Below, one piece after another: positions 1 through 64,000 of a DNA stretch of 64,000 bases. Source of the DNA: Terriglobales bacterium. GTDB lineage: Bacteria > Acidobacteriota > Terriglobia > Terriglobales > Acidobacteriaceae. Both the position numbers and the translations under genes were made by a program. The notes under the pieces are model-generated. The model saw nothing but the letters and a program-made list of their open reading frames with translations, was not told where the DNA came from and did not search any database. The number at the start of each line of letters is the position of its first letter. The stretch's first letter is position 1. Location of the stretch: contig JAICWP010000007.1 in NCBI GenBank assembly GCA_025934735.1, positions 62,001-126,000 on the forward strand, in the 5' to 3' direction.

Positions 1-542
1 GCGCTGCCTTCAAGTAACGCTTTAACTTCTGAATCGTGCGGGAAATTGAGTTCCCAGGCTGAAGTGGCGGTGAGCGCCGCGTTCCACGAGGCCAGGTGAA
101 CGCCCTCGGGCACCGCAAAATCCTTGGTCACCATGGGACCGTGGAAGGTAACCAGGCCGGCCCTAGTGAACCAGGTGAGCAGCGTGGTGATGTCGCTGTA
201 GCCGATGAAGATCTTGGGGTGACGCCGAAGCTTGGCGAGATCCAATTCCTGCAGCAGGTAATTGGTGCCATACCCGCCGCGGGCGCACACGATGGCGCGA
301 ATTTCGTCGCGCTCGAACATTTCTTCCAGCTCGCGGGCGCGGCGGCGCACGGAACCAGAGAAATAGAGGTCGCGGTCGAGGATGGAATCCTTGTAGAAGG
401 GTTCATAGCCCAACCGGCGCAGGCCGTTGCAGCCGGCCTGCAGCAGCTCGCGCTTGATGGGGCTGCCGGGCGCAACGATGCCCACTCTGTCCCCGGCACG
501 CAGCGCCGGAGGCTTGAGGCGCGAGTTGGATGAGCTGGCCAT
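1..542 (-). CDS. LD-carboxypeptidase (peptidase S66), 3' end cut by window edge
   Basis: Muramoyltetrapeptide (LD-) carboxypeptidase that trims the terminal D-Ala from the peptidoglycan stem peptide during murein recycling. About 180 residues are present, starting at the ATG at 542-540 (MASSSNSRLKPPALRAGDRV) and running off the left edge. The N-terminal S66 fold is clear: 'RVGIVAPGSP' near residue 19, 'CARGGYGTNYLL' near 86, and the nucleophile motif 'IGYSDIT' with the catalytic Ser at about 116, followed by 'FHGPMV'. The C-terminal domain with the catalytic Glu and His is outside the window. The gene begins three bases after the dapF stop, so the two are very probably co-transcribed, which fits a shared meso-diaminopimelate peptidoglycan context. 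Confidence 0.9.
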   Translation of the reverse strand, partial: MASSSNSRLKPPALRAGDRVGIVAPGSPIKRELLQAGCNGLRRLGYEPFYKDSILDRDLYFSGSVRRRARELEEMFERDEIRAIVCARGGYGTNYLLQELDLAKLRRHPKIFIGYSDITTLLTWFTRAGLVTFHGPMVTKDFAVPEGVHLASWNAALTATSAWELNFPHDSEVKALLEGS

Positions 543-545
543 CGC

Positions 546-1337
546 TTAAAGAAAAAACTCGCCCTGGGCGACCAGGCGCGCGGGGCCTAGCAGAAAAACA
601 CGCTCCTCCCAGCGCACGGTTTGAACCCCGCCCGGCGTGTGAACCTTCACCGGAGACTGCACCCGCTTGGCGGCAATGGAAGCCACCGCAGCAGCGCAGG
701 AACCGGTGCCCGAGGACTGCGTTTCGCCGACGCCACGCTCAAAGAAGCGCGCGTGGATATCGCTATTCTTGCTGGTCGTTACAAGTTCAACATTAATGCC
801 GTACTTGAAATCATGGTGCTTGCCGATTTCGGCCGCTTCCGCCTGCCATCCTGGACCAAATTCTTTCACAAAGACAACAAAGTGCGGGTTGCCCATTGAA
901 ACCGGAATACCGCGCACCTCGCCAAAGGCCAGCTTGATGGGAAACTCATCGCCGACCTGGGGCTCGCCCATGTCGGTTTCAAATTCAAAGTCCACGCCGT
1001 TGCGGCGAACCAGGGTGCAGGTTTTGACGCCGGCGCCGGTGCGCACCACCAGCTTTTCCCTGCCCTGCTCGGAGGCCAGGTAGGCGGCCACGCAGCGGGT
1101 ACCGTTGCCGGAAATTTCCGCTTCGGAGCCGTCCGCATTAAAAAGCCGGGCGCGGATGTCAGCGTCAGTGGCAGGAAATAGCCACTCCACGCCATCAGCG
1201 CCGATGCCGTGGTGGCGATCGCACATGCGGCGGCTCACCGCCTCCAGGTCAGGGCGAGCGTGCAGACCGTCCACGATGAGGAAATCGTTTCCGCAGGCGC
1301 TGGCCTTAACAAAGGGAATGGCGGGAGCAGAAGTCAT
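546..1337 (-). CDS. dapF: Diaminopimelate epimerase homologue with both catalytic Cys replaced by Ser
   Basis: DapF interconverts LL- and meso-diaminopimelate for lysine and peptidoglycan synthesis. The 263-residue product has normal family length and architecture: 'SACGNDFLIVDG' (14-24), 'NADGSEAEISGNGTRC' (68-82), 'SMGNPHFVVFV' (147-157) and 'ERGVGETQSSGTGSC' (200-214). In characterised DapF the two catalytic cysteines lie in 'CGNGxRC' and 'ETQACGSG'. Here they are Ser76 (TCC) and Ser209 (TCG), read directly from the bases, while the neighbouring non-catalytic Cys82 and Cys214 remain. The gene overlaps the upstream mgtC-like gene by four bases (ATGA) and is followed after three bases by the LD-carboxypeptidase. 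Family membership is clear; whether it epimerises DAP by the standard two-thiol mechanism is open. Confidence 0.88.
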   Translation of the reverse strand: MTSAPAIPFVKASACGNDFLIVDGLHARPDLEAVSRRMCDRHHGIGADGVEWLFPATDADIRARLFNADGSEAEISGNGTRCVAAYLASEQGREKLVVRTGAGVKTCTLVRRNGVDFEFETDMGEPQVGDEFPIKLAFGEVRGIPVSMGNPHFVVFVKEFGPGWQAEAAEIGKHHDFKYGINVELVTTSKNSDIHARFFERGVGETQSSGTGSCAAAVASIAAKRVQSPVKVHTPGGVQTVRWEERVFLLGPARLVAQGEFFL

Positions 1338-2038
1338 TCGCCCTCAGCCTGGCCCAGGGAATTAACGCTGCGCAACAAGGTGGATTGGCGCAAACGGGTG
1401 AGCAGCATTTGCTGCTCTTGGCGGGCGGCATCCACGGAAAATTGCACGCGCGAGTGACCGTTGATTTTGGCGATCTGAACTGAGGTCATGCCGAGCTGCT
1501 CATCCTGCAGGATGCGGTTAAGTTCGGTGATGGCAGTGTCAGCATCTTCGCCAATAACCTCGTAATTCACCAGCAGCGGCTTGAGCTGGAGGCGAGCTTC
1601 CATGCGGCCCAGGGTATAGAGGGCAAGCAGGGCGATCAGGGTCGCAAGGACAGCGGGCACATAGAGTCCGCCGCCCACGGCCATGCCAATCGCCGCCACC
1701 ACGAAGATAGTGGCCGCAGTGGTCAGGCCAACCACCGAGCCGCGCGAATGAAGGATAGAGCCAGCGCCGATGAAGCCGATGCCGGGAATGATTTGCGCGG
1801 CAATGCGGGTGTGGTCCCCGGAATATTCGCTGGCTAGTTCGAACGAAAGAATGGTGAATAGGGCCGAGCCGAGGCACATGAACATATTGGTGCGCAGGCC
1901 AGCAGGCTTGTGCTTGATCTCGCGCTCCAACCCGACAATGCCGCCCAGGATGGCCGCCAGCAGGAGGCGGACGACAGTCTGCCCCACCACAGGGGGGAAG
2001 CCCATCTTCGACACGAAGAGACGGTAGAGTTCGTCCAT
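1334..2038 (-). CDS. MgtC/SapB family membrane protein
   Basis: A 234-residue inner-membrane protein of the MgtC/SapB family, proteins linked to adaptation to low Mg2+ and to membrane-potential control in other bacteria. The N-terminal two-thirds carries several hydrophobic segments with the family signatures 'GGIVGLEREIKHKPAGLRTN' (34-53 region), 'IIPGIGFIGAGSIL' and 'VVGLTTAATIFVVAAIGMA'. The C-terminal part is a soluble ACT-like tail. I chose the ATG at 2038-2036 because homology begins at MDELYRLF; the open frame extends 43 residues further upstream but that stretch has no family likeness. It overlaps dapF by four bases and so is probably translationally coupled to it. Confidence 0.88.
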   Translation of the reverse strand: MDELYRLFVSKMGFPPVVGQTVVRLLLAAILGGIVGLEREIKHKPAGLRTNMFMCLGSALFTILSFELASEYSGDHTRIAAQIIPGIGFIGAGSILHSRGSVVGLTTAATIFVVAAIGMAVGGGLYVPAVLATLIALLALYTLGRMEARLQLKPLLVNYEVIGEDADTAITELNRILQDEQLGMTSVQIAKINGHSRVQFSVDAARQEQQMLLTRLRQSTLLRSVNSLGQAEGE

Positions 2039-2182
2039 TGCGCGAGTTGGCTGGATTTTAGCACCGCCGTCGGGCCGGGTGAGACACGAAGGGTAGCGGT
2101 AGAGGTACAGGCTCAGAAAGAAAGGCAAGCTTCGCTCGCCCGCACAGGCGAGGGCGCCTGAGTCCACAAAATCCGCGGCAGT

Positions 2183-3982
2183 TTATCGGCTGGGCAGCGC
2201 CGGCATTCCCGGATAGGGCGGGTGGGTGCCGAAAATGGTGGCGGCTGGCTGGCCTACGGTGTGGATGACGAGGAGTGAGGGATAGTGGTGCGCCTCGGCT
2301 GATTTCGTGACCTCGTCGTCGGCGAAGCCAATCGCGTAGTCGGCGTACTTGGCGGGATCTGCGAGGGCGCGCTGCCACATGCCTTCCTTGCCCCACACCT
2401 TGGGATCGCCGTGATTGCCTTCGTGGATGACGCGGCTGAGGTGGATGTCGGCATCCTGAAGCGCGCCTACGTGCCCGCCGATGTACATGAGCAGAGTGGA
2501 ATTGGGCGGCAGGAGGCGCAAGTACTCGGCCAGGCTGCGCTCAAATGCGATGCGGGTGCGGGCATTGGCGACCGCTTCCTTCAGGCATATGGGCTGGTTG
2601 TGCCAGGCAAAGCCGTAGCTGGCTGCGACGAAAGCAAAGGCGAGAACGGCAGCGGTAGCGCGCCAGCGGGGCTGGGGCACACGTTGCAAGGCCCAGTAAA
2701 GCCCGAGGGCAAGGAAGACGGCGAAGGCGGGCAGGAGCTGCAATCCGTAGCGAAGGTTATAAAAAGAGAACGGCCACCAGACCGGCATGAAGATCGGAAC
2801 GCCGCCGTAAGCAATAGACAATGCATAGAACGGGAGCGGGACCAGGAGAAGCAGCCAAGCACCGATGCGCCGGAAATAAACCAACAGGAGCACAACACCC
2901 AGGGCGGCCAGGGCAACCCAGGGTCTTTCTAGCGGCCCTTCGGTCATATCAAGTTCCGCAGATTTGATGAAGTAAATGGCCGCCGTGCCCAGGCGGTGAT
3001 AGCCGGGGTGGTGAGCTTCTCCGGGTTGGGAGGTGCGCTGCTCAATGCCGCGGGCGGAGTAGGGTCCGCGCGCAAAGTCCAGAGGATCGCCGAAGACAGC
3101 AGTGTTGTAAGTAAACCAGAAGGCCGGAACGATAATGATTAGTGCGCTGAAGATGAGTACAGCCCGGCGCAGGCGGGAGTGCGTCTGCGGGTCCGTGGCG
3201 GTGCGAGGCGGGCGCAGCAGAAGAATAAATACGAAGACGCAGAACACGCCCGCGGCAAACCAGCCGTCATAGCGAGTAAGCATGCTCAAGGCCAGGCAAA
3301 CGCCACACCAGATTAACGAAGCTCCCGCCTTAGCATGCTGGGCGGCGTCAGGCGAATAACGCTGGCGTACAAAGTCGGCGAGAAAGACCACCGCCCAGAT
3401 GAACAGCGCCAGGTAGAGACTTTCGGTCATGGCGGTAGCCTGCAGGTAGAGCAGGTTGGGATTCGCGGCGAAGATGACGGCGGCGAACCAGGGCGCCAGG
3501 CGAGTTCCCAGAGGGGGGAGAACCCTAGTTTCCTCGTCATTTTCGCGGGCCAAACGCTCACGAGAACGCCGGCGGGAAGCGGGCGCTGCAACCGAGAGTT
3601 CCATATCAGAAGCCGGAGCAACGCCGTCGCGAACCAGCCGGAAGATGCCAATCACCCCGGCGACGTAGGCAATCATGAAGGGCCAGGAGCCGCCAAACCC
3701 AGTCTGCCAGGACCAGTCGGAGAGGATGAACGGAATGATGAACAGGTGCGGCAGAGGCAGCCACACGGTGCCCAACTGCTTCAGGCCGGGGGTGCGTGAG
3801 TCGAAGACGCGGCGAGCGATGTTGATGTGAGCGACCGCGTCGCCATAGAGCAACACCTGGTCATGGCGGAAGTACCACAGGAACGCGATGAGCGAGGCAA
3901 AGCCGGCGATGTAGCCAACCAGAATGACGGTCCGCAAACGAGGATCGGACGCTGGAGCGAGAGTGCGGCGCGCGGCGGTCAT
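2183..3982 (-). CDS. Polytopic membrane glycosyltransferase-like protein (GT-C/GT39 type)
   Basis: A 599-residue membrane protein with about ten or more hydrophobic helices. The first loop after TM1 carries acidic residues ('LLYGDAVAHINIARRV', around 43-58), followed by 'GTVWLPLPHLFIIPF'. This is the layout of dolichyl-phosphate-mannose mannosyltransferase/GT39-like GT-C enzymes, which move sugars from polyprenyl-phosphate donors on the outer face of the membrane. A soluble C-terminal region of about 130 residues follows the last helix. A hydrophilic Arg/Glu-rich insert lies near residues 130-155. It overlaps the upstream PfkB kinase by four bases (ATGA), so is likely in the mtnP-kinase transcript. 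Donor, acceptor and substrate cannot be read from sequence. Confidence 0.7.
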   Translation of the reverse strand: MTAARRTLAPASDPRLRTVILVGYIAGFASLIAFLWYFRHDQVLLYGDAVAHINIARRVFDSRTPGLKQLGTVWLPLPHLFIIPFILSDWSWQTGFGGSWPFMIAYVAGVIGIFRLVRDGVAPASDMELSVAAPASRRRSRERLARENDEETRVLPPLGTRLAPWFAAVIFAANPNLLYLQATAMTESLYLALFIWAVVFLADFVRQRYSPDAAQHAKAGASLIWCGVCLALSMLTRYDGWFAAGVFCVFVFILLLRPPRTATDPQTHSRLRRAVLIFSALIIIVPAFWFTYNTAVFGDPLDFARGPYSARGIEQRTSQPGEAHHPGYHRLGTAAIYFIKSAELDMTEGPLERPWVALAALGVVLLLVYFRRIGAWLLLLVPLPFYALSIAYGGVPIFMPVWWPFSFYNLRYGLQLLPAFAVFLALGLYWALQRVPQPRWRATAAVLAFAFVAASYGFAWHNQPICLKEAVANARTRIAFERSLAEYLRLLPPNSTLLMYIGGHVGALQDADIHLSRVIHEGNHGDPKVWGKEGMWQRALADPAKYADYAIGFADDEVTKSAEAHHYPSLLVIHTVGQPAATIFGTHPPYPGMPALPSR

Positions 3983-4902
3983 TCCAGATGAGTGAGCTCG
4001 CGGAAAATCTGAAAGCGGGCGTCAATCTCCTCGCGAGTTAGGTTCTGCAGGCGCTCGGTGCCAAAGCGCTCGACGGCGAACGACCCCATCACGCTGCCAT
4101 AGAACATGGCGCGCTTAAGCACCTCGCGGTTGAGCTCGCCCTGGGAGGCAATGTAGCCCATGAATCCGCCGGCAAAGGAGTCGCCCGCCCCGGTGGGATC
4201 TACGACTTCCTCGATGGGCAGGGCGGGCGCCCGGAAAGGGTGGTGACCGATACCGAAGGCGCCTTCGCGAAAAAAGATGGTGGCGCCGTACTCGCCGTGT
4301 TTCATGACCAGCGCCTTGGGTCCCATGGCCAGCACTTTTTGCGCAGCGCGCGGCAGGTTGGTCTCCCCCGCCAGCGACTTGGCTTCAGCGTCGTTAATGA
4401 TCAGAACGTCAATCACCTTCAACGTTTCCAGCAGCTGCGGGTGAGTGTTGTTGATCCAGTAATTCATGGTGTCGCCGCCCACCAGACGGGCGCCGTTCAT
4501 CTGGTGACGGACATTTGATTGCAATGTGGGATCAATATTGCCCAGAAAGAGAAACTCGGAATCGCGATAATTACGGGGCAGTTCCGGGTCGAAGTTGGCA
4601 AAGACGTTGAGCTCGGTGGCGCGAGTTTTGGCTTCATTAACGTTGGCTCCATATTCGCCCGACCAGAAGAAAGTCTTGCCTGAGGTACGCTGCACGCCGG
4701 AAATATCAATACCGTGACGGCGGAGGACGTTTTCGTGCTCGGCCGTGAAGTCCTCGCCCACCACGCCTAACACGCCCACATCGGTGAAATAGCTGGCGGC
4801 GAGGCCGAAATAGGTAGCGGTGCCGCCCAGCAGCCGCTCCTTGGTGCCGTAACGCGTGGTAACCGTGTCGAAAGCGATGGACCCAACAGCAACAATACTC
4901 AT
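3979..4902 (-). CDS. PfkB family carbohydrate/nucleoside kinase
   Basis: A 307-residue ribokinase-fold kinase. The N-terminal 'AVGSIAFDTV' strand and 'LLGGTATYFGLAAS' substrate region are typical. The C-terminal PfkB signature 'DPTGAGDSFAGGFMGYIA' (about 236-253) supplies the anion hole and catalytic Asp in 'GAGD'. Its start codon directly follows the mtnP stop and it overlaps the downstream membrane protein by four bases, so the three form a tight transcript. Coupling to MTA phosphorylase suggests a role in salvage of a nucleoside or a methylthioribose-derived product, but the true substrate is not visible; adenosine, a pentose or a hexose are all possible. Confidence 0.85.
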   Translation of the reverse strand: MSIVAVGSIAFDTVTTRYGTKERLLGGTATYFGLAASYFTDVGVLGVVGEDFTAEHENVLRRHGIDISGVQRTSGKTFFWSGEYGANVNEAKTRATELNVFANFDPELPRNYRDSEFLFLGNIDPTLQSNVRHQMNGARLVGGDTMNYWINNTHPQLLETLKVIDVLIINDAEAKSLAGETNLPRAAQKVLAMGPKALVMKHGEYGATIFFREGAFGIGHHPFRAPALPIEEVVDPTGAGDSFAGGFMGYIASQGELNREVLKRAMFYGSVMGSFAVERFGTERLQNLTREEIDARFQIFRELTHLE

Positions 4903-5781
4903 CTAGGCTTGAGCTCCGTGGTCGAGATATTTGCCGAGAATCAGCTTGAGTTTTTCGCGGGTGGCAGAAGGAATCTTGTCACGCTCGGTAAGGATGGCGT
5001 GCTGCAGGGCGGCGCCGCACTTGCAGGAACGCTTGGCCGGGGTGGCGGCGACGGCAGCGCGAATCACTTTGCAGGCGTTCTCCGCGTTCTTGAGCAGGAC
5101 CGCGACCACCTGGTCCACAGTGACAGAGTCGTGATGCGGATGCCAGCAGTCGTAGTCGGTGACCATGGCGGCGGTGACGTAACAAATTTCCGCCTCGCGA
5201 GCCAGCCTGGCTTCCTGCAGGTTGGTCATGCCGATGACGTCCATGCCCCAACTGCGGTATACATTCGACTCGGCGCGGGTGGAGAACTGCGGGCCTTCCA
5301 TGCAGAGGTAAGTGCCGCCGCGTTTTCCGACCACGCCGGCATTGCCGCAGGCGGACTCCAGCACGCGCGACATCTCCGGGCAAACCGGATCAGCCAGCGC
5401 CACATGAGCCACCACACCCTCGCCAAAAAAAGTATCCACGCGGTGGCGCGTGCGGTCGAAGAACTGATCGGGGATAACGAACTCCATAGGCTTGTGCTCT
5501 TCCTTCAGAGAGCCCACGGCGGAGACAGAGATGATGCGGTCCACGCCGAGCTGGCGAAAGCCGTAGATATTGGCGCGGAAGTTGAGCTCGGTCGGCAGGA
5601 TACGGTGGCCGCGGCCGTGGCGGGCGAGGAAAGCCACGCTCTTGCCTTCCAGAATGCCGCTGACATAAGCGTCGGAGGGATCACCAAACGGGGTCTGAAG
5701 GCGGACTTCCCGAATATCCGTCAGGCCGGGCATGGAGTAGAGGCCACTACCGCCGATAATGCCAATCTGGGCTTCCGCCAA
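4903..5781 (-). CDS. mtnP: S-methyl-5'-thioadenosine phosphorylase
   Basis: MtnP cleaves methylthioadenosine with phosphate to adenine and 5-methylthioribose-1-phosphate, the first step of methionine salvage. The 292-residue protein has all the MTAP-type PNP family blocks: 'IGIIGGSGLYSMPGL' at the N terminus, 'TPFGDPSDA', the phosphate-binding 'LARHGRGHRI' (53-62), 'CMEGPQFSTRAES' and 'AAMVTDYDCWHPHHDSV'. It has a C-terminal extension with a CxC pair ('KRSCKCGAAL'). The start is TTG at 5781-5779, chosen because a strong AAGGAGG lies four bases upstream and no ATG is available in frame. It heads the mtnP-kinase-GT39 run. Confidence 0.93.
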   Translation of the reverse strand: MAEAQIGIIGGSGLYSMPGLTDIREVRLQTPFGDPSDAYVSGILEGKSVAFLARHGRGHRILPTELNFRANIYGFRQLGVDRIISVSAVGSLKEEHKPMEFVIPDQFFDRTRHRVDTFFGEGVVAHVALADPVCPEMSRVLESACGNAGVVGKRGGTYLCMEGPQFSTRAESNVYRSWGMDVIGMTNLQEARLAREAEICYVTAAMVTDYDCWHPHHDSVTVDQVVAVLLKNAENACKVIRAAVAATPAKRSCKCGAALQHAILTERDKIPSATREKLKLILGKYLDHGAQA

Positions 5782-6132
5782 ACTTCCTCCTTCAGGGTTA
5801 AGGCAAACTGCGGATTATAAATTATGGGCCAGGCGCAGCTCGGGCGCGAGTTGGCGGGCCACATAGCCGGATAAAAGCACCACAAGAGGTACCCCGCAAA
5901 GCACTGAAAAATGGCTGGTTCCAGAACCCAATGACGCCTATATACCGCTCTGGATGCGGATTTCCGCTGCTTGCGATTGCCAGCCCACCCCCTCATCTCC
6001 AGCTTCATCCTAAATAGCGTCCCAATTCCTGCTTGGCATTACGGGGAACGACTGTTTCTCGGCGCCTGGTGACAAGGCGAAGGTGCCTGGACAAAAAAAA
6101 GGGGACAGGAACGGATTGGAGGATTAGGACCC
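5782..6132. other. 351-bp divergent intergenic region between mtnP and the outer-membrane protein gene
   Basis: No supported gene. The left end holds the mtnP ribosome binding site (AAGGAGG on the minus strand, about 5785-5791) and a minus-strand TATAAT at 5819-5814, which would start mtnP transcription near 5807; no good -35 hexamer is visible. The right end holds an A8 run (6092-6099) and the GGAGGA ribosome binding site of the plus-strand gene. The middle (about 5840-6080) shows no structure I can name. Confidence 0.5.
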
Positions 6133-6717
6133 ATGAAACGGATTTTAGGACTGCTTGTCGTCCTGGCGATGATGGCCGCGGTGCCGGCGCTCTATGCGCA
6201 GGAGGAACGTGGAGAGGTGGGTGTATTCGGTGACTTTACCCGGCTGGGCCCGGCAGGCAACACCAACTTCACCGGCCTCGGCGGGCGCCTGGGATTCAAC
6301 GTGAACAACCACCTGCAATTTGAAGGAGATATCGGATACGACTTCGCCAAGAACTTCACCAATACAAGCACGAATGGCTTGAGCACGTCGTTCGGAACTT
6401 CGAACCTGCGGTTGTTGCGCGGGCTGTTCGGACCCAAGATCCAGACCGGAGTGGGGCCGGTAAAGGCATACCTGGTGCTGAAAGGCGGGTTCCTGAACTT
6501 CGGCGTTTCGCACAGCGGAGCGGCCATGGGGTTCACTAACTCGTTTGGCGGCGTTCTGAACGGCGACACCAACGGGGTGTTCTATCCCGGCGCAGGCGTC
6601 GAATTCTTTATCGGCCACGTATTCGGGCTGCGTGCCGAAGCCGGCGACATGATGTACTTCGACAATGGCGCCAACCACAATCTGAACGTGACCTTCGGGC
6701 CTACCTTCCGCTTCTAA
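6133..6717 (+). CDS. Outer-membrane beta-barrel protein
   Basis: A 194-residue exported protein. It begins with a classical signal peptide (MKRILGLLVVLAMMAAVPALYA, cleavage after 'YAQ'). The rest alternates short amphipathic strands typical of an eight-stranded OmpA-like/OprF-like barrel: 'GEVGVFGDFTRLG', 'GGRLGFNVNNHLQFEGDIGY', 'VKAYLVLKGGFLNFGV', ending with the aromatic C terminus 'VTFGPTFRF' recognised by the BAM machinery. A GGAGGA ribosome binding site sits eight bases before the ATG. The gene stands alone and is followed by a strong intrinsic terminator. Specific function unknown; such small barrels are often structural or adhesive. Confidence 0.8.
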   Translation: MKRILGLLVVLAMMAAVPALYAQEERGEVGVFGDFTRLGPAGNTNFTGLGGRLGFNVNNHLQFEGDIGYDFAKNFTNTSTNGLSTSFGTSNLRLLRGLFGPKIQTGVGPVKAYLVLKGGFLNFGVSHSGAAMGFTNSFGGVLNGDTNGVFYPGAGVEFFIGHVFGLRAEAGDMMYFDNGANHNLNVTFGPTFRF

Positions 6718-6752
6718 ATCGTGGGCGGGTAACTCAGGCACGTAAGTTCATA

Positions 6753-6783
6753 CGGCGCCCCGTTCGGGGCGCCGTCTTTTTTT
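6753..6783 (+). terminator. Intrinsic terminator after the outer-membrane protein gene
   Basis: Perfect nine-base stem CGGCGCCCC/GGGGCGCCG (6753-6761 with 6766-6774), loop GTTC, followed by the T-rich tract 6775-6783. It begins 35 bases after the stop of the barrel gene and isolates it from the VWA gene. Confidence 0.92.
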
Positions 6784-6865
6784 CTGGCGTTTTCCACGTA
6801 CGCAAGCTGCAGGCCCGTGCTACCATCGCGCTCGCGGCGTTCCCCCTCCGTCGCTTCGTGTGCGC

Positions 6866-7903
6866 ATGGGCAACTTCCTACTTCTTCTTTCGCTGCTGGC
6901 AGCCGCGCGGAAATGGTTTTGGGTGCCTCTTCTGCTGGCTGCAGTTGTGGTTTCTCCAGTCCCAGCACGGTCGCAAGCCGGTGGCGAGGTGCATATTACG
7001 CCGGCAAAGAAGGTTCCGCCGGTTACGGCGCGACAGAGCGTCGAAACTGGCGACCTGAATGTACACAGCAAACCGTTTCGTGCGGATGTGGATCTGGTCC
7101 TGGTGCCGGTATCGGTAACCGATTACATGAACCGGCCGGTAATGGGACTCAGCAGGGGCGACTTCGCGTTATATGAAGATGGCAGCCGGCAGCAGATTCG
7201 TTCCTTCTGGAGCGACGATTCGCCTATATCAGTCGGAGTCATTCTGGATCTCAGCAAGAGCATGAGCAACAAGCTGGACCTGGCACGGGAGGCGCTGGGG
7301 AAGTTCTTTGAACTGGGAAACCTGGAAGACGATTATTTCGTGATCACCTTCGCCGATCGGCCGGAGGTGCTCGCGGATGCCACCCAATCCATCGGCTCCA
7401 TCCAGGCGAGGCTGGCAGACGCGGTGGCCGGAGGGCACACGGCGCTGCTGGATGCGATTTATCTGGGGGAGGCTAAACTGCGCCACGCGCGCTACAAACG
7501 GCGCGCCCTGCTGATTATTTCCGATGGCGGCGACAACCGCAGCCGCTTTACCGCCAGTGAATTAAAAGGCATGGTCGAGGAGCAGGATGCAACCTTGTAT
7601 GCTATCGGCCTCTTCGACCGGGTGTTCAAGACACCGGAGGAGTGGGCGGGCAAACGCCTGCTGACACACCTTACGGAGGCCACCGGCGGCCGTACCGTTT
7701 CTTTGAACAATCCTAAAGAGCTGCCGCAGGCGGCGGCGGAGATCAGCCTGGAAATGCGCAACCAATACGTGATCGGTTACCGGCCGAGCAATGTGGTCCG
7801 CAATGGGAAGTGGCGAAAAATCAAAGTACGAGTGAATCTGCCGGCCAAAACCGCGCAAATGCAGGTGTACTCCAAGAGCGGGTACAGGGCGCCGCTGGAG
7901 TGA
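6866..7903 (+). CDS. VWFA-related (acidobacterial type) exported protein
   Basis: A 345-residue exported protein carrying a von Willebrand factor A domain of the type described as VWFA-related acidobacterial domain. The N terminus has a long hydrophobic signal/anchor (to about residue 37, 'PVPARSQA'). The pre-domain 'VLVPVSVTDYMNRPVMGLSRGDFALYEDG' block and the MIDAS motif 'DLSKSMSNK' (D-x-S-x-S) are intact, with later 'LLIISDGGDN' and the ending 'RNQYVIGYRP'. The metal site suggests protein-protein adhesion. The open frame also has a GTG six bases upstream (6860); I prefer the ATG at 6866, though neither start has a clear ribosome binding site. Partners are not encoded nearby. Confidence 0.85.
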   Translation: MGNFLLLLSLLAAARKWFWVPLLLAAVVVSPVPARSQAGGEVHITPAKKVPPVTARQSVETGDLNVHSKPFRADVDLVLVPVSVTDYMNRPVMGLSRGDFALYEDGSRQQIRSFWSDDSPISVGVILDLSKSMSNKLDLAREALGKFFELGNLEDDYFVITFADRPEVLADATQSIGSIQARLADAVAGGHTALLDAIYLGEAKLRHARYKRRALLIISDGGDNRSRFTASELKGMVEEQDATLYAIGLFDRVFKTPEEWAGKRLLTHLTEATGGRTVSLNNPKELPQAAAEISLEMRNQYVIGYRPSNVVRNGKWRKIKVRVNLPAKTAQMQVYSKSGYRAPLE

Positions 7904-7935
7904 CACGGGCCTTACCGGATGCCCACGTATGCGAA

Positions 7936-7966
7936 TTCTTCGGGCCTGAAGGCCCTCAGGATGACA
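7936..7966 (-). repeat. Dispersed GTCATCCTGAG-type repeat, copy 1
   Basis: On the minus strand this reads GTCATCCTGAG followed by the small hairpin GGCCTTCAGGCC and then GAAGAAT. The same head (GTCATC[C/T]TGAG) and tail (GAAG[G/A]A) flank a different hairpin at 9720-9775, and a degraded head occurs at 27130-27150. It lies in the intergenic space between convergent genes. Confidence 0.6.
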
Positions 7967-8008
7967 TTTTAATTCATCCGCAAAACTCGGGGTTGGTGCG
8001 CCGCGAAA

Positions 8009-9649
8009 TCACGACTCGTACATCCACTTCCCGCCGACCATGGTGCGCTCCACCGGAATCGTGAGGAGCGACATGGGGTCGCTTCGGAAGGGGTCGCGGC
8101 CCAACACAATCAGGTCAGCAAACTTCCCGGCCGAAATGGTTCCCTTGATGTTCTCCTCGAAAGAAGCGTAAGCGCCGTTAATGGTGCCGCAGCGGATCGC
8201 TTCTTCCACGCTGATGCGCTGGTTGGCGCCCCACGCTTTTCCCTTCATATCAGTGCGCGTGACCTGGGATTGCAGCCACATCATGGGGTCGGAGGGGCTG
8301 GCGGTGTAGTCAGAGGAATCGGTGGGGCGCAGCCCGGCATTGAGAAAGTCGCGCATGGGAAACATGTGCTTGAGCCGCTCCTCGCCATAAAAGTGCATGA
8401 CGTCGCCGTGGAAGTAAACATAGCAAGAGAAAGGCGCGGGGATAACGCTGAGCGCCTTCATGCGCTGGATGAGAGCAGGGTTCAGCAGCGTGCAATGCTC
8501 GATGCGATAACGCGGGTCGCGGCGTGGCATTTCGCGCTGTACCTGCTCATACACGCCCAAAATTTCATCAATCGCCAAGTCGCCATTGGCGTGCGTGCCA
8601 AGCTGCCAGCCGGCGGCATGGGCCTTCCGTGAATTCTCATACAGGTCTTCCCTGGTGCTCACCTGCAAGCCTCGGTAGTCGCCCATGCCGATGTAGGGCT
8701 GGGAGAGCCAGGCGGTGCGCTCCGAAATTGAGCCATCGGCGTACTGCTTGATAGCGCCGATGCGGACCCACTCATCGCCAAAGCCGGTGTGAAGGCCGGC
8801 GGCGATCATCTTGTCCAGCGCGCGCACCGTGATATGCGAATAGATGCGCAGGCGGAGCTCGCTGGCGTCGCGACTATCCTGGTAGCCTTGCAGATCCTCG
8901 GGGCTGGCATCGGCATCGCAGGCGGAGGTCACGCCCTTGCTGGTCATCATCGTGGAAATAAGCTTGGCTCCGGCGCGGTAATCTTCGCGCGTGGGCTTAT
9001 AAGCGATCAGCTTTTCGAAGCTGGCGGTGGCGCGGTCGCCGACGTGGCCGGTCAGATTTCCGGCGCTGTCGTGCTCGAAGCGTCCCCCCGGCGGGTTGGG
9101 AGTTTTTTCGTCCACACCCGCCAGCTGGAAAGCCAGCGAGTTCACGAAAACGGTGTGGCCGCCGCGATGGCGTACCAGCACAGGATGATCAGGAACGGCG
9201 GCGTCCAGATCCTGACGGGAGAGCGGCCGTGGCGTTTTGCCATCGTCGTACAGGAAGCCGAGCACCCAGTGGCCGGCGGCAGTTTTAGCTGCTCGCTGGC
9301 GCAGAGCGGCCTGGATGTCGGAAATCGAGGCCTTGTCGCAGGCGACCATGCGCAGGTGCTCGACCCCGGACTCGATGGGATGAGAGTGGGCATCGTTAAA
9401 GCCTGGGAGCACGGTTTTGCCGCCCAGATCAATCTTGCGGCTGCGCCCGGCGCCAAGATGGAGCACGTCGTCATTGGAGCCCACGGCGAGAAAGCGGCCG
9501 CCGGAGATAGCCACCGCCTGGGCGCGCGGCAGGAGCGGGTCCACCGTCCAGAGGTTGCCGTTGTAGAGGATGATTTCAGGTTCGGTGCGCTGCAGAGGCA
9601 GCAGCGCAAACGCGCCCAGACCGAGGAGGAAGTTGCGGCGAGTAGCCAT
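8009..9649 (-). CDS. Tat-exported amidohydrolase, YtcJ-like (Amidohydro_3)
   Basis: A 546-residue metal-dependent hydrolase. The N terminus 'MATRRNFLLGLGAFALLPL' looks like a Tat signal, so the enzyme is probably periplasmic or membrane-tethered. The amidohydrolase core follows: 'ILYNGNLWTVDP' and 'GKTVLPGFNDAHSHPIESG' with the HxH metal ligands (about 87-89), 'LGTHANGDLAIDEIL' and 'IEHCTLLNPALIQRM' with further His ligands, then 'GLRPTDSSDYTASPSDPMMW' near the C-terminal metal-site Asp. The family hydrolyses C-N bonds in amide-type substrates; the natural substrate is unknown. It is monocistronic, convergent with the VWA gene. Confidence 0.87.
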   Translation of the reverse strand: MATRRNFLLGLGAFALLPLQRTEPEIILYNGNLWTVDPLLPRAQAVAISGGRFLAVGSNDDVLHLGAGRSRKIDLGGKTVLPGFNDAHSHPIESGVEHLRMVACDKASISDIQAALRQRAAKTAAGHWVLGFLYDDGKTPRPLSRQDLDAAVPDHPVLVRHRGGHTVFVNSLAFQLAGVDEKTPNPPGGRFEHDSAGNLTGHVGDRATASFEKLIAYKPTREDYRAGAKLISTMMTSKGVTSACDADASPEDLQGYQDSRDASELRLRIYSHITVRALDKMIAAGLHTGFGDEWVRIGAIKQYADGSISERTAWLSQPYIGMGDYRGLQVSTREDLYENSRKAHAAGWQLGTHANGDLAIDEILGVYEQVQREMPRRDPRYRIEHCTLLNPALIQRMKALSVIPAPFSCYVYFHGDVMHFYGEERLKHMFPMRDFLNAGLRPTDSSDYTASPSDPMMWLQSQVTRTDMKGKAWGANQRISVEEAIRCGTINGAYASFEENIKGTISAGKFADLIVLGRDPFRSDPMSLLTIPVERTMVGGKWMYES

Positions 9650-9717
9650 GAGAGTTCGCGAGCAATGTAGGGGTTTGGGGAGAGAAGGTCAACCGAAACG
9701 TGCTCCGGTTGAAAATG

Positions 9718-9776
9718 CTTAGCTCCTTCGGTCGCGCTCACGGCGCAAGCGTGGCTCGCGCTCCTCAAGATGACAT
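9718..9776 (-). repeat. Dispersed GTCATCCTGAG-type repeat, copy 2
   Basis: On the minus strand: GTCATCTTGAG, then a GC-rich imperfect palindrome (GAGCGCGAGCC...GTGAGCGCGACC), then GAAGGAGCT. It shares head and tail with copy 1 (7936-7966) but has a different central hairpin. It occupies the gap between the amidohydrolase start and the gamma-glutamyltransferase stop; the rest of that 184-base gap has no other visible feature. Confidence 0.55.
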
Positions 9777-9833
9777 TACGTATTGATCCGCGCACATCTG
9801 AATTGATCCGCGGCGAACGAAGTTAGTTCGCGG

Positions 9834-11510
9834 CTAGCGAAGCGCTGGTGACGGCAGGGGTTCAGGCTCGGCGTTGCCGTCGGCGCGCGGGTCAGAGGCG
9901 CCGTACTTCATCCCCGTTTTGCTGTTGTAGAGCACGGCCTGGCCGCGTCCCATGTTGGAAGAGTAGTCCCCGAGCACGCGCAGGTCGTGTCCCTTCTCCC
10001 GCAATTGCTGCAGCACCTCCGGCTTCATGCGCGATTCTATGGGCACAGTGCAGTCAACCTGGCTGCCGTGCACGGTAAACCGTGGCGCCGACACTGCGGC
10101 CTGGATGTTCATGCCGTAATCCACAACATTCGACACGAACTGAGCATGGGCCACCGGCTGATTGGAGCCGCCCATAATGCCAAAACCAATGTGTACGTCG
10201 TCGCGCTGCATAAAAGCGGGAATAATAGTGTGGAAGGGCCGCTTGCGGGGAGCGAGAGCATCCGGATGTTGAGGATCGAGACGGAAGAGGCCGCCGCGGT
10301 CCTGCAGAACAAAACCCATACCCTCCACCGCTAGGCCGGAACCGAACAGATCGTAGTTGCTCTGAATGAGCGAAACGATGTTGCCATCCTTGTCCACGGT
10401 GGAAAGGTACGTGGTATCGCTGGCGGGAGCGCCCGTCTTGACATCACAGTTCGCCTTGTCAGGATTGATCAGGCGTGCCCGCTGGGCGCCATACTCCCTG
10501 GAAATCAGGCCCTGCACCGGAATTTTGACGAAGCGCGGGTCTCCGTTGTAGCGGTAGAGGTCGGAGTAGGCAAGCTTCATGGCTTCAATCTTCTTGTGCA
10601 GTTCGACTGCGCCTTGCGGACCCCCGGGATCAGGCTGGAAATTGGACATGATGTTCAGCATTTCCAGAGCGGCCATGCCCTGGCCATTGGGCGGCAACTC
10701 GTACACGCGCCAGCCACGATAATCAATGGAGATTGGGTCCACCCACTCGGCGGCGAACTGAGCCAGATCGTCAGCCTGCAGGGTGCCGCCTGCGTCGACG
10801 GAAGTCTTGAGAATGGCTTTCGCGATGTCGCCGCGGTAAAACGCCGAGGCGCCTTGGTCGGCGATAAGTCGGAGGGCCTTGGCTACATCAGGATTCGAGA
10901 ACATCTGCCCAACTTCGGGAATCTTGCCATTGGGCAGAAAGACGCGGCGGGCTTCCTCGTTCTGCAGCGTGGGCTGGCCGACAGTCCAATACCCGTGGAC
11001 CAGTTCAGCCACGGGGTAACCATGCTCCGCGTAGTAAATCGCGGGGCCGAACAGGTCCTTCCAGGGAAGACGGCCGAAGCGCTTGTGAGCTTCGCTCCAA
11101 CCTTCGACAGCGCCAGGCACGGTTACGCTGTTAATGCCGTGCTGCGGCATCGAGGTGATGCCGTGTTGCTTCAGATAATCGATGGAGAGGCCGCGCGGCG
11201 CCCAGCCGCTGGAATTCAGGCCGTAGAGCTTGCCGGTCTTGGCGTCCCAGTAAATGAGGAACAGGTCGCCACCCATACCGTTCATCATCGGTTCGGTAAC
11301 ACCGAGCACCGCGTTGGCAGCGATGGCGGCGTCCACTGCCGAACCACCACGGGCCAAAATTTGGGCGCCTGCCTGCGAAGCCAGATACTGGCTGGTGGCC
11401 ACGATGCCGCGGTCGGTGATGACCATGGAGCGGCCGTAGGAACGGTCCTGGGCAAGCCCTTCGAATGCCATAGCCAGTAAGAACACACACAGAAGAATGC
11501 AACGCAACAT
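9834..11510 (-). CDS. Gamma-glutamyltransferase family protein, exported
   Basis: A 558-residue N-terminal-nucleophile hydrolase that cleaves gamma-glutamyl bonds (glutathione and related amides) after autocatalytic splitting into two subunits. A signal peptide (MLRCILLCVFLLAMAFEGLAQ) sends it to the periplasm. Large-subunit motifs 'GGSAVDAAIAANAVLGVTEP' and 'NGMGGDLFLIYW' are clear. The processing site is at 'SDTTYLSTVDKDGNIVSL', where the first Thr of TTY becomes the nucleophile; the more usual His of TTH is Tyr here. 'GMGFVLQDRGG' and 'GIMGGSNQPVAHAQ' follow. A TTG four codons upstream (11522) would extend it, but the ATG at 11510 gives the cleaner signal peptide. Confidence 0.88.
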   Translation of the reverse strand: MLRCILLCVFLLAMAFEGLAQDRSYGRSMVITDRGIVATSQYLASQAGAQILARGGSAVDAAIAANAVLGVTEPMMNGMGGDLFLIYWDAKTGKLYGLNSSGWAPRGLSIDYLKQHGITSMPQHGINSVTVPGAVEGWSEAHKRFGRLPWKDLFGPAIYYAEHGYPVAELVHGYWTVGQPTLQNEEARRVFLPNGKIPEVGQMFSNPDVAKALRLIADQGASAFYRGDIAKAILKTSVDAGGTLQADDLAQFAAEWVDPISIDYRGWRVYELPPNGQGMAALEMLNIMSNFQPDPGGPQGAVELHKKIEAMKLAYSDLYRYNGDPRFVKIPVQGLISREYGAQRARLINPDKANCDVKTGAPASDTTYLSTVDKDGNIVSLIQSNYDLFGSGLAVEGMGFVLQDRGGLFRLDPQHPDALAPRKRPFHTIIPAFMQRDDVHIGFGIMGGSNQPVAHAQFVSNVVDYGMNIQAAVSAPRFTVHGSQVDCTVPIESRMKPEVLQQLREKGHDLRVLGDYSSNMGRGQAVLYNSKTGMKYGASDPRADGNAEPEPLPSPALR

Positions 11511-11652
11511 TGTGCCTCGCAAACGGCGAAATATGAAAGCTTGCGAATGTACACCGGGGAAGGCAGTGGGGACAACCGGGAAGGCTCACCACAAGGACAA
11601 AAAAACGAGCGCGAGCCAAGTCAACGACGAAGCGTGGTAGCATTTCGCGGTC

Positions 11653-13104
11653 ATGAGAAAGATTCTTCTCGCACTGTTAGCGACGGTTGCGCTGTACAGT
11701 GCGGCGACTGCACGCCCACCGGCGGGCACTCCTGATTTCAGGCTGGTTCAACTGGGCGAGGGAGTGTGGGCGGCCATCGGCAGCGACACCGGAAAGGCGG
11801 GCGCCAATGCCGGGTTCGTGGTGGGCGAGGACGGAGTCGCCGTTATTGACACCTTCGAAGATCCGGGCGTGGCCAAGGAACTGCTGGCCGAAATCCGCAA
11901 GCGCACGCCGCTGCCGATTCGGTTCGTCATCAACACGCACTATCACCTCGACCATGTTAACGGTAACGACGTGTTTGCCGCCGCAGGGGCAACCATCCTG
12001 GCCCAGCGCAACGTGCGCGACTGGATGCGCACCGAAAACCTGAAGTGGTGGGGAGACAAGATCAAGCCCGAAATGAAGGCGCGGGTGGAGTCGCTTAAGC
12101 TGCCGGACCTGGTTTACGACCGCGGAGTGGACCTTTACCTGGGGTCAAGGAAGCTCGAGGTGCATTCGTATGCGGGCCATACCGGCGGCGACTCCATTGT
12201 TTATGTACACGATGCGGGCGTGGTGTTCTGCGGTGACCTGTTTTGGAACCACAACATCCCCAACCTGACCGATGCCACCACCGGCGCGTGGACCAAGACT
12301 CTGGATACACTGGTGGGATCCGGCGCCGGCAAATTCGTACCTGGGCATGGAGAGCCGGGAACGTCTTTGGACGTAAAGGCATTTCAGCAATACCTGGGGG
12401 ATTTGCGCGCGGCGGTTGGACAAGCGCAGGCCGCTGGCAAGAATGGCGACGCTCTGGTACAGGCGGTCTTGCCGGAGTTGCAGGCGAAATACGGGGGCTG
12501 GGCGTTGTTCCAGGAATTTGGCAAATCGAATATTCAGCAAACGTCAGAGGAACTGGCGGGCAGAAAGCGTGTGCCCAAACCGGCTGCGAGCACGGCATCC
12601 AGTGAGCCGCAACTTCCTTACTTGCCCCTGCGGGTGAAGATCGGGCAGAAAGCGCCGGACTTCAGCTTGCCCGGTGCAGACGGCAAGATCGTGAGACTTT
12701 CGTCGCTCGCTGGCCGCAAGGTTCTGCTCGATTTTTACGAGGGATTCTGGTGACCTTACTGCATGATGGAACTCGGCGAGTTCACAAAACATTACAAAGA
12801 CTTCCAGACCGCCGGCGTAGAAGTTCTGGCGATCAGCACCGATGGGATGGACGATGCGCGCTGGACCAAGGAACAGGTGGGAACGCCGTTCCCCGTGCTT
12901 TCTGACGCCAAGCGCAGTGTCATGCAGCAGTACGGAACGCGCTCGCTTTCAACTTATCCCGCGCCCGATGGCGGAGCTTACAACCATGCGACTTTGATCC
13001 TGGTGGACAAGAGCGGCATTATCCGCTGGATCTATCGGAATGCGGATTACCGCATCCGTGCCAGTGTGGCGGACGACCTGGCGCACATCCGAGAACTGCA
13101 CTAG
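11653..13104 (+). CDS. Probable selenoprotein: exported metallo-beta-lactamase-fold hydrolase fused to a UxxC redoxin (in-frame TGA at 12751-12753)
   Basis: Read through its TGA, this is a 483-residue protein. A signal peptide (1-20) is followed by an MBL-fold hydrolase with the metal motif 'THYHLDH' (His96, His98, Asp100, His101), 'SYAGHTGGDS', 'VVFCGDLFW' and 'VPGHGEPG'. From about residue 325 an AhpC/TSA-type redoxin begins ('IGQKAPDFSLPGADGK', 'LLDFYEGFW'). Codon 367 is TGA, followed by Pro-Tyr-Cys-Met-Met-Glu-Leu and the rest of a normal redoxin ('VLAISTDG', 'FPVLSDAK', 'HATLILVDKSGIIRWIYRN'). Related proteins have WCPYC here, so TGA stands exactly at the catalytic Cys. Frame is unbroken on both sides, no ribosome binding site precedes the ATG at 12763, and a SECIS-like hairpin follows. 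Selenocysteine insertion is inferred; the alternative is a nonsense mutation splitting the gene at 11653-12753 and 12763-13104. sel genes are not in this window. Confidence 0.8.
12751..12794 (+). promoter_or_regulatory. Candidate bacterial SECIS element with its UGA codon
   Basis: UGA at 12751-12753. A perfect six-base stem GAACTC/GAGTTC (12769-12774 with 12778-12783) closes a GGC triloop at 12775-12777, 21 bases after the UGA. A second stem TGATG/CATTA (12764-12768 with 12790-12794) extends it below a six-base bulge on the 3' side. Bacterial SECIS elements lie just after the UGA inside the coding region, have a short apical loop with G in its first two positions, and place that loop roughly 16-37 bases from the UGA; all three hold here. 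The fold is drawn by eye, not computed. Confidence 0.7.
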
Positions 13105-13122
13105 CCAAAGCAGGAGAATAAA

Positions 13123-13566
13123 ATGATGACCCGACGTGAAGTAGGCAAGGCACTGAGCCTGGCGGCACTTTCGGCGGCTGGGCTGACCGAAGTTCTGCGG
13201 GCAGACACAGCGTCTACAGACCCCAAGGCAGCCGCGAATGCTATCGGCGTGAAACGGCTATTCGAACAAACAGTGCCCGACATTGGAGGCAAAGAGGTCC
13301 GCATGGTGATGCTCACCATCGAGCCGGGCGGCACCTCACACCCGCATCGTCATACCGGACCGGTGTTCGCTTACGTGCTCGAGGGCGCCATACAGAACCA
13401 GGTGGACCCCGAACCCCTCAAGACATACCACGCGGGGGAGATCTTCTACGAGCCAACCATGCACGTGCACCGCGCGTTGATTAACTTAAGCAAGGCGCAG
13501 CCCGCTAAAGTGCTGGTGTTTGAGATCGGGGAGAAAGGGAAGGAATTCACCGTGGCGGCGACATAG
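13123..13566 (+). CDS. Exported cupin-domain protein
   Basis: A 147-residue single-cupin protein. The N terminus 'MMTRREVGKALSLAALSAAGL' has a twin Arg and a hydrophobic run, a probable export signal. The cupin core shows motif 1 'PGGTSHPHRHTGPVFAYVLEG' split around its two His ligands (roughly residues 71-90) and motif 2 'YHAGEIFYEPTMHVHRALIN' with the C-terminal His. A CAGGAGAA ribosome binding site precedes the ATG pair at 13123. It lies 18 bases after the MBL-redoxin gene and is probably in the same transcript. Cupins of this size bind metals or small ligands; substrate unknown. Confidence 0.82.
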   Translation: MMTRREVGKALSLAALSAAGLTEVLRADTASTDPKAAANAIGVKRLFEQTVPDIGGKEVRMVMLTIEPGGTSHPHRHTGPVFAYVLEGAIQNQVDPEPLKTYHAGEIFYEPTMHVHRALINLSKAQPAKVLVFEIGEKGKEFTVAAT

Positions 13567-13706
13567 CTCCTCTGCTAACCACAGAGCGACACTGAGGATA
13601 CCTTCGGAGACCTCCGGAACTGCCGCTACAGGTGCGAGTTGCTTACGTCGTCATCAGTCGTACAATTTCGGCCCTGAATCCTCTATGAGTCTCTGCGCCC
13701 CCTGGG

Positions 13707-15971
13707 TCACGCCTTCAGATTTGTTTTGGAAATCGGCAACTCGCGGATGCGCTTGCCGGTTGCTGCAAAGATCGCGTTACAAAGCGCGGGCGCGAACGGC
13801 GGCACCCCTGGTTCGCCGACACCAGCCGGAGGCGCGGTGCTCTCCACAATGTAGATGTTGTTCTCGCGCGGAGCCTCGGTGATGCGGGCCACTGGATAAT
13901 CGTTGAAGTTGGATTGCTCGATGGCACCATTTTTAGCGGTGATTTCGCCCATCAAAGCCAGGCTGGCGCCAAACACGTTGGCCCCCTCGAACTGCGCGCG
14001 TGTGATTTCCGGGTTCACCACCAGTCCGGCGTCGAGTGCCGTATCCACGCGAGGTACGCGAACCTCTCCTTGAGGTGTCACTTCCACTTCGACCACCGAA
14101 GCGACGTAGGTCACGAAGCTACGGTGCACAGCAATGCCCAGCGCTCTTCCCTTCTCCAGCTTGCGCTTACCCCAGCCGGACTTCTCCGCCACCACTTCCA
14201 CGACCTTGCGCAGCCGGGCCGTATCTATGGGGAATTTCTGGTAGTCCGCATTGTAGTTGGGATATTTGGTAGCTTTCAGATCGAGGACGCGGGGGCGGCC
14301 AAGCAGCGCGAGCAAGTACTCGAGCGGGTCGCGTCCGGCATTGTGCGCCAGTTCGTCCAAAAAGGACTGCACCGCAAAGGCGTGATAGACATTGGCGACG
14401 GAACGCAGCCAGCCAATGCGCACGTGAGCGACGGCAGGACCGTTCTCCACGCGCAGGTTGGGAATATCGAAAGGGATGTCCGTAAAGCCCATGCCCATTT
14501 CGTCGTCGCCGCCGTAAGTGGCGCTGGCGTCGAAAGTGGACGGGATGGGCGTGAAAACGGAACGCTGCAGCCAGGCCGTGGGCATGCCCTTGTCGTCCAC
14601 CGCGGCTTTCATGTACATGGCGGCAACGGCATGATAGTAGTCGAACTTGACGTCGTCCTCGCGGGTCCACACCACTTTGACCGGCCGGCCAACTTTTTTG
14701 GAAAGCAACGAGGCTTCCACGATGTAGTCGGGCATGGACTTGCGCCCGAAGGCGCCGCCCAGCAGGGTGACGTGGCAGATCACGTTCTCCTTGGCGATCC
14801 CCAGAGCCTTGCTGACCGCGTCCTGCGTGGCTTGCGGATCCTGCGTGGGAGCCCAGGCGGTGAGCTTGCCGTCGCGGAAATCAGCTACCGCGACCGGCGG
14901 CTCCATGGAGGCATGGGCCAAAAGCGGAACGTAGTAGTCGGCTTCCAGAACCTTGCCGCCCTTGGCGAACCCGGCGTCCACATCGCCTTCGTTGCGCACC
15001 GCCTTGCCCGGCTTGCGCGCTGTGGCCTGCATCTCCTTTTTGAATTCGTCAGAGCTGAAAGCGGCATGCGCGCCGTTTTCCCAAGCGACGTTCAGCTTCT
15101 TCCGGCCCTGGAACGCGGCCCAGGTGTTGTCAGCGATTACCGCTATCCCGCCCAGCGCCTGGTACTCATGCGGCGGCTTAAACGTATCGATTGGAATGGT
15201 CTGGCGCACGCCCGGAACCTGCAGCGGCGCTTTATCGTCATACGACTTGATTTTGCCGCCGAGCACGGGCGGGTGCTCAATGGAGGCATAGACCATGTTG
15301 TCCATACGCGCGTCCATACCATAGACAGCCTTGCCGGTGACCAGGTGGCTCAGGTCATAGCTGACCATGCCTTTGCCGACATAGCGCCAGGCACTGGGCG
15401 GCTTGAACTGCAGCTCTTTTTTGTCCGGGACCGGCAGCCTGCCGGCAGCGGTGGTGAGCTCGCCGTAGCCGAGTTTCCGGCCGGAGGAGGCGTGCACAAT
15501 GGTGTGCAGGTCAGCGCGGCACTGGCTCTCGGGAACGTTCCACTGCTGCGCCGCCGCGCGGGTGAGCATGAGCCGCGCCGTGGCGCCGGCTTCACGCATG
15601 GCATCGAAGAACTCGCGAATGGACTGCGAGCCGTCGGTTTCCTGCGAACCGTATCGGGCATCGCCAATAGCCTGCTCGATCTTCACCCGCTTCCAATCAG
15701 CGTCCAGCTCATCGGCCAGCACCAGCGGCAGCGAGGTGCGGATGCCAGTGCCCATCTCGGAACGGTGGGCCACGATGTACACGGTACCATCCGTATCAAT
15801 GCCGACGTAAACGCCGGGATGCAGCGGGGCGTGCTCAGCATGGGTGCCGGCGTAGGCGACTTCCTCAGCCAGCAAGCCGGAGGGGAGCACGCGAACACTG
15901 AGCACCAGGGCGCCCGTGGTGACCACACCCTTGAGGAAACCTCGACGGCTGAGATTCAGAATGTCGCTCAT
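13707..15971 (-). CDS. Molybdenum hydroxylase large subunit, IorB/xanthine dehydrogenase family, Tat-exported
   Basis: A 754-residue molybdopterin-binding catalytic subunit resembling isoquinoline 1-oxidoreductase beta subunit. The start at 15971 gives a textbook Tat signal 'LSRRGFLKG'; the longer open frame upstream lacks it. Family blocks include '[21 protein letters not shown]', '[19 protein letters not shown]', '[18 protein letters not shown]' and, near the C terminus, '[12 protein letters not shown]' with the catalytic Glu that activates the Mo-bound water. It overlaps the [2Fe-2S] subunit gene by four bases, so the pair forms an IorAB-type periplasmic dehydrogenase. No FAD subunit is nearby, which fits the IorAB two-subunit class using a cytochrome acceptor. 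Substrate (N-heterocycle or aldehyde) is not determinable. Confidence 0.9.
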
Positions 15972-16423
15972 GCGCGTTCTCCGGCGGCAGCCTTGATGGC
16001 CTCGCGAATGCGGTTGTAGGTGCCACAGCGGCAAATGTTGCCGGCCATGGCCTCCTCGATCTGCTGATCCGTGGGCCGCGGAGTGCTATTGAGCAGCGCG
16101 ACGGCCTGCATGATCTGCCCGGACTGGCAGTAGCCGCACTGAGGAACGTTATGCTCCATCCACGCCTTCTGCACGGCGTGGAGGCCGGCTGCGGAAAGGT
16201 GCTCGATGGTGGTGATGCTGCTGCCGGCAAGCGCGCCCATGCGGGTCACGCAGGAGCGGATGGCCTTGCCATCCCGGTGCACGGTGCAGGCGCCGCACAG
16301 CGCGATGCCGCAGCCGTACTTGGTGCCGGTGAGACCCAGCACATCGCGCAGGTACCACAGCAGCGGCATTTGCGAATCGCCGTTAAAAGAACGCTCCACT
16401 CCGTTGACTTTAAGACGGATCAT
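15968..16423 (-). CDS. Molybdenum hydroxylase [2Fe-2S] subunit, IorA/CoxS type
   Basis: A 151-residue iron-sulfur subunit that passes electrons from the molybdenum site. The N-terminal plant-type ferredoxin cluster is '[16 protein letters not shown]' with a further Cys in 'IRSCVTRM'. The C-terminal helical domain binds the second cluster with '[12 protein letters not shown]' and '[12 protein letters not shown]'. I set the start at the ATG at 16423 because GAGG lies a proper distance upstream and MIRLKVNG matches family starts; the frame stays open upstream to 16573 without likeness. It is exported only with its Tat-bearing partner, whose gene it overlaps by four bases. Confidence 0.9.
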
Positions 16424-16472
16424 GTTGTCCTCGATGAGCGAAACCATGCCAATTGTGCCACGAGCAGCCCGG

Positions 16473-16500
16473 TTGCGCCGCACAAAAACCTTGCTATAAT
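16473..16500 (+). promoter_or_regulatory. Sigma70-type promoter upstream of the three FAD dehydrogenase genes
   Basis: Extended -10 TGCTATAAT (16492-16500) with a consensus TATAAT, and a TTGCGC -35 (16473-16478) at 16-base spacing. Transcription would start near 16507, leaving an untranslated leader of about 205 bases before the ATG at 16712. The leader holds no named structure that I recognise. Confidence 0.6.
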
Positions 16501-16711
16501 CGCGCAACGTTAGACAAGCCCTTCGGACCTGTCCAATGCACACGCCCGCCGCAGACCGGGAGCGCCGTTCCATTCACAAACTATGACTGTTCCACCTCAA
16601 AGCACACGAAGGAACATGGGGAACAAACCTGATCCGCCGTATGCGATTCGCCGGCGAGCGCCCGCGCTGAGCTTGCCGGAGACACACCCGCGCGGCTGAA
16701 CAAGAAGCAGC

Positions 16712-18676
16712 ATGGCTAAGGACAAAGACTCGACCGCGTACGACCGCTATCTGGGAATGGACCGGCCCATCACGCGGCGCGACTTTCTCAACGGCATGGC
16801 TATTGCCATCGGGGCGAGCTTGCTGCCGAGGAACGCACTGAGTGAAGCGACCATGGCCGAAGCCCAAGATCGGCCGGGTTACTATCCGCCTACCCTCACG
16901 GGAATGCGCGGCAGCCAACCCGGATCATTCGAGATTGCCCACAGTTTGCGCGACGGCACCTTCTGGCAGAGTGCGAGCAAAGCCAACGATACGGGCGAAT
17001 CCTACGACCTAGCGGTAGTGGGCGGAGGCATTAGCGGTCTGGCGGCGGCGCACTTTTTTCGCGAACAAGCCGGGCAGAGCGCTCGCATTCTCATTCTTGA
17101 GAACCACGACGACTTTGGCGGGCACGCCCGGCGCAACGAGTTTCACCTCGGCGGCAGGCTGCAACTGATGAACGGCGGAACCATGCTGATTGACAGCCCC
17201 ACTCCTTACAGCACGCAGGCCGCGGGGCTGCTGAGAAAGCTCGGCATTGATCCGCCGAAGCTGGCGGCACAGTGCAACGATTCCAAGCTGTACAGCTCGC
17301 TGGGACTGCAGCCGGCAGTCTTCTTTGATAAGCAGACTTTTGGCGAAGACCGGCTGGTCGTGGGCGAACCGGGAGCCGACTGGCAGGGCGGGAGCACAAG
17401 CAGGGTGACGTGGAAGGATTTTCTGGCGCGCACGCCGATGTCCCCGCAAGTGCAGCGCGATATCGAGCGCATTCAGCAAGCGACGGTTGATTACATGCCG
17501 GGGCTGACGTCGGCGGAGAAGAAAGACCGGCTCTCCCGGATCAGCTACAAAGATTTTCTGCTGAACGTAGCGAAGGCCGCTGCGGGCGTGATTCTTTTCT
17601 ATCAGACGCGCACCAACGGCGAGTGGGGCGTGGGCATCGATGCCGAGCCAGCGCTGGACTGCTGGGCGCTGGGGCTGCCAGGCTTCCAGGGCATGAAGCT
17701 GGAGCCAGGGGCAGCGCCGCGCATGAGCTACACCGCGGCCGGATACGCAAATGGCGGGTCGTACCGCTTTCATTTTCCTGATGGCAACGCGACCATTGCG
17801 CGCCTGCTGGTGCGCGACCTTATCCCTGCAGCGGTGCCGGGGAACAGCGCGGAAGATGTGGTTACCGCCAAAATTGACTACACCCGGCTTGACCAGCCAA
17901 GCTCGCCGGTGCGGCTGAGGCTGAACAGCACGGTGGTGCGGGCGCGGAACTTGGGTGACGGGGCAGCCGCCCGCGAGGCGGAAATCACCTACGCTACCGG
18001 CCAACAGGTGTTCACGGTTCGCGCGAAAAACTGCGTGATGGCCTGCTGGAACATGATCATTCCTTACCTGGTGCCGGAACTCCCCGAGAAACAGAAGCAG
18101 GCGCTGCACTACCTGGTGAAGGTGCCACTGGTGTACACCAGTGTGGGCATTCGCAATTGGACTTCGTTCCAGAAGCTGGGCATTCGCGGCGTGCGCGCGC
18201 CCGGAGCGTACTGGATGGACATCAACCTTAATTGGCCAGTGAATATCGGCGGGTACAAGAGTGCTAAGAGCCCAGCAGAGCCGATGCTGCTGTTTCTGAG
18301 TCGCACACCCTGCAAGCCGGGCCTGCCGCCGCGCCAGCAGCAGATAGCTGGCCGGTATGAACTGCTGAGCACAACCTTTGAGACATTTGAACGCGCCATT
18401 CGCGACCAACTGGCGCGCACGCTGCGCGGCGGCGGATTCGATCCGGCTCGCGACATCCAGGCCATCACTGTCAATCGCTGGCCGCACGGGTATGGTTATG
18501 AGTACAACCCGCTGTTCGACCCGGAGTGGCCTGAAGCAGAGCGGCCGAATGTGATTGGCCGACAGCGGTTTGGGCGAATTGCGATCGCCAACACCGATTC
18601 AGCAGCCACCGCATACACCGACCAGGCGATTGACCAGGCGTGGCGGGCCGTAGGGGAGTTACTACAGGGGCGTTAG
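16712..18676 (+). CDS. Tat-exported FAD-dependent dehydrogenase, spermidine dehydrogenase-like, paralog 1
   Basis: A 654-residue flavoprotein. The Tat signal 'PITRRDFLNGMAIAIGASLL' (19-38) exports it folded. After a conserved linker 'YYPPTLTGMRGSQPGSFE' comes the FAD Rossmann motif 'VVGGGISGLAAAHFF', the second Gly-rich block 'NHDDFGGHARRNEF', and a C-terminal FAD contact region 'NRWPHGYGYEYNPL' to 'RFGRIAIANTDSAATAY'. The overall pattern matches proteins annotated as spermidine dehydrogenase (SpdH), an FAD enzyme oxidising polyamines; the assignment is from memory of the family and substrate is uncertain. It is first of three tandem paralogs, 43 bases before the second, and divergent from iorAB. 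Confidence 0.8.
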   Translation: MAKDKDSTAYDRYLGMDRPITRRDFLNGMAIAIGASLLPRNALSEATMAEAQDRPGYYPPTLTGMRGSQPGSFEIAHSLRDGTFWQSASKANDTGESYDLAVVGGGISGLAAAHFFREQAGQSARILILENHDDFGGHARRNEFHLGGRLQLMNGGTMLIDSPTPYSTQAAGLLRKLGIDPPKLAAQCNDSKLYSSLGLQPAVFFDKQTFGEDRLVVGEPGADWQGGSTSRVTWKDFLARTPMSPQVQRDIERIQQATVDYMPGLTSAEKKDRLSRISYKDFLLNVAKAAAGVILFYQTRTNGEWGVGIDAEPALDCWALGLPGFQGMKLEPGAAPRMSYTAAGYANGGSYRFHFPDGNATIARLLVRDLIPAAVPGNSAEDVVTAKIDYTRLDQPSSPVRLRLNSTVVRARNLGDGAAAREAEITYATGQQVFTVRAKNCVMACWNMIIPYLVPELPEKQKQALHYLVKVPLVYTSVGIRNWTSFQKLGIRGVRAPGAYWMDINLNWPVNIGGYKSAKSPAEPMLLFLSRTPCKPGLPPRQQQIAGRYELLSTTFETFERAIRDQLARTLRGGGFDPARDIQAITVNRWPHGYGYEYNPLFDPEWPEAERPNVIGRQRFGRIAIANTDSAATAYTDQAIDQAWRAVGELLQGR

Positions 18677-18719
18677 CCACAGGCAGGAAACAATCTGTAT
18701 CCAGGTAAAGGGCAATTCT

Positions 18720-20729
18720 ATGGGACAAGACGATCACGATTCCAAGCGGGACAAAGAACTGGGGATGGAGCGGCGGATTACGCGCCGCGATTTCTTAAAC
18801 GGAGTGGCGGTCACGGTAGGCGCCAGCCTGGTGCCCATGGGAGTGCTGGCGCAGGATTCGGGGCCAGATGCTTCAGGGCAGGACCCGCTGCTGGCTGCGG
18901 GGATCACCCAACAGGATCCACGCTATTACCCGCCGGCGCTAACCGGCATGCGCGGCAGCCATCCTGGGTCCTTCGAGGCGGCCCACCTGGTGCGTGATGG
19001 CAACTGGAAGGCAAGCGCAAGCAGCACCGGCGAGAGCTATGACCTCATCGTGGTGGGAGGTGGCATCAGCGGGCTGGCGGCGGCCTATTTTTATCGCAAG
19101 GCGGCTGGGAATAAGGCGCGCATTCTTATCCTGGATAATCACGACGACTTTGGCGGTCACGCCAAGCGCAATGAGTTCCGCCCGGGAGGACGCCTGCTGC
19201 TGGGCAACGGCGGCACCTTCGCAATCGAGTCGCCGTTTCCCTATAGCAAGGTTGCGCGCGGGCTGATGGAGGACCTGGGTATTAACCCGCCGGCGCTGGC
19301 GGCCAAGTACGCGCTGCCTAATCTCTATGAACGCCTGCAGGCGGCCGTCTTCTTCGATAAGGAGACTTTCGGCGCTGACCGCCTGGTAGCTGGCGAACCC
19401 AGTCGCGCCTGGATGGAGGCAACACCGAAATCGCTGCCCTGGAAGGAATACCTGGCCAAGTGTCCGCTCTCGGCGGAAGTGCGGCACGATATCCTGCGCA
19501 TCGAAACGCAAGAAACGGATTACATGACGGGCGTACCAGAAGCGGAAAAACGCGATCGCCTCTCCCGCATGAGCTACAAAGACTTTGTACTCAAGGTGGT
19601 GAAGGCTGGCCCGGGAGTGATTCCTTTCTACCAGAAGCGCACCCACGACCTGTATGGCGTAGGCATTGACGCGGTGCCGGCGCTGGACTGCTGGGCCCTG
19701 TATTTTCCAGGTTTCCAGGGCTTGGGGCTGCGCCGCGTGCCCGAGGGCAGGCTGAGCTTCACCGCGCGGGGCGCGGCCACGCCCGACCAGAAGCCCTACC
19801 ACTTCCATTATCCCGATGGCAATGCCTCCATTGCGCGCCTGCTGGTGCGCTCGCTAGTGCCGGGGTCGGTGCCGGGAAGCAATGCCGAAGACGTGGTCAT
19901 GACCAAGGTGGACTACAGCCGCCTGGACCAGGAAAGCTCGCCGGTGCGCCTGCGACTGAACAGCACGGCGGTGCAGGTGCGGCATGTGGGCGAACCGACC
20001 TCGGCAAAGGAGGCGGAAGTCGTCTACGCGCTCCAGGGCAAAGCCTATAAAGTGCGCGGAGCAGGCGTGGTGCTGGCCTGCTGGAACATGATGATTCCTT
20101 ACCTGTGCGCGGAAATCCCGGAGCAGCAGAAAAAAGCGCTGCATTATGGCAGCAAGGTGCCGCTGGTGTACACCACGGTGGCGGTGCGGAATTGGACCGC
20201 CTTCCAGAACCTCGGAGTGCAGCGTGCGTTCTGCCCGGGAATGTACCACTCCTCGCTAAGCCTCGATTGGCCCACCAGCATAGGCGGATACAAGTTCCCC
20301 ACATCGCCTGAGGAACCCATGCTGGTGCGCATGACGCGAACTCCCTGCTCGCCGGGAATGTCGGCGCGCGCGCAGCAAATGGCGGGGCGCTACGACCTGC
20401 TTTCCACTCCGTTCTCCACCTTCGAGCGCAATATTCGCGACCAGTTAGGGCGGGTACTCGGTGGTGGGGGATTCGACCCGGCACGCGACATCACGGCCAT
20501 AACCGTGAACCGCTGGCCGCACGGCTACGCCTACGAATACAACCCGCTGTGGGACCCGGACTGGCCTCCGGGGCAGTCGCCTTGCGAGGTCGGGCGGCAG
20601 AGGTTTGGACGAATTACAATCGCGAATTCTGATGCCGCTGCAGCAGCGTACACCGATAAAGCGATGGATGAGGGATACCGCGCCGTGACGGAATTGCTGG
20701 GCCAGGCGAGCGCTGCAGCAGGAGTCTAA
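18720..20729 (+). CDS. Tat-exported FAD-dependent dehydrogenase, spermidine dehydrogenase-like, paralog 2
   Basis: A 669-residue paralog of the preceding gene with the same order of parts: Tat signal 'RITRRDFLNGVAVTVGASLV', linker 'YYPPALTGMRGSHPGSFE', FAD motif 'VVGGGISGLAAAYFY', 'NHDDFGGHAKRNEF', 'NRWPHGYAYEYNPL' and 'RFGRITIANSDAAAAAY'. It is slightly longer between the Tat signal and the linker than its neighbours. It lies 25 bases before paralog 3, so the three are very likely one transcript. Its ribosome binding site (AAAGGG) is weak. The tandem arrangement points to local duplication followed by divergence, perhaps for different amines or for complex formation. Confidence 0.8.
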   Translation: MGQDDHDSKRDKELGMERRITRRDFLNGVAVTVGASLVPMGVLAQDSGPDASGQDPLLAAGITQQDPRYYPPALTGMRGSHPGSFEAAHLVRDGNWKASASSTGESYDLIVVGGGISGLAAAYFYRKAAGNKARILILDNHDDFGGHAKRNEFRPGGRLLLGNGGTFAIESPFPYSKVARGLMEDLGINPPALAAKYALPNLYERLQAAVFFDKETFGADRLVAGEPSRAWMEATPKSLPWKEYLAKCPLSAEVRHDILRIETQETDYMTGVPEAEKRDRLSRMSYKDFVLKVVKAGPGVIPFYQKRTHDLYGVGIDAVPALDCWALYFPGFQGLGLRRVPEGRLSFTARGAATPDQKPYHFHYPDGNASIARLLVRSLVPGSVPGSNAEDVVMTKVDYSRLDQESSPVRLRLNSTAVQVRHVGEPTSAKEAEVVYALQGKAYKVRGAGVVLACWNMMIPYLCAEIPEQQKKALHYGSKVPLVYTTVAVRNWTAFQNLGVQRAFCPGMYHSSLSLDWPTSIGGYKFPTSPEEPMLVRMTRTPCSPGMSARAQQMAGRYDLLSTPFSTFERNIRDQLGRVLGGGGFDPARDITAITVNRWPHGYAYEYNPLWDPDWPPGQSPCEVGRQRFGRITIANSDAAAAAYTDKAMDEGYRAVTELLGQASAAAGV

Positions 20730-20754
20730 TCCCTTCTCTCTCTTTGGATCACCA

Positions 20755-22668
20755 ATGACGAGAAAAGACGAGAGTACTCGCGACCGCGAATTGGGCATGC
20801 AACGCAAGATCACGCGACGCGACTTTCTGGATGGAGTCGCCCTCGCGATCGGCGGCTCACTGCTCTCGGCCAGCACACCGATTAGCGCAATGGCGCCGGG
20901 CAGCCAGAACTTTACTCCGGAGAAGAACGCGGGTCACTATCCGCCGGCCCTGCAGGGCATGCGCGGAAATCATCCCGGAAGTTTTGAAGTGGCGCACCGG
21001 CTGCGTGACGGCACCTTTTGGGAAGCGGCGGGCACGCCTGAGGACACCGGCGAGAAATATGACCTGGTGATTGTCGGTGGTGGCATCAGCGGGCTGGCAG
21101 CAGCCTACTTCTACCGCCAGGCAGCGGGCAGCAAAGCGCGCATCCTTATTCTCGATAATCACGACGATTTCGGCGGCCACGCCAAGCGCAATGAATTCCG
21201 CGTTGGCAAGCGCCTGCTGCTGAGCAACGGCGGCACCCAGTCCATTGATAATCCCTCCGAGTACAGCAAGGTGGCAAAAGGGCTGATCACCGAACTGGGC
21301 ATCAACCTACAGGAGTTTTACCCCGACTACGACAACGGGCTCTACGCGCACCTGCAGACCGCCTGCTTCTTCGACCAGGAGACGTTTGGCGCCGACCGCC
21401 TGGTCGTGGGCATGAACTCGTTGCCATGGAAGGAATTCCTCTCCCAGGCGCCGCTTTCGGCCACCGTGCGGCGCGACATCGAGCGAGTGTATGCGGAACA
21501 AACCGACTACATGGCGGGAATGTCCCCATCGCAGAAGCGGGCTGAACTGGCGAAGATCAGCTACGCCGAGTTTCTTACCAAGCACTGCAAGGTGAGCCCA
21601 CAAGCGCTGCCCTTTTTTCAGAAGTTTCCCCACGACCTGTTCGCGGTGGGGATTGAAGCGGTCTCGGCGCTCTCCTGCTTCGAAAACCCGGATGATTACA
21701 AATCTTTCCGCTATGCCGGCTTCGACGGGCTTGGCTTAGGTGAGCCGCACGACCAGGATCCCTACATCTTCCATTTCCCCGATGGCAATGCCTCCATCGC
21801 GCGACTGCTGGTGCGGTCGTTGATTCCGGGCAGCATTCCCGGACACACCATGGACGATGTTGTCACCGCGCGGGCCGACTACAGCCGCTTGGATTGGCAA
21901 GGATCAGCGGTGCGGCTTCGCCTGAACAGCACGGTAGTGCGTGCGCGGCATAACGGGCCGCCTGAGCGGGCGCAAGACGTAGAGGTTGATTATGTACGCG
22001 GCGGCAAGCTGCTGACGGTGCGCGCCGGCCGGTGCATCCTGGCCTGCTACAACATGATGATTCCCTACCTGTGCCCGGAGCTGCCGGAGAAACAGAAAAC
22101 GGCTCTGCACTATGACGTGAAAGAACCGTTCATCTACACCCATGTAGCGCTGCGCAACTGGAAGCCTTTCGCGAAACTGCGGACGCAGCAGATCGTGGCG
22201 CCCGGGGGATACCACTCGCTCACAAAGCTGGACTTCCCCGTGAGCATGGGGAAATACGAGTTCCCGCATCAACCGGAAGAGCCCATGGTCCTCTTCATGC
22301 TGCGCTGCCCGTGCAAACCGGGGCGGCCGCGGAAGACGCAGTACCGTGCGGGACGCTGGGAACTGATGACCACTCCCTTTTCCATTTTCGAGCGCAATAT
22401 TCGCGACCAACTGCAGCGCATGCTGGGCGGAGCGGGATTTGAGCCGGCGCGTGACATTGCGGGCATAACTGTGAACCGCTGGGCCCACGGCTACGCTTAT
22501 GAGTACAACTCCCTCTCCGATCCCGATTGGCCCGAGGAGCAGAGGCCGTGTGTAATCGGCAGACAGAAGTTCGGGCGCATCTCTATCGCCAATTCCGACG
22601 CCGGCGCCAGCGCCTACACCGATACGGCCATTGATCAGGCCTGGCGCGCGGTAAGAGAACAGGTGTAA
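20755..22668 (+). CDS. Tat-exported FAD-dependent dehydrogenase, spermidine dehydrogenase-like, paralog 3
   Basis: A 637-residue third paralog: Tat signal 'KITRRDFLDGVALAIGGSLL', linker 'YPPALQGMRGNHPGSFE', FAD motif 'IVGGGISGLAAAYFY', 'NHDDFGGHAKRNEF', 'NRWAHGYAYEYNSL' and 'KFGRISIANSDAGASAY'. It differs from the first two in the middle of the substrate domain: the block 'ALDCWALGLPGFQG' of paralog 1 is 'ALSCFENPDDYKSFRYAGF' here, so the substrate pocket is likely altered. It ends the operon and converges on the TPR membrane protein gene 11 bases away, with no intrinsic terminator visible between them. Confidence 0.8.
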   Translation: MTRKDESTRDRELGMQRKITRRDFLDGVALAIGGSLLSASTPISAMAPGSQNFTPEKNAGHYPPALQGMRGNHPGSFEVAHRLRDGTFWEAAGTPEDTGEKYDLVIVGGGISGLAAAYFYRQAAGSKARILILDNHDDFGGHAKRNEFRVGKRLLLSNGGTQSIDNPSEYSKVAKGLITELGINLQEFYPDYDNGLYAHLQTACFFDQETFGADRLVVGMNSLPWKEFLSQAPLSATVRRDIERVYAEQTDYMAGMSPSQKRAELAKISYAEFLTKHCKVSPQALPFFQKFPHDLFAVGIEAVSALSCFENPDDYKSFRYAGFDGLGLGEPHDQDPYIFHFPDGNASIARLLVRSLIPGSIPGHTMDDVVTARADYSRLDWQGSAVRLRLNSTVVRARHNGPPERAQDVEVDYVRGGKLLTVRAGRCILACYNMMIPYLCPELPEKQKTALHYDVKEPFIYTHVALRNWKPFAKLRTQQIVAPGGYHSLTKLDFPVSMGKYEFPHQPEEPMVLFMLRCPCKPGRPRKTQYRAGRWELMTTPFSIFERNIRDQLQRMLGGAGFEPARDIAGITVNRWAHGYAYEYNSLSDPDWPEEQRPCVIGRQKFGRISIANSDAGASAYTDTAIDQAWRAVREQV

Positions 22669-22679
22669 GTTGCGGAGGT

Positions 22680-24575
22680 TTAGCGCGACGGCGCGCTCAG
22701 GCTGCTGGCAATACGCTGCGCCGCGGCGAGATCCTGCGACACCCGACGGCCCTGCTCGATGGCCGCTTGCGATTCCCGTGCTCGCCCGCTCTGCTGCAGA
22801 GCCCGCGACAGCAACACGTAAAACACATCTGAGGGTTGAATGGCCACGGCCTCGGAATAGGACCGAACCGCCAACTCAGCATCGCCGAGTTGCTGGGCCA
22901 CAAGTCCCAACCCCAGTAGGGCCCGGATATTGCGCGGCCGCAGGTTGACTGCCGCCTGAAAGCTTTCCCGCGCCTGAGCCAAGTTTCCCATCTGGCGATA
23001 AATGTAGCCCATATTGCTGAAGGCGACGGCCCGCGACCTCGCGTCCCCGGTAATCTGCACGACCCTCTTGTAGCTATCGAGGGCAGCTTGCAGGTTCATA
23101 CGCTGCTGCTCGTAGAAACCAATATTCAAGTTGCTGATCGGATCGGAAGGATGAAGCGCTACGGCCCGGCGGAAATGCAGTGTTGCCTGCTCCAGTTGTC
23201 CTCGGTCCAATAACGCTCCGCCCAGTCCGTCCTCGGCAATGAAATTGTCAGGGGTGACCTGCAAGGCATGCGACCACAGCAGCACATTGTCGCTCCAGTA
23301 GCCGATCTGATGGTGAGTGACGGCACCCAGGCTGATCAACATTGCCAAGCTCACGCCAGCCAGCCAAGTGGCAGGGAGGCGGCGACTTTGCGCCCAATCT
23401 CCTACTCCCCAGCAAATCATGATGAACACTCCCAGGAAAGAGAGATAGGCGTAGCGATCCGCCATACCCTGGCTGCCCACCTGTACCAGGCCGATCATGG
23501 GCACCAGCGTTCCGAGAAACCAGAGCCATCCCACTACAAGATAACGGTGCTGCCTCGCCTTAATGACGAGTGCGGTCACCGTGGCCAGCACCAGCACCGC
23601 GGAGCAAACTTGCCACAGCTTCAGAGTGCCCGCCGGAAAGGGATACATGGGCGCAAGAGAGGCCGGCCACAGCGCCTTCCCCATGTAGCGCACATAGGAG
23701 ACGACGGCGTTCTCCACCCGGACGGGAAAGGGATAGCGCACCATGGAAGCAATGGCGTCCACCGCCTTTTGTGCGTTGATGGTGAGGACGGCGTTCACCA
23801 GAGAAAGAACCAGCAGGGGCACCTTCTCCGCCAGCAACCAGGAAAAGGACTTACGGCCTGCCTCCTGCGATGCTGCCGGAGTGGCGGATCGCCAAGGCAC
23901 GGAATTCATGCGCCGCAGCGGCCAGTAGTCCCAAAGCAGAAGCACGAATGGAAAGGTAATAATCTGCGCCTTGGCCATCAATCCCAACGCAAATAAGGCG
24001 GCGACGATGGCATAACGGCGCACCCCGGGTTTGTGTGTGTACCGTTGGTAGGCGCCCAGGGCGAGCAGGAAAAATAACATGCTCAGCAGGTTCTTACGTT
24101 CGGCGATCCACACCACCGATTCCACGTTGATGGGATGAAGAGCAAACAGACCCGCCACCATCAGGCTGCGCCAGGCATAACCGGTGCCCCGCTTCAGCAC
24201 AAAGAACAGCAGCACCACATTGAGCAAGTGAAACAGCAGGCTCATGTAATGGTGGCCGGCAGGATTGGTGTGGAACAACTGGCAATCCAGCATGTGTGAC
24301 AGCCAGGTCACGGGATGCCAGTTGAAGGCATAAGTAGTAAACGCCCACTTGATGCCTTCCCAATGCAGCCCCATCCGGACGTGCACGTTATCGGTTATGT
24401 AGCGGTCATCGTCGAAATTCGCGAAGGGGAGATGACTGACGCGGTTGTAAACCGCCAGTGTGACCAATATGAGAACAAGCGCAGCCATGAAGGCGTGGTT
24501 CTGAGGCGAAGCAGACAATCCCTCCGCACCGGAGGCTGAATCCACTTTCTTAAGCTGAACACCGGCAGAACTCAC
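22680..24575 (-). CDS. Polytopic membrane protein with C-terminal TPR repeats (O-glycosyltransferase-like)
   Basis: About 631 residues. The N-terminal 400 residues carry many hydrophobic helices and an early acidic loop 'PFANFDDDRYITDN' with 'NWHPVTWLSHMLD', the arrangement seen in Tmtc-like/PMT-related membrane proteins that glycosylate surface proteins. The C-terminal third is at least five TPR units ('ALDSYKRVVQI', 'FSNMGYIYRQMGNLAQARESF', 'ALLGLGLVAQQLGDAELAV'). The start is decided by the ribosome binding site: AGGAGG is six bases before the GTG at 24575, whereas the GTG at 24581 abuts it. Function is inferred from architecture only. Confidence 0.78.
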   Translation of the reverse strand: MSSAGVQLKKVDSASGAEGLSASPQNHAFMAALVLILVTLAVYNRVSHLPFANFDDDRYITDNVHVRMGLHWEGIKWAFTTYAFNWHPVTWLSHMLDCQLFHTNPAGHHYMSLLFHLLNVVLLFFVLKRGTGYAWRSLMVAGLFALHPINVESVVWIAERKNLLSMLFFLLALGAYQRYTHKPGVRRYAIVAALFALGLMAKAQIITFPFVLLLWDYWPLRRMNSVPWRSATPAASQEAGRKSFSWLLAEKVPLLVLSLVNAVLTINAQKAVDAIASMVRYPFPVRVENAVVSYVRYMGKALWPASLAPMYPFPAGTLKLWQVCSAVLVLATVTALVIKARQHRYLVVGWLWFLGTLVPMIGLVQVGSQGMADRYAYLSFLGVFIMICWGVGDWAQSRRLPATWLAGVSLAMLISLGAVTHHQIGYWSDNVLLWSHALQVTPDNFIAEDGLGGALLDRGQLEQATLHFRRAVALHPSDPISNLNIGFYEQQRMNLQAALDSYKRVVQITGDARSRAVAFSNMGYIYRQMGNLAQARESFQAAVNLRPRNIRALLGLGLVAQQLGDAELAVRSYSEAVAIQPSDVFYVLLSRALQQSGRARESQAAIEQGRRVSQDLAAAQRIASSLSAPSR

Positions 24576-24758
24576 GCGCACCCTCCTTGCGGCGAGTGTA
24601 TCCGATCTTCTCGTGCAGGCCAGTGAGTACGATGGTCCACAGCCGAATGGTGTCGGGAGGAAGGACCGCAGCGAAGTGCAAAGTACTTGGGATCGGCAGG
24701 GACTTCGATCCAGGGTTCCCCAGGGTGCGGGCTGGGCAGGCCCTCCCGCCGGTTTCAG

Positions 24759-24776
24759 TTCCGGCCAGAGCCGGAA
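24759..24776. repeat. Perfect REP-like palindrome
   Basis: TTCCGGC (24759-24765), loop CAGA, GCCGGAA (24770-24776). It lies between the divergent TPR and argR genes, just upstream of the argR promoter. The flanks (GATTCC on the minus strand) resemble interspersed palindromic elements; only one copy is evident in the window, so it could also be a simple cruciform. Confidence 0.45.
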
Positions 24777-24788
24777 TCCACGTTTGAC

Positions 24789-24855
24789 TTGACAGGACGT
24801 AGCAGATCAGTAGAATCGACGAATATTTATCCGTTTTCATTCATCTTTATTCATT
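24789..24855 (+). promoter_or_regulatory. argR-operon promoter with overlapping ARG-box-like operators
   Basis: TTGACA (24789-24794), 16-base spacer, TAGAAT (24811-24816): a near-consensus sigma70 promoter with start near 24823. Two AT-rich ARG-box-like sites overlap the start and leader: CGAATATTTATCCG (24820-24833) and TTCATCTTTATTCA (24840-24853), about 20 bases apart centre to centre, similar to the tandem spacing of known ARG boxes (consensus TGAAT-N4-ATTCA). Each is imperfect. Placement over the transcription start implies repression of the whole operon by its first product. Confidence 0.65.
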
Positions 24856-25299
24856 ATGGCAAAAGCAGGGCGGCAAAGGACAATCCTGGAACTGGTGCAG
24901 GAGAGTTCCATTGCCAGCCAGGAAGAATTGCAGCGGGCCTTGAGCAAACGTGGAATCCGGGTAGGACAGGCGACGCTTTCGCGCGACATCCACGAGCTCG
25001 ATTTGGTCAAGACCGCGGACGGATACGCGCTGCCTTCCGGGGGCACGGCGTCAGAAGCGGCGCTGCCTTCGGCTTCCCGCCTGGTACGGGAATTTGTGCT
25101 GGATGTGCGCCAGGCGCAGAACCTGGTGGTGGTGAAGACCGCGGTGGGCAGCGCCCAACCGGTCGCTGCCGCCCTCGACGGCGAAAGCTGGCCGGAGGTG
25201 GTGGGCACCATTGCCGGCGACGACGCCATTCTCATTGTGGCGGAGAACAACAAAGGCGCGGCCACGCTAGTGCAACGAGTACGGGAACTGTTGGCTTGA
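24856..25299 (+). CDS. argR: Arginine repressor
   Basis: A 147-residue ArgR: winged-helix DNA-binding domain (1-70, 'SQEELQRALSKRGIRVGQATLSRDIHEL') and C-terminal oligomerisation/arginine-binding domain ('NLVVVKTAVGSAQPVAAALD', 'VVGTIAGDDAILIVAE' with the Gly-Asp-Asp arginine-contact motif). As hexamer plus arginine it represses arginine biosynthesis. It is the first gene of the arginine operon and probably controls its own promoter. There is no Shine-Dalgarno sequence before the ATG; the leader is only about 33 AT-rich bases filled by the second operator, so translation may be inefficient or rely on low structure. Confidence 0.95.
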   Translation: MAKAGRQRTILELVQESSIASQEELQRALSKRGIRVGQATLSRDIHELDLVKTADGYALPSGGTASEAALPSASRLVREFVLDVRQAQNLVVVKTAVGSAQPVAAALDGESWPEVVGTIAGDDAILIVAENNKGAATLVQRVRELLA

Positions 25300-26330
25300 C
25301 GCAGCAAAAGTTACAAACCGCGGTTCTGGGCGCGAGCGGCTACGCGGGCATGGAACTGGCGCGTCTGCTGGCGCGCCATCCGCGGGTCGGCGAGTCCCTG
25401 CTGCTGCGCCGCGAAGCGGAAAACGGGACGGAGATGCCGCCGCTTCCGCTGAACGGACACTCGCGTCCGCTGCAACCGTTTTCGTGGGCCACCCTGGAGA
25501 AGAACAAGGTCAAAGTGCTGTTTCTGGCTACGCCGCACGAGGTTTCGCGCACGCTGGTGCCGGAAGCGGTGGGGCGCGGAATCCGGATCATTGACCTGAG
25601 CGGCGCCTGGCGCTTGAAGCGGGACGAACACCGAGCGATTTACGGTTTCTGCGACTCCGACCCGCAGAAAGCAGCCAGTCTCACCCAGAGCGCCATCTAC
25701 GGCCTCCCGGAACTGAATGCTGAGCGCATTGCAGGGGCGCAACTGGTGGCCAATCCCGGTTGTTATGCCACGTCGGTAATCTTGGCGCTCGCACCCCTGC
25801 TGCGGACGGGAATCGTGGATCGCGAGCGCGGGATTATTGCAGATTGCAAATCCGGGGTTTCAGGAGCGGGCAAGGAACCCAGCGCGCGCACGCACTTTGT
25901 CTCGGTGGCTGACAATCTCTCCGCCTACGCCGTTTTTGGACACCGCCACGTAGGTGAAATTCTGGAGCAACTGGCGCTGCAGGCGACGGAGTTCACTTTC
26001 GCGCCACACCTGCTGCCGATTCCGCGCGGCATTCTCTCCACCATCTACTTGCGCCTGCGGCAACCGGCGACCGGGGCTGAGGTGGAAGCATGCTTCCGCG
26101 ATTTCTACGCCGGACGCCCCTGGATGCGGATATTTGCTCCGCCGCAGCTTCCGCAGATCCAGTTTTCGCTGCACAGCAACTACTGCGATATCGGCTTTTG
26201 CCTGGCGCCCGACGGTCAGCGGCTGGTCGTGATTTCCTGCGTTGACAACTTGCTGAAGGGCGCGGCCGGCCAAGCTGTGCAGAACATGAACCTGATGCAC
26301 GGCTGGAACGAGAAAGAAGGTTTGAATTGA
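25296..26330 (+). CDS. argC: N-acetyl-gamma-glutamyl-phosphate reductase
   Basis: ArgC reduces N-acetylglutamyl-phosphate to the semialdehyde using NADPH, the third arginine step. The 344-residue product has the NADP motif 'VLGASGYAGMELARLL', and the catalytic 'VANPGCYATS' with Cys at about 156, plus 'GVSGAGKEPS' and 'HRHVGEI'. I place the start at the TTG at 25296, which overlaps the argR stop as TTGA; homology begins a few residues later and no ATG is available before 25350. Same-strand coupling to argR and argB by four-base TTGA overlaps on both sides is notable. Confidence 0.93.
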   Translation: MTQQKLQTAVLGASGYAGMELARLLARHPRVGESLLLRREAENGTEMPPLPLNGHSRPLQPFSWATLEKNKVKVLFLATPHEVSRTLVPEAVGRGIRIIDLSGAWRLKRDEHRAIYGFCDSDPQKAASLTQSAIYGLPELNAERIAGAQLVANPGCYATSVILALAPLLRTGIVDRERGIIADCKSGVSGAGKEPSARTHFVSVADNLSAYAVFGHRHVGEILEQLALQATEFTFAPHLLPIPRGILSTIYLRLRQPATGAEVEACFRDFYAGRPWMRIFAPPQLPQIQFSLHSNYCDIGFCLAPDGQRLVVISCVDNLLKGAAGQAVQNMNLMHGWNEKEGLN

Positions 26331-27112
26331 AAGTCGTGGTCAAGATCGGCGGTGCCGCGCTGGAAAACGAGCCCACAGTGCGGAGTTGCGCCCGGGCCGT
26401 GGTGGAGCTGGCGCGCGACGGCCACAGAGTCGCGGTTGTGCATGGCGGCGGCGCCACGCTGACGCGCACTCTCCAGCACCTCGGAAAGCAAAGCTCTTTC
26501 GTTAACGGGCTGCGGGTGACGGATGCGGAAACCCGCGACGTGGCGCTGATGGTGCTGGCCGGCATCGTGAACAAGAAGCTGGTGGCAAGCCTCAGCGCCG
26601 AGGGCCAGCCGGCGGTTGGACTGTGCGGCGGCGACGGCATGAGTTTCCGGGCCCGCAAGAAGGAAAACATCAGCTGCGATCTCGGTTATGTGGGCGAGAT
26701 TGCGGCGGTGGAGTGCCGCTGGCTGGAGGCCATCTGGGGGCAGGGCGCGATTCCGGTGATCGCCAGCGTGGCTCTGGGTTCCGACCGCGAGTACTACAAC
26801 ATCAATGCCGACCAGATGGCGTCTGCCTGCGCCGTGGCCTGCCAGGCGAACGCGCTGATTTTTCTTACCGATGTGGCGGGAGTGAAAGGCGCGGATGGCG
26901 CCGTTATCCACTGGCTGGATTTGAAACAGGTGCCGGACTTAGCCAAACAGGCGGTGATCGCGGGCGGCATGTTGCCCAAGCTCGAAGCTTGCGGGCAGGC
27001 GCTGAAACGCGGGGTGGGGCGGGTGCGCATTCTGCCTGCGGCACAAGTGGAGGTTCTGGGACAGTTTTACTTTTCGAAACTCGAATGCGGCACTGAGGTG
27101 ATTGGGGCGTGA
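26327..27112 (+). CDS. argB: N-acetylglutamate kinase
   Basis: ArgB phosphorylates N-acetylglutamate with ATP, the second arginine step. The 261-residue amino-acid-kinase-fold protein shows 'VVKIGGAALEN', 'VVHGGGATLTRTLQHLG', 'FVNGLRVTDAET', 'YYNINADQMASACA' and 'FLTDVAGVKGADG', ending with 'IAGGMLPKLEACGQAL'. It lacks the N-terminal helix found in arginine-inhibited hexameric ArgB, so it is likely the dimeric, feedback-insensitive type (inference). The start is TTG at 26327, overlapping the argC stop as TTGA, with AGAAGG upstream. Confidence 0.94.
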   Translation: MKVVVKIGGAALENEPTVRSCARAVVELARDGHRVAVVHGGGATLTRTLQHLGKQSSFVNGLRVTDAETRDVALMVLAGIVNKKLVASLSAEGQPAVGLCGGDGMSFRARKKENISCDLGYVGEIAAVECRWLEAIWGQGAIPVIASVALGSDREYYNINADQMASACAVACQANALIFLTDVAGVKGADGAVIHWLDLKQVPDLAKQAVIAGGMLPKLEACGQALKRGVGRVRILPAAQVEVLGQFYFSKLECGTEVIGA

Positions 27113-27121
27113 CGGCGAATC

Positions 27122-27150
27122 AATACAAGGCGTTCTCGCTCAGGATGACA
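27122..27150 (-). repeat. Degraded GTCATCCTGAG-type repeat, copy 3
   Basis: On the minus strand GTGTCATCCTGAGCGAGAACGCC; only the head of the element seen at 7936-7966 and 9718-9776 is preserved. It fills the 64-base gap between argB and argF inside the arginine operon. Confidence 0.45.
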
Positions 27151-27176
27151 CTTGCCGAGTGGAAAAGGAGTAAGCG

Positions 27177-28191
27177 ATGAGCAGTCAAATTGTCAATGCG
27201 ACGAGGATGACTCCGACGGAGGCAGCGCCGGAAACCACGGCGTTTTGGCCGCGTGACCTGGTCTCCATCCGCGACCTGTCGCCCCAGGAAGTGCGGGCGG
27301 TGCTGGACCTGGCCAGCCTCATCAAGCAGCGGCCGGCGGATTTTCGCGGCGCCCTCGCGGGCAAGCAGATGGTGCTGTTCTTCGAGAAACCCTCGCTGCG
27401 CACGCGCTTGACCTTTGAAGCGGGCATGGCGAGCCTGGGCGGTGTCTCCTTTTTTGTGGACCAGACCGCCAGCCATCTGGGCGCTCGCGAATCGCTGAGC
27501 GACATTGCCCATAACCTCGAGCGCTGGGTGAACGTGCTGGTGCTGCGCACCTTCGATCACGCCACCGTGGAAACCATGGCCGCGCACGCCTGCATTCCCG
27601 TGATCAATGCCCTCAGTGACGTGGAGCACCCCTGCCAAGCTCTGGCCGACTACTTCACCCTGCAGGAACGCTTTGGCGACCTGCGCAAAATCAGTGTGGC
27701 TTATGTCGGCGATGGCAATAACGTCGCGCATTCGCTGTTGCTCACCTGTGCACATCTGGGCTCAACCATCCGCATGGCCACGCCCCAGGGCTACGAGCCG
27801 GCGGCGCAGGTGGTGGCTGACGCCAGGGAAATAGCCCGGGAAACCGGTGCCAGAATTGAGCTGGGCTGCGACCCCGAGGCGGCCGTACGCGGCGCGGATG
27901 CCGTCTACACCGATACCTGGACCAGCATGGGGCAGGAGCGGCAGGTGGCCGAGCGCATGGCGGCTTTCGCTCCCTACCAGATCAATGAAGATCTGATGCA
28001 CGGAGCCGCGGATCACGCCGTGTTCATGCACTGCCTTCCGGCACACCGCGGCGCCGAAGTTACCGATGCGGTGATTGATTCTCCGCGGGCCGTAGTCTTC
28101 GACCAGGCGGAGAACCGTATGCATGTACAGAAAGCCATTTTGGTGTTGTTGCTGGGCGGCGGCATGAGCCGCTTCCCGGGAAGGAACGCTC

Positions 28192-28199
<8 letters not shown>
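27177..28199 (+). CDS. argF: Ornithine carbamoyltransferase
   Basis: ArgF joins ornithine and carbamoyl phosphate to citrulline. The 340-residue protein carries the carbamoyl-phosphate motif in the form 'FFEKPSLRTRLTFE' (SLRT instead of the commoner STRT), 'HPCQALADYFTL', 'VAYVGDGNNVAHSLL' and the ornithine-loop 'FMHCLPAHRGAEVTDAVID'. A good AAAAGGAG ribosome binding site precedes the ATG. An N-terminal extension of about 22 residues before the conserved 'RDLVSIRDLS' is not typical. It is separated from argB by a repeat remnant and overlaps argG by eight bases. Confidence 0.93.
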
Positions 28200-29393
<1,194 letters not shown>

Positions 29394-29397
<4 letters not shown>

Positions 29398-30797
29398 AGA
29401 TGTGGTCGGGACGGTTCGGGCAGCCTCTGGATGCCGACTTCGAACGCTGGCAGCGGTCGTTTCCCTTCGACCAGCGGCTGCTGGCCCAGGAGGTTGCCGC
29501 TAGCCGCGTCCACGGCCCGGCCCTGCAAAAGGCGGGAATTCTTTCCCCGAGCGAACTCAAAGCAGTGGTCGAAGGGCTGACCCAGATTGCGGAAAAGGCT
29601 GCCGCCTCGCCGGCATTTCTCGCGGACGATAGTGCCGAGGACGTGCACCACTTCGTGGAGAAAAAGCTGGTAGAACTGATCGGCGAAACCGGTTACAAGC
29701 TACACAGTGGGCGCAGCCGCAACGAACAAATCGCCACTGACCTGCGGCTCTACGTGCTGCACGCGATTGATCAGGCACGCGAGCAAATCGGCGAACTCAT
29801 TGCAGCGCTGCTGGCGCGGGCGGAGCAGGCTGGGAGCGCGGCCATGCCGGCTTACACCCACCTGCAACGGGCTGAGCCGGTTCTAGTGGCCCACTGGCTG
29901 TTGGCTTATGTCGAGATGCTATTTCGCGACCAGGAACGGCTGGCCGACTGCCGCAAGCGGGTGAACCTGTGTCCCTTGGGCTCGGGCGCTGTCGCCGGGG
30001 CTACGCTCGCGCTCGACCGCCGCGGCATGGCGGAACAACTCGGTTTCGACGCGCCGACCAACAACAGCCTGGATGCCACCACCGATCGCGATTTCGCGCT
30101 GGAATTCGTGCAAGTACTGCTTTTGCTCAGCCTCCACCTGAGCCGCTGGGCGGAAGAACTATTGCTGTTCTCCACCCAGGAGTACGGTTTCATTACTCTG
30201 CCAGAAAAATATTCCACCGGCAGCAGCGCCATGCCGCAAAAGAAAAATCCCGACCTGCTGGAACTGGCACGCGGCAAGGCCGGGCGAATAGCCGGCGATT
30301 TCAATGCCCTGGTGCTGGTTCTAAAAGGGCTGCCGCTGGCCTACAACAAGGATTTGCAGGAAACGCAGGAGCCGCTGTTTGACGCCGCCGAGACCATGCT
30401 TTCTCTTCTGCCGTTGGTGACTGGGTGGATGAAGGAAGTGGATTTCAACTACACGCGCATGCAGGAAGCAGCGCAATCTGGGTCGCTGAATGCCTGGACG
30501 GCCGCCACCTACCTGGCGGAGCGCGGCGTGCCCTTCCGGCTGGCACACGAAAAAGTCGGGAATGCAGTGCGCCTTTGCCTGGAAAAACACTGCGAGTTGC
30601 AGGAATTGTCGCTCGAGGAACTGCGGCAATTTAGCCCCGAGTTCGAGCAGGATATTTATGCGCGGCTCTCGGTGGAGAGCGTGCTGGCCCTGCACGACGT
30701 GCACGGGGGCACCGCTCCGGCGCGAGTGCGCCAGGCGATTGCGGAAGGCAACCGGAGATTGACAGCTATGCGCGAGGTGGCCCATGCACACGCGTGA
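29394..30797 (+). CDS. argH: Argininosuccinate lyase
   Basis: ArgH splits argininosuccinate into arginine and fumarate. The 467-residue fumarase-superfamily enzyme begins MKMWSGRFGQPLDADFERW, has 'SGRSRNEQIATDLRLY', 'YTHLQRAEPVLVAHW' and the flexible signature loop 'GSSAMPQKKNPDLLEL' with the catalytic Ser. The start is the ATG at 29394, which overlaps the argG stop by four bases (ATGA); the frame is open further upstream only inside argG. It overlaps the following acetyltransferase by 14 bases. Confidence 0.96.
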
Positions 30798-31314
30798 AGC
30801 GGTGCTGGCTGACGCACAAGCCATTTACGACCTGATCGGCACTTACTCAGGCGACGGCACTCTGCTGCCGCGGCGCCTGCCGGAAATTTGCGAGAACATC
30901 CGCGATTTCGTAGTGGCCGAAAAGGCGGGGCAGATCATCGGCTGCGGCGCGTTGCACCTTTACGGGCCACACCTGGCCGAGGTGCGCTCGATCGCTGTCT
31001 ACCCACACCATCGCGGCAGCGGCGCCGGCCGGCAGGTAGTGGACGCGTTGCTCCGCGAGGCCGAGCGCCACCGGGTGAGCTGCGTGTGCCTGTTCACGCG
31101 TATTCCGGAATTCTTCTCCCGCTTGGGATTTTCCGTTGCTCCACGCGAGCACCTGCCCGACAAGGTTTACAAGGATTGCTGCAATTGCCCGCGCCTTCAA
31201 TCCTGCGACGAAGTGCCGATGGTGCGCGGCCAAGCGCCCAAGTTCGCAATCCTCCCCAGGCCCTTCATGGCGGCGCAGTTTCCCATTACCATCCGGCCGC
31301 TGGAAGGGGAGTAA
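30784..31314 (+). CDS. argA: N-acetylglutamate synthase-like GNAT acetyltransferase
   Basis: A 176-residue GNAT protein at the end of the arginine operon, most likely the short form of N-acetylglutamate synthase that starts the pathway. The acetyl-CoA motif is 'SIAVYPHHRGSGAGRQVVDALL' spread over residues 72-93, preceded by 'ICENIRDFVVAEKAGQIIGCGALHLYG' in the N-terminal half, and 'FFSRLGFSVAPREHLPDKVYKDC' style C-terminal part ending in a Cys cluster ('DCCNCPRLQSCDE'). Position after argH and overlap of 14 bases support the role. The classic two-domain ArgA kinase-like domain is absent. Confidence 0.82.
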   Translation: MHTREAVLADAQAIYDLIGTYSGDGTLLPRRLPEICENIRDFVVAEKAGQIIGCGALHLYGPHLAEVRSIAVYPHHRGSGAGRQVVDALLREAERHRVSCVCLFTRIPEFFSRLGFSVAPREHLPDKVYKDCCNCPRLQSCDEVPMVRGQAPKFAILPRPFMAAQFPITIRPLEGE

Positions 31315-31318
31315 GGTT

Positions 31319-32227
31319 TCAAAGTTTCAAGCTTTCAATCGCTAGTTGCAGATCACCGTTTACCGGAACGGGTGTGGCACCGACCTGACTGGCCACCCAG
31401 GCCCCCACCCGGTTGGAGTCCTCATTCATTTTGTCCAGCGAAGCTCCCGCCAGGCAATTGTGTACCAGAGTGGCGGTGAAGGCGTCGCCCGCGCCCACGG
31501 TGTCGGCCACGTTGATGCGAAAGCCGGGATGCTCCGACGCACCTTCCTTCGCCAGCAGTAAGCTGCCCCGGCTGCCGCGTGTCACGCAAACCAATCTGGC
31601 CTTGTGCAGGCGAAGCAGCGCTTCGGCTGCGGTTCCTTCGGCGCTCCAAGGAATGCCCACCAGGCGCGACAGGACCGGCAGCTCATCGTGGTTGAGCTTG
31701 ATCACATCGGCCGTGGATAACGACTCGCTGAGCACCTCCGGGGAATAAAACGGCGACCGCAAGTTGACATCAAAAACTCGCAGCGCTTGCTGCCGGGTGG
31801 AGCGCAGGAACTGCCGAATGGTTTCGCGACTGGCCTGCGAGCGTTGGGCCAGCGAACCGAAGCAGACCGCATCGACTATTTCCGCCAGTTGCTGCCACTG
31901 AGGCGTCCACTGCAGGAAGTCCCAGGCGACGGGCCGCGCAATCTCGAATTGCGGCTGGCCGGCAGCATCCACCCGCACCTGCACGGTGCCCGTGGGATGC
32001 ACGGAGTCACACTGCAGATATTCGGTGGAGGAGCCCAGCTCGCGAAGTCTGGCCACCGCTTCGCGTCCGAGCTCGTCCTCGCCCACCCGGCTGGCCACTA
32101 CGCCACGCTCACCCAGCAGGTTGGCGAAATAGGCAAAGTTGGCGGGCGCACCGCCTAATTGCCGGCCACCGGGCAGCACGTCCCACAGAACCTCGCCGAG
32201 GCCGACAATGGTGTGCTTCGAGGACAT
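31319..32227 (-). CDS. PfkB family sugar kinase (fructokinase-like)
   Basis: A 302-residue ribokinase-fold kinase, probably for fructose or a related hexose. It starts MSSKHTIVGLGEVLWDVLPG, has 'LGGAPANFAYFANLLG', 'PTGTVQVRVDAAGQP' and the C-terminal 'VADTVGAGDAFTATLVH' catalytic signature. The ATG at 32227 was chosen; the open frame runs 30 residues upstream without likeness. The last codons and stop fall inside a short TTTCAA-repeat sequence, and only four bases separate it from the end of the convergent acetyltransferase gene. It follows two exported carboxypeptidase-regulatory-like genes on the same strand. Confidence 0.87.
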   Translation of the reverse strand: MSSKHTIVGLGEVLWDVLPGGRQLGGAPANFAYFANLLGERGVVASRVGEDELGREAVARLRELGSSTEYLQCDSVHPTGTVQVRVDAAGQPQFEIARPVAWDFLQWTPQWQQLAEIVDAVCFGSLAQRSQASRETIRQFLRSTRQQALRVFDVNLRSPFYSPEVLSESLSTADVIKLNHDELPVLSRLVGIPWSAEGTAAEALLRLHKARLVCVTRGSRGSLLLAKEGASEHPGFRINVADTVGAGDAFTATLVHNCLAGASLDKMNEDSNRVGAWVASQVGATPVPVNGDLQLAIESLKL

Positions 32228-32249
32228 GCTCCAGTGGTGCAGGATCGGC

Positions 32250-33908
32250 TTAGAAGTCCTGCACCTCGGGTTTGATGTTATACCTCCCTTCCGGCGCAAT
32301 CTCCAGACCTTGGCCATGTGGAAGATACGGCTTCAGCACCGCCGGGTTCTGCCATTCCAGCCCCCAGCCGTTATCAATGGCCACCACCGTGTACTTTCCG
32401 GGCACCACCACGGGCAAGGTGAAGGTGCCGTCGCTATCGCTCTGGTCGGCGCGGAACAGCACCTGGTTGTTGGCGGGATCCCTGGGAACCAGTACCACCA
32501 GCGCCCCGGAAACCGCCTTGCCATCGCGCACCGCTGTGCCCTTCACCTGCGCCACGCCGCGCGACATAACCACTCTCAGCACTACCGGATCGGCGCTGGT
32601 TATCTTTAAAGTTCGGCCGGCAACCGTGGCCCCGGTGGCGGAAAGACTCGCAATGAAGAAGCCCTGGACAGAGCGCGAAACCACCTGGTAGTCGCCGGAA
32701 GGGAGGGCATGATCAAAAGCAAAGTCACTACGCGGCGAAATTGGCGCCCGGAAGGCCTCTTGCGAGTGCGCACCGATAAGGATGATGCTGAGGTGTTCCG
32801 GAGCCTTACTGGCCGGAACGAAACGCACCATGCCGCTGACCGAGGCGGAAGCAGAAGGCTCGGTGAAGTCAATCTCTTCATCTTTGCCAACCTGTACCGT
32901 TTTCTCCTGTCTAACCCCCTCCTGCCCGGGTTTGGGGGCATAGAACATTTGCATCTCATAGGCTCCTGGTGGAACTCCCGTGGATTCGTACACTCCCGGC
33001 GCGATCTTCTGGAAGTTAGCGCTGACGGAAATCGCGGTTTTATCTGACAGTTGTTGCGAGAACTCGGCGTTGAATCCTTGGACCACAGCGTCTTCCGCCA
33101 TGTGTATCTTGATGTGTTGCGCCGGTACCGCGGCAAGGTTGACATCTGCGGTGGCGTCCTCGCCGGGCTGCAGGTCAACGGGGGTGGCATCGTCCGGGTC
33201 GGTTGCGTCCTGGTAGTAGGTGATGGGGTAGACAACATCGAGAGAAGAGTCAGCGGGCGTTGTGGACAATTTCGCCATGCTCGTTCTGCTGATCCATCTC
33301 ATTGGAGACCGCGCGTACCAGGGCTCTGTCTGGACCGCGACAAAATACCTCCCGGGCAGCAGGTGGCCAAAGTGGTAGAAGCCTTGGTCGTCAGTTTGAG
33401 CAGAGTTCTCCATGCGCGTTCCCCACTGGCCGTTCAGCAATGACTTGTGGAGGAGCATGACCCGAGCTTCGCGCACTGCATCGCCGGCCTCATCTACCAC
33501 CTTGCCGGAGATTATGGCTTCCGGCTCTAGGCGGAATAGCACATCGGGCGGCAGCAGGCCCGGCCCGACGGCGATGGCTGTAGAAAAGGCGCCGTGCTGC
33601 TGATAGACCTGGGAAACAAAGCCCCTGTGTTGCGCTTGCAGAACATACTTGCCGGGAGGAAGTCCAGGGAACCGGAAACGGCCGTCATTCCCGGTGAGCG
33701 CCCCTAGGCCAATGTCACGATCTGTGGTGGAAGCGAGACTCACCGCGGCCCGGCTCAGCGGCTGGCCATCCGCGGCGCTGATAATCGTGCCGGCGATCGT
33801 CCAATTCCCTTCCTGCGCCGCGGGATTGCGGATCTGCTGCGCGGCCATACCCACGCCCATGGCTAGCACAAGAGCGGCCAAACGCCCGGAGCTGAGCTTA
33901 GTCATCAT
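32250..33908 (-). CDS. Exported carboxypeptidase-regulatory-like (beta-sandwich) protein, copy B
   Basis: A 552-residue secreted protein of repeated transthyretin-like/CarboxypepD_reg sandwiches. A short signal (MMTKLSSGRLAALVLAMGVGMA) is followed by 'AGTIISAADGQPLSRAAVSL' and 'GRFRFPGLPPGKYVLQAQHRGF' (first domain), 'ISGKVVDEAGDAVREARVML' and 'GFYHFGHLLPGRYFVAVQ' (second), and a C-terminal 'DSDGTFTLPVVVPGKYTVVA' domain. Such domains bind carbohydrate or act as structural linkers in acidobacterial surface proteins. It overlaps copy A by four bases (ATGA), so both are translated together. No enzyme active site is visible. Confidence 0.78.
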   Translation of the reverse strand: MMTKLSSGRLAALVLAMGVGMAAQQIRNPAAQEGNWTIAGTIISAADGQPLSRAAVSLASTTDRDIGLGALTGNDGRFRFPGLPPGKYVLQAQHRGFVSQVYQQHGAFSTAIAVGPGLLPPDVLFRLEPEAIISGKVVDEAGDAVREARVMLLHKSLLNGQWGTRMENSAQTDDQGFYHFGHLLPGRYFVAVQTEPWYARSPMRWISRTSMAKLSTTPADSSLDVVYPITYYQDATDPDDATPVDLQPGEDATADVNLAAVPAQHIKIHMAEDAVVQGFNAEFSQQLSDKTAISVSANFQKIAPGVYESTGVPPGAYEMQMFYAPKPGQEGVRQEKTVQVGKDEEIDFTEPSASASVSGMVRFVPASKAPEHLSIILIGAHSQEAFRAPISPRSDFAFDHALPSGDYQVVSRSVQGFFIASLSATGATVAGRTLKITSADPVVLRVVMSRGVAQVKGTAVRDGKAVSGALVVLVPRDPANNQVLFRADQSDSDGTFTLPVVVPGKYTVVAIDNGWGLEWQNPAVLKPYLPHGQGLEIAPEGRYNIKPEVQDF

Positions 33909-35536
33909 CGGTGTATCACATCCAGGTTGACCGTCTTCGCGTCTTTGGCGCCCAAGGTCACACGGGTTCCCTGGGAAAAATAATCGCGCAGGGCATCGCG
34001 ATTGGCGTACTCCAGCTCTGCCGTGTTGTCGAACGCCAATACAACGTAATCGCCGGGAGGGAGGTTCTCGATTTGAAATGCTCCCTGGCGGTCGGCCATC
34101 AGCATCTGCGGCACGCGCAGGGGCTCATCTTGCATGATGACCAGCACGGAAGCCGAAACTGGCTCACCCTCGGAGCGCACCACTCCTGCCAGGCTCGCTC
34201 CATCGTCCCGCAGCACAACTCGAATAGGCGCAACCTGCGTGCCCGAGCCAACCGTCAGCGTCTCACGAAACAGATCGGTGCTGCCGCTAGCCACCGAGTC
34301 TACGTACCAGTTGCCTTGGGATTGAACTGCCGCATAATAGCGTCCCGGCTGCACCGAGGAGATAACCAATCCGCTGTCGCCCTGGTCTCGCCCTTGCTGG
34401 GGTCTGTCGCTGACATACATCTGGCGATAATCGCCCATAGCCGACAGTTGCACCATCACTGGAGTCTGCGTCCCGGCCAGAGACGAACTCGAGAACTCTG
34501 TCTCAACCACCACCGGAATCGAAACAGTGGCAGCCATGGAAACCACAACGCCGGTGAGGTTGGACGAGACGGTAATGGCCTTGTCGCCGAATAGCGGATG
34601 GCCGGCTTCGTCCACCCCCATAGCCACTAGATTGTAGGACCCCGCAGGCACTACTCGGGCGATAAACGCACCATTTTCAAAATCTAGGTCCACTGGGAGG
34701 GGGGAACTCCGGTCGGAGCTATCCATCAACTGAAGCATGTTAACGTGGCCCCCCGGGTAGAACGTGACCTGGCCTGATACCTGGAAGGCTGAGATGCGGT
34801 GTAAAGAGAAATCCGCCTCCACTTTTTGTCCCGCCGCAACCTGGATGGGCGTAGCAGCGCTGAGCTGCCTTACTCCCGGGAAATAACTGCTGGCATAGCC
34901 GCCCCGGCGAGCGGCAAACGGCATCTGCAGGGGGCCACGCTCGGCGACCTCTCCCGTCTGCAAGTAATATGTGCCAGGAATGAGTCCGAATCTACGGAAG
35001 TTCCCCTCTTCGTCGGTGGACTGCCCGCTCATTTCCTGTAATTGCCGCCGCCCGTTGATCACGCGCCAGCCGCGCACGTGAACGAACACATCTTCCATCG
35101 GTTCACCGTTTTCATCGGTGAGATGGCCGAAGATAATGCCTTCAGGAATTAGCTTGATAACGACATCCGGGGTTTTTGGCCCGACATCAACGATAGTTGC
35201 TGGATTGCCACCCCCGACGTCCGCCGTGTTGAAAAAGCCTGGCTTCTGAACTCCGATGACAAACTGTCCCGCGGAAAGACCGCTGAATTCGAACCGGCCT
35301 TGGGCATCGGTGAGTTGAGTATAGGCGCCGGCCTGCACCAGTACGCGACGGATCGGGTCACCTGTTACAGAGTTAACGACAGTGCCCCGGAGGTTGTAGG
35401 TGGGCGCATCAGAAGGCGCGGCTATCTGGGGAGGGCCGGCGCGCGCGAGTGTAGCGGTAGCGATCAGCAGGGCCCAGCTCAGGAATAAGGCTTTGACTGG
35501 ATACGGGCGGGGCCGAAAGCAATACGCGGCCGCCAT
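33905..35536 (-). CDS. Exported carboxypeptidase-regulatory-like (beta-sandwich) protein, copy A
   Basis: A 543-residue relative of the next gene. After a signal-like N terminus (hydrophobic run 'KALFLSWALLIATATLARA') come the sandwiches 'LRGTVVNSVTGDPIRRVLVQ' with 'GRFEFSGLSAGQFVIGV', 'IFGHLTDENGEPMEDVFVHV' with 'GNFRRFGLIPGTYYLQTGE', a middle region and a C-terminal 'LAGVVRSEGEPVSASVLVIM' with 'GAFQIENLPPGDYVVLAFDN'. The same order of domains as copy B indicates a duplicated pair. It begins the three-gene minus-strand run that ends with the sugar kinase. Function unknown. Confidence 0.78.
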   Translation of the reverse strand: MAAAYCFRPRPYPVKALFLSWALLIATATLARAGPPQIAAPSDAPTYNLRGTVVNSVTGDPIRRVLVQAGAYTQLTDAQGRFEFSGLSAGQFVIGVQKPGFFNTADVGGGNPATIVDVGPKTPDVVIKLIPEGIIFGHLTDENGEPMEDVFVHVRGWRVINGRRQLQEMSGQSTDEEGNFRRFGLIPGTYYLQTGEVAERGPLQMPFAARRGGYASSYFPGVRQLSAATPIQVAAGQKVEADFSLHRISAFQVSGQVTFYPGGHVNMLQLMDSSDRSSPLPVDLDFENGAFIARVVPAGSYNLVAMGVDEAGHPLFGDKAITVSSNLTGVVVSMAATVSIPVVVETEFSSSSLAGTQTPVMVQLSAMGDYRQMYVSDRPQQGRDQGDSGLVISSVQPGRYYAAVQSQGNWYVDSVASGSTDLFRETLTVGSGTQVAPIRVVLRDDGASLAGVVRSEGEPVSASVLVIMQDEPLRVPQMLMADRQGAFQIENLPPGDYVVLAFDNTAELEYANRDALRDYFSQGTRVTLGAKDAKTVNLDVIHR

Positions 35537-35783
35537 AGAGACACGTTAGTTCAGAAGGTCAGCAAAGGCAAGCGCTGCCCGCGAATTCTACATTGGGAAC
35601 GTTGCCCTGACCCGGATTGTCCATTCGGCCAATGACCACCCGCCTATATTCAAGGTGGCCGTTGGTCACCTTGTTGAAATTACCATGGAGTAGGAAGCTA
35701 TGAGGTGCTCCTGCGCCGAGTAGCACTCGGCCGTGCGCCCGGCACAACTTGCCGGAGTGACATTCCTCACGAGGAGGCTTTAC

Positions 35784-35957
35784 ATGAAAAGGCTTCTGCT
35801 CAGCATTTGGGCGGACGATTCGGCCAACGATCTTCCAGAATATGCTGTGGCGGCGGCAGTATTCACTGCTATCGCTGTGGTCATGAAATCCCTCAGCATT
35901 CATGGCAGCGATCTGCTGGCCGACATGGGAATCAATTTGGGGGGCGTGGCGCGGTAA
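35784..35957 (+). CDS. Flp/Fap pilin-like small protein
   Basis: A 57-residue protein starting at the ATG at 35784, preceded by a strong GAGGAGG. A short polar N terminus (MKRLLLSIWADDSANDL) leads to 'PEYAVAAAVFTAIAVVM', a single hydrophobic helix with the Glu-Tyr pair that follows the processing site in Flp-type pilins, then a short polar tail. Flp pilins are normally made with tad/cpa assembly genes; none is near, so this is either an orphan pilin used by a remote tad system or a pilin-like membrane peptide. The 5' leader contains two small hairpins (GCCGAGT/ACTCGGC at 35715-35731 and GTGC/GCAC just after). Confidence 0.6.
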   Translation: MKRLLLSIWADDSANDLPEYAVAAAVFTAIAVVMKSLSIHGSDLLADMGINLGGVAR

Positions 35958-36033
35958 GCGCCGCGGCCGCCTCCCGGTCTATCTGCCGCGCTCCTTGGCG
36001 CGATTCAAGATTCCTCGTCTGTTCTTTGCCGCC

Positions 36034-38112
<2,079 letters not shown>

Positions 38113-38227
38113 CGGCACCTCGGGAGAAGCGCGATTCTGTGTCGCTGGCGGCGAATTTGTCAACCCGCTCCACCTACGCTGGCCTCGCATAGCGGCATAG
38201 AATGGGACTTTTGGTCTGGAGCTGCAC

Positions 38228-38533
38228 TTGAGAGTCATCTCGCGAACCGTGGGAAAGGGCGGCCCGGAAGTCCCCGCGATCGGGCTGGGCTGCATGGTTC
38301 TATCCGGCAGCTACGGACCGGTGGACGAAAAAGAATCACTGGCCACGCTGCACCGGGCGCTATCTCCGCCATTCCTGGGACTCGCCGCCCGATCACCTGG
38401 AAGAAAACTGGGCGCACAGCAGGTTCACCTGACGCCCGCAGATCTCGAACACATTCGGGAGCTCTTCCCGCAATCGGCCGTTGCCGGCGAGCGCTACACG
38501 CCTGAGGTAATGGCTCGGGTGGATCGGTCGTGA
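38228..38533 (+). pseudogene. Decayed aldo/keto reductase
   Basis: The start encodes the N terminus of an aldo/keto reductase ('GPEVPAIGLGCMVLSGSYGP', 'ESLATLHRAL') and the end encodes its C terminus ('HLTPADLEHIRELFPQSAVAGERY'), but the roughly 230 residues between, including the catalytic Tyr/Lys/His, are missing. At the join the conserved 'IPGTRRP' (38371-38390) is in one other frame, 'DHLEEN' (38391-38408) in the third, and 'LGAQQV' back in the first, so there are also two single-base deletions. One open frame of 101 codons still spans it by chance. It lies between the divergent peptidase and the metallophosphoesterase. Confidence 0.8.
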
Positions 38534-38558
38534 GCCTCACATCTGGTAAGTTGATGAA

Positions 38559-39836
38559 ATGAGCGTTTCGGCCCTGCGGGTCTTCATTCCGATCCTCTTC
38601 CTCGTCCTGCTGTACCTCTCGCAACGCTACTGGGTGCGGAGCGTGAGGCGTGCGATCTCGGGGGCACGGCCCGACTGGCGAACCCCGCTGCGCGTTTTGT
38701 ACGACACCGCCGGCATTCTGCTGCTGCTGGCCGTTATTGAACGGTTTGTGTCCTTTCGTATCAGCGGCTGGCCTACACCCCGGATTTCGCGCTGGTCCTC
38801 CGAATTTCTTGCCCTCTGGTTCACCTGGTCCATCTTCGCTTTTGTGCTCATTTACCTGGTGCGCGGCATTGACTGGCTCTGGCGCAGAAGCACAGCCCTG
38901 GTGGGAAAACACGCTGCGTCCCCCGAGACCGCTCCTCCGGCTGATCCCCAACGCCGTCACTTTCTTCGTGCGGCCACCTATGCCGCGGGGGCGCTGCCCT
39001 TGGCGGGAGCACTTTACGGCTTCGCCATAGAGCGTTTCGATTTCGAGGTATTTCGCGTGGAGATTCCCATTCCTCGCCTGCCGCAAGGCCTGGATGGGCT
39101 GCGCATCCTGCAACTTAGCGACATTCACGCCAGCAACTACATGCCTGTCGCGCAGGTGCGGCGCGTAGTGGAGAAGGCCCAGCAGTTGGACCCAGATCTG
39201 ATCGTGATCACCGGCGACCTCCTCACCGGCCACGGCGATCCGCTAGCCGCGTGTGTGGCCGAGTTGGGCCGCCTGCACGCTCCCCTGGGCGTGTGGGGCT
39301 GCAACGGCAACCATGAGATCTACACCGATACGGAGGATGAGGCCGCGCAGCTATTCCGCCAGCACGGCATGACCATGCTGCGCCAGGAGAACGGACAATT
39401 GGCGTGGCGGGGAGCACGATTCAACCTGATCGGGGTGGACTACCAGCGGCAGTACTGGTTCAACAGCCAGAGCAGTCCCATGCTGGAGGGCGTTCAGGAG
39501 ATGGTGCGGCAGGACATGCCCAACATTTTGCTCTGCCATAACCCCAATGCCTTTCTCAGGGCCAGCGAGGTGGGCATTGATCTGATGCTGGCGGGCCACA
39601 CTCATGGTGGGCAGGTGCAGGTGGAAATTCTCGACCACCGCATCAGCCCGGCGCGTTTCATCACCCCGTATATTGCCGGCCTCTATCGCCGGCCCATTTC
39701 CGGTCAGGCGGATTCACTGTTCCGCAATCGCTATGCTTCGCTTTACGTCAGCCGCGGCCTGGGCACCATCGGCACCCCCTTGCGGCTGGGCGTTCCGCCG
39801 GAGATCACGCTGGTCACACTGCGCGAAGCGTCATAG
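38559..39836 (+). CDS. Membrane-anchored metallophosphoesterase (YaeI/LpxG-like)
   Basis: A 425-residue protein with three or four N-terminal membrane helices (to about residue 155) and a calcineurin-like phosphoesterase domain. All metal motifs are present: 'LQLSDIHASNY' (DxH), 'VITGDLLTGHGD', 'GCNGNHEIYTD', 'ILLCHNPNAF' and 'LAGHTHGGQVQVE'. A twin-Arg-like 'RRHFLRAATYAAGALPLAGA' lies between the helices and the catalytic domain. Homologues include UDP-2,3-diacylglucosamine pyrophosphatases and phosphodiesterases; substrate is not decided here. It ends by overlapping the convergent RCK-channel gene by six bases. Confidence 0.86.
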   Translation: MSVSALRVFIPILFLVLLYLSQRYWVRSVRRAISGARPDWRTPLRVLYDTAGILLLLAVIERFVSFRISGWPTPRISRWSSEFLALWFTWSIFAFVLIYLVRGIDWLWRRSTALVGKHAASPETAPPADPQRRHFLRAATYAAGALPLAGALYGFAIERFDFEVFRVEIPIPRLPQGLDGLRILQLSDIHASNYMPVAQVRRVVEKAQQLDPDLIVITGDLLTGHGDPLAACVAELGRLHAPLGVWGCNGNHEIYTDTEDEAAQLFRQHGMTMLRQENGQLAWRGARFNLIGVDYQRQYWFNSQSSPMLEGVQEMVRQDMPNILLCHNPNAFLRASEVGIDLMLAGHTHGGQVQVEILDHRISPARFITPYIAGLYRRPISGQADSLFRNRYASLYVSRGLGTIGTPLRLGVPPEITLVTLREAS

Positions 39837-40595
39837 CCGCTGGCCGGCGCCGAGGCGGGCGGCGTTGCCCGGATAGTACTTCTCGATCATCCTGCCGGTC
39901 ATCAAGCCGCCCTCATATTCGGGAATGATGACCTCATCGGCGCCGGAATTACGGATGGCTTGTGCATAGCGTTGCTGGCCGGCGCGGGTAATGATTTTAG
40001 CGTGCGGGTTCAGGGATTTGGCCGTTACCGTGATGTAGAGGTTATCGGCGTCGTTGTCAATCACTACGCAAATGCCTACGGCGCGCTCGATGCCGGCGGT
40101 AAGGAGCACATCGTGGCGCTTGGCATCGCCCTGGATTACTGGCACACCATCCTTCACCAGTTCGCGGTACAGGCCTTCGTTGGTCTCAATCAGAACGAAG
40201 GGGATTTCCATCCGCTTCAACTGGTCTACGACCGTGCGGCCCACCTGGCCGTAACCGCAGATGATGAAGTGATTGCGCATTCTCTCGATAGCGAAATCGT
40301 TGACCATGGTTTTCCAGGCCTCCAGGCCCTGGCGACGGAAAATGGTAACCAGCACACGTTCTGCCACCCATATCTGAAAGGCGAACACGCCCACGTACAC
40401 AAACATGGCGAATATCTTGGTGGCGTCCCGCACCTTGCCGTAGTCAATGGAGTGAGGGTGCGTAATCCAGAACAGTGCGTCCAGCCAGCGCAACCCTTCC
40501 AAACGCGAGTACACCGCCACGCAGACCAGACAAAAAGCGGCAAAAACTAACAGAGGTGTGCCCAGCCGCCGGAGAAACGCCACAATAATCCGCAT
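39831..40595 (-). CDS. Potassium-channel-like protein with RCK (TrkA-N) domain and non-canonical filter
   Basis: A 254-residue protein: TM1 ('LLVFAAFCLVCVAVYSRL'), a pore-like loop, TM2 ('KIFAMFVYVGVFAFQIWVAE') and a cytoplasmic Rossmann RCK_N domain ('HFIICGYGQVGRTVVDQL' with GxGxxG, then 'VLIETN', 'VIQGDAKRHDVL'). The two-TM plus RCK order is that of bacterial K+ channels such as MthK/GsuK. The filter normally reading TVGYGD is 'HSIDYGKV' here, so ion selectivity is doubtful and it may act as a regulator or as a partner subunit. It is divergent from the lysR gene. Confidence 0.75.
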   Translation of the reverse strand: MRIIVAFLRRLGTPLLVFAAFCLVCVAVYSRLEGLRWLDALFWITHPHSIDYGKVRDATKIFAMFVYVGVFAFQIWVAERVLVTIFRRQGLEAWKTMVNDFAIERMRNHFIICGYGQVGRTVVDQLKRMEIPFVLIETNEGLYRELVKDGVPVIQGDAKRHDVLLTAGIERAVGICVVIDNDADNLYITVTAKSLNPHAKIITRAGQQRYAQAIRNSGADEVIIPEYEGGLMTGRMIEKYYPGNAARLGAGQRL

Positions 40596-40791
40596 GTGAT
40601 TACAGTACGCTTACCGGCAGGTGGGAGCCGGTTTCCGTAGCCGCTTTCTATATCAGGCGACAGGAGCAGCGCCGTGAGCCGGTTCCGCAATGAACTGGTC
40701 TAGAATCCCGGGGTTACTCCCCCCACATTGATCGCATCTCCGCTCGCGCAGCATATGCTGTCGCAAGTGCACAGAACCGTCAAACTCATTG

Positions 40792-40832
40792 TTTTTATCA
40801 CTTGATAAAAAATATTTATCAACGCATATAAT
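40792..40832 (+). promoter_or_regulatory. Palindromic operator and -10 box at the lysR promoter
   Basis: Three TTATCA-type half-sites form two overlapping palindromes: TTTTTATCA-CT-TGATAAAAA (40792-40800 with 40803-40811) and TTGATAAA-AAATA-TTTATCAA (40802-40809 with 40815-40822), sharing the middle half-site. Consensus TATAAT follows at 40827-40832. The layout fits a LysR-type regulator binding its own promoter; the 255-base region also separates the divergent channel gene, which may share the control. A clean -35 hexamer is not obvious (TTGATA at 40802 would need 19-base spacing). Confidence 0.65.
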
Positions 40833-40862
40833 ACCGTCCACCTACGCAACTTGGGTGCGCAT

Positions 40863-41768
40863 ATGGAACTGGACCAGGTGGAAACCTTTCTCGCGGTAGC
40901 CACGTTCGGCGGCTTCCATCGCGCCGCGGAAGCGTTGCGCGTCACCCAGCCGGCGGTGAGCGCGCGTATCAAGGCGCTGGAGCAATCGCTGGGGGTGCCG
41001 CTGTTCGAGCGCGGCGGGCCCGAACTGGTGCTCTCCCCCGCTGGCCGGGCATTGCGCCCACACGCCGAGCAACTCCTGCGCGCCGCCGCCCTGGCGCGGC
41101 AGGCCGTCCACGAACTTCGGCCTCTCACCGGAGGCGCCCTGCAGGTGGCTGCTGGGCTCTCCATCTGCCAGTACTTCCTGCCGGACGTGCTCAAACGTTT
41201 CCAGGAAGCGCACCCGAAAATCATGGTTACCGTCCGTTCCGGGCATTCCAAGGAGGTGCTGGAGCTGGTGCTGAGCGGCGAAGCGGAAATCGGCATCGCG
41301 CGCGCCCTGCACCATCCCGAACTGGAAACCATGAGCTTGCGCGATGACCCGCTGCTCCTGATCCGCCGTACCGTACAGAAGCCTAAGGTTCCCAAACGCG
41401 CCCGCCTGGAAGAGGTGGCTACCTGGCCACTCATTTTCTACGATCGCAACTCCGGCGACTGGATGCTCAGCCACGGCATGTTCCGCCGGTCCGGTCTGGT
41501 GCCTAACGTCGTGCTGGAGGTGGAAGCCATTGAAACTGCGAAAAAAATGGTGGAGCGGGGACTGGGGCTGGCTTTTCTGCCGCATCTGGCGGTAGCGCGC
41601 GAGTTGCGCCGCGGCACCCTGATGGCTGTCGAAATCGTAGACGCCGAGCCCGAGCAACGGAGCATTGACGCGTTTCATTCGCGTCACCGGCCCCTCAGCC
41701 AGACCGCCATGGCTTTTCTCAACCTGGTGCGCCATGCCGCAGGTAAAGGCGCGCACGCAACTGGGTGA
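40863..41768 (+). CDS. LysR family transcriptional regulator
   Basis: A 301-residue LTTR. The N-terminal winged HTH is textbook: 'MELDQVETFLAVATFGGF', 'RAAEALRVTQPAVSARIKAL', 'LGVPLFERGGPELVLSPAGR' (1-65). A linker helix and periplasmic-binding-like effector domain (about 90-295) follow, with 'EIGIARALHHPELETMSL' and 'VERGLGLAFLPHLAVARELR'. It resembles the CysB/CbbR-type group without allowing a specific name. I use the ATG at 40863; a TTG at 40851 would add four residues. Its own promoter carries the operator described upstream, implying autoregulation. Confidence 0.9.
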   Translation: MELDQVETFLAVATFGGFHRAAEALRVTQPAVSARIKALEQSLGVPLFERGGPELVLSPAGRALRPHAEQLLRAAALARQAVHELRPLTGGALQVAAGLSICQYFLPDVLKRFQEAHPKIMVTVRSGHSKEVLELVLSGEAEIGIARALHHPELETMSLRDDPLLLIRRTVQKPKVPKRARLEEVATWPLIFYDRNSGDWMLSHGMFRRSGLVPNVVLEVEAIETAKKMVERGLGLAFLPHLAVARELRRGTLMAVEIVDAEPEQRSIDAFHSRHRPLSQTAMAFLNLVRHAAGKGAHATG

Positions 41769-41887
41769 GCAACTTCACAAGGAGACTTGCCATGAGGCGC
41801 TGTACTGCCTACGCACTGCCGCGCAACTCCGGAGAGTTCACGCCTTGGTACAATGTTCCGCTTGCCTGAACCAACCTTTACAAACTC

Positions 41888-43426
41888 ATGGGACACATGA
41901 AGATTCGCTTCTCGCGTCGTCTGGCGACCGGCTTTCTGGTCTGCCTTTTCGCAACCCTATGCGTGGCTGCCAAACTGGAAGCCCAGCAGCCTTCTGCCCC
42001 GGTAGCCCGTTCCGAGCAGGACAAGCAGGCCTATCGCAAGGCCATGGAAACCGCCGACCAGAAGATCGCCGATGAGATCAAGGCGCATTCCGAGCTGATT
42101 AAGAATCTGGAACACCTGACCACGCAAATAGGCCCGCGACTGACCGGCTCTCCGCAGATGCAGGCGGCCAGCCAGTGGACCCTGCAGCGCTTCCACGATT
42201 ACGGCATTGACGCTCACCTGGAAACCACTCAGATCGCGCACGCGTGGACGCGCGGCCAGGACACGGCAGCCATCACCAGCCCCATCAGTCGTGCCGTCCC
42301 CATTCGCTCCTTCGGGTGGGGCGAGGCCACGCCCGGCGCCATCAGCGGCAGCGTGAAAGTGGTGGAAGCGAAGACCTTGGCCGATTTCGACAAGTACAAG
42401 GGACAACTTAAAGGCGCGGTCGTGCTGATGGGCAAACCCGCTACCCTGCGGCCGGAAAACGAACAGGCAGAGAATGCCTACGATGCGGTCATCCCGCCTC
42501 CTCAGGGCGTCCCCCAGCCCCGCATGTCATTTCGCGAACGCCTGCAACTGTTCAAAATGATCGCCGCCGAGCAGCCCGCGGTGGTGCTGTTGGACAGCGA
42601 TAAATGGGACAACCTGTTCAACATGGGCGGAGGCTATAACAAGTACCAGCCTTCCGAGGCGCCCATGGCCTTCATCAGCCATGAGGACTATGACCTCATC
42701 TATCGCTTGCAGCAGAACGGGCCCGTCAACATGAAGGTCAGCCTGAACGGCACATTCAGCGCCGGGCCTGTGCCCGTCTCGATTACCGTCGCGGAAATCA
42801 AGGGCACCGAATTCCCCGATCAGCGGGTCATCATCGGCGGCCATCTCGATTCCTGGGACCTGGGGCAGGGAGCGCTCGATAACGGCACCGGGGCCATGGC
42901 CGTACTGGAAGCAGCGCGCACCCTGAAGGCTCTGGGATGGCAGCCCAAGCGCACCATCACCTTCATCCTCTTCACCGGCGAGGAGCAGGGCGGCATCGGC
43001 GCTGAAACCTTCCTCAAGAACCATGCTGCCGAAATCTCCAACATGGATGCCGTGCTCATTCACGATACCGGCACCGGGAAGGTATTTGGCATCGCGCTGG
43101 AGAACGAGTACGAAACTGCGCCGCTGATGACTGAGATTTACCAGCCGCTGCAGGAGGTATTCGAGCTGCGGCCCCTCAGCACGCGCGTATTCGGAGCCTC
43201 CGACCACGTGCCTTTCATGAAGGCTGGGGTCCCGGGCTACTTCTGCTTGCAGAAACCAGCCCACTATGGCCAGGCGCACCACAGCCAGGCTGACACCTTC
43301 GACAAGGTTATTCCCGACCAGATCAACGAAGGGGCAGCCTTCTTGGCCGCTTGGGCGTGGAACGTGTCGGAAATGCCCCCTCCCCTTCCGCACCACCCTG
43401 CAAGCGCTTCCGACAATATGTTTTAA
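41888..43426 (+). CDS. Exported M28 family zinc aminopeptidase
   Basis: A 512-residue secreted metallopeptidase. The hydrophobic signal lies at 'RRLATGFLVCLFATLCVAAK'. A PA insert domain precedes the M28 catalytic core, which has all ligands: 'IIGGHLDSWDLGQGALDNGTG' spread over His and Asp, 'LFTGEEQGGIGAE' with the catalytic Glu pair, 'IHDTGTGK' and 'QAHHSQADTFDKV' with the last His. It probably digests peptides in the periplasm or outside. The start could be 41888 or the ATG nine bases later (41897); neither has a strong ribosome binding site. Placed after lysR by 119 bases. Confidence 0.9.
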   Translation: MGHMKIRFSRRLATGFLVCLFATLCVAAKLEAQQPSAPVARSEQDKQAYRKAMETADQKIADEIKAHSELIKNLEHLTTQIGPRLTGSPQMQAASQWTLQRFHDYGIDAHLETTQIAHAWTRGQDTAAITSPISRAVPIRSFGWGEATPGAISGSVKVVEAKTLADFDKYKGQLKGAVVLMGKPATLRPENEQAENAYDAVIPPPQGVPQPRMSFRERLQLFKMIAAEQPAVVLLDSDKWDNLFNMGGGYNKYQPSEAPMAFISHEDYDLIYRLQQNGPVNMKVSLNGTFSAGPVPVSITVAEIKGTEFPDQRVIIGGHLDSWDLGQGALDNGTGAMAVLEAARTLKALGWQPKRTITFILFTGEEQGGIGAETFLKNHAAEISNMDAVLIHDTGTGKVFGIALENEYETAPLMTEIYQPLQEVFELRPLSTRVFGASDHVPFMKAGVPGYFCLQKPAHYGQAHHSQADTFDKVIPDQINEGAAFLAAWAWNVSEMPPPLPHHPASASDNMF

Positions 43427-43457
43427 CTGCTAACGGCGGCCAGCATTGTGACACCGT

Positions 43458-43487
43458 CCCGGAATGGCACCGAGGTGCCATTCCGGG
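43458..43487. other. Perfect 13-base-pair hairpin without T-tract
   Basis: CCCGGAATGGCAC (43458-43470), loop CGAG, GTGCCATTCCGGG (43475-43487). It lies 32 bases after the M28 peptidase stop. There is no following T-run, so it is either a mRNA 3'-end stabiliser, a Rho-assisted terminator or a palindromic repeat element. Confidence 0.6.
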
Positions 43488-43564
43488 CGAGTGCGACCTA
43501 CGCTATTCTTTCCTTGCCACTCGGGTGTCATCTCCCCCTCGTCCCCTCACCCTAACAAACGGTT

Positions 43565-44440
43565 ATGACCAATCCTTTGCGCAAGCTCTGGCGAGCAGCT
43601 ACCCCGTCCCACTCCACCCCGAAAAAAGATGCGGCGCCCCAGCCCGTGGGCAATGAACTGCTGAAGAACGATCGCCGCGCGGCCAAGCGTCATTTTTATC
43701 CGCTGCCGGCCACGCTACGGTACGGCGTAGCCGCAACCGAGGAGCGCGTCGGCATTTACAACTTCAGCGAGAAGGGACTGTGCTTTCGAAGCGACGTTCG
43801 GTTCCCCATGGGCGCCTCACTGGAAATCACTGCCAAGCTGCCGCAAAAGCCACTCTTTGACGGGCGCACGGTTCGCTATCTTGCCCGTGTGAAACGTGTA
43901 ACCCTGGAGCGGGGACAATTCACAGTGGGCGCCGTGATTGAGCGCTGCGAAAATCTCTCCCAGGCAATCGACTCCGCAACCACCAGCGCTAAGCAGCACC
44001 CCGGAACACGGCAACGGTCTGCGATGGACCGGAAGCTGAAATCGGGTTCGCCGCAGGCCGGAACAGCCGCGAAGGTGAATAAGGTGGCCAAAAAGGGGCC
44101 GGACAACGGCCGGCAGTTTTCCCGCTACAGCTGCGCCACGCAGGCCCAGTTCCGAACGCCAGGCAATTGTGCGATCAGTTCCGGCGAAGTCGTCAGCCTG
44201 AGCCTTGGCGGTTGCTACATTCAGAGCTCGGAACCTTACCCGGTGGGCGCCAGCCTGGAATTGGTCATGCAGGTTGGCAGGAACCGCATTTACACCCAGG
44301 GCCGGGTCACGGCGGTCAATGAGAAGCATGGCATGGGTGTGGAATTCGAAAGCAATTTGCGGGATTGCCTGCAGCGCCTCCCCCGCTTTGTTAAGATCGT
44401 CTCTTCCGGCGGGCAGGCCCGTGATTCCGGTAAGAACTGA
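43565..44440 (+). CDS. Double PilZ-domain protein
   Basis: A 291-residue cytoplasmic protein with two PilZ domains, a fold that binds cyclic di-GMP. Domain 1 (about 37-130) has 'DRRAAKRHFYP' (RxxxR) and 'IYNFSEKGLCFRS' (NxSxxG). Domain 2 (about 180-280) has 'GRQFSRYSCAT' (RxxxR) and 'VVSLSLGGCYIQS', where the Asp/Asn of the second motif is Ser. A basic Lys/Pro-rich linker joins them. The first domain keeps all c-di-GMP contact residues; the second may be impaired. Targets (motility, exopolysaccharide) are not encoded beside it. Confidence 0.85.
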   Translation: MTNPLRKLWRAATPSHSTPKKDAAPQPVGNELLKNDRRAAKRHFYPLPATLRYGVAATEERVGIYNFSEKGLCFRSDVRFPMGASLEITAKLPQKPLFDGRTVRYLARVKRVTLERGQFTVGAVIERCENLSQAIDSATTSAKQHPGTRQRSAMDRKLKSGSPQAGTAAKVNKVAKKGPDNGRQFSRYSCATQAQFRTPGNCAISSGEVVSLSLGGCYIQSSEPYPVGASLELVMQVGRNRIYTQGRVTAVNEKHGMGVEFESNLRDCLQRLPRFVKIVSSGGQARDSGKN

Positions 44441-44467
44441 GAAGGAAAATCAAAGCATCTGAACTGA

Positions 44468-45424
44468 TTACTTCCTGGCCGCTTGTTCACTTTCGGACTC
44501 ACCCGGCCGCGGTGGCACCGTTTGCAACCGAATCACCGAAGCCGCTGCCATGTAGCGCACCGGAGCCTTGGAATCGCGCAGCAAAGTTGGCAGCACTGCC
44601 ACGGTGTTGGGACGGTTCACATTGCCCAGACCCTCAGCCGCCGAGGCGCGCACCATCCAATTCTTGTCCCGGGCCGCTTTGAGCAGGGCAGTCGTTGCCT
44701 CCGGGCTGGGGTCCAGTCCCAGCATTTCGGCGCAGAACGCGCGCTCGGGCGCGCCGTGATCCCGCAGCATCTGACCCAGCATAGCCACTCCAATGGCGGC
44801 CGGACCGAAGAACACGCCCGCTGCCTCCTGTGCGCCCAGCAGGCCCAATGTCAGAGGACTGCGCAGTTCCGCCCCAGTCTGCTGCAATTGCGATTGCCAC
44901 GCCGCCGGAGTTCCCCTGCGCCTCCCCTGCAGCACGCCGATCAGGATGTCGCGGCCGCTCGGATCGCCCATATCCCACAGCGCCTTGGCAGCTGTGAAGC
45001 TGACCGGAGCCGAAGGATCCCGCAACGCCGCGCGCAGCCGTGGAATGACGCTGTGCACTTGCAGATTGTCCAGCGCCGCTACTGCCTTCTCGCGCACCGC
45101 CGCACTTCGGTCGTCTAGGGCGGCCACGATCATGCCAATGGAGCGTGGATTGGGGCCGATGCTGCTGAGCGCGGCAATTGCATCCGCTCGCTCGGAAGCC
45201 TTTCCGGAGACCATTCCCTTCTGCAGCACGCTCCAGGCGGCATTCTGCAGGCTGGGGGTGGCCAGGGCGATCCTCTCGAGTTGCGGAGCGGGAGTGGCCG
45301 TCTTCTGCTGCGCTCCGGCCGGAATTGCCGCGAAAAGCAACACGGCGAGTGCCAGGAGCCAGGACCACTGGAAATGGCCTACACCGATCTTGGTTCCGGA
45401 ACTCTGTTTCAGGGAGCGGCGCAT
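44468..45424 (-). CDS. Exported HEAT-repeat protein
   Basis: A 318-residue protein with an N-terminal signal/anchor ('WSWLLALAVLLFAAIPAGAQ', about 20-39) and several HEAT/PBS-lyase-like repeats: 'ADAIAALSSIGPNPRSIGMI', 'SAAVREKAVAALDNL', 'VSFTAAKALWDMGDPSG', 'NWMVRASAAEGLGNVNRP' and 'APVRYMAAASVIRLQ'. HEAT arrays are protein-protein scaffolds. A hydrophobic stretch in the middle ('GVFFGPAAIGVAMLGQML') may be membrane-associated. It precedes the DUF1360 gene on the same strand in reverse order (gap about 120 bases). Partner unknown. Confidence 0.78.
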   Translation of the reverse strand: MRRSLKQSSGTKIGVGHFQWSWLLALAVLLFAAIPAGAQQKTATPAPQLERIALATPSLQNAAWSVLQKGMVSGKASERADAIAALSSIGPNPRSIGMIVAALDDRSAAVREKAVAALDNLQVHSVIPRLRAALRDPSAPVSFTAAKALWDMGDPSGRDILIGVLQGRRRGTPAAWQSQLQQTGAELRSPLTLGLLGAQEAAGVFFGPAAIGVAMLGQMLRDHGAPERAFCAEMLGLDPSPEATTALLKAARDKNWMVRASAAEGLGNVNRPNTVAVLPTLLRDSKAPVRYMAAASVIRLQTVPPRPGESESEQAARK

Positions 45425-45548
45425 GGGGAAAATGGCCCGATTCAGCTGTGCCAGAAAGGCTGGTTAGCTGCCGGGTGTTGCATGGTCGGAAGCCCGGGCC
45501 GGGAGCAGGGATGTCCACAAACCCAAGCTGGACGCGGAAAAACGGAGA

Positions 45549-46070
45549 CTACTTGCCCTTGGTCTTGCGCACGGCATCGTAAGCGAACTGCATAAAATCG
45601 GAAAGCGCTACGGCCGAGAAGGTCTCCATAACCACACGGGTCTGGCGCGGGCGCAGGGCCAGGCCGCCCATCAGAGCACCCGCCACCCAGGGGGCGAAAC
45701 ACCAGCGGCAGGTGAGCAAGTCCCCCACGGCGCGCTGCAATCCCTGGCCGCGCGACTTCTCTGCCACTTCTCCAGCGCCTTCGTTCTCCTTGAACTCAGT
45801 AAACGGAGCCCGCAAAGGAGCTGTGACCCAGTCGCGCGTGGCGATGCGGGTGAGTTTGTGGGTGGCAATCCCCAGCAGCAACAGATCACGGATTCCCAGC
45901 TCGGAGGGCAACCGGCGCTCCCGGGCAGTCAGCAGGGGAATGCCGAACAGAGCTGCATAGCCGGCCAGCAGCACGGCGTAGCCGCCCAACGGCCAATCCG
46001 CCCCATACTCGGCAAACGGGCTGGCCTGGTGCTGGTTCGGCGGTTGCGGAGGCGTAGCAGCTGCAGCCAT
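45549..46070 (-). CDS. DUF1360 membrane protein
   Basis: A 173-residue protein with hydrophobic segments at 'LGGYAVLLAGYAALFGIPLL', around 'RDLLLLGIATHKLTRI' and 'FAPWVAGALMGGLAL'. The block 'GIATHKLTRIATRDWVTAPL' followed by 'RAPFTEF' and 'LLTCRWCFAPWVAG' is the signature of DUF1360. An excellent GGAAGGTGAT ribosome binding site precedes the ATG. Function of the family is unknown, although homologues occur near sporulation or envelope genes in other phyla; nothing here supports that role. Confidence 0.8.
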   Translation of the reverse strand: MAAAATPPQPPNQHQASPFAEYGADWPLGGYAVLLAGYAALFGIPLLTARERRLPSELGIRDLLLLGIATHKLTRIATRDWVTAPLRAPFTEFKENEGAGEVAEKSRGQGLQRAVGDLLTCRWCFAPWVAGALMGGLALRPRQTRVVMETFSAVALSDFMQFAYDAVRKTKGK

Positions 46071-46261
46071 AAGATCACCTTCCTCCAGCTACGATGCGCC
46101 ACTAAGTGGCCGGGTGGCCGTCACTTGCGATTCCGTGCGGCGCAATTCTTCCGCCCTCATTGGCAACGTCAGCCGACGTGCTGGTGCTCCAATCAACAGA
46201 AGCGGCAGTTAGGGTATTATGCGATTTGCATTTCCTCTGGCCTGCGCGGAAGGGATATACG

Positions 46262-46495
46262 ATGGGCGGCAACAATGAATCCGAGTGCCGGGGAGCTCTG
46301 CAGCCGGGCCTCCTGGTGAAAGATCGGCTGGGTACCCGTAAGCGAATTACTGGCGTGAAGGATGACACTGTTTATTGGGAGTATGTCAATCAGCCGCCCG
46401 CAGGCGCACCCGCCCAGAACTCCACTCCCTACGAGGACTTTGCGGATAGCCACTTTGTGCTGCCCCAGAGCGGCCCCTCGCACGGAGCAGCTTAG
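46262..46495 (+). CDS. Small hypothetical protein
   Basis: A 77-residue polar protein starting at the ATG at 46262, with GGAAGGGA eight bases upstream. The frame is open further 5' but without a ribosome binding site. The middle 'LVKDRLGTRKRITGVKDDTVYWEYV' region (read in two parts: 'LVKDRLGTRKRITG' and 'VKDDTVYWEYV') resembles a small beta-barrel, and the end is Pro/Ser-rich. I do not recognise a family. Codon use matches neighbours and it sits 90 bases before an exported protein gene. Confidence 0.55.
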   Translation: MGGNNESECRGALQPGLLVKDRLGTRKRITGVKDDTVYWEYVNQPPAGAPAQNSTPYEDFADSHFVLPQSGPSHGAA

Positions 46496-46598
46496 GACAG
46501 CAGCTCCCGTCGCCCTCCGCGCCCCGCGAGCGCCATCCCCTGCATTTTCACTGTGCATCTATATACGTATCTTTGGGCGGTAAATGAGGAGGAAGCGT

Positions 46599-47006
46599 AT
46601 GCGCCGCGCGAGTTTAGCAGTTTCAGTGATGGTACTACTGGTTGGCCTGGCTGCATGGGCTGCTGATATTCCCATGGTCGCCAGTTCCCTGGTGCCGGCA
46701 GCGGCCGGCAAGCTCAGCTATGAGCATGATCGTAACGGCAACATCAAGTTCCACGTTTCCACCAAGAACCTGGCTGCTCCCAGTCAGCTAACCCCGGCTA
46801 AGAACGCCTATGTAGTGTGGATCGAGCCCCGCGATCAGCAACCGCAGAATGCGGGTGTGTTGACCGTCAACAACAACCTGGAGGGAAGTTTTTCCGGCAC
46901 CACTCCTCACAAGACCTTCAATGTAGTGGTCACGGCGGAAGATAACCCTACGGTCACGCAGCCCAGCGGACCGGAAATCCTTCACGGCACGGTTCAGGTG
47001 AGATAG
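46599..47006 (+). CDS. Small exported protein
   Basis: About 135 residues with a signal peptide ('RRASLAVSVMVLLVGLAAWA', cleavage near 'WAAD'). The mature part is a small beta-rich domain: 'GKLSYEHDRNGNIKFHVSTK', 'NAYVVWIEPRD' and 'HKTFNVVVTAEDNPTVTQPSG', similar in style to anti-sigma-associated or CHRD-like beta sandwiches, but no family is certain. GAGGAGGAAG lies just before the ATG at 46599, so I prefer it to the ATG at 46584. It is followed by a terminator-like hairpin. Confidence 0.7.
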   Translation: MRRASLAVSVMVLLVGLAAWAADIPMVASSLVPAAAGKLSYEHDRNGNIKFHVSTKNLAAPSQLTPAKNAYVVWIEPRDQQPQNAGVLTVNNNLEGSFSGTTPHKTFNVVVTAEDNPTVTQPSGPEILHGTVQVR

Positions 47007-47018
47007 TAAAACTGCAAA

Positions 47019-47062
47019 CCGGCGGACGGCAGCCGCAACACTGCTCTCCGCCGGCTTCTTTG
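47019..47062 (+). terminator. Probable terminator after the small exported protein gene
   Basis: Stem CCGGCGGA/TCCGCCGG (47019-47026 with 47047-47054), 20-base loop, then CTTCTTTGTT. The long loop and mixed tail make it weaker than the one at 6753. Confidence 0.6.
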
Positions 47063-47105
47063 TTAAGCCACTGAAGCCCGACTTTCTCAATTCCAGGTCA
47101 GCAGT

Positions 47106-47552
47106 TCAGGCAGCAACCTTGCGGCGGGCAAACTTGCGCGCGCGCTCCAGCGGAGTGGGCTGGGCCACAGGAACACTGGCTGGCCACGGCTCTTCCACTC
47201 CCATGAGCGCCAGAGCGCCGCCCAGCAGGGCCATGTTTTTGGTGAAATTGATCATCTCCGCCTGGCGCTGTCCGGGTTCCTGCTGTCTCCAAAAGTCATG
47301 CATTAGAGGCGACACCCCTGCCAGGAAACCCATAACCGCAAGCGTGCCCAGCTTGGGCTTTACCCCCAGCAGAATACTGGCTCCTCCGATCACGAGCGCT
47401 GCGCCCGTGGCCGGCACCGCAATATCGGGCATGGGAACCCTCTTGGAAGCGGCGTATTGAGAGAGCATCTTGCGATCCAGAAAATGGTGGATGCCGCTAT
47501 AGAGAAAGTAACCGCCGAATACGAGGCGACCGAGCAGAAACGGAGCTTTCAT
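47106..47552 (-). CDS. DoxX family membrane protein
   Basis: A 148-residue four-helix membrane protein with the DoxX start 'LGRLVFGGYFLYSGIHHFLD', 'GAALVIGGASILLGVKPKLG', 'LAVMGFLAGVSPLMHDFW' and 'NFTKNMALLGGALALMG'. DoxX proteins are linked to thiol or oxygen stress in the membrane. It has no partner beside it: the neighbour upstream on the same strand is the GH30 gene, about 90 bases away with no shared role evident. The C terminus is a basic cytoplasmic tail (RARKFARRKVAA). Confidence 0.87.
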   Translation of the reverse strand: MKAPFLLGRLVFGGYFLYSGIHHFLDRKMLSQYAASKRVPMPDIAVPATGAALVIGGASILLGVKPKLGTLAVMGFLAGVSPLMHDFWRQQEPGQRQAEMINFTKNMALLGGALALMGVEEPWPASVPVAQPTPLERARKFARRKVAA

Positions 47553-47640
47553 GCAATGAACCTCCTCTGGATGGCTGCTGAGATTCGCTGCCTCACACCC
47601 GTGTTGCCTGCTCTCTGCCGCGCGCGTTGCCGGCTGGAAC

Positions 47641-49074
47641 TCAACTCCAGGCTAGGGTCGTGATTGAATCCTGCTCCAAAGAAATTTGAGCGACGCTGCC
47701 GCCCAGGCGCATGCTTAAGGCTCGTGCCGAACCAGGATTGGTGAGCACCAGCACGCTGCTTCCGTTGGGATTCTCAAAAGCTACGTGGTCCACCTCGGCA
47801 CTGGGACTTTGCGATTCGAACCGATATGCCCCGCGTTGCACCGAGCGCGAGAAGTGGGCGAATGCCCAATACTGTCCGCTCCGGGTGATCGCCTTGGCTT
47901 GCGAATGAATGGTTACCAGCCCACCACAGGAAAAGGGTCCGATGTTCGGCCGTCCCTGTTCGTCCAAAGCCAGGTTCCAGCCCGTGAGCGAGCTACACCA
48001 ATTGCGCAGGGCGCCGGTGAAGGCCTGCCCCCATTTGCTCCAGTCGGTGGCGTAGTCTGGACTGGTGTAGTCCGGTCCGCCTTCCGTCCAGTGCATTTGG
48101 GCTTCGGGATGATATTGGTGTGCGCGGCTGACCATTTCGGGTTCCCCGACGTATCCGTGCCAGGCCACGGCATTGCAGTACTTGCGCAGGTTGGGATCGT
48201 CGAGTTCGCAGACAGCGCGACCCCACAAGTTGTAGTTGTGGTCCAGAATCCAGATCTTCGTGTCCAAGCCGTTTTTCCGCAGTAGCGGGCCCAGATGCTG
48301 GCCCACGAACTCGATCTCATACTCCTGCGGCCAGATGCAGGCGGGCATGCGTCCGTCCTGGTCGGTATCCACCTCGTTCTGGGGAGTCACCGCCTGCACC
48401 GGTACTCCCGCCGCACCATAAGCCTGGAGAAACTTGAGGAAATATTGCGCATAGGCGCCCAGATAGCGGCGGCGCATGGACCCGCCGAGCATCGAGCCGC
48501 CGGCTTTCATCCAGCCGGGCGGGCTCCAAGGGGAAGAAAACAAAAATAAGTCGGGATTCGCCTGCCGGGCCAGGCGCAACATAGGCAAAACGTAGGCGCG
48601 GTCATGTTCGATGGAAAAACGCGTTATCTCCGTGTCGGGCTCCCCCTCGTCGAAGCTGTAGGCCTCCCGTGAGTAGTCGCTGGAGCCGATGCAGGTACGG
48701 CAAACGTTCAGTCCCATTTCCGCGGGGTGAAAGAGGTCGTGAAACAGTTCCTCTCGGGCGGTAGATGGTAGCTGGTTGAACATGTAGCAGGCCGCATCCG
48801 TTAAGGCGGCGCCAAACCCCAGGATCTCCTGACACCGCTTTTGCGGCTGGAGAACGATGGCGTTGCGCTCCTGCGCGCCCGCCACCGGCCGCCAAACGAG
48901 TGGCGCTGCCGCGCGAAAGTATCCCTGCGGCGAGGTGATGCGGACCGAAATGGCGCCGCCGGAAATGCCCTGGTCGCTGACAGCAAATGATGAAGGCAAG
49001 ACATCGGCGACTGCCGCGGTAGCGATTCCAGCGGTGGTCACCTTGAGAAACTGGCGGCGAGTTGGATGTCCCAC
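47641..49074 (-). CDS. Tat-exported glycoside hydrolase family 30 enzyme
   Basis: A retaining GH30 glycosidase (glucosylceramidase/beta-1,6-glucanase/xylanase fold). The Tat signal 'HPTRRQFLKVTTAGIATAAV' exports it. 'QEILGFGAALTDAACYMFN' starts the barrel; the acid/base Glu is in 'AVTPQNEVDTDQDG' and the nucleophile Glu in 'MHWTEGGPDYTS'. A C-terminal beta-sandwich follows. No ATG is available: GTG at 49074 gives a compact Tat signal and is preferred, while a TTG at 49110 would add 12 residues across a C8/G8 run (49085-49092). It is divergent from the TonB receptor, suggesting joint use of a polymeric glucan or xylan. Confidence 0.87.
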   Translation of the reverse strand: MGHPTRRQFLKVTTAGIATAAVADVLPSSFAVSDQGISGGAISVRITSPQGYFRAAAPLVWRPVAGAQERNAIVLQPQKRCQEILGFGAALTDAACYMFNQLPSTAREELFHDLFHPAEMGLNVCRTCIGSSDYSREAYSFDEGEPDTEITRFSIEHDRAYVLPMLRLARQANPDLFLFSSPWSPPGWMKAGGSMLGGSMRRRYLGAYAQYFLKFLQAYGAAGVPVQAVTPQNEVDTDQDGRMPACIWPQEYEIEFVGQHLGPLLRKNGLDTKIWILDHNYNLWGRAVCELDDPNLRKYCNAVAWHGYVGEPEMVSRAHQYHPEAQMHWTEGGPDYTSPDYATDWSKWGQAFTGALRNWCSSLTGWNLALDEQGRPNIGPFSCGGLVTIHSQAKAITRSGQYWAFAHFSRSVQRGAYRFESQSPSAEVDHVAFENPNGSSVLVLTNPGSARALSMRLGGSVAQISLEQDSITTLAWS

Positions 49075-49145
49075 TCCTGTAGTTCCCCCCCCTTTTAGTC
49101 TCCTTAGCAAAGCAGCGAGATTGCTTCAAGGCCGACTGCTTTCTC

Positions 49146-49161
49146 TGTGACGTATGTCACA
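49146..49161. promoter_or_regulatory. Perfect CRP-type palindrome between GH30 and TonB receptor genes
   Basis: TGTGA-CGTATG-TCACA, identical to the CRP half-site consensus TGTGA-N6-TCACA. On the plus strand a TAGACT -10-like hexamer at 49183-49188 would put the start near 49195, placing the palindrome centre at -41.5, the class II activator position. On the minus strand it lies 72 bases before the GH30 start. Confidence 0.7.
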
Positions 49162-49235
49162 GAACGATGTATCATTTCATTCTAGACTTATCCCGCAAGA
49201 CTCCCCCAGAAACTGTTTACCAGGAGACCTCTTTC

Positions 49236-52200
49236 ATGGCGCCACTTTGCCTCCTTTCCGGCAGAAGCCGGACGTACTTCAGTGTGCTTGCAATCACCTT
49301 ATTTTGCTGCGCCGCAGTGGTCGCGCAGGTCACTTCCGGCGCCATCTTTGGCCAGGTAAAGGACTCCAGCGGCGCTTACATCAGCAAAGCCCAGGTAAGC
49401 ATCACCAGCCCGGCAATCGGCGTGACCCGCAGGGTCACCACCTCGGAGGACGGCGGCTTTGTCGCTCCCAACCTCCCCCCGGGAACTTACAACATCACCA
49501 TTGACTCTCCCGGTTTCAAGCAGTTGGAAAAGAAGAATGTGATTCTCAGCGCCACCGACAGGCTGAATGCGGGGGAATTCGTGTTGGAGGTCGGGGCCAC
49601 GGCGGAATCTGTCACCGTAACCGCCGATGCCGGCCAACTGCAATTACAGACCAATTCGGGCGAGCGCTCGGACCTGGTCACCAACAAGCAGTTGAACGAT
49701 CTGGCCCTTAACGGCCGCAACGTGCTGGACATGGTGAAGCTGGTGCCCGGTGTTATCAGCAGTCTGGACGGTTCAGCCTCCGGCTTGTGCTGCGTTGACC
49801 AATTCAACATTAATGGCACCCGCGCCAACCAGCATGAGTACACCATTGACGGGGCTTCCAACGTGGATACCGGGAACAACGGCGCCCTGCACGTGACCAT
49901 CAATCCCGATGCCATCTCAGAAGTAAAGATCCTTACCTCCAACTACCAGGCCGAATTCGGCAAAGCGGGAGGCGGACAAATCATCGTCAGCACCAAGAGC
50001 GGGACCAACCAATTCCACGGCGAAGCTCGTTTCTTCCACCGCAACGAAGGCCTGAACGCCAATAACTGGTTCGCCAACAATACGGACCCGAAGACACCCA
50101 TCGCTCTTTATCGTTACAACTACTTCGGGTACCAATTCGGCGGCCCTGTGCTCATCCCGGGCACCGGTTTCAATAAAAATAAGAACAAGCTCTTCTTTTT
50201 CTGGAGCCAGGAATATTACCGGCAGTTGATTCCGTCGGGAGATGTGCTGCAAGTGCGAATGCCCACGGCGCTGGAGCGGCAGGGCGACTTCTCGAAGACC
50301 GTGGACGGCAACGGCAACCCGCTTACCATCTATAACCCGGCGACTGGGCTACCCTTCGCCGGCAACAAGATTGATCCCAACAGCCTCAACCCGGCTCAGC
50401 AGGCGGTCTTTAGCCAGGTTTCCAATGTTCTCTCTCTGTATTCTCTGCCCAATATCAGCGGCAATCCCGCGTATAACTACTCCACCCAGCTTTCCTACAG
50501 CAATCCCCGGCGGGAGGACATCCTGCGCGTGGATTACCAAATCAACGACAGAAACCGTTTTTATGGTCACTGGATCAACAACGCCGACACTTCGCGCTCG
50601 CCTATGGAGACGTGGAACCTCAACTGCATGGGGCAACTGCAGTATCCGGGTGGCTGCCTGAGCAAACAGCCGAGTTGGAACGTTTCCGCGAACCTGGTCA
50701 GCACCATCACTCCCACGCTGCTGAACGAAGCCTCCATCGGACCGAGCGTGGTCCGCGCCACCACCACCGGCAACAACGGAAACGTCTCCCGCGGCGTTAA
50801 CGGGATTTCCCTACCCATGCTCTACCCGGTCACACCCAGCACCCCGGTTCCGGACTTCAGCTTTCAGGGCAACAACAACATCAACTATCCCTGGTCCTAC
50901 CTGGGTGCAAATCCCTGGTTCCAGGCCAATACCACCATCAACTTCAATGACAACCTCACCAAGGTTTTCAACAAGCACACGCTGAAGGCCGGCATTTTTG
51001 TGCAGCGGGCCCGCAAGGACCAGATTGCGTGGGGCAATTACAACGGGCAGGCGACATTCGACAACTGCGCTACTTCCAGCGATCCTGCGGGCTGCAGCGA
51101 TCCGTTGACCGGCAACGCCTACGCCAGCGCGCTGCTGGGCAATTTCCGCAGCTTCGACCAAACCAGCGCCCGCCCCGTGGGCTTCTTCCGCTACACCAAC
51201 CTGGAGTTCTACGGGCAGGACACCTGGAAAGCTACCCAGCGCCTGACCCTCGATTACGGCCTGCGCTTTGCCTGGTACCAGCCGCAATACGATGCCAAGA
51301 ACCAGCTCGCCATTTTCGATCCTGCCAGCTATGACCCCAGTAAAGCGGTGCGCCTCTATTTGCCTGCGGTAAGCGGCGGCGCCTATGATCCGGCGAACCC
51401 CGGCAACATTCTCGACGGTTCCCTGGTCGGCACCATTGTGCCAAACAGCGGCGACTTGACCAATGGCATGCACTTCGCTTCCAGCGGCTACTACCGTGGC
51501 GGCTGGCGGAGCCGTGGAATCATGCCCGAACCGCGGCTCGGCTTCGCCTACGAATTAACCAGCGATCACAAAACAGTTCTGCGGGGCGGCGCCGGCATGA
51601 TGCATGACCGGATCCAGGGCAACCTGATTTTTAACCCCGTGTTTAATAACCCTGCCAACGTGGTCACACCTACCGTGCTTAACGGCAATCTGGTCAATCT
51701 ACCCAACTTGGCTTCGCAAGGGAGCGTTCCGACGTTTGGCGGCATTCTCGGAGCTGACAAGAATGGCCAAGTACCCACCGTCTACAACTTCAGTTTGGGG
51801 GTCCAGCGCGAAATTGGCGAAGGAACCACGATTGATGTCGCTTATGTAGGATCGCTTTCGCGGCACCTGGTGACGCAGCGTGATATCAACGCCATTCCCT
51901 ATGGCACCGACTTCACCCGCGCCGCTCAGGATCCTTCCAAGTACTCGGGCGGTGTGGTGCCCGCTGTGGAGGCTAACCTTCCGGCGGCTTACGCTCAGGC
52001 CGGCTTCAACTACAGCGGCGATAACGCCTACGATACTGAGTTCCTGGTCCCCTACAAGGGCTACAGCAACATCAGCTACTACAAATTCGATGGCACCTCG
52101 AATTACAACTCGCTGCAAGTCTCGGTGCAACGGCGCTTCACGAAAGCGCTGACCTTTGGCGCCGCCTACACTTGGTCCAAGGCGATGACCACGGCCAGCG

Positions 52201-52910
52201 CCGATCAGGACACCGTCGATCCCTGGAACCCTCGCGGGCTCGATTATCGGGCGGCTGACTGGGACCGCACCCATGTGCTGGTCTTCAATTACGTTTACAA
52301 CCTGCCCAATGTCAGCCAGCACTTCGGCGCGCCCAAGTGGCTGTCTTACATCACGGATAACTTTCAGTTGTCAGGCATTTCCACTTTCGAAACTGGCCAA
52401 CCCCTGGACACCAGCCTCTGGATTCCGGCCAATTTGTACACCGGCTCGAACCAGTGGGGCTTGATTCCGCCAGCTTATTTTGCCGCCACCAGTGGCGTGA
52501 ACCACAGCGTGGGCACGTCTAAGTTTGATCCGGCGGCCTTCATCTCCACTATTCCTGTGGGCTCTGCCGTCCTTGGCCGGAGCACCACCCTGCGCGGCGG
52601 CGGCCTGCAGAACTGGGATATGTCCCTGTTCAAGAACATCCCCTTGGGCTCCAATGAGCAGCGCTACCTGCAGCTGCGTTTGGAAGCCTTCAACATATTC
52701 AACCATCCCAATTTTCAAGGGGTGAACCTGGGCAACTGGCAGGTGAACTCGCCTACGGGCAACACGCCGGCGCAATTGGTTCTCAACACCCGGCCGGTGG
52801 ACCAGCCCATCAATCGCGACTATGGCACCTACTTCGGCGAGTACAACAGCCAGTACTCCGGACCTGGCGGCCCGCGCGTGCTCCAGTTGGCGGTGAAACT
52901 GTACTTCTAA
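49236..52910 (+). CDS. TonB-dependent receptor with N-terminal carboxypeptidase-regulatory domain (Oar-like)
   Basis: A 1,224-residue outer-membrane transporter. The signal peptide ('TYFSVLAITLFCCAAVVAQ') is followed by a CarboxypepD_reg sandwich ('GAIFGQVKDSSGAYISKAQV', 'GGFVAPNLPPGTYNITIDS'), a plug domain ('LALNGRNVLDMVKLVPGVIS', 'FNINGTRANQHEYTIDGAS', 'AEFGKAGGGQIIVSTKSG') and a large barrel ending 'VLQLAVKLYF'. This is the usual acidobacterial form. The ATG at 49236 was chosen for its CAGGAGA ribosome binding site and signal peptide; the frame is open from 49167. It probably imports oligosaccharides with help from the divergent GH30 enzyme. Confidence 0.93.
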   Translation: MAPLCLLSGRSRTYFSVLAITLFCCAAVVAQVTSGAIFGQVKDSSGAYISKAQVSITSPAIGVTRRVTTSEDGGFVAPNLPPGTYNITIDSPGFKQLEKKNVILSATDRLNAGEFVLEVGATAESVTVTADAGQLQLQTNSGERSDLVTNKQLNDLALNGRNVLDMVKLVPGVISSLDGSASGLCCVDQFNINGTRANQHEYTIDGASNVDTGNNGALHVTINPDAISEVKILTSNYQAEFGKAGGGQIIVSTKSGTNQFHGEARFFHRNEGLNANNWFANNTDPKTPIALYRYNYFGYQFGGPVLIPGTGFNKNKNKLFFFWSQEYYRQLIPSGDVLQVRMPTALERQGDFSKTVDGNGNPLTIYNPATGLPFAGNKIDPNSLNPAQQAVFSQVSNVLSLYSLPNISGNPAYNYSTQLSYSNPRREDILRVDYQINDRNRFYGHWINNADTSRSPMETWNLNCMGQLQYPGGCLSKQPSWNVSANLVSTITPTLLNEASIGPSVVRATTTGNNGNVSRGVNGISLPMLYPVTPSTPVPDFSFQGNNNINYPWSYLGANPWFQANTTINFNDNLTKVFNKHTLKAGIFVQRARKDQIAWGNYNGQATFDNCATSSDPAGCSDPLTGNAYASALLGNFRSFDQTSARPVGFFRYTNLEFYGQDTWKATQRLTLDYGLRFAWYQPQYDAKNQLAIFDPASYDPSKAVRLYLPAVSGGAYDPANPGNILDGSLVGTIVPNSGDLTNGMHFASSGYYRGGWRSRGIMPEPRLGFAYELTSDHKTVLRGGAGMMHDRIQGNLIFNPVFNNPANVVTPTVLNGNLVNLPNLASQGSVPTFGGILGADKNGQVPTVYNFSLGVQREIGEGTTIDVAYVGSLSRHLVTQRDINAIPYGTDFTRAAQDPSKYSGGVVPAVEANLPAAYAQAGFNYSGDNAYDTEFLVPYKGYSNISYYKFDGTSNYNSLQVSVQRRFTKALTFGAAYTWSKAMTTASADQDTVDPWNPRGLDYRAADWDRTHVLVFNYVYNLPNVSQHFGAPKWLSYITDNFQLSGISTFETGQPLDTSLWIPANLYTGSNQWGLIPPAYFAATSGVNHSVGTSKFDPAAFISTIPVGSAVLGRSTTLRGGGLQNWDMSLFKNIPLGSNEQRYLQLRLEAFNIFNHPNFQGVNLGNWQVNSPTGNTPAQLVLNTRPVDQPINRDYGTYFGEYNSQYSGPGGPRVLQLAVKLYF

Positions 52911-52923
52911 ATTGTGCGCATCG

Positions 52924-52959
52924 AGAAGCCCGCGGCTTATGGCCCGTGGGCTTCTTCTT
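52924..52959. terminator. Intrinsic terminator between the TonB receptor and the M48 protease gene
   Basis: Stem AGAAGCCCGC/GTGGGCTTCT (52924-52933 with 52946-52955; one G-T pair), loop about 12 bases, then TCTTG on the plus strand. It lies 14 bases after the receptor stop and 13 before the end of the convergent gene, so it could serve both. Confidence 0.75.
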
Positions 52960-52971
52960 GTAGGACGAGAC

Positions 52972-54465
52972 CTACTGCAGCTGCAGGCTCTGCAGCATGC
53001 GGTCATAAGTGGATTTCAGCCGGCTAAAGTCTTTTTGCGGCGCAACAAAAATCAGATATACCAGCTGATTGTTAGGGCCGGCCACCGTGACCAGCCGATC
53101 CTGCTCGCGCAGCGGCTGCCCGTTCTTCTGAATGGGCGAATTCCCCATCAGCATCTGCGAGCGTCCATCCATGCCATTGATCTGCATATTGCTGGTTGAT
53201 CCTGAAGCCTGTAGGCCGGGGTTGTTCTGTTCCATGTTTTGAACCAGCGCCTGCGTGGCCTGGTCCAGCGAAGCGCCGCTGGGCATTTGCGCCGCTCCCA
53301 TTACCACGCCATACGCAACCGCTCCCTCGGAGACCGCCACTTGGGGGGCAATGGTCAGCCCATTCTGGCTGCTCGCTGCCTGCCAGTTGCTGGGATAAGA
53401 AATGCTGAGGCCGTTCTGCTGATACTGGGTGTAACTGCCGCTGGGCTTCACCTGGCTATAGGAAACTTTTTGTAAGGTGGCATTGGCGGCTGCCGCCCCA
53501 CTCTGTCCTGAAGGCGAGGTCGAGGACGCTGGCAGGTTCTTGGGAACGGCGCCCGTCTGCTGGTTTTGCCGCGCCCACGTTCCGTTCTTGGCTCCCTGAC
53601 CAATCTGCTGCGCCGTGTAGGCTTTCACCTTCGAAGCAGCCTGCTTGGCGGCGACAAAAGCCGGGCTGTTGTCCTGGTATTGCTTGGGCGGCCAGTCCTT
53701 GATCTCGTTTTCCACGGCCTGTACGCGATTCCCCGGGTTGGGGTGGTCGCTGAGGAATTGCGGACCACCGGCGCCACCTTCTTTCTCCAGCTTCTGGAAG
53801 AATTCGGCCATAGCTTTGGCGTTGTAGCCTGCCTTCCAGAGGATGATGGCGCCCACCGCATCGGCCTGCGCTTCATCGCCGCGCGAGTACTTCATGCTCC
53901 ACATGCCGCCGGCAATCTGGCCGCCCATGGCGGCAATGGCGCCGCCAACACCTCCGACCATGGACCCAAGAATCTGGCCCAGTCCAGCCAGAATGCTCGG
54001 ACCCATATTCTGCTTCATCTGCTTGGCCGAGTGCTGCATATACACGTGCGACATCTCGTGGGCCATTACCCCGGCCAGTTCGGCCTCATTGTCGGCGGCC
54101 GTAATCGTGCCCACGTTGATGAAGATGGGCCCGCCCGGCAATGCAAAGGCGTTGATCTCCTTCTGCTCGATCACATGAAACTGGTAGGGCCACGTGTACT
54201 GCTGCGGGATCACCTTTTCCAGCTTTTTCCCCAGCTGCTGCACGTATTGGGTCACCGGACTGGAGTCGGGCAGCACCGGCATTTGCTGGTACACCTGACC
54301 CATGGCCTTCAGCCCAAGCTGCTCCTGCTGCTGTTTGCTGAGGGAAACGTTGCCGGGGTTAGGTAGTTCCGGGGTGTGTACAGCGCCCCACATCCAACCC
54401 GGTTCGGCGATTAGAAGCGCGAGAAGAAGCGCCAACAAGCGTGGCGCCAGCTTACGTTCTTTCAT
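52972..54465 (-). CDS. Exported M48 family metalloprotease (BepA-like)
   Basis: A 497-residue periplasmic zinc protease. A signal peptide precedes the peptidase domain with 'GVMAHEMSHVYMQHS' (HExxH, residues 136-140) and the third ligand Glu198 in 'SRGDEAQADAVG'. 'NAFALPGGPIFINVGTI' is the usual M48 strand. The C-terminal 230 residues, after a Gln/Ser/Pro-rich linker, form a separate domain ('YQQNGLSISYPSNWQAAS', 'VTVAGPNNQLVYLIFVAP') instead of the TPR domain of E. coli BepA. Members of this family control outer-membrane protein assembly, in line with the TamA/TamB pair upstream. Confidence 0.9.
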   Translation of the reverse strand: MKERKLAPRLLALLLALLIAEPGWMWGAVHTPELPNPGNVSLSKQQQEQLGLKAMGQVYQQMPVLPDSSPVTQYVQQLGKKLEKVIPQQYTWPYQFHVIEQKEINAFALPGGPIFINVGTITAADNEAELAGVMAHEMSHVYMQHSAKQMKQNMGPSILAGLGQILGSMVGGVGGAIAAMGGQIAGGMWSMKYSRGDEAQADAVGAIILWKAGYNAKAMAEFFQKLEKEGGAGGPQFLSDHPNPGNRVQAVENEIKDWPPKQYQDNSPAFVAAKQAASKVKAYTAQQIGQGAKNGTWARQNQQTGAVPKNLPASSTSPSGQSGAAAANATLQKVSYSQVKPSGSYTQYQQNGLSISYPSNWQAASSQNGLTIAPQVAVSEGAVAYGVVMGAAQMPSGASLDQATQALVQNMEQNNPGLQASGSTSNMQINGMDGRSQMLMGNSPIQKNGQPLREQDRLVTVAGPNNQLVYLIFVAPQKDFSRLKSTYDRMLQSLQLQ

Positions 54466-54557
54466 AGTCAGAATGATACAGATGCGGGAAACGCGCAGCT
54501 AGGATTCCCAAGGTTGGGAGGTGAAGGCTAAGTCCTTTGTCTTAAAGCGGGTCGCGG

Positions 54558-54752
54558 TCAGACCTTGATGGACCGGCGCCACTTGGCGTGCAGCCAAACC
54601 ATAATGCCGAGGGCACACACTTCGAGCGGCCCGGGCTGGGTGATGCTGAAATCCCAGAGCGAACTCGTATTTTGTGTGGCCACACGCGCCGCCCAAATAA
54701 TCCCGCCGGCGGCTACCAGGCTGCCCGCGCGCTCCTCGAAATTGATGCGCAT
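54558..54752 (-). CDS. Small membrane protein, hypothetical
   Basis: A 64-residue protein starting 'MRINFEERAGSLVAAGGIIW' with two probable membrane segments ('AGSLVAAGGIIWAARVA' and 'PLEVCALGIMVWLHAKW') and a basic end. There is no strong ribosome binding site. Codon use looks coding in this frame. No family recognised; the other small open frames in this stretch look less likely. Confidence 0.45.
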   Translation of the reverse strand: MRINFEERAGSLVAAGGIIWAARVATQNTSSLWDFSITQPGPLEVCALGIMVWLHAKWRRSIKV

Positions 54753-54866
54753 ACGTCCGCGATGCTAACGCGTGAGGGGGAAAACCACTAATTACCGTCG
54801 TGCTAGCTCGTTCAGGCTAGTCCCGCTTTTGATTTCAAAAGTCCAGACCGATGGAGAGGCCGCTCC

Positions 54867-57800
54867 CTACCACGTCTTGCGAATCCTCGTGTCGAAGGCA
54901 AAGCCGCCGTTCTGGTCGCGGGTCCCGCTGAACGACAACTTGGGCGAAACCTTGTACTGCAACTGGATGACCTGCTCCTGGGTGCTGGTCACGTCGCTCG
55001 AAAACGTGACAAACAGGTTACCGGTAACTCTTTGCTGAATTGTGATGCGCGCACCTTTGTTCGCTGACCCGGAATTGGCCACTCCTCCCAGTTCAGGATC
55101 TACCGAGAGCTGGGAAATGCCCGCAACCTTGGCGACGCGGCTGGTTACCTGGCTGGTGACTTGCGAAGCGACCACCGATTCCGCTCCCAGCGTGCCCGGG
55201 GTGGGATTGGCCGCCGCAGCTTCCACGGTGCTGCCGAACGCCAGCAGGTGAATGATGTCGGCGGGTGGCAGGGCTGGGACCGAAGAATAGTTGGTATGCA
55301 TGCGGTCCACCGGCCCTTCGAAGCGAAGATATATCTGGTACTGCTTAATGGTCGTATTGGCGGATACGTTGAGCGTTGGCTCGGTGCGCGTGGGATTGGC
55401 GAACTGAATCGTTCCGCCTTCCAGCACGTACCGGTTACCCATAAAAATCAGATCGCCGCCGTTTATGTTCACCCGTCCCAGGATGACGGGGTCAGACGCC
55501 GTGCCCCGCAGTTGTAGGTTGGCAGCTGCCTGCAGACTCAGTGTGCGGCTCACCATGTTCACTCCCGTGGTAGATTCCACCGCAACATTCAAGCGTAAAT
55601 TCTGAGTAAACCCGCCCACTGGCGGGGGTGCCGCTTCGCCGCCGGCGAACTGGTTGAGGAAGGTGGTGAGGTCGAAGTCCGGAGTAAACGACAGCTCGTT
55701 CACCTGCACCCGGCCGCCCAGCATGGCCGCTTCACGGGTGCCGACAAGGGTCAGGTTCAGGTTCAGGCCCTCGCGAATCCCTTCCGGATAGAGCAGGCGC
55801 ATGTCTTTCGCCGCCATGGCCAGATCAAAACGGAGTGCGGGACGGTACATGACCCCGCCGGAGGCGGTCACCGTGCCGCCGCCCACTGTGCCCTCAAAGT
55901 GCGTGATGTCCAGGCGGTTTCGGGTCAGCGTCAAAACGCCGTTCCCGTTCTGCAGCCCAATGGGCACACTACCCGAAGCCAGGTTCGCGTTGACGATTTG
56001 CACCTGGCCCTGAATGTTGGGATTCGAACGCACGCCATAGGAGTTGATGTTCAGACGCACCTCTCCCGAACTGGTAATGTCCGGCGAAAACAGCTGCGCG
56101 ATCTGCAAGTTGATGTTGCCTACCAGCAGCATCGAGGCGGGCGCCGCGCTGTTGGTCGGAACCGTTGCCTGCATCTGCAGATTGGTGTCGGTGCCGTTGA
56201 TGGTGGTGCGCTGCAGGGCCAGTACGCCGTTCACATAATCAATGTGGATGGGCGCGGCCGCTCCTAAACGAATGGTGTTCCTGTAATTCACCTGCAGAAG
56301 CGGGATGGTCGCGTGGGCGTTGAGGGCGGCGCGATTCTTCAGCGGGCCCTGCAAGGTGGCATGCAGCTCGGTCTCACCTGACATGTCCGCCGCTTGGGTG
56401 GGCGCGTACAGGGCCAAGATGGGCTGCAATGCTACCTTACTGGTGTCGATCGCCGCCGTAGTGTAGTAAGCGCCTGTCAGGTTCACTCGAGCGTGAGCGC
56501 TGATGGACGTGCCAATCACCTGCGAGTTCAAAGCAACCGTCGCCACATGGTTGGCCACATTGGCCTGCATGAGGAGTGAATTGACCGTCTGGTTTTCAAT
56601 CGCCAGTTGCGGCACCTGCACGGTCGCGGTCAGCTGCGGGTTGTGGAAACTTCCCTGCCCGCTGGCAGTCAGGTTCACGACTCCTGATACCGGCATGTTG
56701 CGCGCCTTCACTTCCTGCAATTGGGCCAACTGGATGCCGACCGCGCGCAGTTGCGTGCTGTAAGTCTGGGCGCGCGGGTCCACTGTGAACGTTGCCTGTG
56801 CCGTGCCGGCCCGCGGCAGCTGCAGGCCAAGGCTCCCGCGCACCTGTGTGCCATTGGCCTGGAACTGCAGAACGGCCGATTGCAAGGGCTGGCCCTCCAC
56901 CTGGGCCTTGGTCAGCTTCATGTTTCCCTGGCCGGTGGGATTCAGCTCCGAACCGTGCAGCGAGACATTGAAAGAGAGAACGCCAGAGGCGGGCACTTGC
57001 TTCCCTGCTGTCCGCGCCAAGTTGTCCAGGTTAAGCTGGGAGCCGTTCAGCGCGATCTGCAAGGGGCTGGACGAGGTGAACTTCCACTGCCGGAGGCCGA
57101 CGCCCAGATTGAACGTAATTCGCCCGGCGGCGGGTGACTGTAAACTACCGTTCCGCAGGCTGGCTTGTGATGGGCCGGCGCTCACATCGGTGCGCAGCGA
57201 CTTCCATGCGCCTCCGTTCACGCGCAAGTTGCTGGCCGTCAGCACTCCCTTCAATTGCGGGCGCGCCGTGGAGCCGCGAACGGTTCCCACAAAAGCTCCC
57301 TGCCCATAGACATTCATGCCCGCGGTCGTGCTCGCCGGCAGAGAGCTTTCCAGCTCGTGCAGATTGTTGGAGGTAAACCGGACATTCAGAGCGGACGAGG
57401 TGCTCAGGATTCCGTTCAATACGACCGCGGTTTCCGGAGTACGGATATAGCTGGGCGCAAGCGCCAGTTCCTGATTGCGAGCCGTGTACCGCCCCTGAAT
57501 CTGCGCATTGAGCGGCACTCGCCCGCCGGCACCCGCCGGCTGGAAACTGCCTTGGGCGTTGGCGTTCAGGTTCGCCACCAGGTTGTTCATGGTCTTGCCC
57601 CAGGCAGCGTTCAGATTCAGGTTGCTGCTTCCCGCCAGCTTCAGATCCTTCACCGCGGTGGAGCTGCTGACGGCGCTTAGCGCTCCCAGCGAAACCTGGC
57701 GCAAGGCGGCCTGCACCCGGGTATGAGTAGCACCGGCGAGATCGGCCATAATGGCATTGCCGCTGAGCTGCCCGCCGAATACCAAGCCGCGCAAATTCGT

Positions 57801-58889
57801 AATGTAAAGATTCCCTCCAGCCAGGCGGTAGTTAGCCCCAAGATCACGAAGCTGCGCGCGCACGCTGCCGCTGCGCAACTGCAGCAGCGGGCTGCTCAAG
57901 GTGCCGGTCAATCGCGCCGCCTCCAGCATGGGCTGGTTGGGACGGCTCTGATACTGCAAGTTGCCGTTCAGCCGGATATCGCCCAGTGGCAGGGACGGGT
58001 TCTTCATGATGCGCCGGAACTCAGCCGTGTTCAGCAGGGCATCGTAGTTGGCCTGCAGGTTGGGATGGACGTAATCGCTCAGTGTCGCCGTCAGCACGAA
58101 CCGGGAGGATCCGCTGGTCAGCACGGCACGCTGCAGAGTGAACTGGCTGGGGCTGGCGATAAAACTCGCCTGCAAGTCATGCGGGATGGGATTGAAGGTA
58201 CCCATCTGCAGGCGCCCGTTGCTGTAGCTCATATTCCCGGAGTAGCTGCGATCGGCGGTGTTGAAGGCCGACTGGAACTGCAGGTTGTGCAGGTCCGCGT
58301 TGAGCACGCTTTTACGGTTGTTGTAGTAAACCTCTCCACGATCCAGCACGGCATGCCGCACACCAAGATCAAAAATGCTGGTTTGGCTTTGTCCGCTGCT
58401 CTTGCTTTTCGGCAGGTTGTCCGTCCCATGCCGGTCTACAAACGCTCGCGCCACCGGGTGGTCCACCTGCAAGGAATTAAAGTACCACTGGCGGTGAAGC
58501 AAAGAGGTGACCTGTATGCCGACCCGAATGTGGTCCGCCTGCAGAAGGGGCGGGGTTTGATACGGAGGCGCCCCATACACGGTCACGTTGTATAGGTCGA
58601 GGGTCGGGCTGATGCCGGAGAAGTGCAGGGCAAAGTTGCCCACTTTCACCTGCGTGCCTAATGAGGCAGTCACCTTCTTCTCTGCCGCATTCAAGACATA
58701 CTGGTGGGCGATGTTGCTCTTCAGCAGCACAACCACACCCACCACTACCAGGATGATGATGACGAGCACGCCAAGGCCGATCCACTTCAGGGCTCGGCGC
58801 CAGCCGTGGCCATGCGGCGGAGGCGCCTCGAGTCGCGGCGGCTGCGGTTCTCGGTCGGGAGGAATCGGTGGTACGGGTGCGGCGCTCAA
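54867..58889 (-). CDS. tamB: Translocation and assembly module TamB (AsmA-like)
   Basis: A 1,340-residue inner-membrane-anchored protein. A Pro-rich cytoplasmic start leads to one transmembrane helix ('ALKWIGLGVLVIIILVVVGV', about 34-53), then a very long periplasmic beta-groove of repeated AsmA/TamB strands, and a C-terminal TamB domain ('FMGNRYVLEGGTIQFANP', 'VSPKLSFSGTRDQNGGFAFD') ending 'TRIRKTW'. It bridges the two membranes and, with TamA, inserts outer-membrane proteins and/or carries phospholipids. The start is TTG at 58889, overlapping the upstream gene's stop as TTGA, so TamA and TamB are made together. Confidence 0.9.
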   Translation of the reverse strand: MSAAPVPPIPPDREPQPPRLEAPPPHGHGWRRALKWIGLGVLVIIILVVVGVVVLLKSNIAHQYVLNAAEKKVTASLGTQVKVGNFALHFSGISPTLDLYNVTVYGAPPYQTPPLLQADHIRVGIQVTSLLHRQWYFNSLQVDHPVARAFVDRHGTDNLPKSKSSGQSQTSIFDLGVRHAVLDRGEVYYNNRKSVLNADLHNLQFQSAFNTADRSYSGNMSYSNGRLQMGTFNPIPHDLQASFIASPSQFTLQRAVLTSGSSRFVLTATLSDYVHPNLQANYDALLNTAEFRRIMKNPSLPLGDIRLNGNLQYQSRPNQPMLEAARLTGTLSSPLLQLRSGSVRAQLRDLGANYRLAGGNLYITNLRGLVFGGQLSGNAIMADLAGATHTRVQAALRQVSLGALSAVSSSTAVKDLKLAGSSNLNLNAAWGKTMNNLVANLNANAQGSFQPAGAGGRVPLNAQIQGRYTARNQELALAPSYIRTPETAVVLNGILSTSSALNVRFTSNNLHELESSLPASTTAGMNVYGQGAFVGTVRGSTARPQLKGVLTASNLRVNGGAWKSLRTDVSAGPSQASLRNGSLQSPAAGRITFNLGVGLRQWKFTSSSPLQIALNGSQLNLDNLARTAGKQVPASGVLSFNVSLHGSELNPTGQGNMKLTKAQVEGQPLQSAVLQFQANGTQVRGSLGLQLPRAGTAQATFTVDPRAQTYSTQLRAVGIQLAQLQEVKARNMPVSGVVNLTASGQGSFHNPQLTATVQVPQLAIENQTVNSLLMQANVANHVATVALNSQVIGTSISAHARVNLTGAYYTTAAIDTSKVALQPILALYAPTQAADMSGETELHATLQGPLKNRAALNAHATIPLLQVNYRNTIRLGAAAPIHIDYVNGVLALQRTTINGTDTNLQMQATVPTNSAAPASMLLVGNINLQIAQLFSPDITSSGEVRLNINSYGVRSNPNIQGQVQIVNANLASGSVPIGLQNGNGVLTLTRNRLDITHFEGTVGGGTVTASGGVMYRPALRFDLAMAAKDMRLLYPEGIREGLNLNLTLVGTREAAMLGGRVQVNELSFTPDFDLTTFLNQFAGGEAAPPPVGGFTQNLRLNVAVESTTGVNMVSRTLSLQAAANLQLRGTASDPVILGRVNINGGDLIFMGNRYVLEGGTIQFANPTRTEPTLNVSANTTIKQYQIYLRFEGPVDRMHTNYSSVPALPPADIIHLLAFGSTVEAAAANPTPGTLGAESVVASQVTSQVTSRVAKVAGISQLSVDPELGGVANSGSANKGARITIQQRVTGNLFVTFSSDVTSTQEQVIQLQYKVSPKLSFSGTRDQNGGFAFDTRIRKTW

Positions 58890-61800
58890 AATGCTTGTCC
58901 TATGGTTACGAAGAATTGTGTAGCTTTGACTCCCGGCGGCGGGTTCAGGTTGTGTCCGAGATCAATGCGTATGGGCCCCACCGGGGTTTTGTAGCGCAAG
59001 CCTAGGCCCACGCTGTTGGTGTAATCGGCGCCAAAGTTATGGAAGCCGATACGCTGATACACGTTGCCGCCGTCATAAAATGGCACTATGCCCAGGTTCT
59101 TGTGCAACAAAGGAAGGTCGTAGTTAATAGGAATGCGGAACTCGGAATTGAGCAGGAACAACTGGTCGCCGCCGGTGGGCACGGTGATGAACGCACAGGT
59201 GGAAGGCACGCCCGGTGTGCCGCAGGCGGGAATGCTTTTTTGCGGGCCCGCTCCGTTCAGAGGAAACCCGCGGAGGGTGCTACCACCGCCGGAAAAGAAT
59301 CTCTCGCTCAGCGGAACATGGCTGTTGCCAAAGGGCTGCTCCAAGCCGATGCGCAAGCTGTTGGCCCAGATGACGCCCTTGAGAATGTCCTTGTAGTAAG
59401 CCGTCTGCAGCATCAGCCGGGCAAAACTGAAGTTGGAGCCCAGGGCGGCCGGGTTGAAGCTTAACTCATACGTTTCGTAAATGCCTTTGTGCGCGTCCAG
59501 AGCGTTGTCGCGCGTGTCGCGGACAAAGCTGGCGGAGAGAGTGGAAAGCCGGACGTGCCGGTCCGACGCTGGCACCAGGCCAGGGATCAGCAGCCGCGTA
59601 AGCCCGGTCTCGCTGAAGTTGTAGCGCAGGAACAGGTTGTCGGTCTTATCCGCATTCATCGCGTGCTGAAACTGCAATCCGGTGTTGGCCTGTCGCGAGG
59701 TAAAAATGGGATTCTCGCTGTTGTGCTCCCCGCCTATGGAGACCGTGGCCGTCCAATCGGTCCAGCGGAAGTTGGGGTTTATGTAGCTGATGGAGCCCTG
59801 CTGGTCCAGGCGGCCGGCCAACCCGGAGATGGTGAAGGACTCGCCCTTGCCTCGCACGTCGCTGCGCGTGTACTCAAAAGAGCCGCGCGGTCCCCAAAAC
59901 GTTTTCTGGCTGGTTTTGAACTTGGAGGGCAGGCCCACAGGCGGCAGTCCCGGCAGGGCCACCGTGCCGCTGGGCACGCTGCCTCCGCGATTGATCACCT
60001 CAAAACCGAAGCCGTACGTGATGGCATTGCGCTTTGCCTCGTGCACCTTGACCAGGACTTCCTCCTGGTGCTGAGTGGTGATGCGCCGCCGCGGGTCAAT
60101 TTCGGCCCAGTCATAAATTCCGGGAGTGTAGAGCTTGGTCTCCGAGGTGAGCATGTCGCTTTCGCGCAGCGGCTTACCCGGCTGCAAGCTGCTGATTTCG
60201 CGATCAATCAGCTTCTGGTCGCTGTGTCGCCGTCCCAGAGTCAACACTCGCGTCGTGCGCACCTGTGGCCCTTCCTCAATTTGGTAGGTGACCACCAGCT
60301 GGTGCGGTTGTTTGGGAAGTGGCTTTACGGTCTCGCGGAACGTTGCCGTCAGGTATCCCAGATCCAGGTAACGCGCCATCAGGTTGTTGCGATCTTCATT
60401 GACGTTCTTCTGCGAATAGGGCTGCCCGGGGGCAAGTAGCAAGCCGTGCGGCGCCAGTTGCGACAGCGGCACCGTTGCGTTGCCCTCCACCTTCAGCGCT
60501 TCCACAATGTCCTGCGGCCCTTCGTCCACCCGGAACGTAACCAGCACATTGCCATTGCTATGAGTTGTGACCTGGGGAGTCACTTTCACGCTGCTGAATC
60601 CTGCCGCCTTGTATATGTTCTCCAGATTCCGCACGCTGGTGTGCACCAGCTTCTCGCTGAAGTCGCCATGCTCGAACCACAACCAGCCCGCCTTCTTGAC
60701 CGTAACATGGGGCCGGAGTTGCGCGTCGGACATGTGGCGATTGCCGGCGATCGCGACCTCGCCTACCCTATGCCGCGGCCCCTTCGTGATCTGATAAGTA
60801 ATGGTTTCGCCATTCGCCTGCTGCTGGACTTTGCTGGCGACCTGCACATTGAAGTAGCCCTTCGACTGGAAATAGGAGACCAGGTTCTGCCGCCCTTCCT
60901 GGATCAACTCCGGGTCCACTCCGATCTGGGCATACACCGGAAGCAGCTTGGCCCTGTCCCAGCTCCAGATGTGGCCGCCCACCAGCTTGACGTGCACCAT
61001 CGGCCCTGCCTGCACTTGAAACGTGATGTCAGCCCGGTTGGTGCCCGGATTGTAATTGGCGCCGACCAGGTGCACCTTGGCTGCCAGGCGCCCCTGCCCA
61101 TTGAGTGCGTTTTCGATGTACCGGGTGGCATTCTGCAGGGTTTTTATCTTGTAAGTCTTGCCCGGACGAATGGCGGAGCCGCGCAGGCGGGCCAGAATGG
61201 AATGCACCTTTCCCCGCAGGTAGTTCGATTCCTGCGGCGTGGCCCCCGTGATAATGACGCGCCCGAATTTGGCCCGCCGTCCCAGCGTCACGTGAAAAAT
61301 CACGTCACTGATGCCGTACTGCCGGTGTTGCTCCAGGGTAGCTTCCACATTCGACAGGAAAAACCCGCTGCGGCGAAAAAAAGTCTGCAGGTTGTTTTGC
61401 GCGTCCTGCACGTCCACCGGCGTATACACGCCCCGGGGCGGATAGTTGGTCACTTGCAGCAGGCGAGCGTAGGTGAAATGCCCCAGCGCTCCGGGAAATT
61501 CATAAATGCCGAAGTACACCGCCGGCTCCAGTATCAGCAGCACTCGTACTCCTCCCGGCTCCGGGCGCACCTGCAGCTGCACGTCCTGGAACTTGCCGGT
61601 TCCCTTTAGCGCGGCAATACTCTGGTTCACCTTGGCGATGGAAAATGGGGTATTCGGGCGCTGCGCCAGCAAATGCTCATACCCCGCCCCATTCACCTCA
61701 GGCCTGCCCGCCAGCTCGATCGAGGTTACGTTCTGGCCTTCATAGGAAGGCAGTACCTCCTGGGTGAAGCGGGAAGTCTTGGGCGGTTCCCCCGGGCCGT

Positions 61801-61963
61801 GCGGGTTTTGAGGGTTCGCCTGGGCCCAAAGCGGCAGCTCGCAGGTGAGCAGGAATGCAAGCACCGACATGGCTGCGAGCTGAACAACTTGCAGCCAGAG
61901 CGGCGAGCGTTGCCTCTCGGCGGCTAATTGAGCCGATTTCTGCTTACCCCGAGGTCTGCGCAC
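58886..61963 (-). CDS. tamA: BamA/TamA family outer-membrane assembly protein with many POTRA domains
   Basis: A 1,025-residue Omp85 protein. A hydrophobic export signal ('QLAAMSVLAFLLTCELPLWA', about 28-47) is followed by some 600 residues of POTRA-type repeats (e.g. 'GQNVTSIELAGRPEVNG', 'RAKFGRVIITGATPQE', 'RHRVGEVAIAGNRHMSDAQL', 'DIVEALKVEGNATVPLSQL', 'QVRTTRVLTLGRRHSDQKL') and a C-terminal 16-stranded barrel with the 'GGGSTLRGFPLNG' loop-6 motif and ending 'FFVTIGQAF'. E. coli TamA has three POTRAs and BamA five; here there may be six or seven. Start is GTG at 61963 with a weak ribosome binding site; an ATG 93 bases downstream is possible. Confidence 0.88.
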   Translation of the reverse strand: MRRPRGKQKSAQLAAERQRSPLWLQVVQLAAMSVLAFLLTCELPLWAQANPQNPHGPGEPPKTSRFTQEVLPSYEGQNVTSIELAGRPEVNGAGYEHLLAQRPNTPFSIAKVNQSIAALKGTGKFQDVQLQVRPEPGGVRVLLILEPAVYFGIYEFPGALGHFTYARLLQVTNYPPRGVYTPVDVQDAQNNLQTFFRRSGFFLSNVEATLEQHRQYGISDVIFHVTLGRRAKFGRVIITGATPQESNYLRGKVHSILARLRGSAIRPGKTYKIKTLQNATRYIENALNGQGRLAAKVHLVGANYNPGTNRADITFQVQAGPMVHVKLVGGHIWSWDRAKLLPVYAQIGVDPELIQEGRQNLVSYFQSKGYFNVQVASKVQQQANGETITYQITKGPRHRVGEVAIAGNRHMSDAQLRPHVTVKKAGWLWFEHGDFSEKLVHTSVRNLENIYKAAGFSSVKVTPQVTTHSNGNVLVTFRVDEGPQDIVEALKVEGNATVPLSQLAPHGLLLAPGQPYSQKNVNEDRNNLMARYLDLGYLTATFRETVKPLPKQPHQLVVTYQIEEGPQVRTTRVLTLGRRHSDQKLIDREISSLQPGKPLRESDMLTSETKLYTPGIYDWAEIDPRRRITTQHQEEVLVKVHEAKRNAITYGFGFEVINRGGSVPSGTVALPGLPPVGLPSKFKTSQKTFWGPRGSFEYTRSDVRGKGESFTISGLAGRLDQQGSISYINPNFRWTDWTATVSIGGEHNSENPIFTSRQANTGLQFQHAMNADKTDNLFLRYNFSETGLTRLLIPGLVPASDRHVRLSTLSASFVRDTRDNALDAHKGIYETYELSFNPAALGSNFSFARLMLQTAYYKDILKGVIWANSLRIGLEQPFGNSHVPLSERFFSGGGSTLRGFPLNGAGPQKSIPACGTPGVPSTCAFITVPTGGDQLFLLNSEFRIPINYDLPLLHKNLGIVPFYDGGNVYQRIGFHNFGADYTNSVGLGLRYKTPVGPIRIDLGHNLNPPPGVKATQFFVTIGQAF

Positions 61964-62406
61964 AACATCACATCCCGAGATGATGAGGAGAATTCACGAC
62001 GTGAACCACTGGGGTGAGATGAAGGGCTAAGGCAAGCGTTTGTCCAACACGCTAAAATAGCGAATGCATCCAGCATCACTGGAACCCCGTGGCTAATCGG
62101 CAGGAACTCTGCTTGCCGAAACAAACCAGCAATCCCGAACTTCCCAACCCGGCATCGGAATAGCAACAACCTGCTTTGCTTACCCCTTTGCCGGTTGTAA
62201 GAGTGGGACAGAGCAAGTTCCGTCCCACTCTCCTTACTAAAATCCATCTCACCATGCGGACTTGCTTTGATGTGCCCGGATCATCAGGCGATTGAAGCGA
62301 CACAATTCTGCACATTCTGTCCGTCTTCCCGGCACTCCCGGCAGTGATGTTGTGCGTCGGACAGTTCTGTGGCACAGTTTTGCAGGTAGAGGACGGGAGG
62401 GATCTT
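61964..62406. other. 443-bp divergent intergenic region between tamA and the following exported-protein gene
   Basis: No supported gene. Two perfect small hairpins are visible: CGCTA-AAA-TAGCG (62050-62062) and AGAGTGGGAC/GTCCCACTCT (62200-62209 with 62222-62231, 12-base loop). Neither has a T-tract. The right end holds the GGGAGGG ribosome binding site of the next gene. No convincing -35/-10 pair was found on either strand. Confidence 0.5.
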
Positions 62407-63573
62407 ATGAAAGCCGTCCGTAACACATTCCTCGCAACCACCCTGCTCATCCTGGTGCTGGGCCTGCCGGCGCCGGCGCAGACCGCTTCGGATCAAACAT
62501 CCGATTCCCCGCAGTCATTGAACAGCACCACCAATCTGCAGGACCAATCCGGAGCCGCCACTCCCACTCGCGTCATTCAGTCCCACCAGCAAGAAGACGG
62601 CAGGACGGTGGACGTCCAGACTCTGCAGAGGCAGAGCATCAACGGCGGCACAGAAGTTTATGGGCAAACTGAAAGCGAAACCGTGAAGGTGAACGCTACC
62701 ACCACACGGATAACCACCCGCCACTTCGTGACCAACAGCGACGGCCAGAAGGTGCTCAACGGTGTGACCGTGGAAGAGAAACGGGAATTGCCGGATGGCG
62801 CCGAAAACGTCCTCAGCACCGTATCCCGCCCAGATGCCGATGGCAAGCTGCAGGTGACGCAGCGGGAGGTCCAGCAATCCGAGCAGACCGGTCCTGGCGT
62901 CCGCACCACCAACACCACCGTGCTGCTGCCTGGTCCCGATGGCGCGCTGGCTCCCAGCACGCAAACTCACGAGGTCCAAAAGCAGTTGCAGCCGGGAATG
63001 ACCGAATACACCCGGTCGCTTTCTCTGCGGAACGGCGACGGCAATTGGCAGGTCAATGAAGTTCGCCAAGGGACGATTCAGAAGAGCGGCAGCACGGAAA
63101 CCAAGCAAGAAAATGTTTCTCGCCTCAATGCCGATGGGCAAATGGCCGTCATGGAAAAGACGGTCAGCAAGGAAACCAAAACCGATGGCGAGCAGCGCAA
63201 GGAGGTGCAGAAATTCTCTATCACCATGGGGGGCGCGATCGCCTATCCCGATGGCCAGATGCACCTTGATCGCCAGCTCACCACCGTGACCCGCACCGGA
63301 CCCGGAGGCGAGCAGGTCACGGAACAGCAGGTCAATGAGCGCAGTCCCGCTGCGCCGGAGGAGGGTTTGCGGCCCAGCCAACGCGTTCTCGACATCACCC
63401 GCCCCGGCATGGAGGGTGTCAAACAGCAAACCGTCAGCATCGAGTCAGCCAGTCCCAATGGCGGCATGAATGTGGTCTGGGTGAACACCAGCAAGCTCAG
63501 CGGCAATGGCCCGGTTACGGTGGATACGAAGCAGTCGCCGGCACAAAAGTCGGCGACTCCCGCGCCACACTAA
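62407..63573 (+). CDS. Exported protein of unknown function, Thr/Gln/Ser-rich
   Basis: A 388-residue exported protein. The ATG at 62407, preceded by GGGAGGG, gives a clean signal peptide ('KAVRNTFLATTLLILVLGLP', cleavage near 'APAQT'). The mature part is highly polar, with irregular repeats of about 40 residues of the type 'RxxTTxxVTxxDGQ', 'TVSRPDADGKLQVTQREVQQ' and 'NVSRLNADGQMAVMEKTVSK' that predict long beta-strand ladders. It has no Cys in the mature region. No family recognised. Strand-rich repeats suggest a surface or periplasmic fibre, but this is inference. It may be followed in the same transcript by rpiA 49 bases later. Confidence 0.7.
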   Translation: MKAVRNTFLATTLLILVLGLPAPAQTASDQTSDSPQSLNSTTNLQDQSGAATPTRVIQSHQQEDGRTVDVQTLQRQSINGGTEVYGQTESETVKVNATTTRITTRHFVTNSDGQKVLNGVTVEEKRELPDGAENVLSTVSRPDADGKLQVTQREVQQSEQTGPGVRTTNTTVLLPGPDGALAPSTQTHEVQKQLQPGMTEYTRSLSLRNGDGNWQVNEVRQGTIQKSGSTETKQENVSRLNADGQMAVMEKTVSKETKTDGEQRKEVQKFSITMGGAIAYPDGQMHLDRQLTTVTRTGPGGEQVTEQQVNERSPAAPEEGLRPSQRVLDITRPGMEGVKQQTVSIESASPNGGMNVVWVNTSKLSGNGPVTVDTKQSPAQKSATPAPH

Positions 63574-63622
63574 AGGCTCGGGATTGTTGCTCCCCGCTTC
63601 CCTGCTGTAGTAGATGTGGTAA

Positions 63623-64000
63623 GTGCGAGAATCCGAAGATCCCGCAGCGCGGCAGCATTCAGCTTATAAACAGCAGGCCGCCGAGCACGCTGTCACCTTC
63701 GTGAATTCCGGAATGGTGGTGGGCTTGGGAACGGGCTCAACCGCCATTTTTGCTATCCGCCGCATTTCCGAACTGCTGCGCGCAGGGCAATTGCACGAGA
63801 TTGTCGGCTTTGCCACTTCCCAAGCCACTTGGGAGGAAGCGCGGCGGTTGGGCATTCCTCTGCTGGCCGAAGACATGCCGAGAGCTATTGACCTCACCAT
63901 AGATGGTGCCGACGAAGTGGATCCCCACCTGAACCTTATCAAAGGCGGGGGCGGAGCCCTCCTGCGGGAAAAAATAGTCGCCCAGGCCAGCCGGCGCGTA
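63623..64000 (+). CDS. rpiA: Ribose-5-phosphate isomerase A, 3' end cut by window edge
   Basis: RpiA interconverts ribose-5-phosphate and ribulose-5-phosphate in the pentose phosphate pathway. The first 126 codons are present: '[18 protein letters not shown]' with the phosphate loop, '[19 protein letters not shown]', '[18 protein letters not shown]' with the catalytic Asp residues, and '[12 protein letters not shown]'. The start is taken as GTG at 63623, about 27 residues before the GMVVGLG block as usual in the family; there is no strong ribosome binding site and no in-frame ATG upstream without a stop. Confidence 0.92.

Follow-up and report, generated by a model that had tools for sequence, protein, structure and literature searches.

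Two families of selenoproteins with a UxxC active site, the peroxiredoxin-like thiol:disulfide oxidoreductases (PF00578) and the redoxins (PF08534), are listed in Table 1 of PMC13188914. The selenocysteine peroxiredoxins with a PxxxTxxU motif (PF00578) and PrxU (NF040737) share the superfamily and place their selenocysteine elsewhere in the fold, at the peroxidatic position. Fusions are also on record, since the Global Ocean Sampling survey reports marine selenocysteine peroxiredoxins and peroxiredoxin-like proteins joined to other domains (PMC2398784). That survey's account of these fusions names a PP2C-type phosphatase and a Secretin_N-like domain as partners, leaves others unnamed, and has no metallo-hydrolase among the named ones (PMC2398784).

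The gene described here lies in a stretch of 64,000 nucleotides from a Terriglobales bacterium (assembly GCA_025934735.1, contig JAICWP010000007.1, positions 62,001 to 126,000), referred to below as the window. It has in common with the listed UxxC selenoproteins both domain families, the UxxC motif, one selenocysteine and a hairpin at the position of a bacterial SECIS, and differs from them in that a metallo-hydrolase is present in the same chain, a partner that no entry of Table 1 names (PMC13188914). With the Global Ocean Sampling proteins it shares the joining of a selenocysteine redoxin to another domain (PMC2398784). Since UxxC selenocysteine redoxins are listed (PMC13188914) and fusions of selenocysteine peroxiredoxin-like proteins have been reported (PMC2398784), and since neither source names a metallo-hydrolase partner in those parts, the gene is a new architecture of an established family, its selenocysteine redoxin part being a known kind of protein. 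Among the papers listed by literature searches none describes a metallo-hydrolase/redoxin selenoprotein, which does not imply that none is in print.

The gene very probably specifies a single exported two-domain selenoprotein, a UxxC redoxin fused to a metallo-hydrolase, in which the UGA at 12751 would be decoded by SelB and Sec-tRNA(UCA) with the aid of a hairpin. The features of the locus are as follows.

11653-13104, plus strand: metallo-hydrolase/redoxin fusion gene, 483 residues with Sec367, stop TAG (frame and Pfam)
11653-11715, plus strand: probable export signal at the N terminus, residues 1-21 (judged by eye from the translation)
11800-12348, plus strand: metallo-beta-lactamase-superfamily domain, residues 50-232 (PF00753, E 3.7e-24)
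12574-12630, plus strand: fusion joint, approximately residues 308-326, where stand-alone hydrolase homologues end (homologue comparison)
12640-13029, plus strand: AhpC/TSA (redoxin) domain, residues 330-459 (PF00578, E 4.7e-31; PF08534, E 1.3e-21)
12751-12753, plus strand: TGA, probably read as selenocysteine, residue 367 and position 1 of U-P-Y-C (frame, homologue column, selenocysteine machinery)
12760-12762, plus strand: Cys370, second member of the UxxC pair (translation)
12767-12786, plus strand: hairpin resembling a bacterial SECIS, with an 8-bp stem, one bulged A and an apical GGC loop at 12775-12777 (folding, homologues)
13123-13566, plus strand: cupin gene directly downstream of the fusion gene (PF07883; 81 of 149 residues identical to those of the L104 cupin)
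9834-11522, minus strand: gamma-glutamyltransferase gene, divergent neighbour (PF01019; 406 of 561 residues identical to those of the L042 gene)

The frame from 11653 to 13104 is open apart from the single TGA, which is flanked by FYEGFW and PYCMMEL and falls on the first cysteine of a WCxxC motif. An initial annotation of this DNA had given the frame, its coordinates and length, the place and flanks of the TGA and Cys370, all of which proved correct on re-reading. Behind the TGA 116 codons remain open. Three of the 32 other TGA-ended frames of at least 200 codons in the window (antisense frames included, 33 such frames in all) stay open longer, so the length of the continuation is by itself unremarkable. 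To that extent the frame would suit a reading in which the UGA is an ordinary stop, the sole product is a 366-residue hydrolase ending in a useless piece of redoxin, and the sequence beyond it is a remnant that is either decaying or translated on its own. Such a reading is very improbable, in the first place because conservation does not drop behind the TGA: identity to the nearest redoxin relative, L065, is 24/37 just before the TGA and 75/114 after it. The next six relatives fetched have 18-26 of 37 identical positions before the TGA and 50-57 of 115-120 after it, and the Pfam AhpC-TSA match (residues 330-459) spans residue 367. It is this homology, and not the length of the frame, that lifts the continuation above chance, and the conserved redoxin half that had been noted downstream of the TGA is borne out by the same identity to L065 and the same match. 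GC3 is 0.71 on either side of the TGA.

Separate translation of the downstream part has a further difficulty, since a start at ATG 12763 would lose the first part of the redoxin domain together with the UxxC motif and has no ribosome-binding site at the usual distance. The initial annotation had pointed to the lack of such a site. As an observation this is fair, the nearest candidate being a GAGGG about 19 nt upstream, farther than the usual spacing; as evidence it is weak, because ATG 11653 of the fusion gene is likewise without a clear site. Elsewhere in the window, on the minus strand, a 214-codon frame (52374-53015) is followed by a TGA and then by 223 further open codons, and is possibly merely an antisense frame.

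The initial annotation recognized the redoxin and overlooked a metallo-beta-lactamase-fold domain in the N-terminal two thirds of the protein, for which the PF00753 match reaches 86.2 bits against a gathering score of 22.7. The translation of this domain contains HxHxDH at residues 96-101, H176, D195 and H232, which, going by the roles of these residues in the superfamily, would be the metal ligands. The best-scoring NCBIfam model is that of the quinoprotein relay system zinc metallohydrolase 2 (TIGR04559, SoxH-related), with 157.9 bits over residues 43-301, and since this is under the cut-off of 280 bits the window hydrolase is not a member of that family. In one metallo-hydrolase relative (L102, G053:C1) the HxHxDH stretch reads TSAMPDL, and its metal site therefore seems to have been lost.

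The redoxin domain scores 107.7 bits with PF00578 (cut-off 26). Its active site is UxxC (U-P-Y-C), with no TxxU or TxxC at the peroxidatic site. The peroxidatic cysteine or selenocysteine of the TxxC and TxxU peroxiredoxins aligns with Cys370, and Sec367 stands three residues earlier; the PrxU model NF040737 gives 51 bits against a cut-off of 270. Because the peroxidatic position falls on Cys370, the protein is better described as a thiol:disulfide oxidoreductase-like redoxin than as a thiol peroxidase, so that of the original label "thiol peroxidase/redoxin" the second half stands and the first gives way to a thioredoxin-type UxxC. Disulfide chemistry appears more likely than classical peroxidase chemistry, and a UxxC peroxidase is possible as well. 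Based on the families matched, the N-terminal signal would export the protein, and Sec367 and Cys370 would form the UxxC redox pair of a thioredoxin-fold redoxin, in which the selenolate of Sec367 may attack a disulfide or a peroxide and Cys370 may resolve the intermediate.

Decoding of UGA as selenocysteine depends on dedicated genes, and the initial annotation had proposed a search for selA, selB, selD and tRNA-Sec in the source genome. All four are present in this assembly (4.94 Mb in 50 contigs, 99.83% complete, 0.6% contamination). The selB match reaches 351.5 bits (cut-off 242.25), selA 554.4 bits (cut-off 267.9) and selD 365.9 bits (cut-off 125), and selD (L010) itself has an in-frame TGA, at VKAAGUASKL. 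A single tRNA-Sec was found with 70.6 bits (gathering score 47), and ARAGORN also calls tRNA-SeC(tca), with the anticodon UCA. The tRNA-Sec score alone is not specific, as the model exceeded its gathering score in five of 14 control genomes while selA was found in one of the 14. The complete gene set is a second point against an ordinary stop.

The window gene is one of several redoxin genes with a TGA in the source genome. Eight of the 21 PF00578 matches, the window gene included, contain one TGA, and these lie either in the Sec367 column (four genes) or at the peroxidatic position three residues on (four genes). The first set comprises three genes with UxxC (L047, L056 and the window gene, L049) and one with UPPF (L062), which from that motif we presume to be deiodinase-like; the second comprises the TxxU relatives L043, L045, L048 and L052. 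Since all eight TGAs in the AhpC/TSA genes of this genome fall on redox-active positions, interruption by chance is improbable. Together with selD, the eight genes make at least nine selenoprotein candidates in the genome.

The same column is conserved outside this genome. In 28 of 29 homologous redoxin loci that were read (L065-L093) a TGA stands in the Sec367 column and is followed by xxC, and the remaining locus is a cysteine-type peroxiredoxin with TxxC. Further loci have WUPxC (L110, L112 and L113), WCPYC (L105-L107) or WCTYC (L108), and the last two motifs identify cysteine as the alternative residue in this column. An alignment of homologues across the TGA, which the initial annotation had suggested, thus gives either TGA (28/29 loci) or cysteine (L105-L108) at this place. 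A conserved stop followed by a separate downstream gene, the arrangement that it had named as speaking against selenocysteine, was not seen, the homologues read being one continuous redoxin domain. The inference drawn there, that UGA encodes Sec367 of a 483-residue selenoprotein, is supported by this column and by the presence of selB and tRNA-Sec. A TGA that is the rule in this column among the homologues read is difficult to ascribe to an ordinary stop or to a sequencing error.

Selenocysteine-type redoxins look common in the class Terriglobia, judging from gene content. When 399 genomes of the class were searched with the redoxin half, at least 150 matches resulted, and a TGA is present in 112 of the 150 listed; its place was read singly in a minority of the 112, and for most of them its position at the active site is assumed. 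Among the matches listed, selA was present in 89 of 94 genomes with a TGA-bearing match and in 18 of 34 genomes without one (Fisher p 2e-7), absence in the other five of the 94 being scored at E 1e-60. Four of these five exceptions are genomes 55-77% complete, and the fifth (G406) is 91% complete. Over the class as a whole selA occurs in 290 of 399 genomes. As to the phylum, the part of a 2006 survey of few genomes that deals with it assigns four selenoproteins in three families to the Acidobacteria (PMC1794560), and a test genome from the phylum is given three selenoprotein genes in the corresponding part of a 2025 study (PMC12013277).

Encoding of selenocysteine by TAG was considered as well and rejected. 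Eight places flagged for TAG were read, and seven of them (L094, L095 and L097-L101) are an upstream stop or a gene end away from the active site. At the eighth (L096, G089:C25) TAG TGA stands at the active site and serine replaces the second cysteine, and this redoxin relative is probably a decaying copy.

The stem-loop just downstream of UGA 12751 would aid its decoding by SelB with Sec-tRNA(UCA). A published model of the bacterial SECIS specifies, in its summary of parameters, a loop of 3-9 nt, a stem of 4-16 bp, a G in the first two loop positions, a spacing of 16-37 nt and a minimum free energy of -7.5 or lower (PMC13188914). The window hairpin agrees with this model in its 3-nt loop, loop G, 8-bp stem and spacing of 21 nt from the TGA to the loop, and with -6.5 kcal/mol it misses the energy limit of -7.5. 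That limit separates the classes poorly, as it is passed by 7/9 cysteine sites beside 36/38 selenocysteine sites. The seven nearest homologues fetched (a set without the second redoxin match of G089, C24, which is equally near as those used) have a hairpin at an equal distance and with an equal 3-nt loop size, at -8.5 to -18.9 kcal/mol. Six core pairs are kept in 47 of the 48 cells formed by the window and these homologues, with one compensatory two-sided change, A-U to G-C, in L071. Two lower pairs, which are kept in seven and five of the seven homologues, are broken in the window hairpin.

Since the stem also codes for the well-kept residues ELGEF, synonymous-codon shuffles were chosen as the control. 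All 37 selenocysteine sites (L057 was dropped as a repeat of L052) are more stable than the mean shuffle, with a combined z of -7.7 that is inflated by the relatedness of the sites to one another, compared with +1.3 for nine cysteine-site controls. The window hairpin alone gives a z of -0.76, and 25% of its shuffles are equally good. The 61 nt around the TGA have no extra fold stability (z +0.96), and the 40 nt starting at the TGA give a fold z of -1.1. A search of Rfam over 12600-13000 found nothing near a gathering score, its single chance match having 15.5 bits against 35. The case for a hairpin thus rests on the homologues rather than on the window, and the weakness of the window hairpin is a point in favour of an ordinary stop. 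The complete selenocysteine genes, the TGAs at redox positions in the same genome, the conserved column and the recurring hairpin together make it very probable that this UGA is read as selenocysteine.

The two halves of the gene have their nearest relatives in different places. The stand-alone hydrolase L114 is 309 residues long, ends in TGA and is identical to the window protein at 231/308 positions; L042, with 322 residues and 186/289 identical positions, has the same gamma-glutamyltransferase neighbour, and the sequence of L117 at the joint is the same as that of L042. Of 28 hydrolase loci (L015-L021, L042 and L114-L133; the distant loci L022-L033 were excluded), 22 were entered into a script that locates the end of the gene (L021, L121, L124 and L129-L131 were left out), and 15 were readable and seven were not. 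The readable ones end in TGA (9), TAG (4) or TAA (2), 80-89 residues past a PGHG motif, and L121, read separately, ends in TGA too. That TGA is so common a terminator in the group agrees with the ordinary-stop reading. A redoxin was sought in all 28 hydrolase loci and their flanks and was found in none. On the redoxin side the nearest relative (L065/L104, in G127) stands alone and has a cupin gene behind it, as in the window. No comparable cupin was present in the short flanks of the other 28 redoxin loci, where the best scores were 29-64 against 343 for G127 and 26-39 for the shuffled background, so the pairing of redoxin and cupin outside the window is known from one relative. The fusion may have arisen when a metallo-hydrolase gene that stood alone acquired, in frame at its 3' end, a selenocysteine redoxin gene that had likewise stood alone.

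Two adjacent paralogous flavoprotein-like genes with twin-arginine-like N termini occupy 16712-18676 and 18720-20729 of the window. The L042 stretch holds one relative of this pair, with 358/654 and 364/661 aligned positions identical.

In searches with the whole protein, the fusion is seen in the source genome only, in a single assembly. It was absent from the others in sets of 61 relatives, 398 genomes of the family and 396 of the phylum, which overlap and each count the source genome. Named genome contigs contained one relative, of the hydrolase only, and viral contigs none. All of these searches covered samples or were pattern-based scans, and the fusion may occur elsewhere. Restriction to one genome is what might be expected if an assembly chimera or a sequencing error had produced the fusion or the TGA, an explanation that is extremely improbable given that the frame is continuous and GC3 stays at 0.71-0.72 from the hydrolase through the two redoxin parts and in the cupin gene. 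Each side of the joint is also in its proper surroundings, with a cupin gene after the redoxin (compare G127) and the transferase gene beside the hydrolase (compare L042), and the source genome combines high completeness with low contamination.

Alternatively, decoding could be conditional, such that the ribosome stops at the UGA when selenium is scarce, releasing a functional hydrolase that carries a redoxin stub, and produces the two-domain enzyme when selenium is present. The part before the UGA does hold a whole hydrolase, since the domain (residues 50-232) ends 134 residues ahead of the UGA and two stand-alone relatives have total lengths of 322 and 309 residues, and the window hairpin is weaker than in the seven nearest relatives fetched. 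The truncated tail may be degraded, however, and the fusion is present in one genome only, and conditional decoding is on balance unlikely. A more elaborate version is quite unlikely: with a complete metallo-hydrolase domain ahead of the UGA, termination there could be productive, and the gene would then be a selenium-gated source of two products in which the supply of selenium sets the ratio of hydrolase to hydrolase-redoxin, both active sites act on the same periplasmic substrate and the weakened hairpin tunes the ratio.

If the gene is, as favoured here, translated through the UGA into one two-domain selenoprotein, an annotation that halts at the TGA would give a 366-residue hydrolase and miss the redox enzyme. 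In the fusion gene, unlike a gene for a lone redoxin, one domain stays whole even when translation stops at the selenocysteine codon. A metallo-hydrolase thereby joins the list of partners fused to selenocysteine redoxins, and the frequency of selenocysteine-type redoxins across the class may matter more than the fusion itself.
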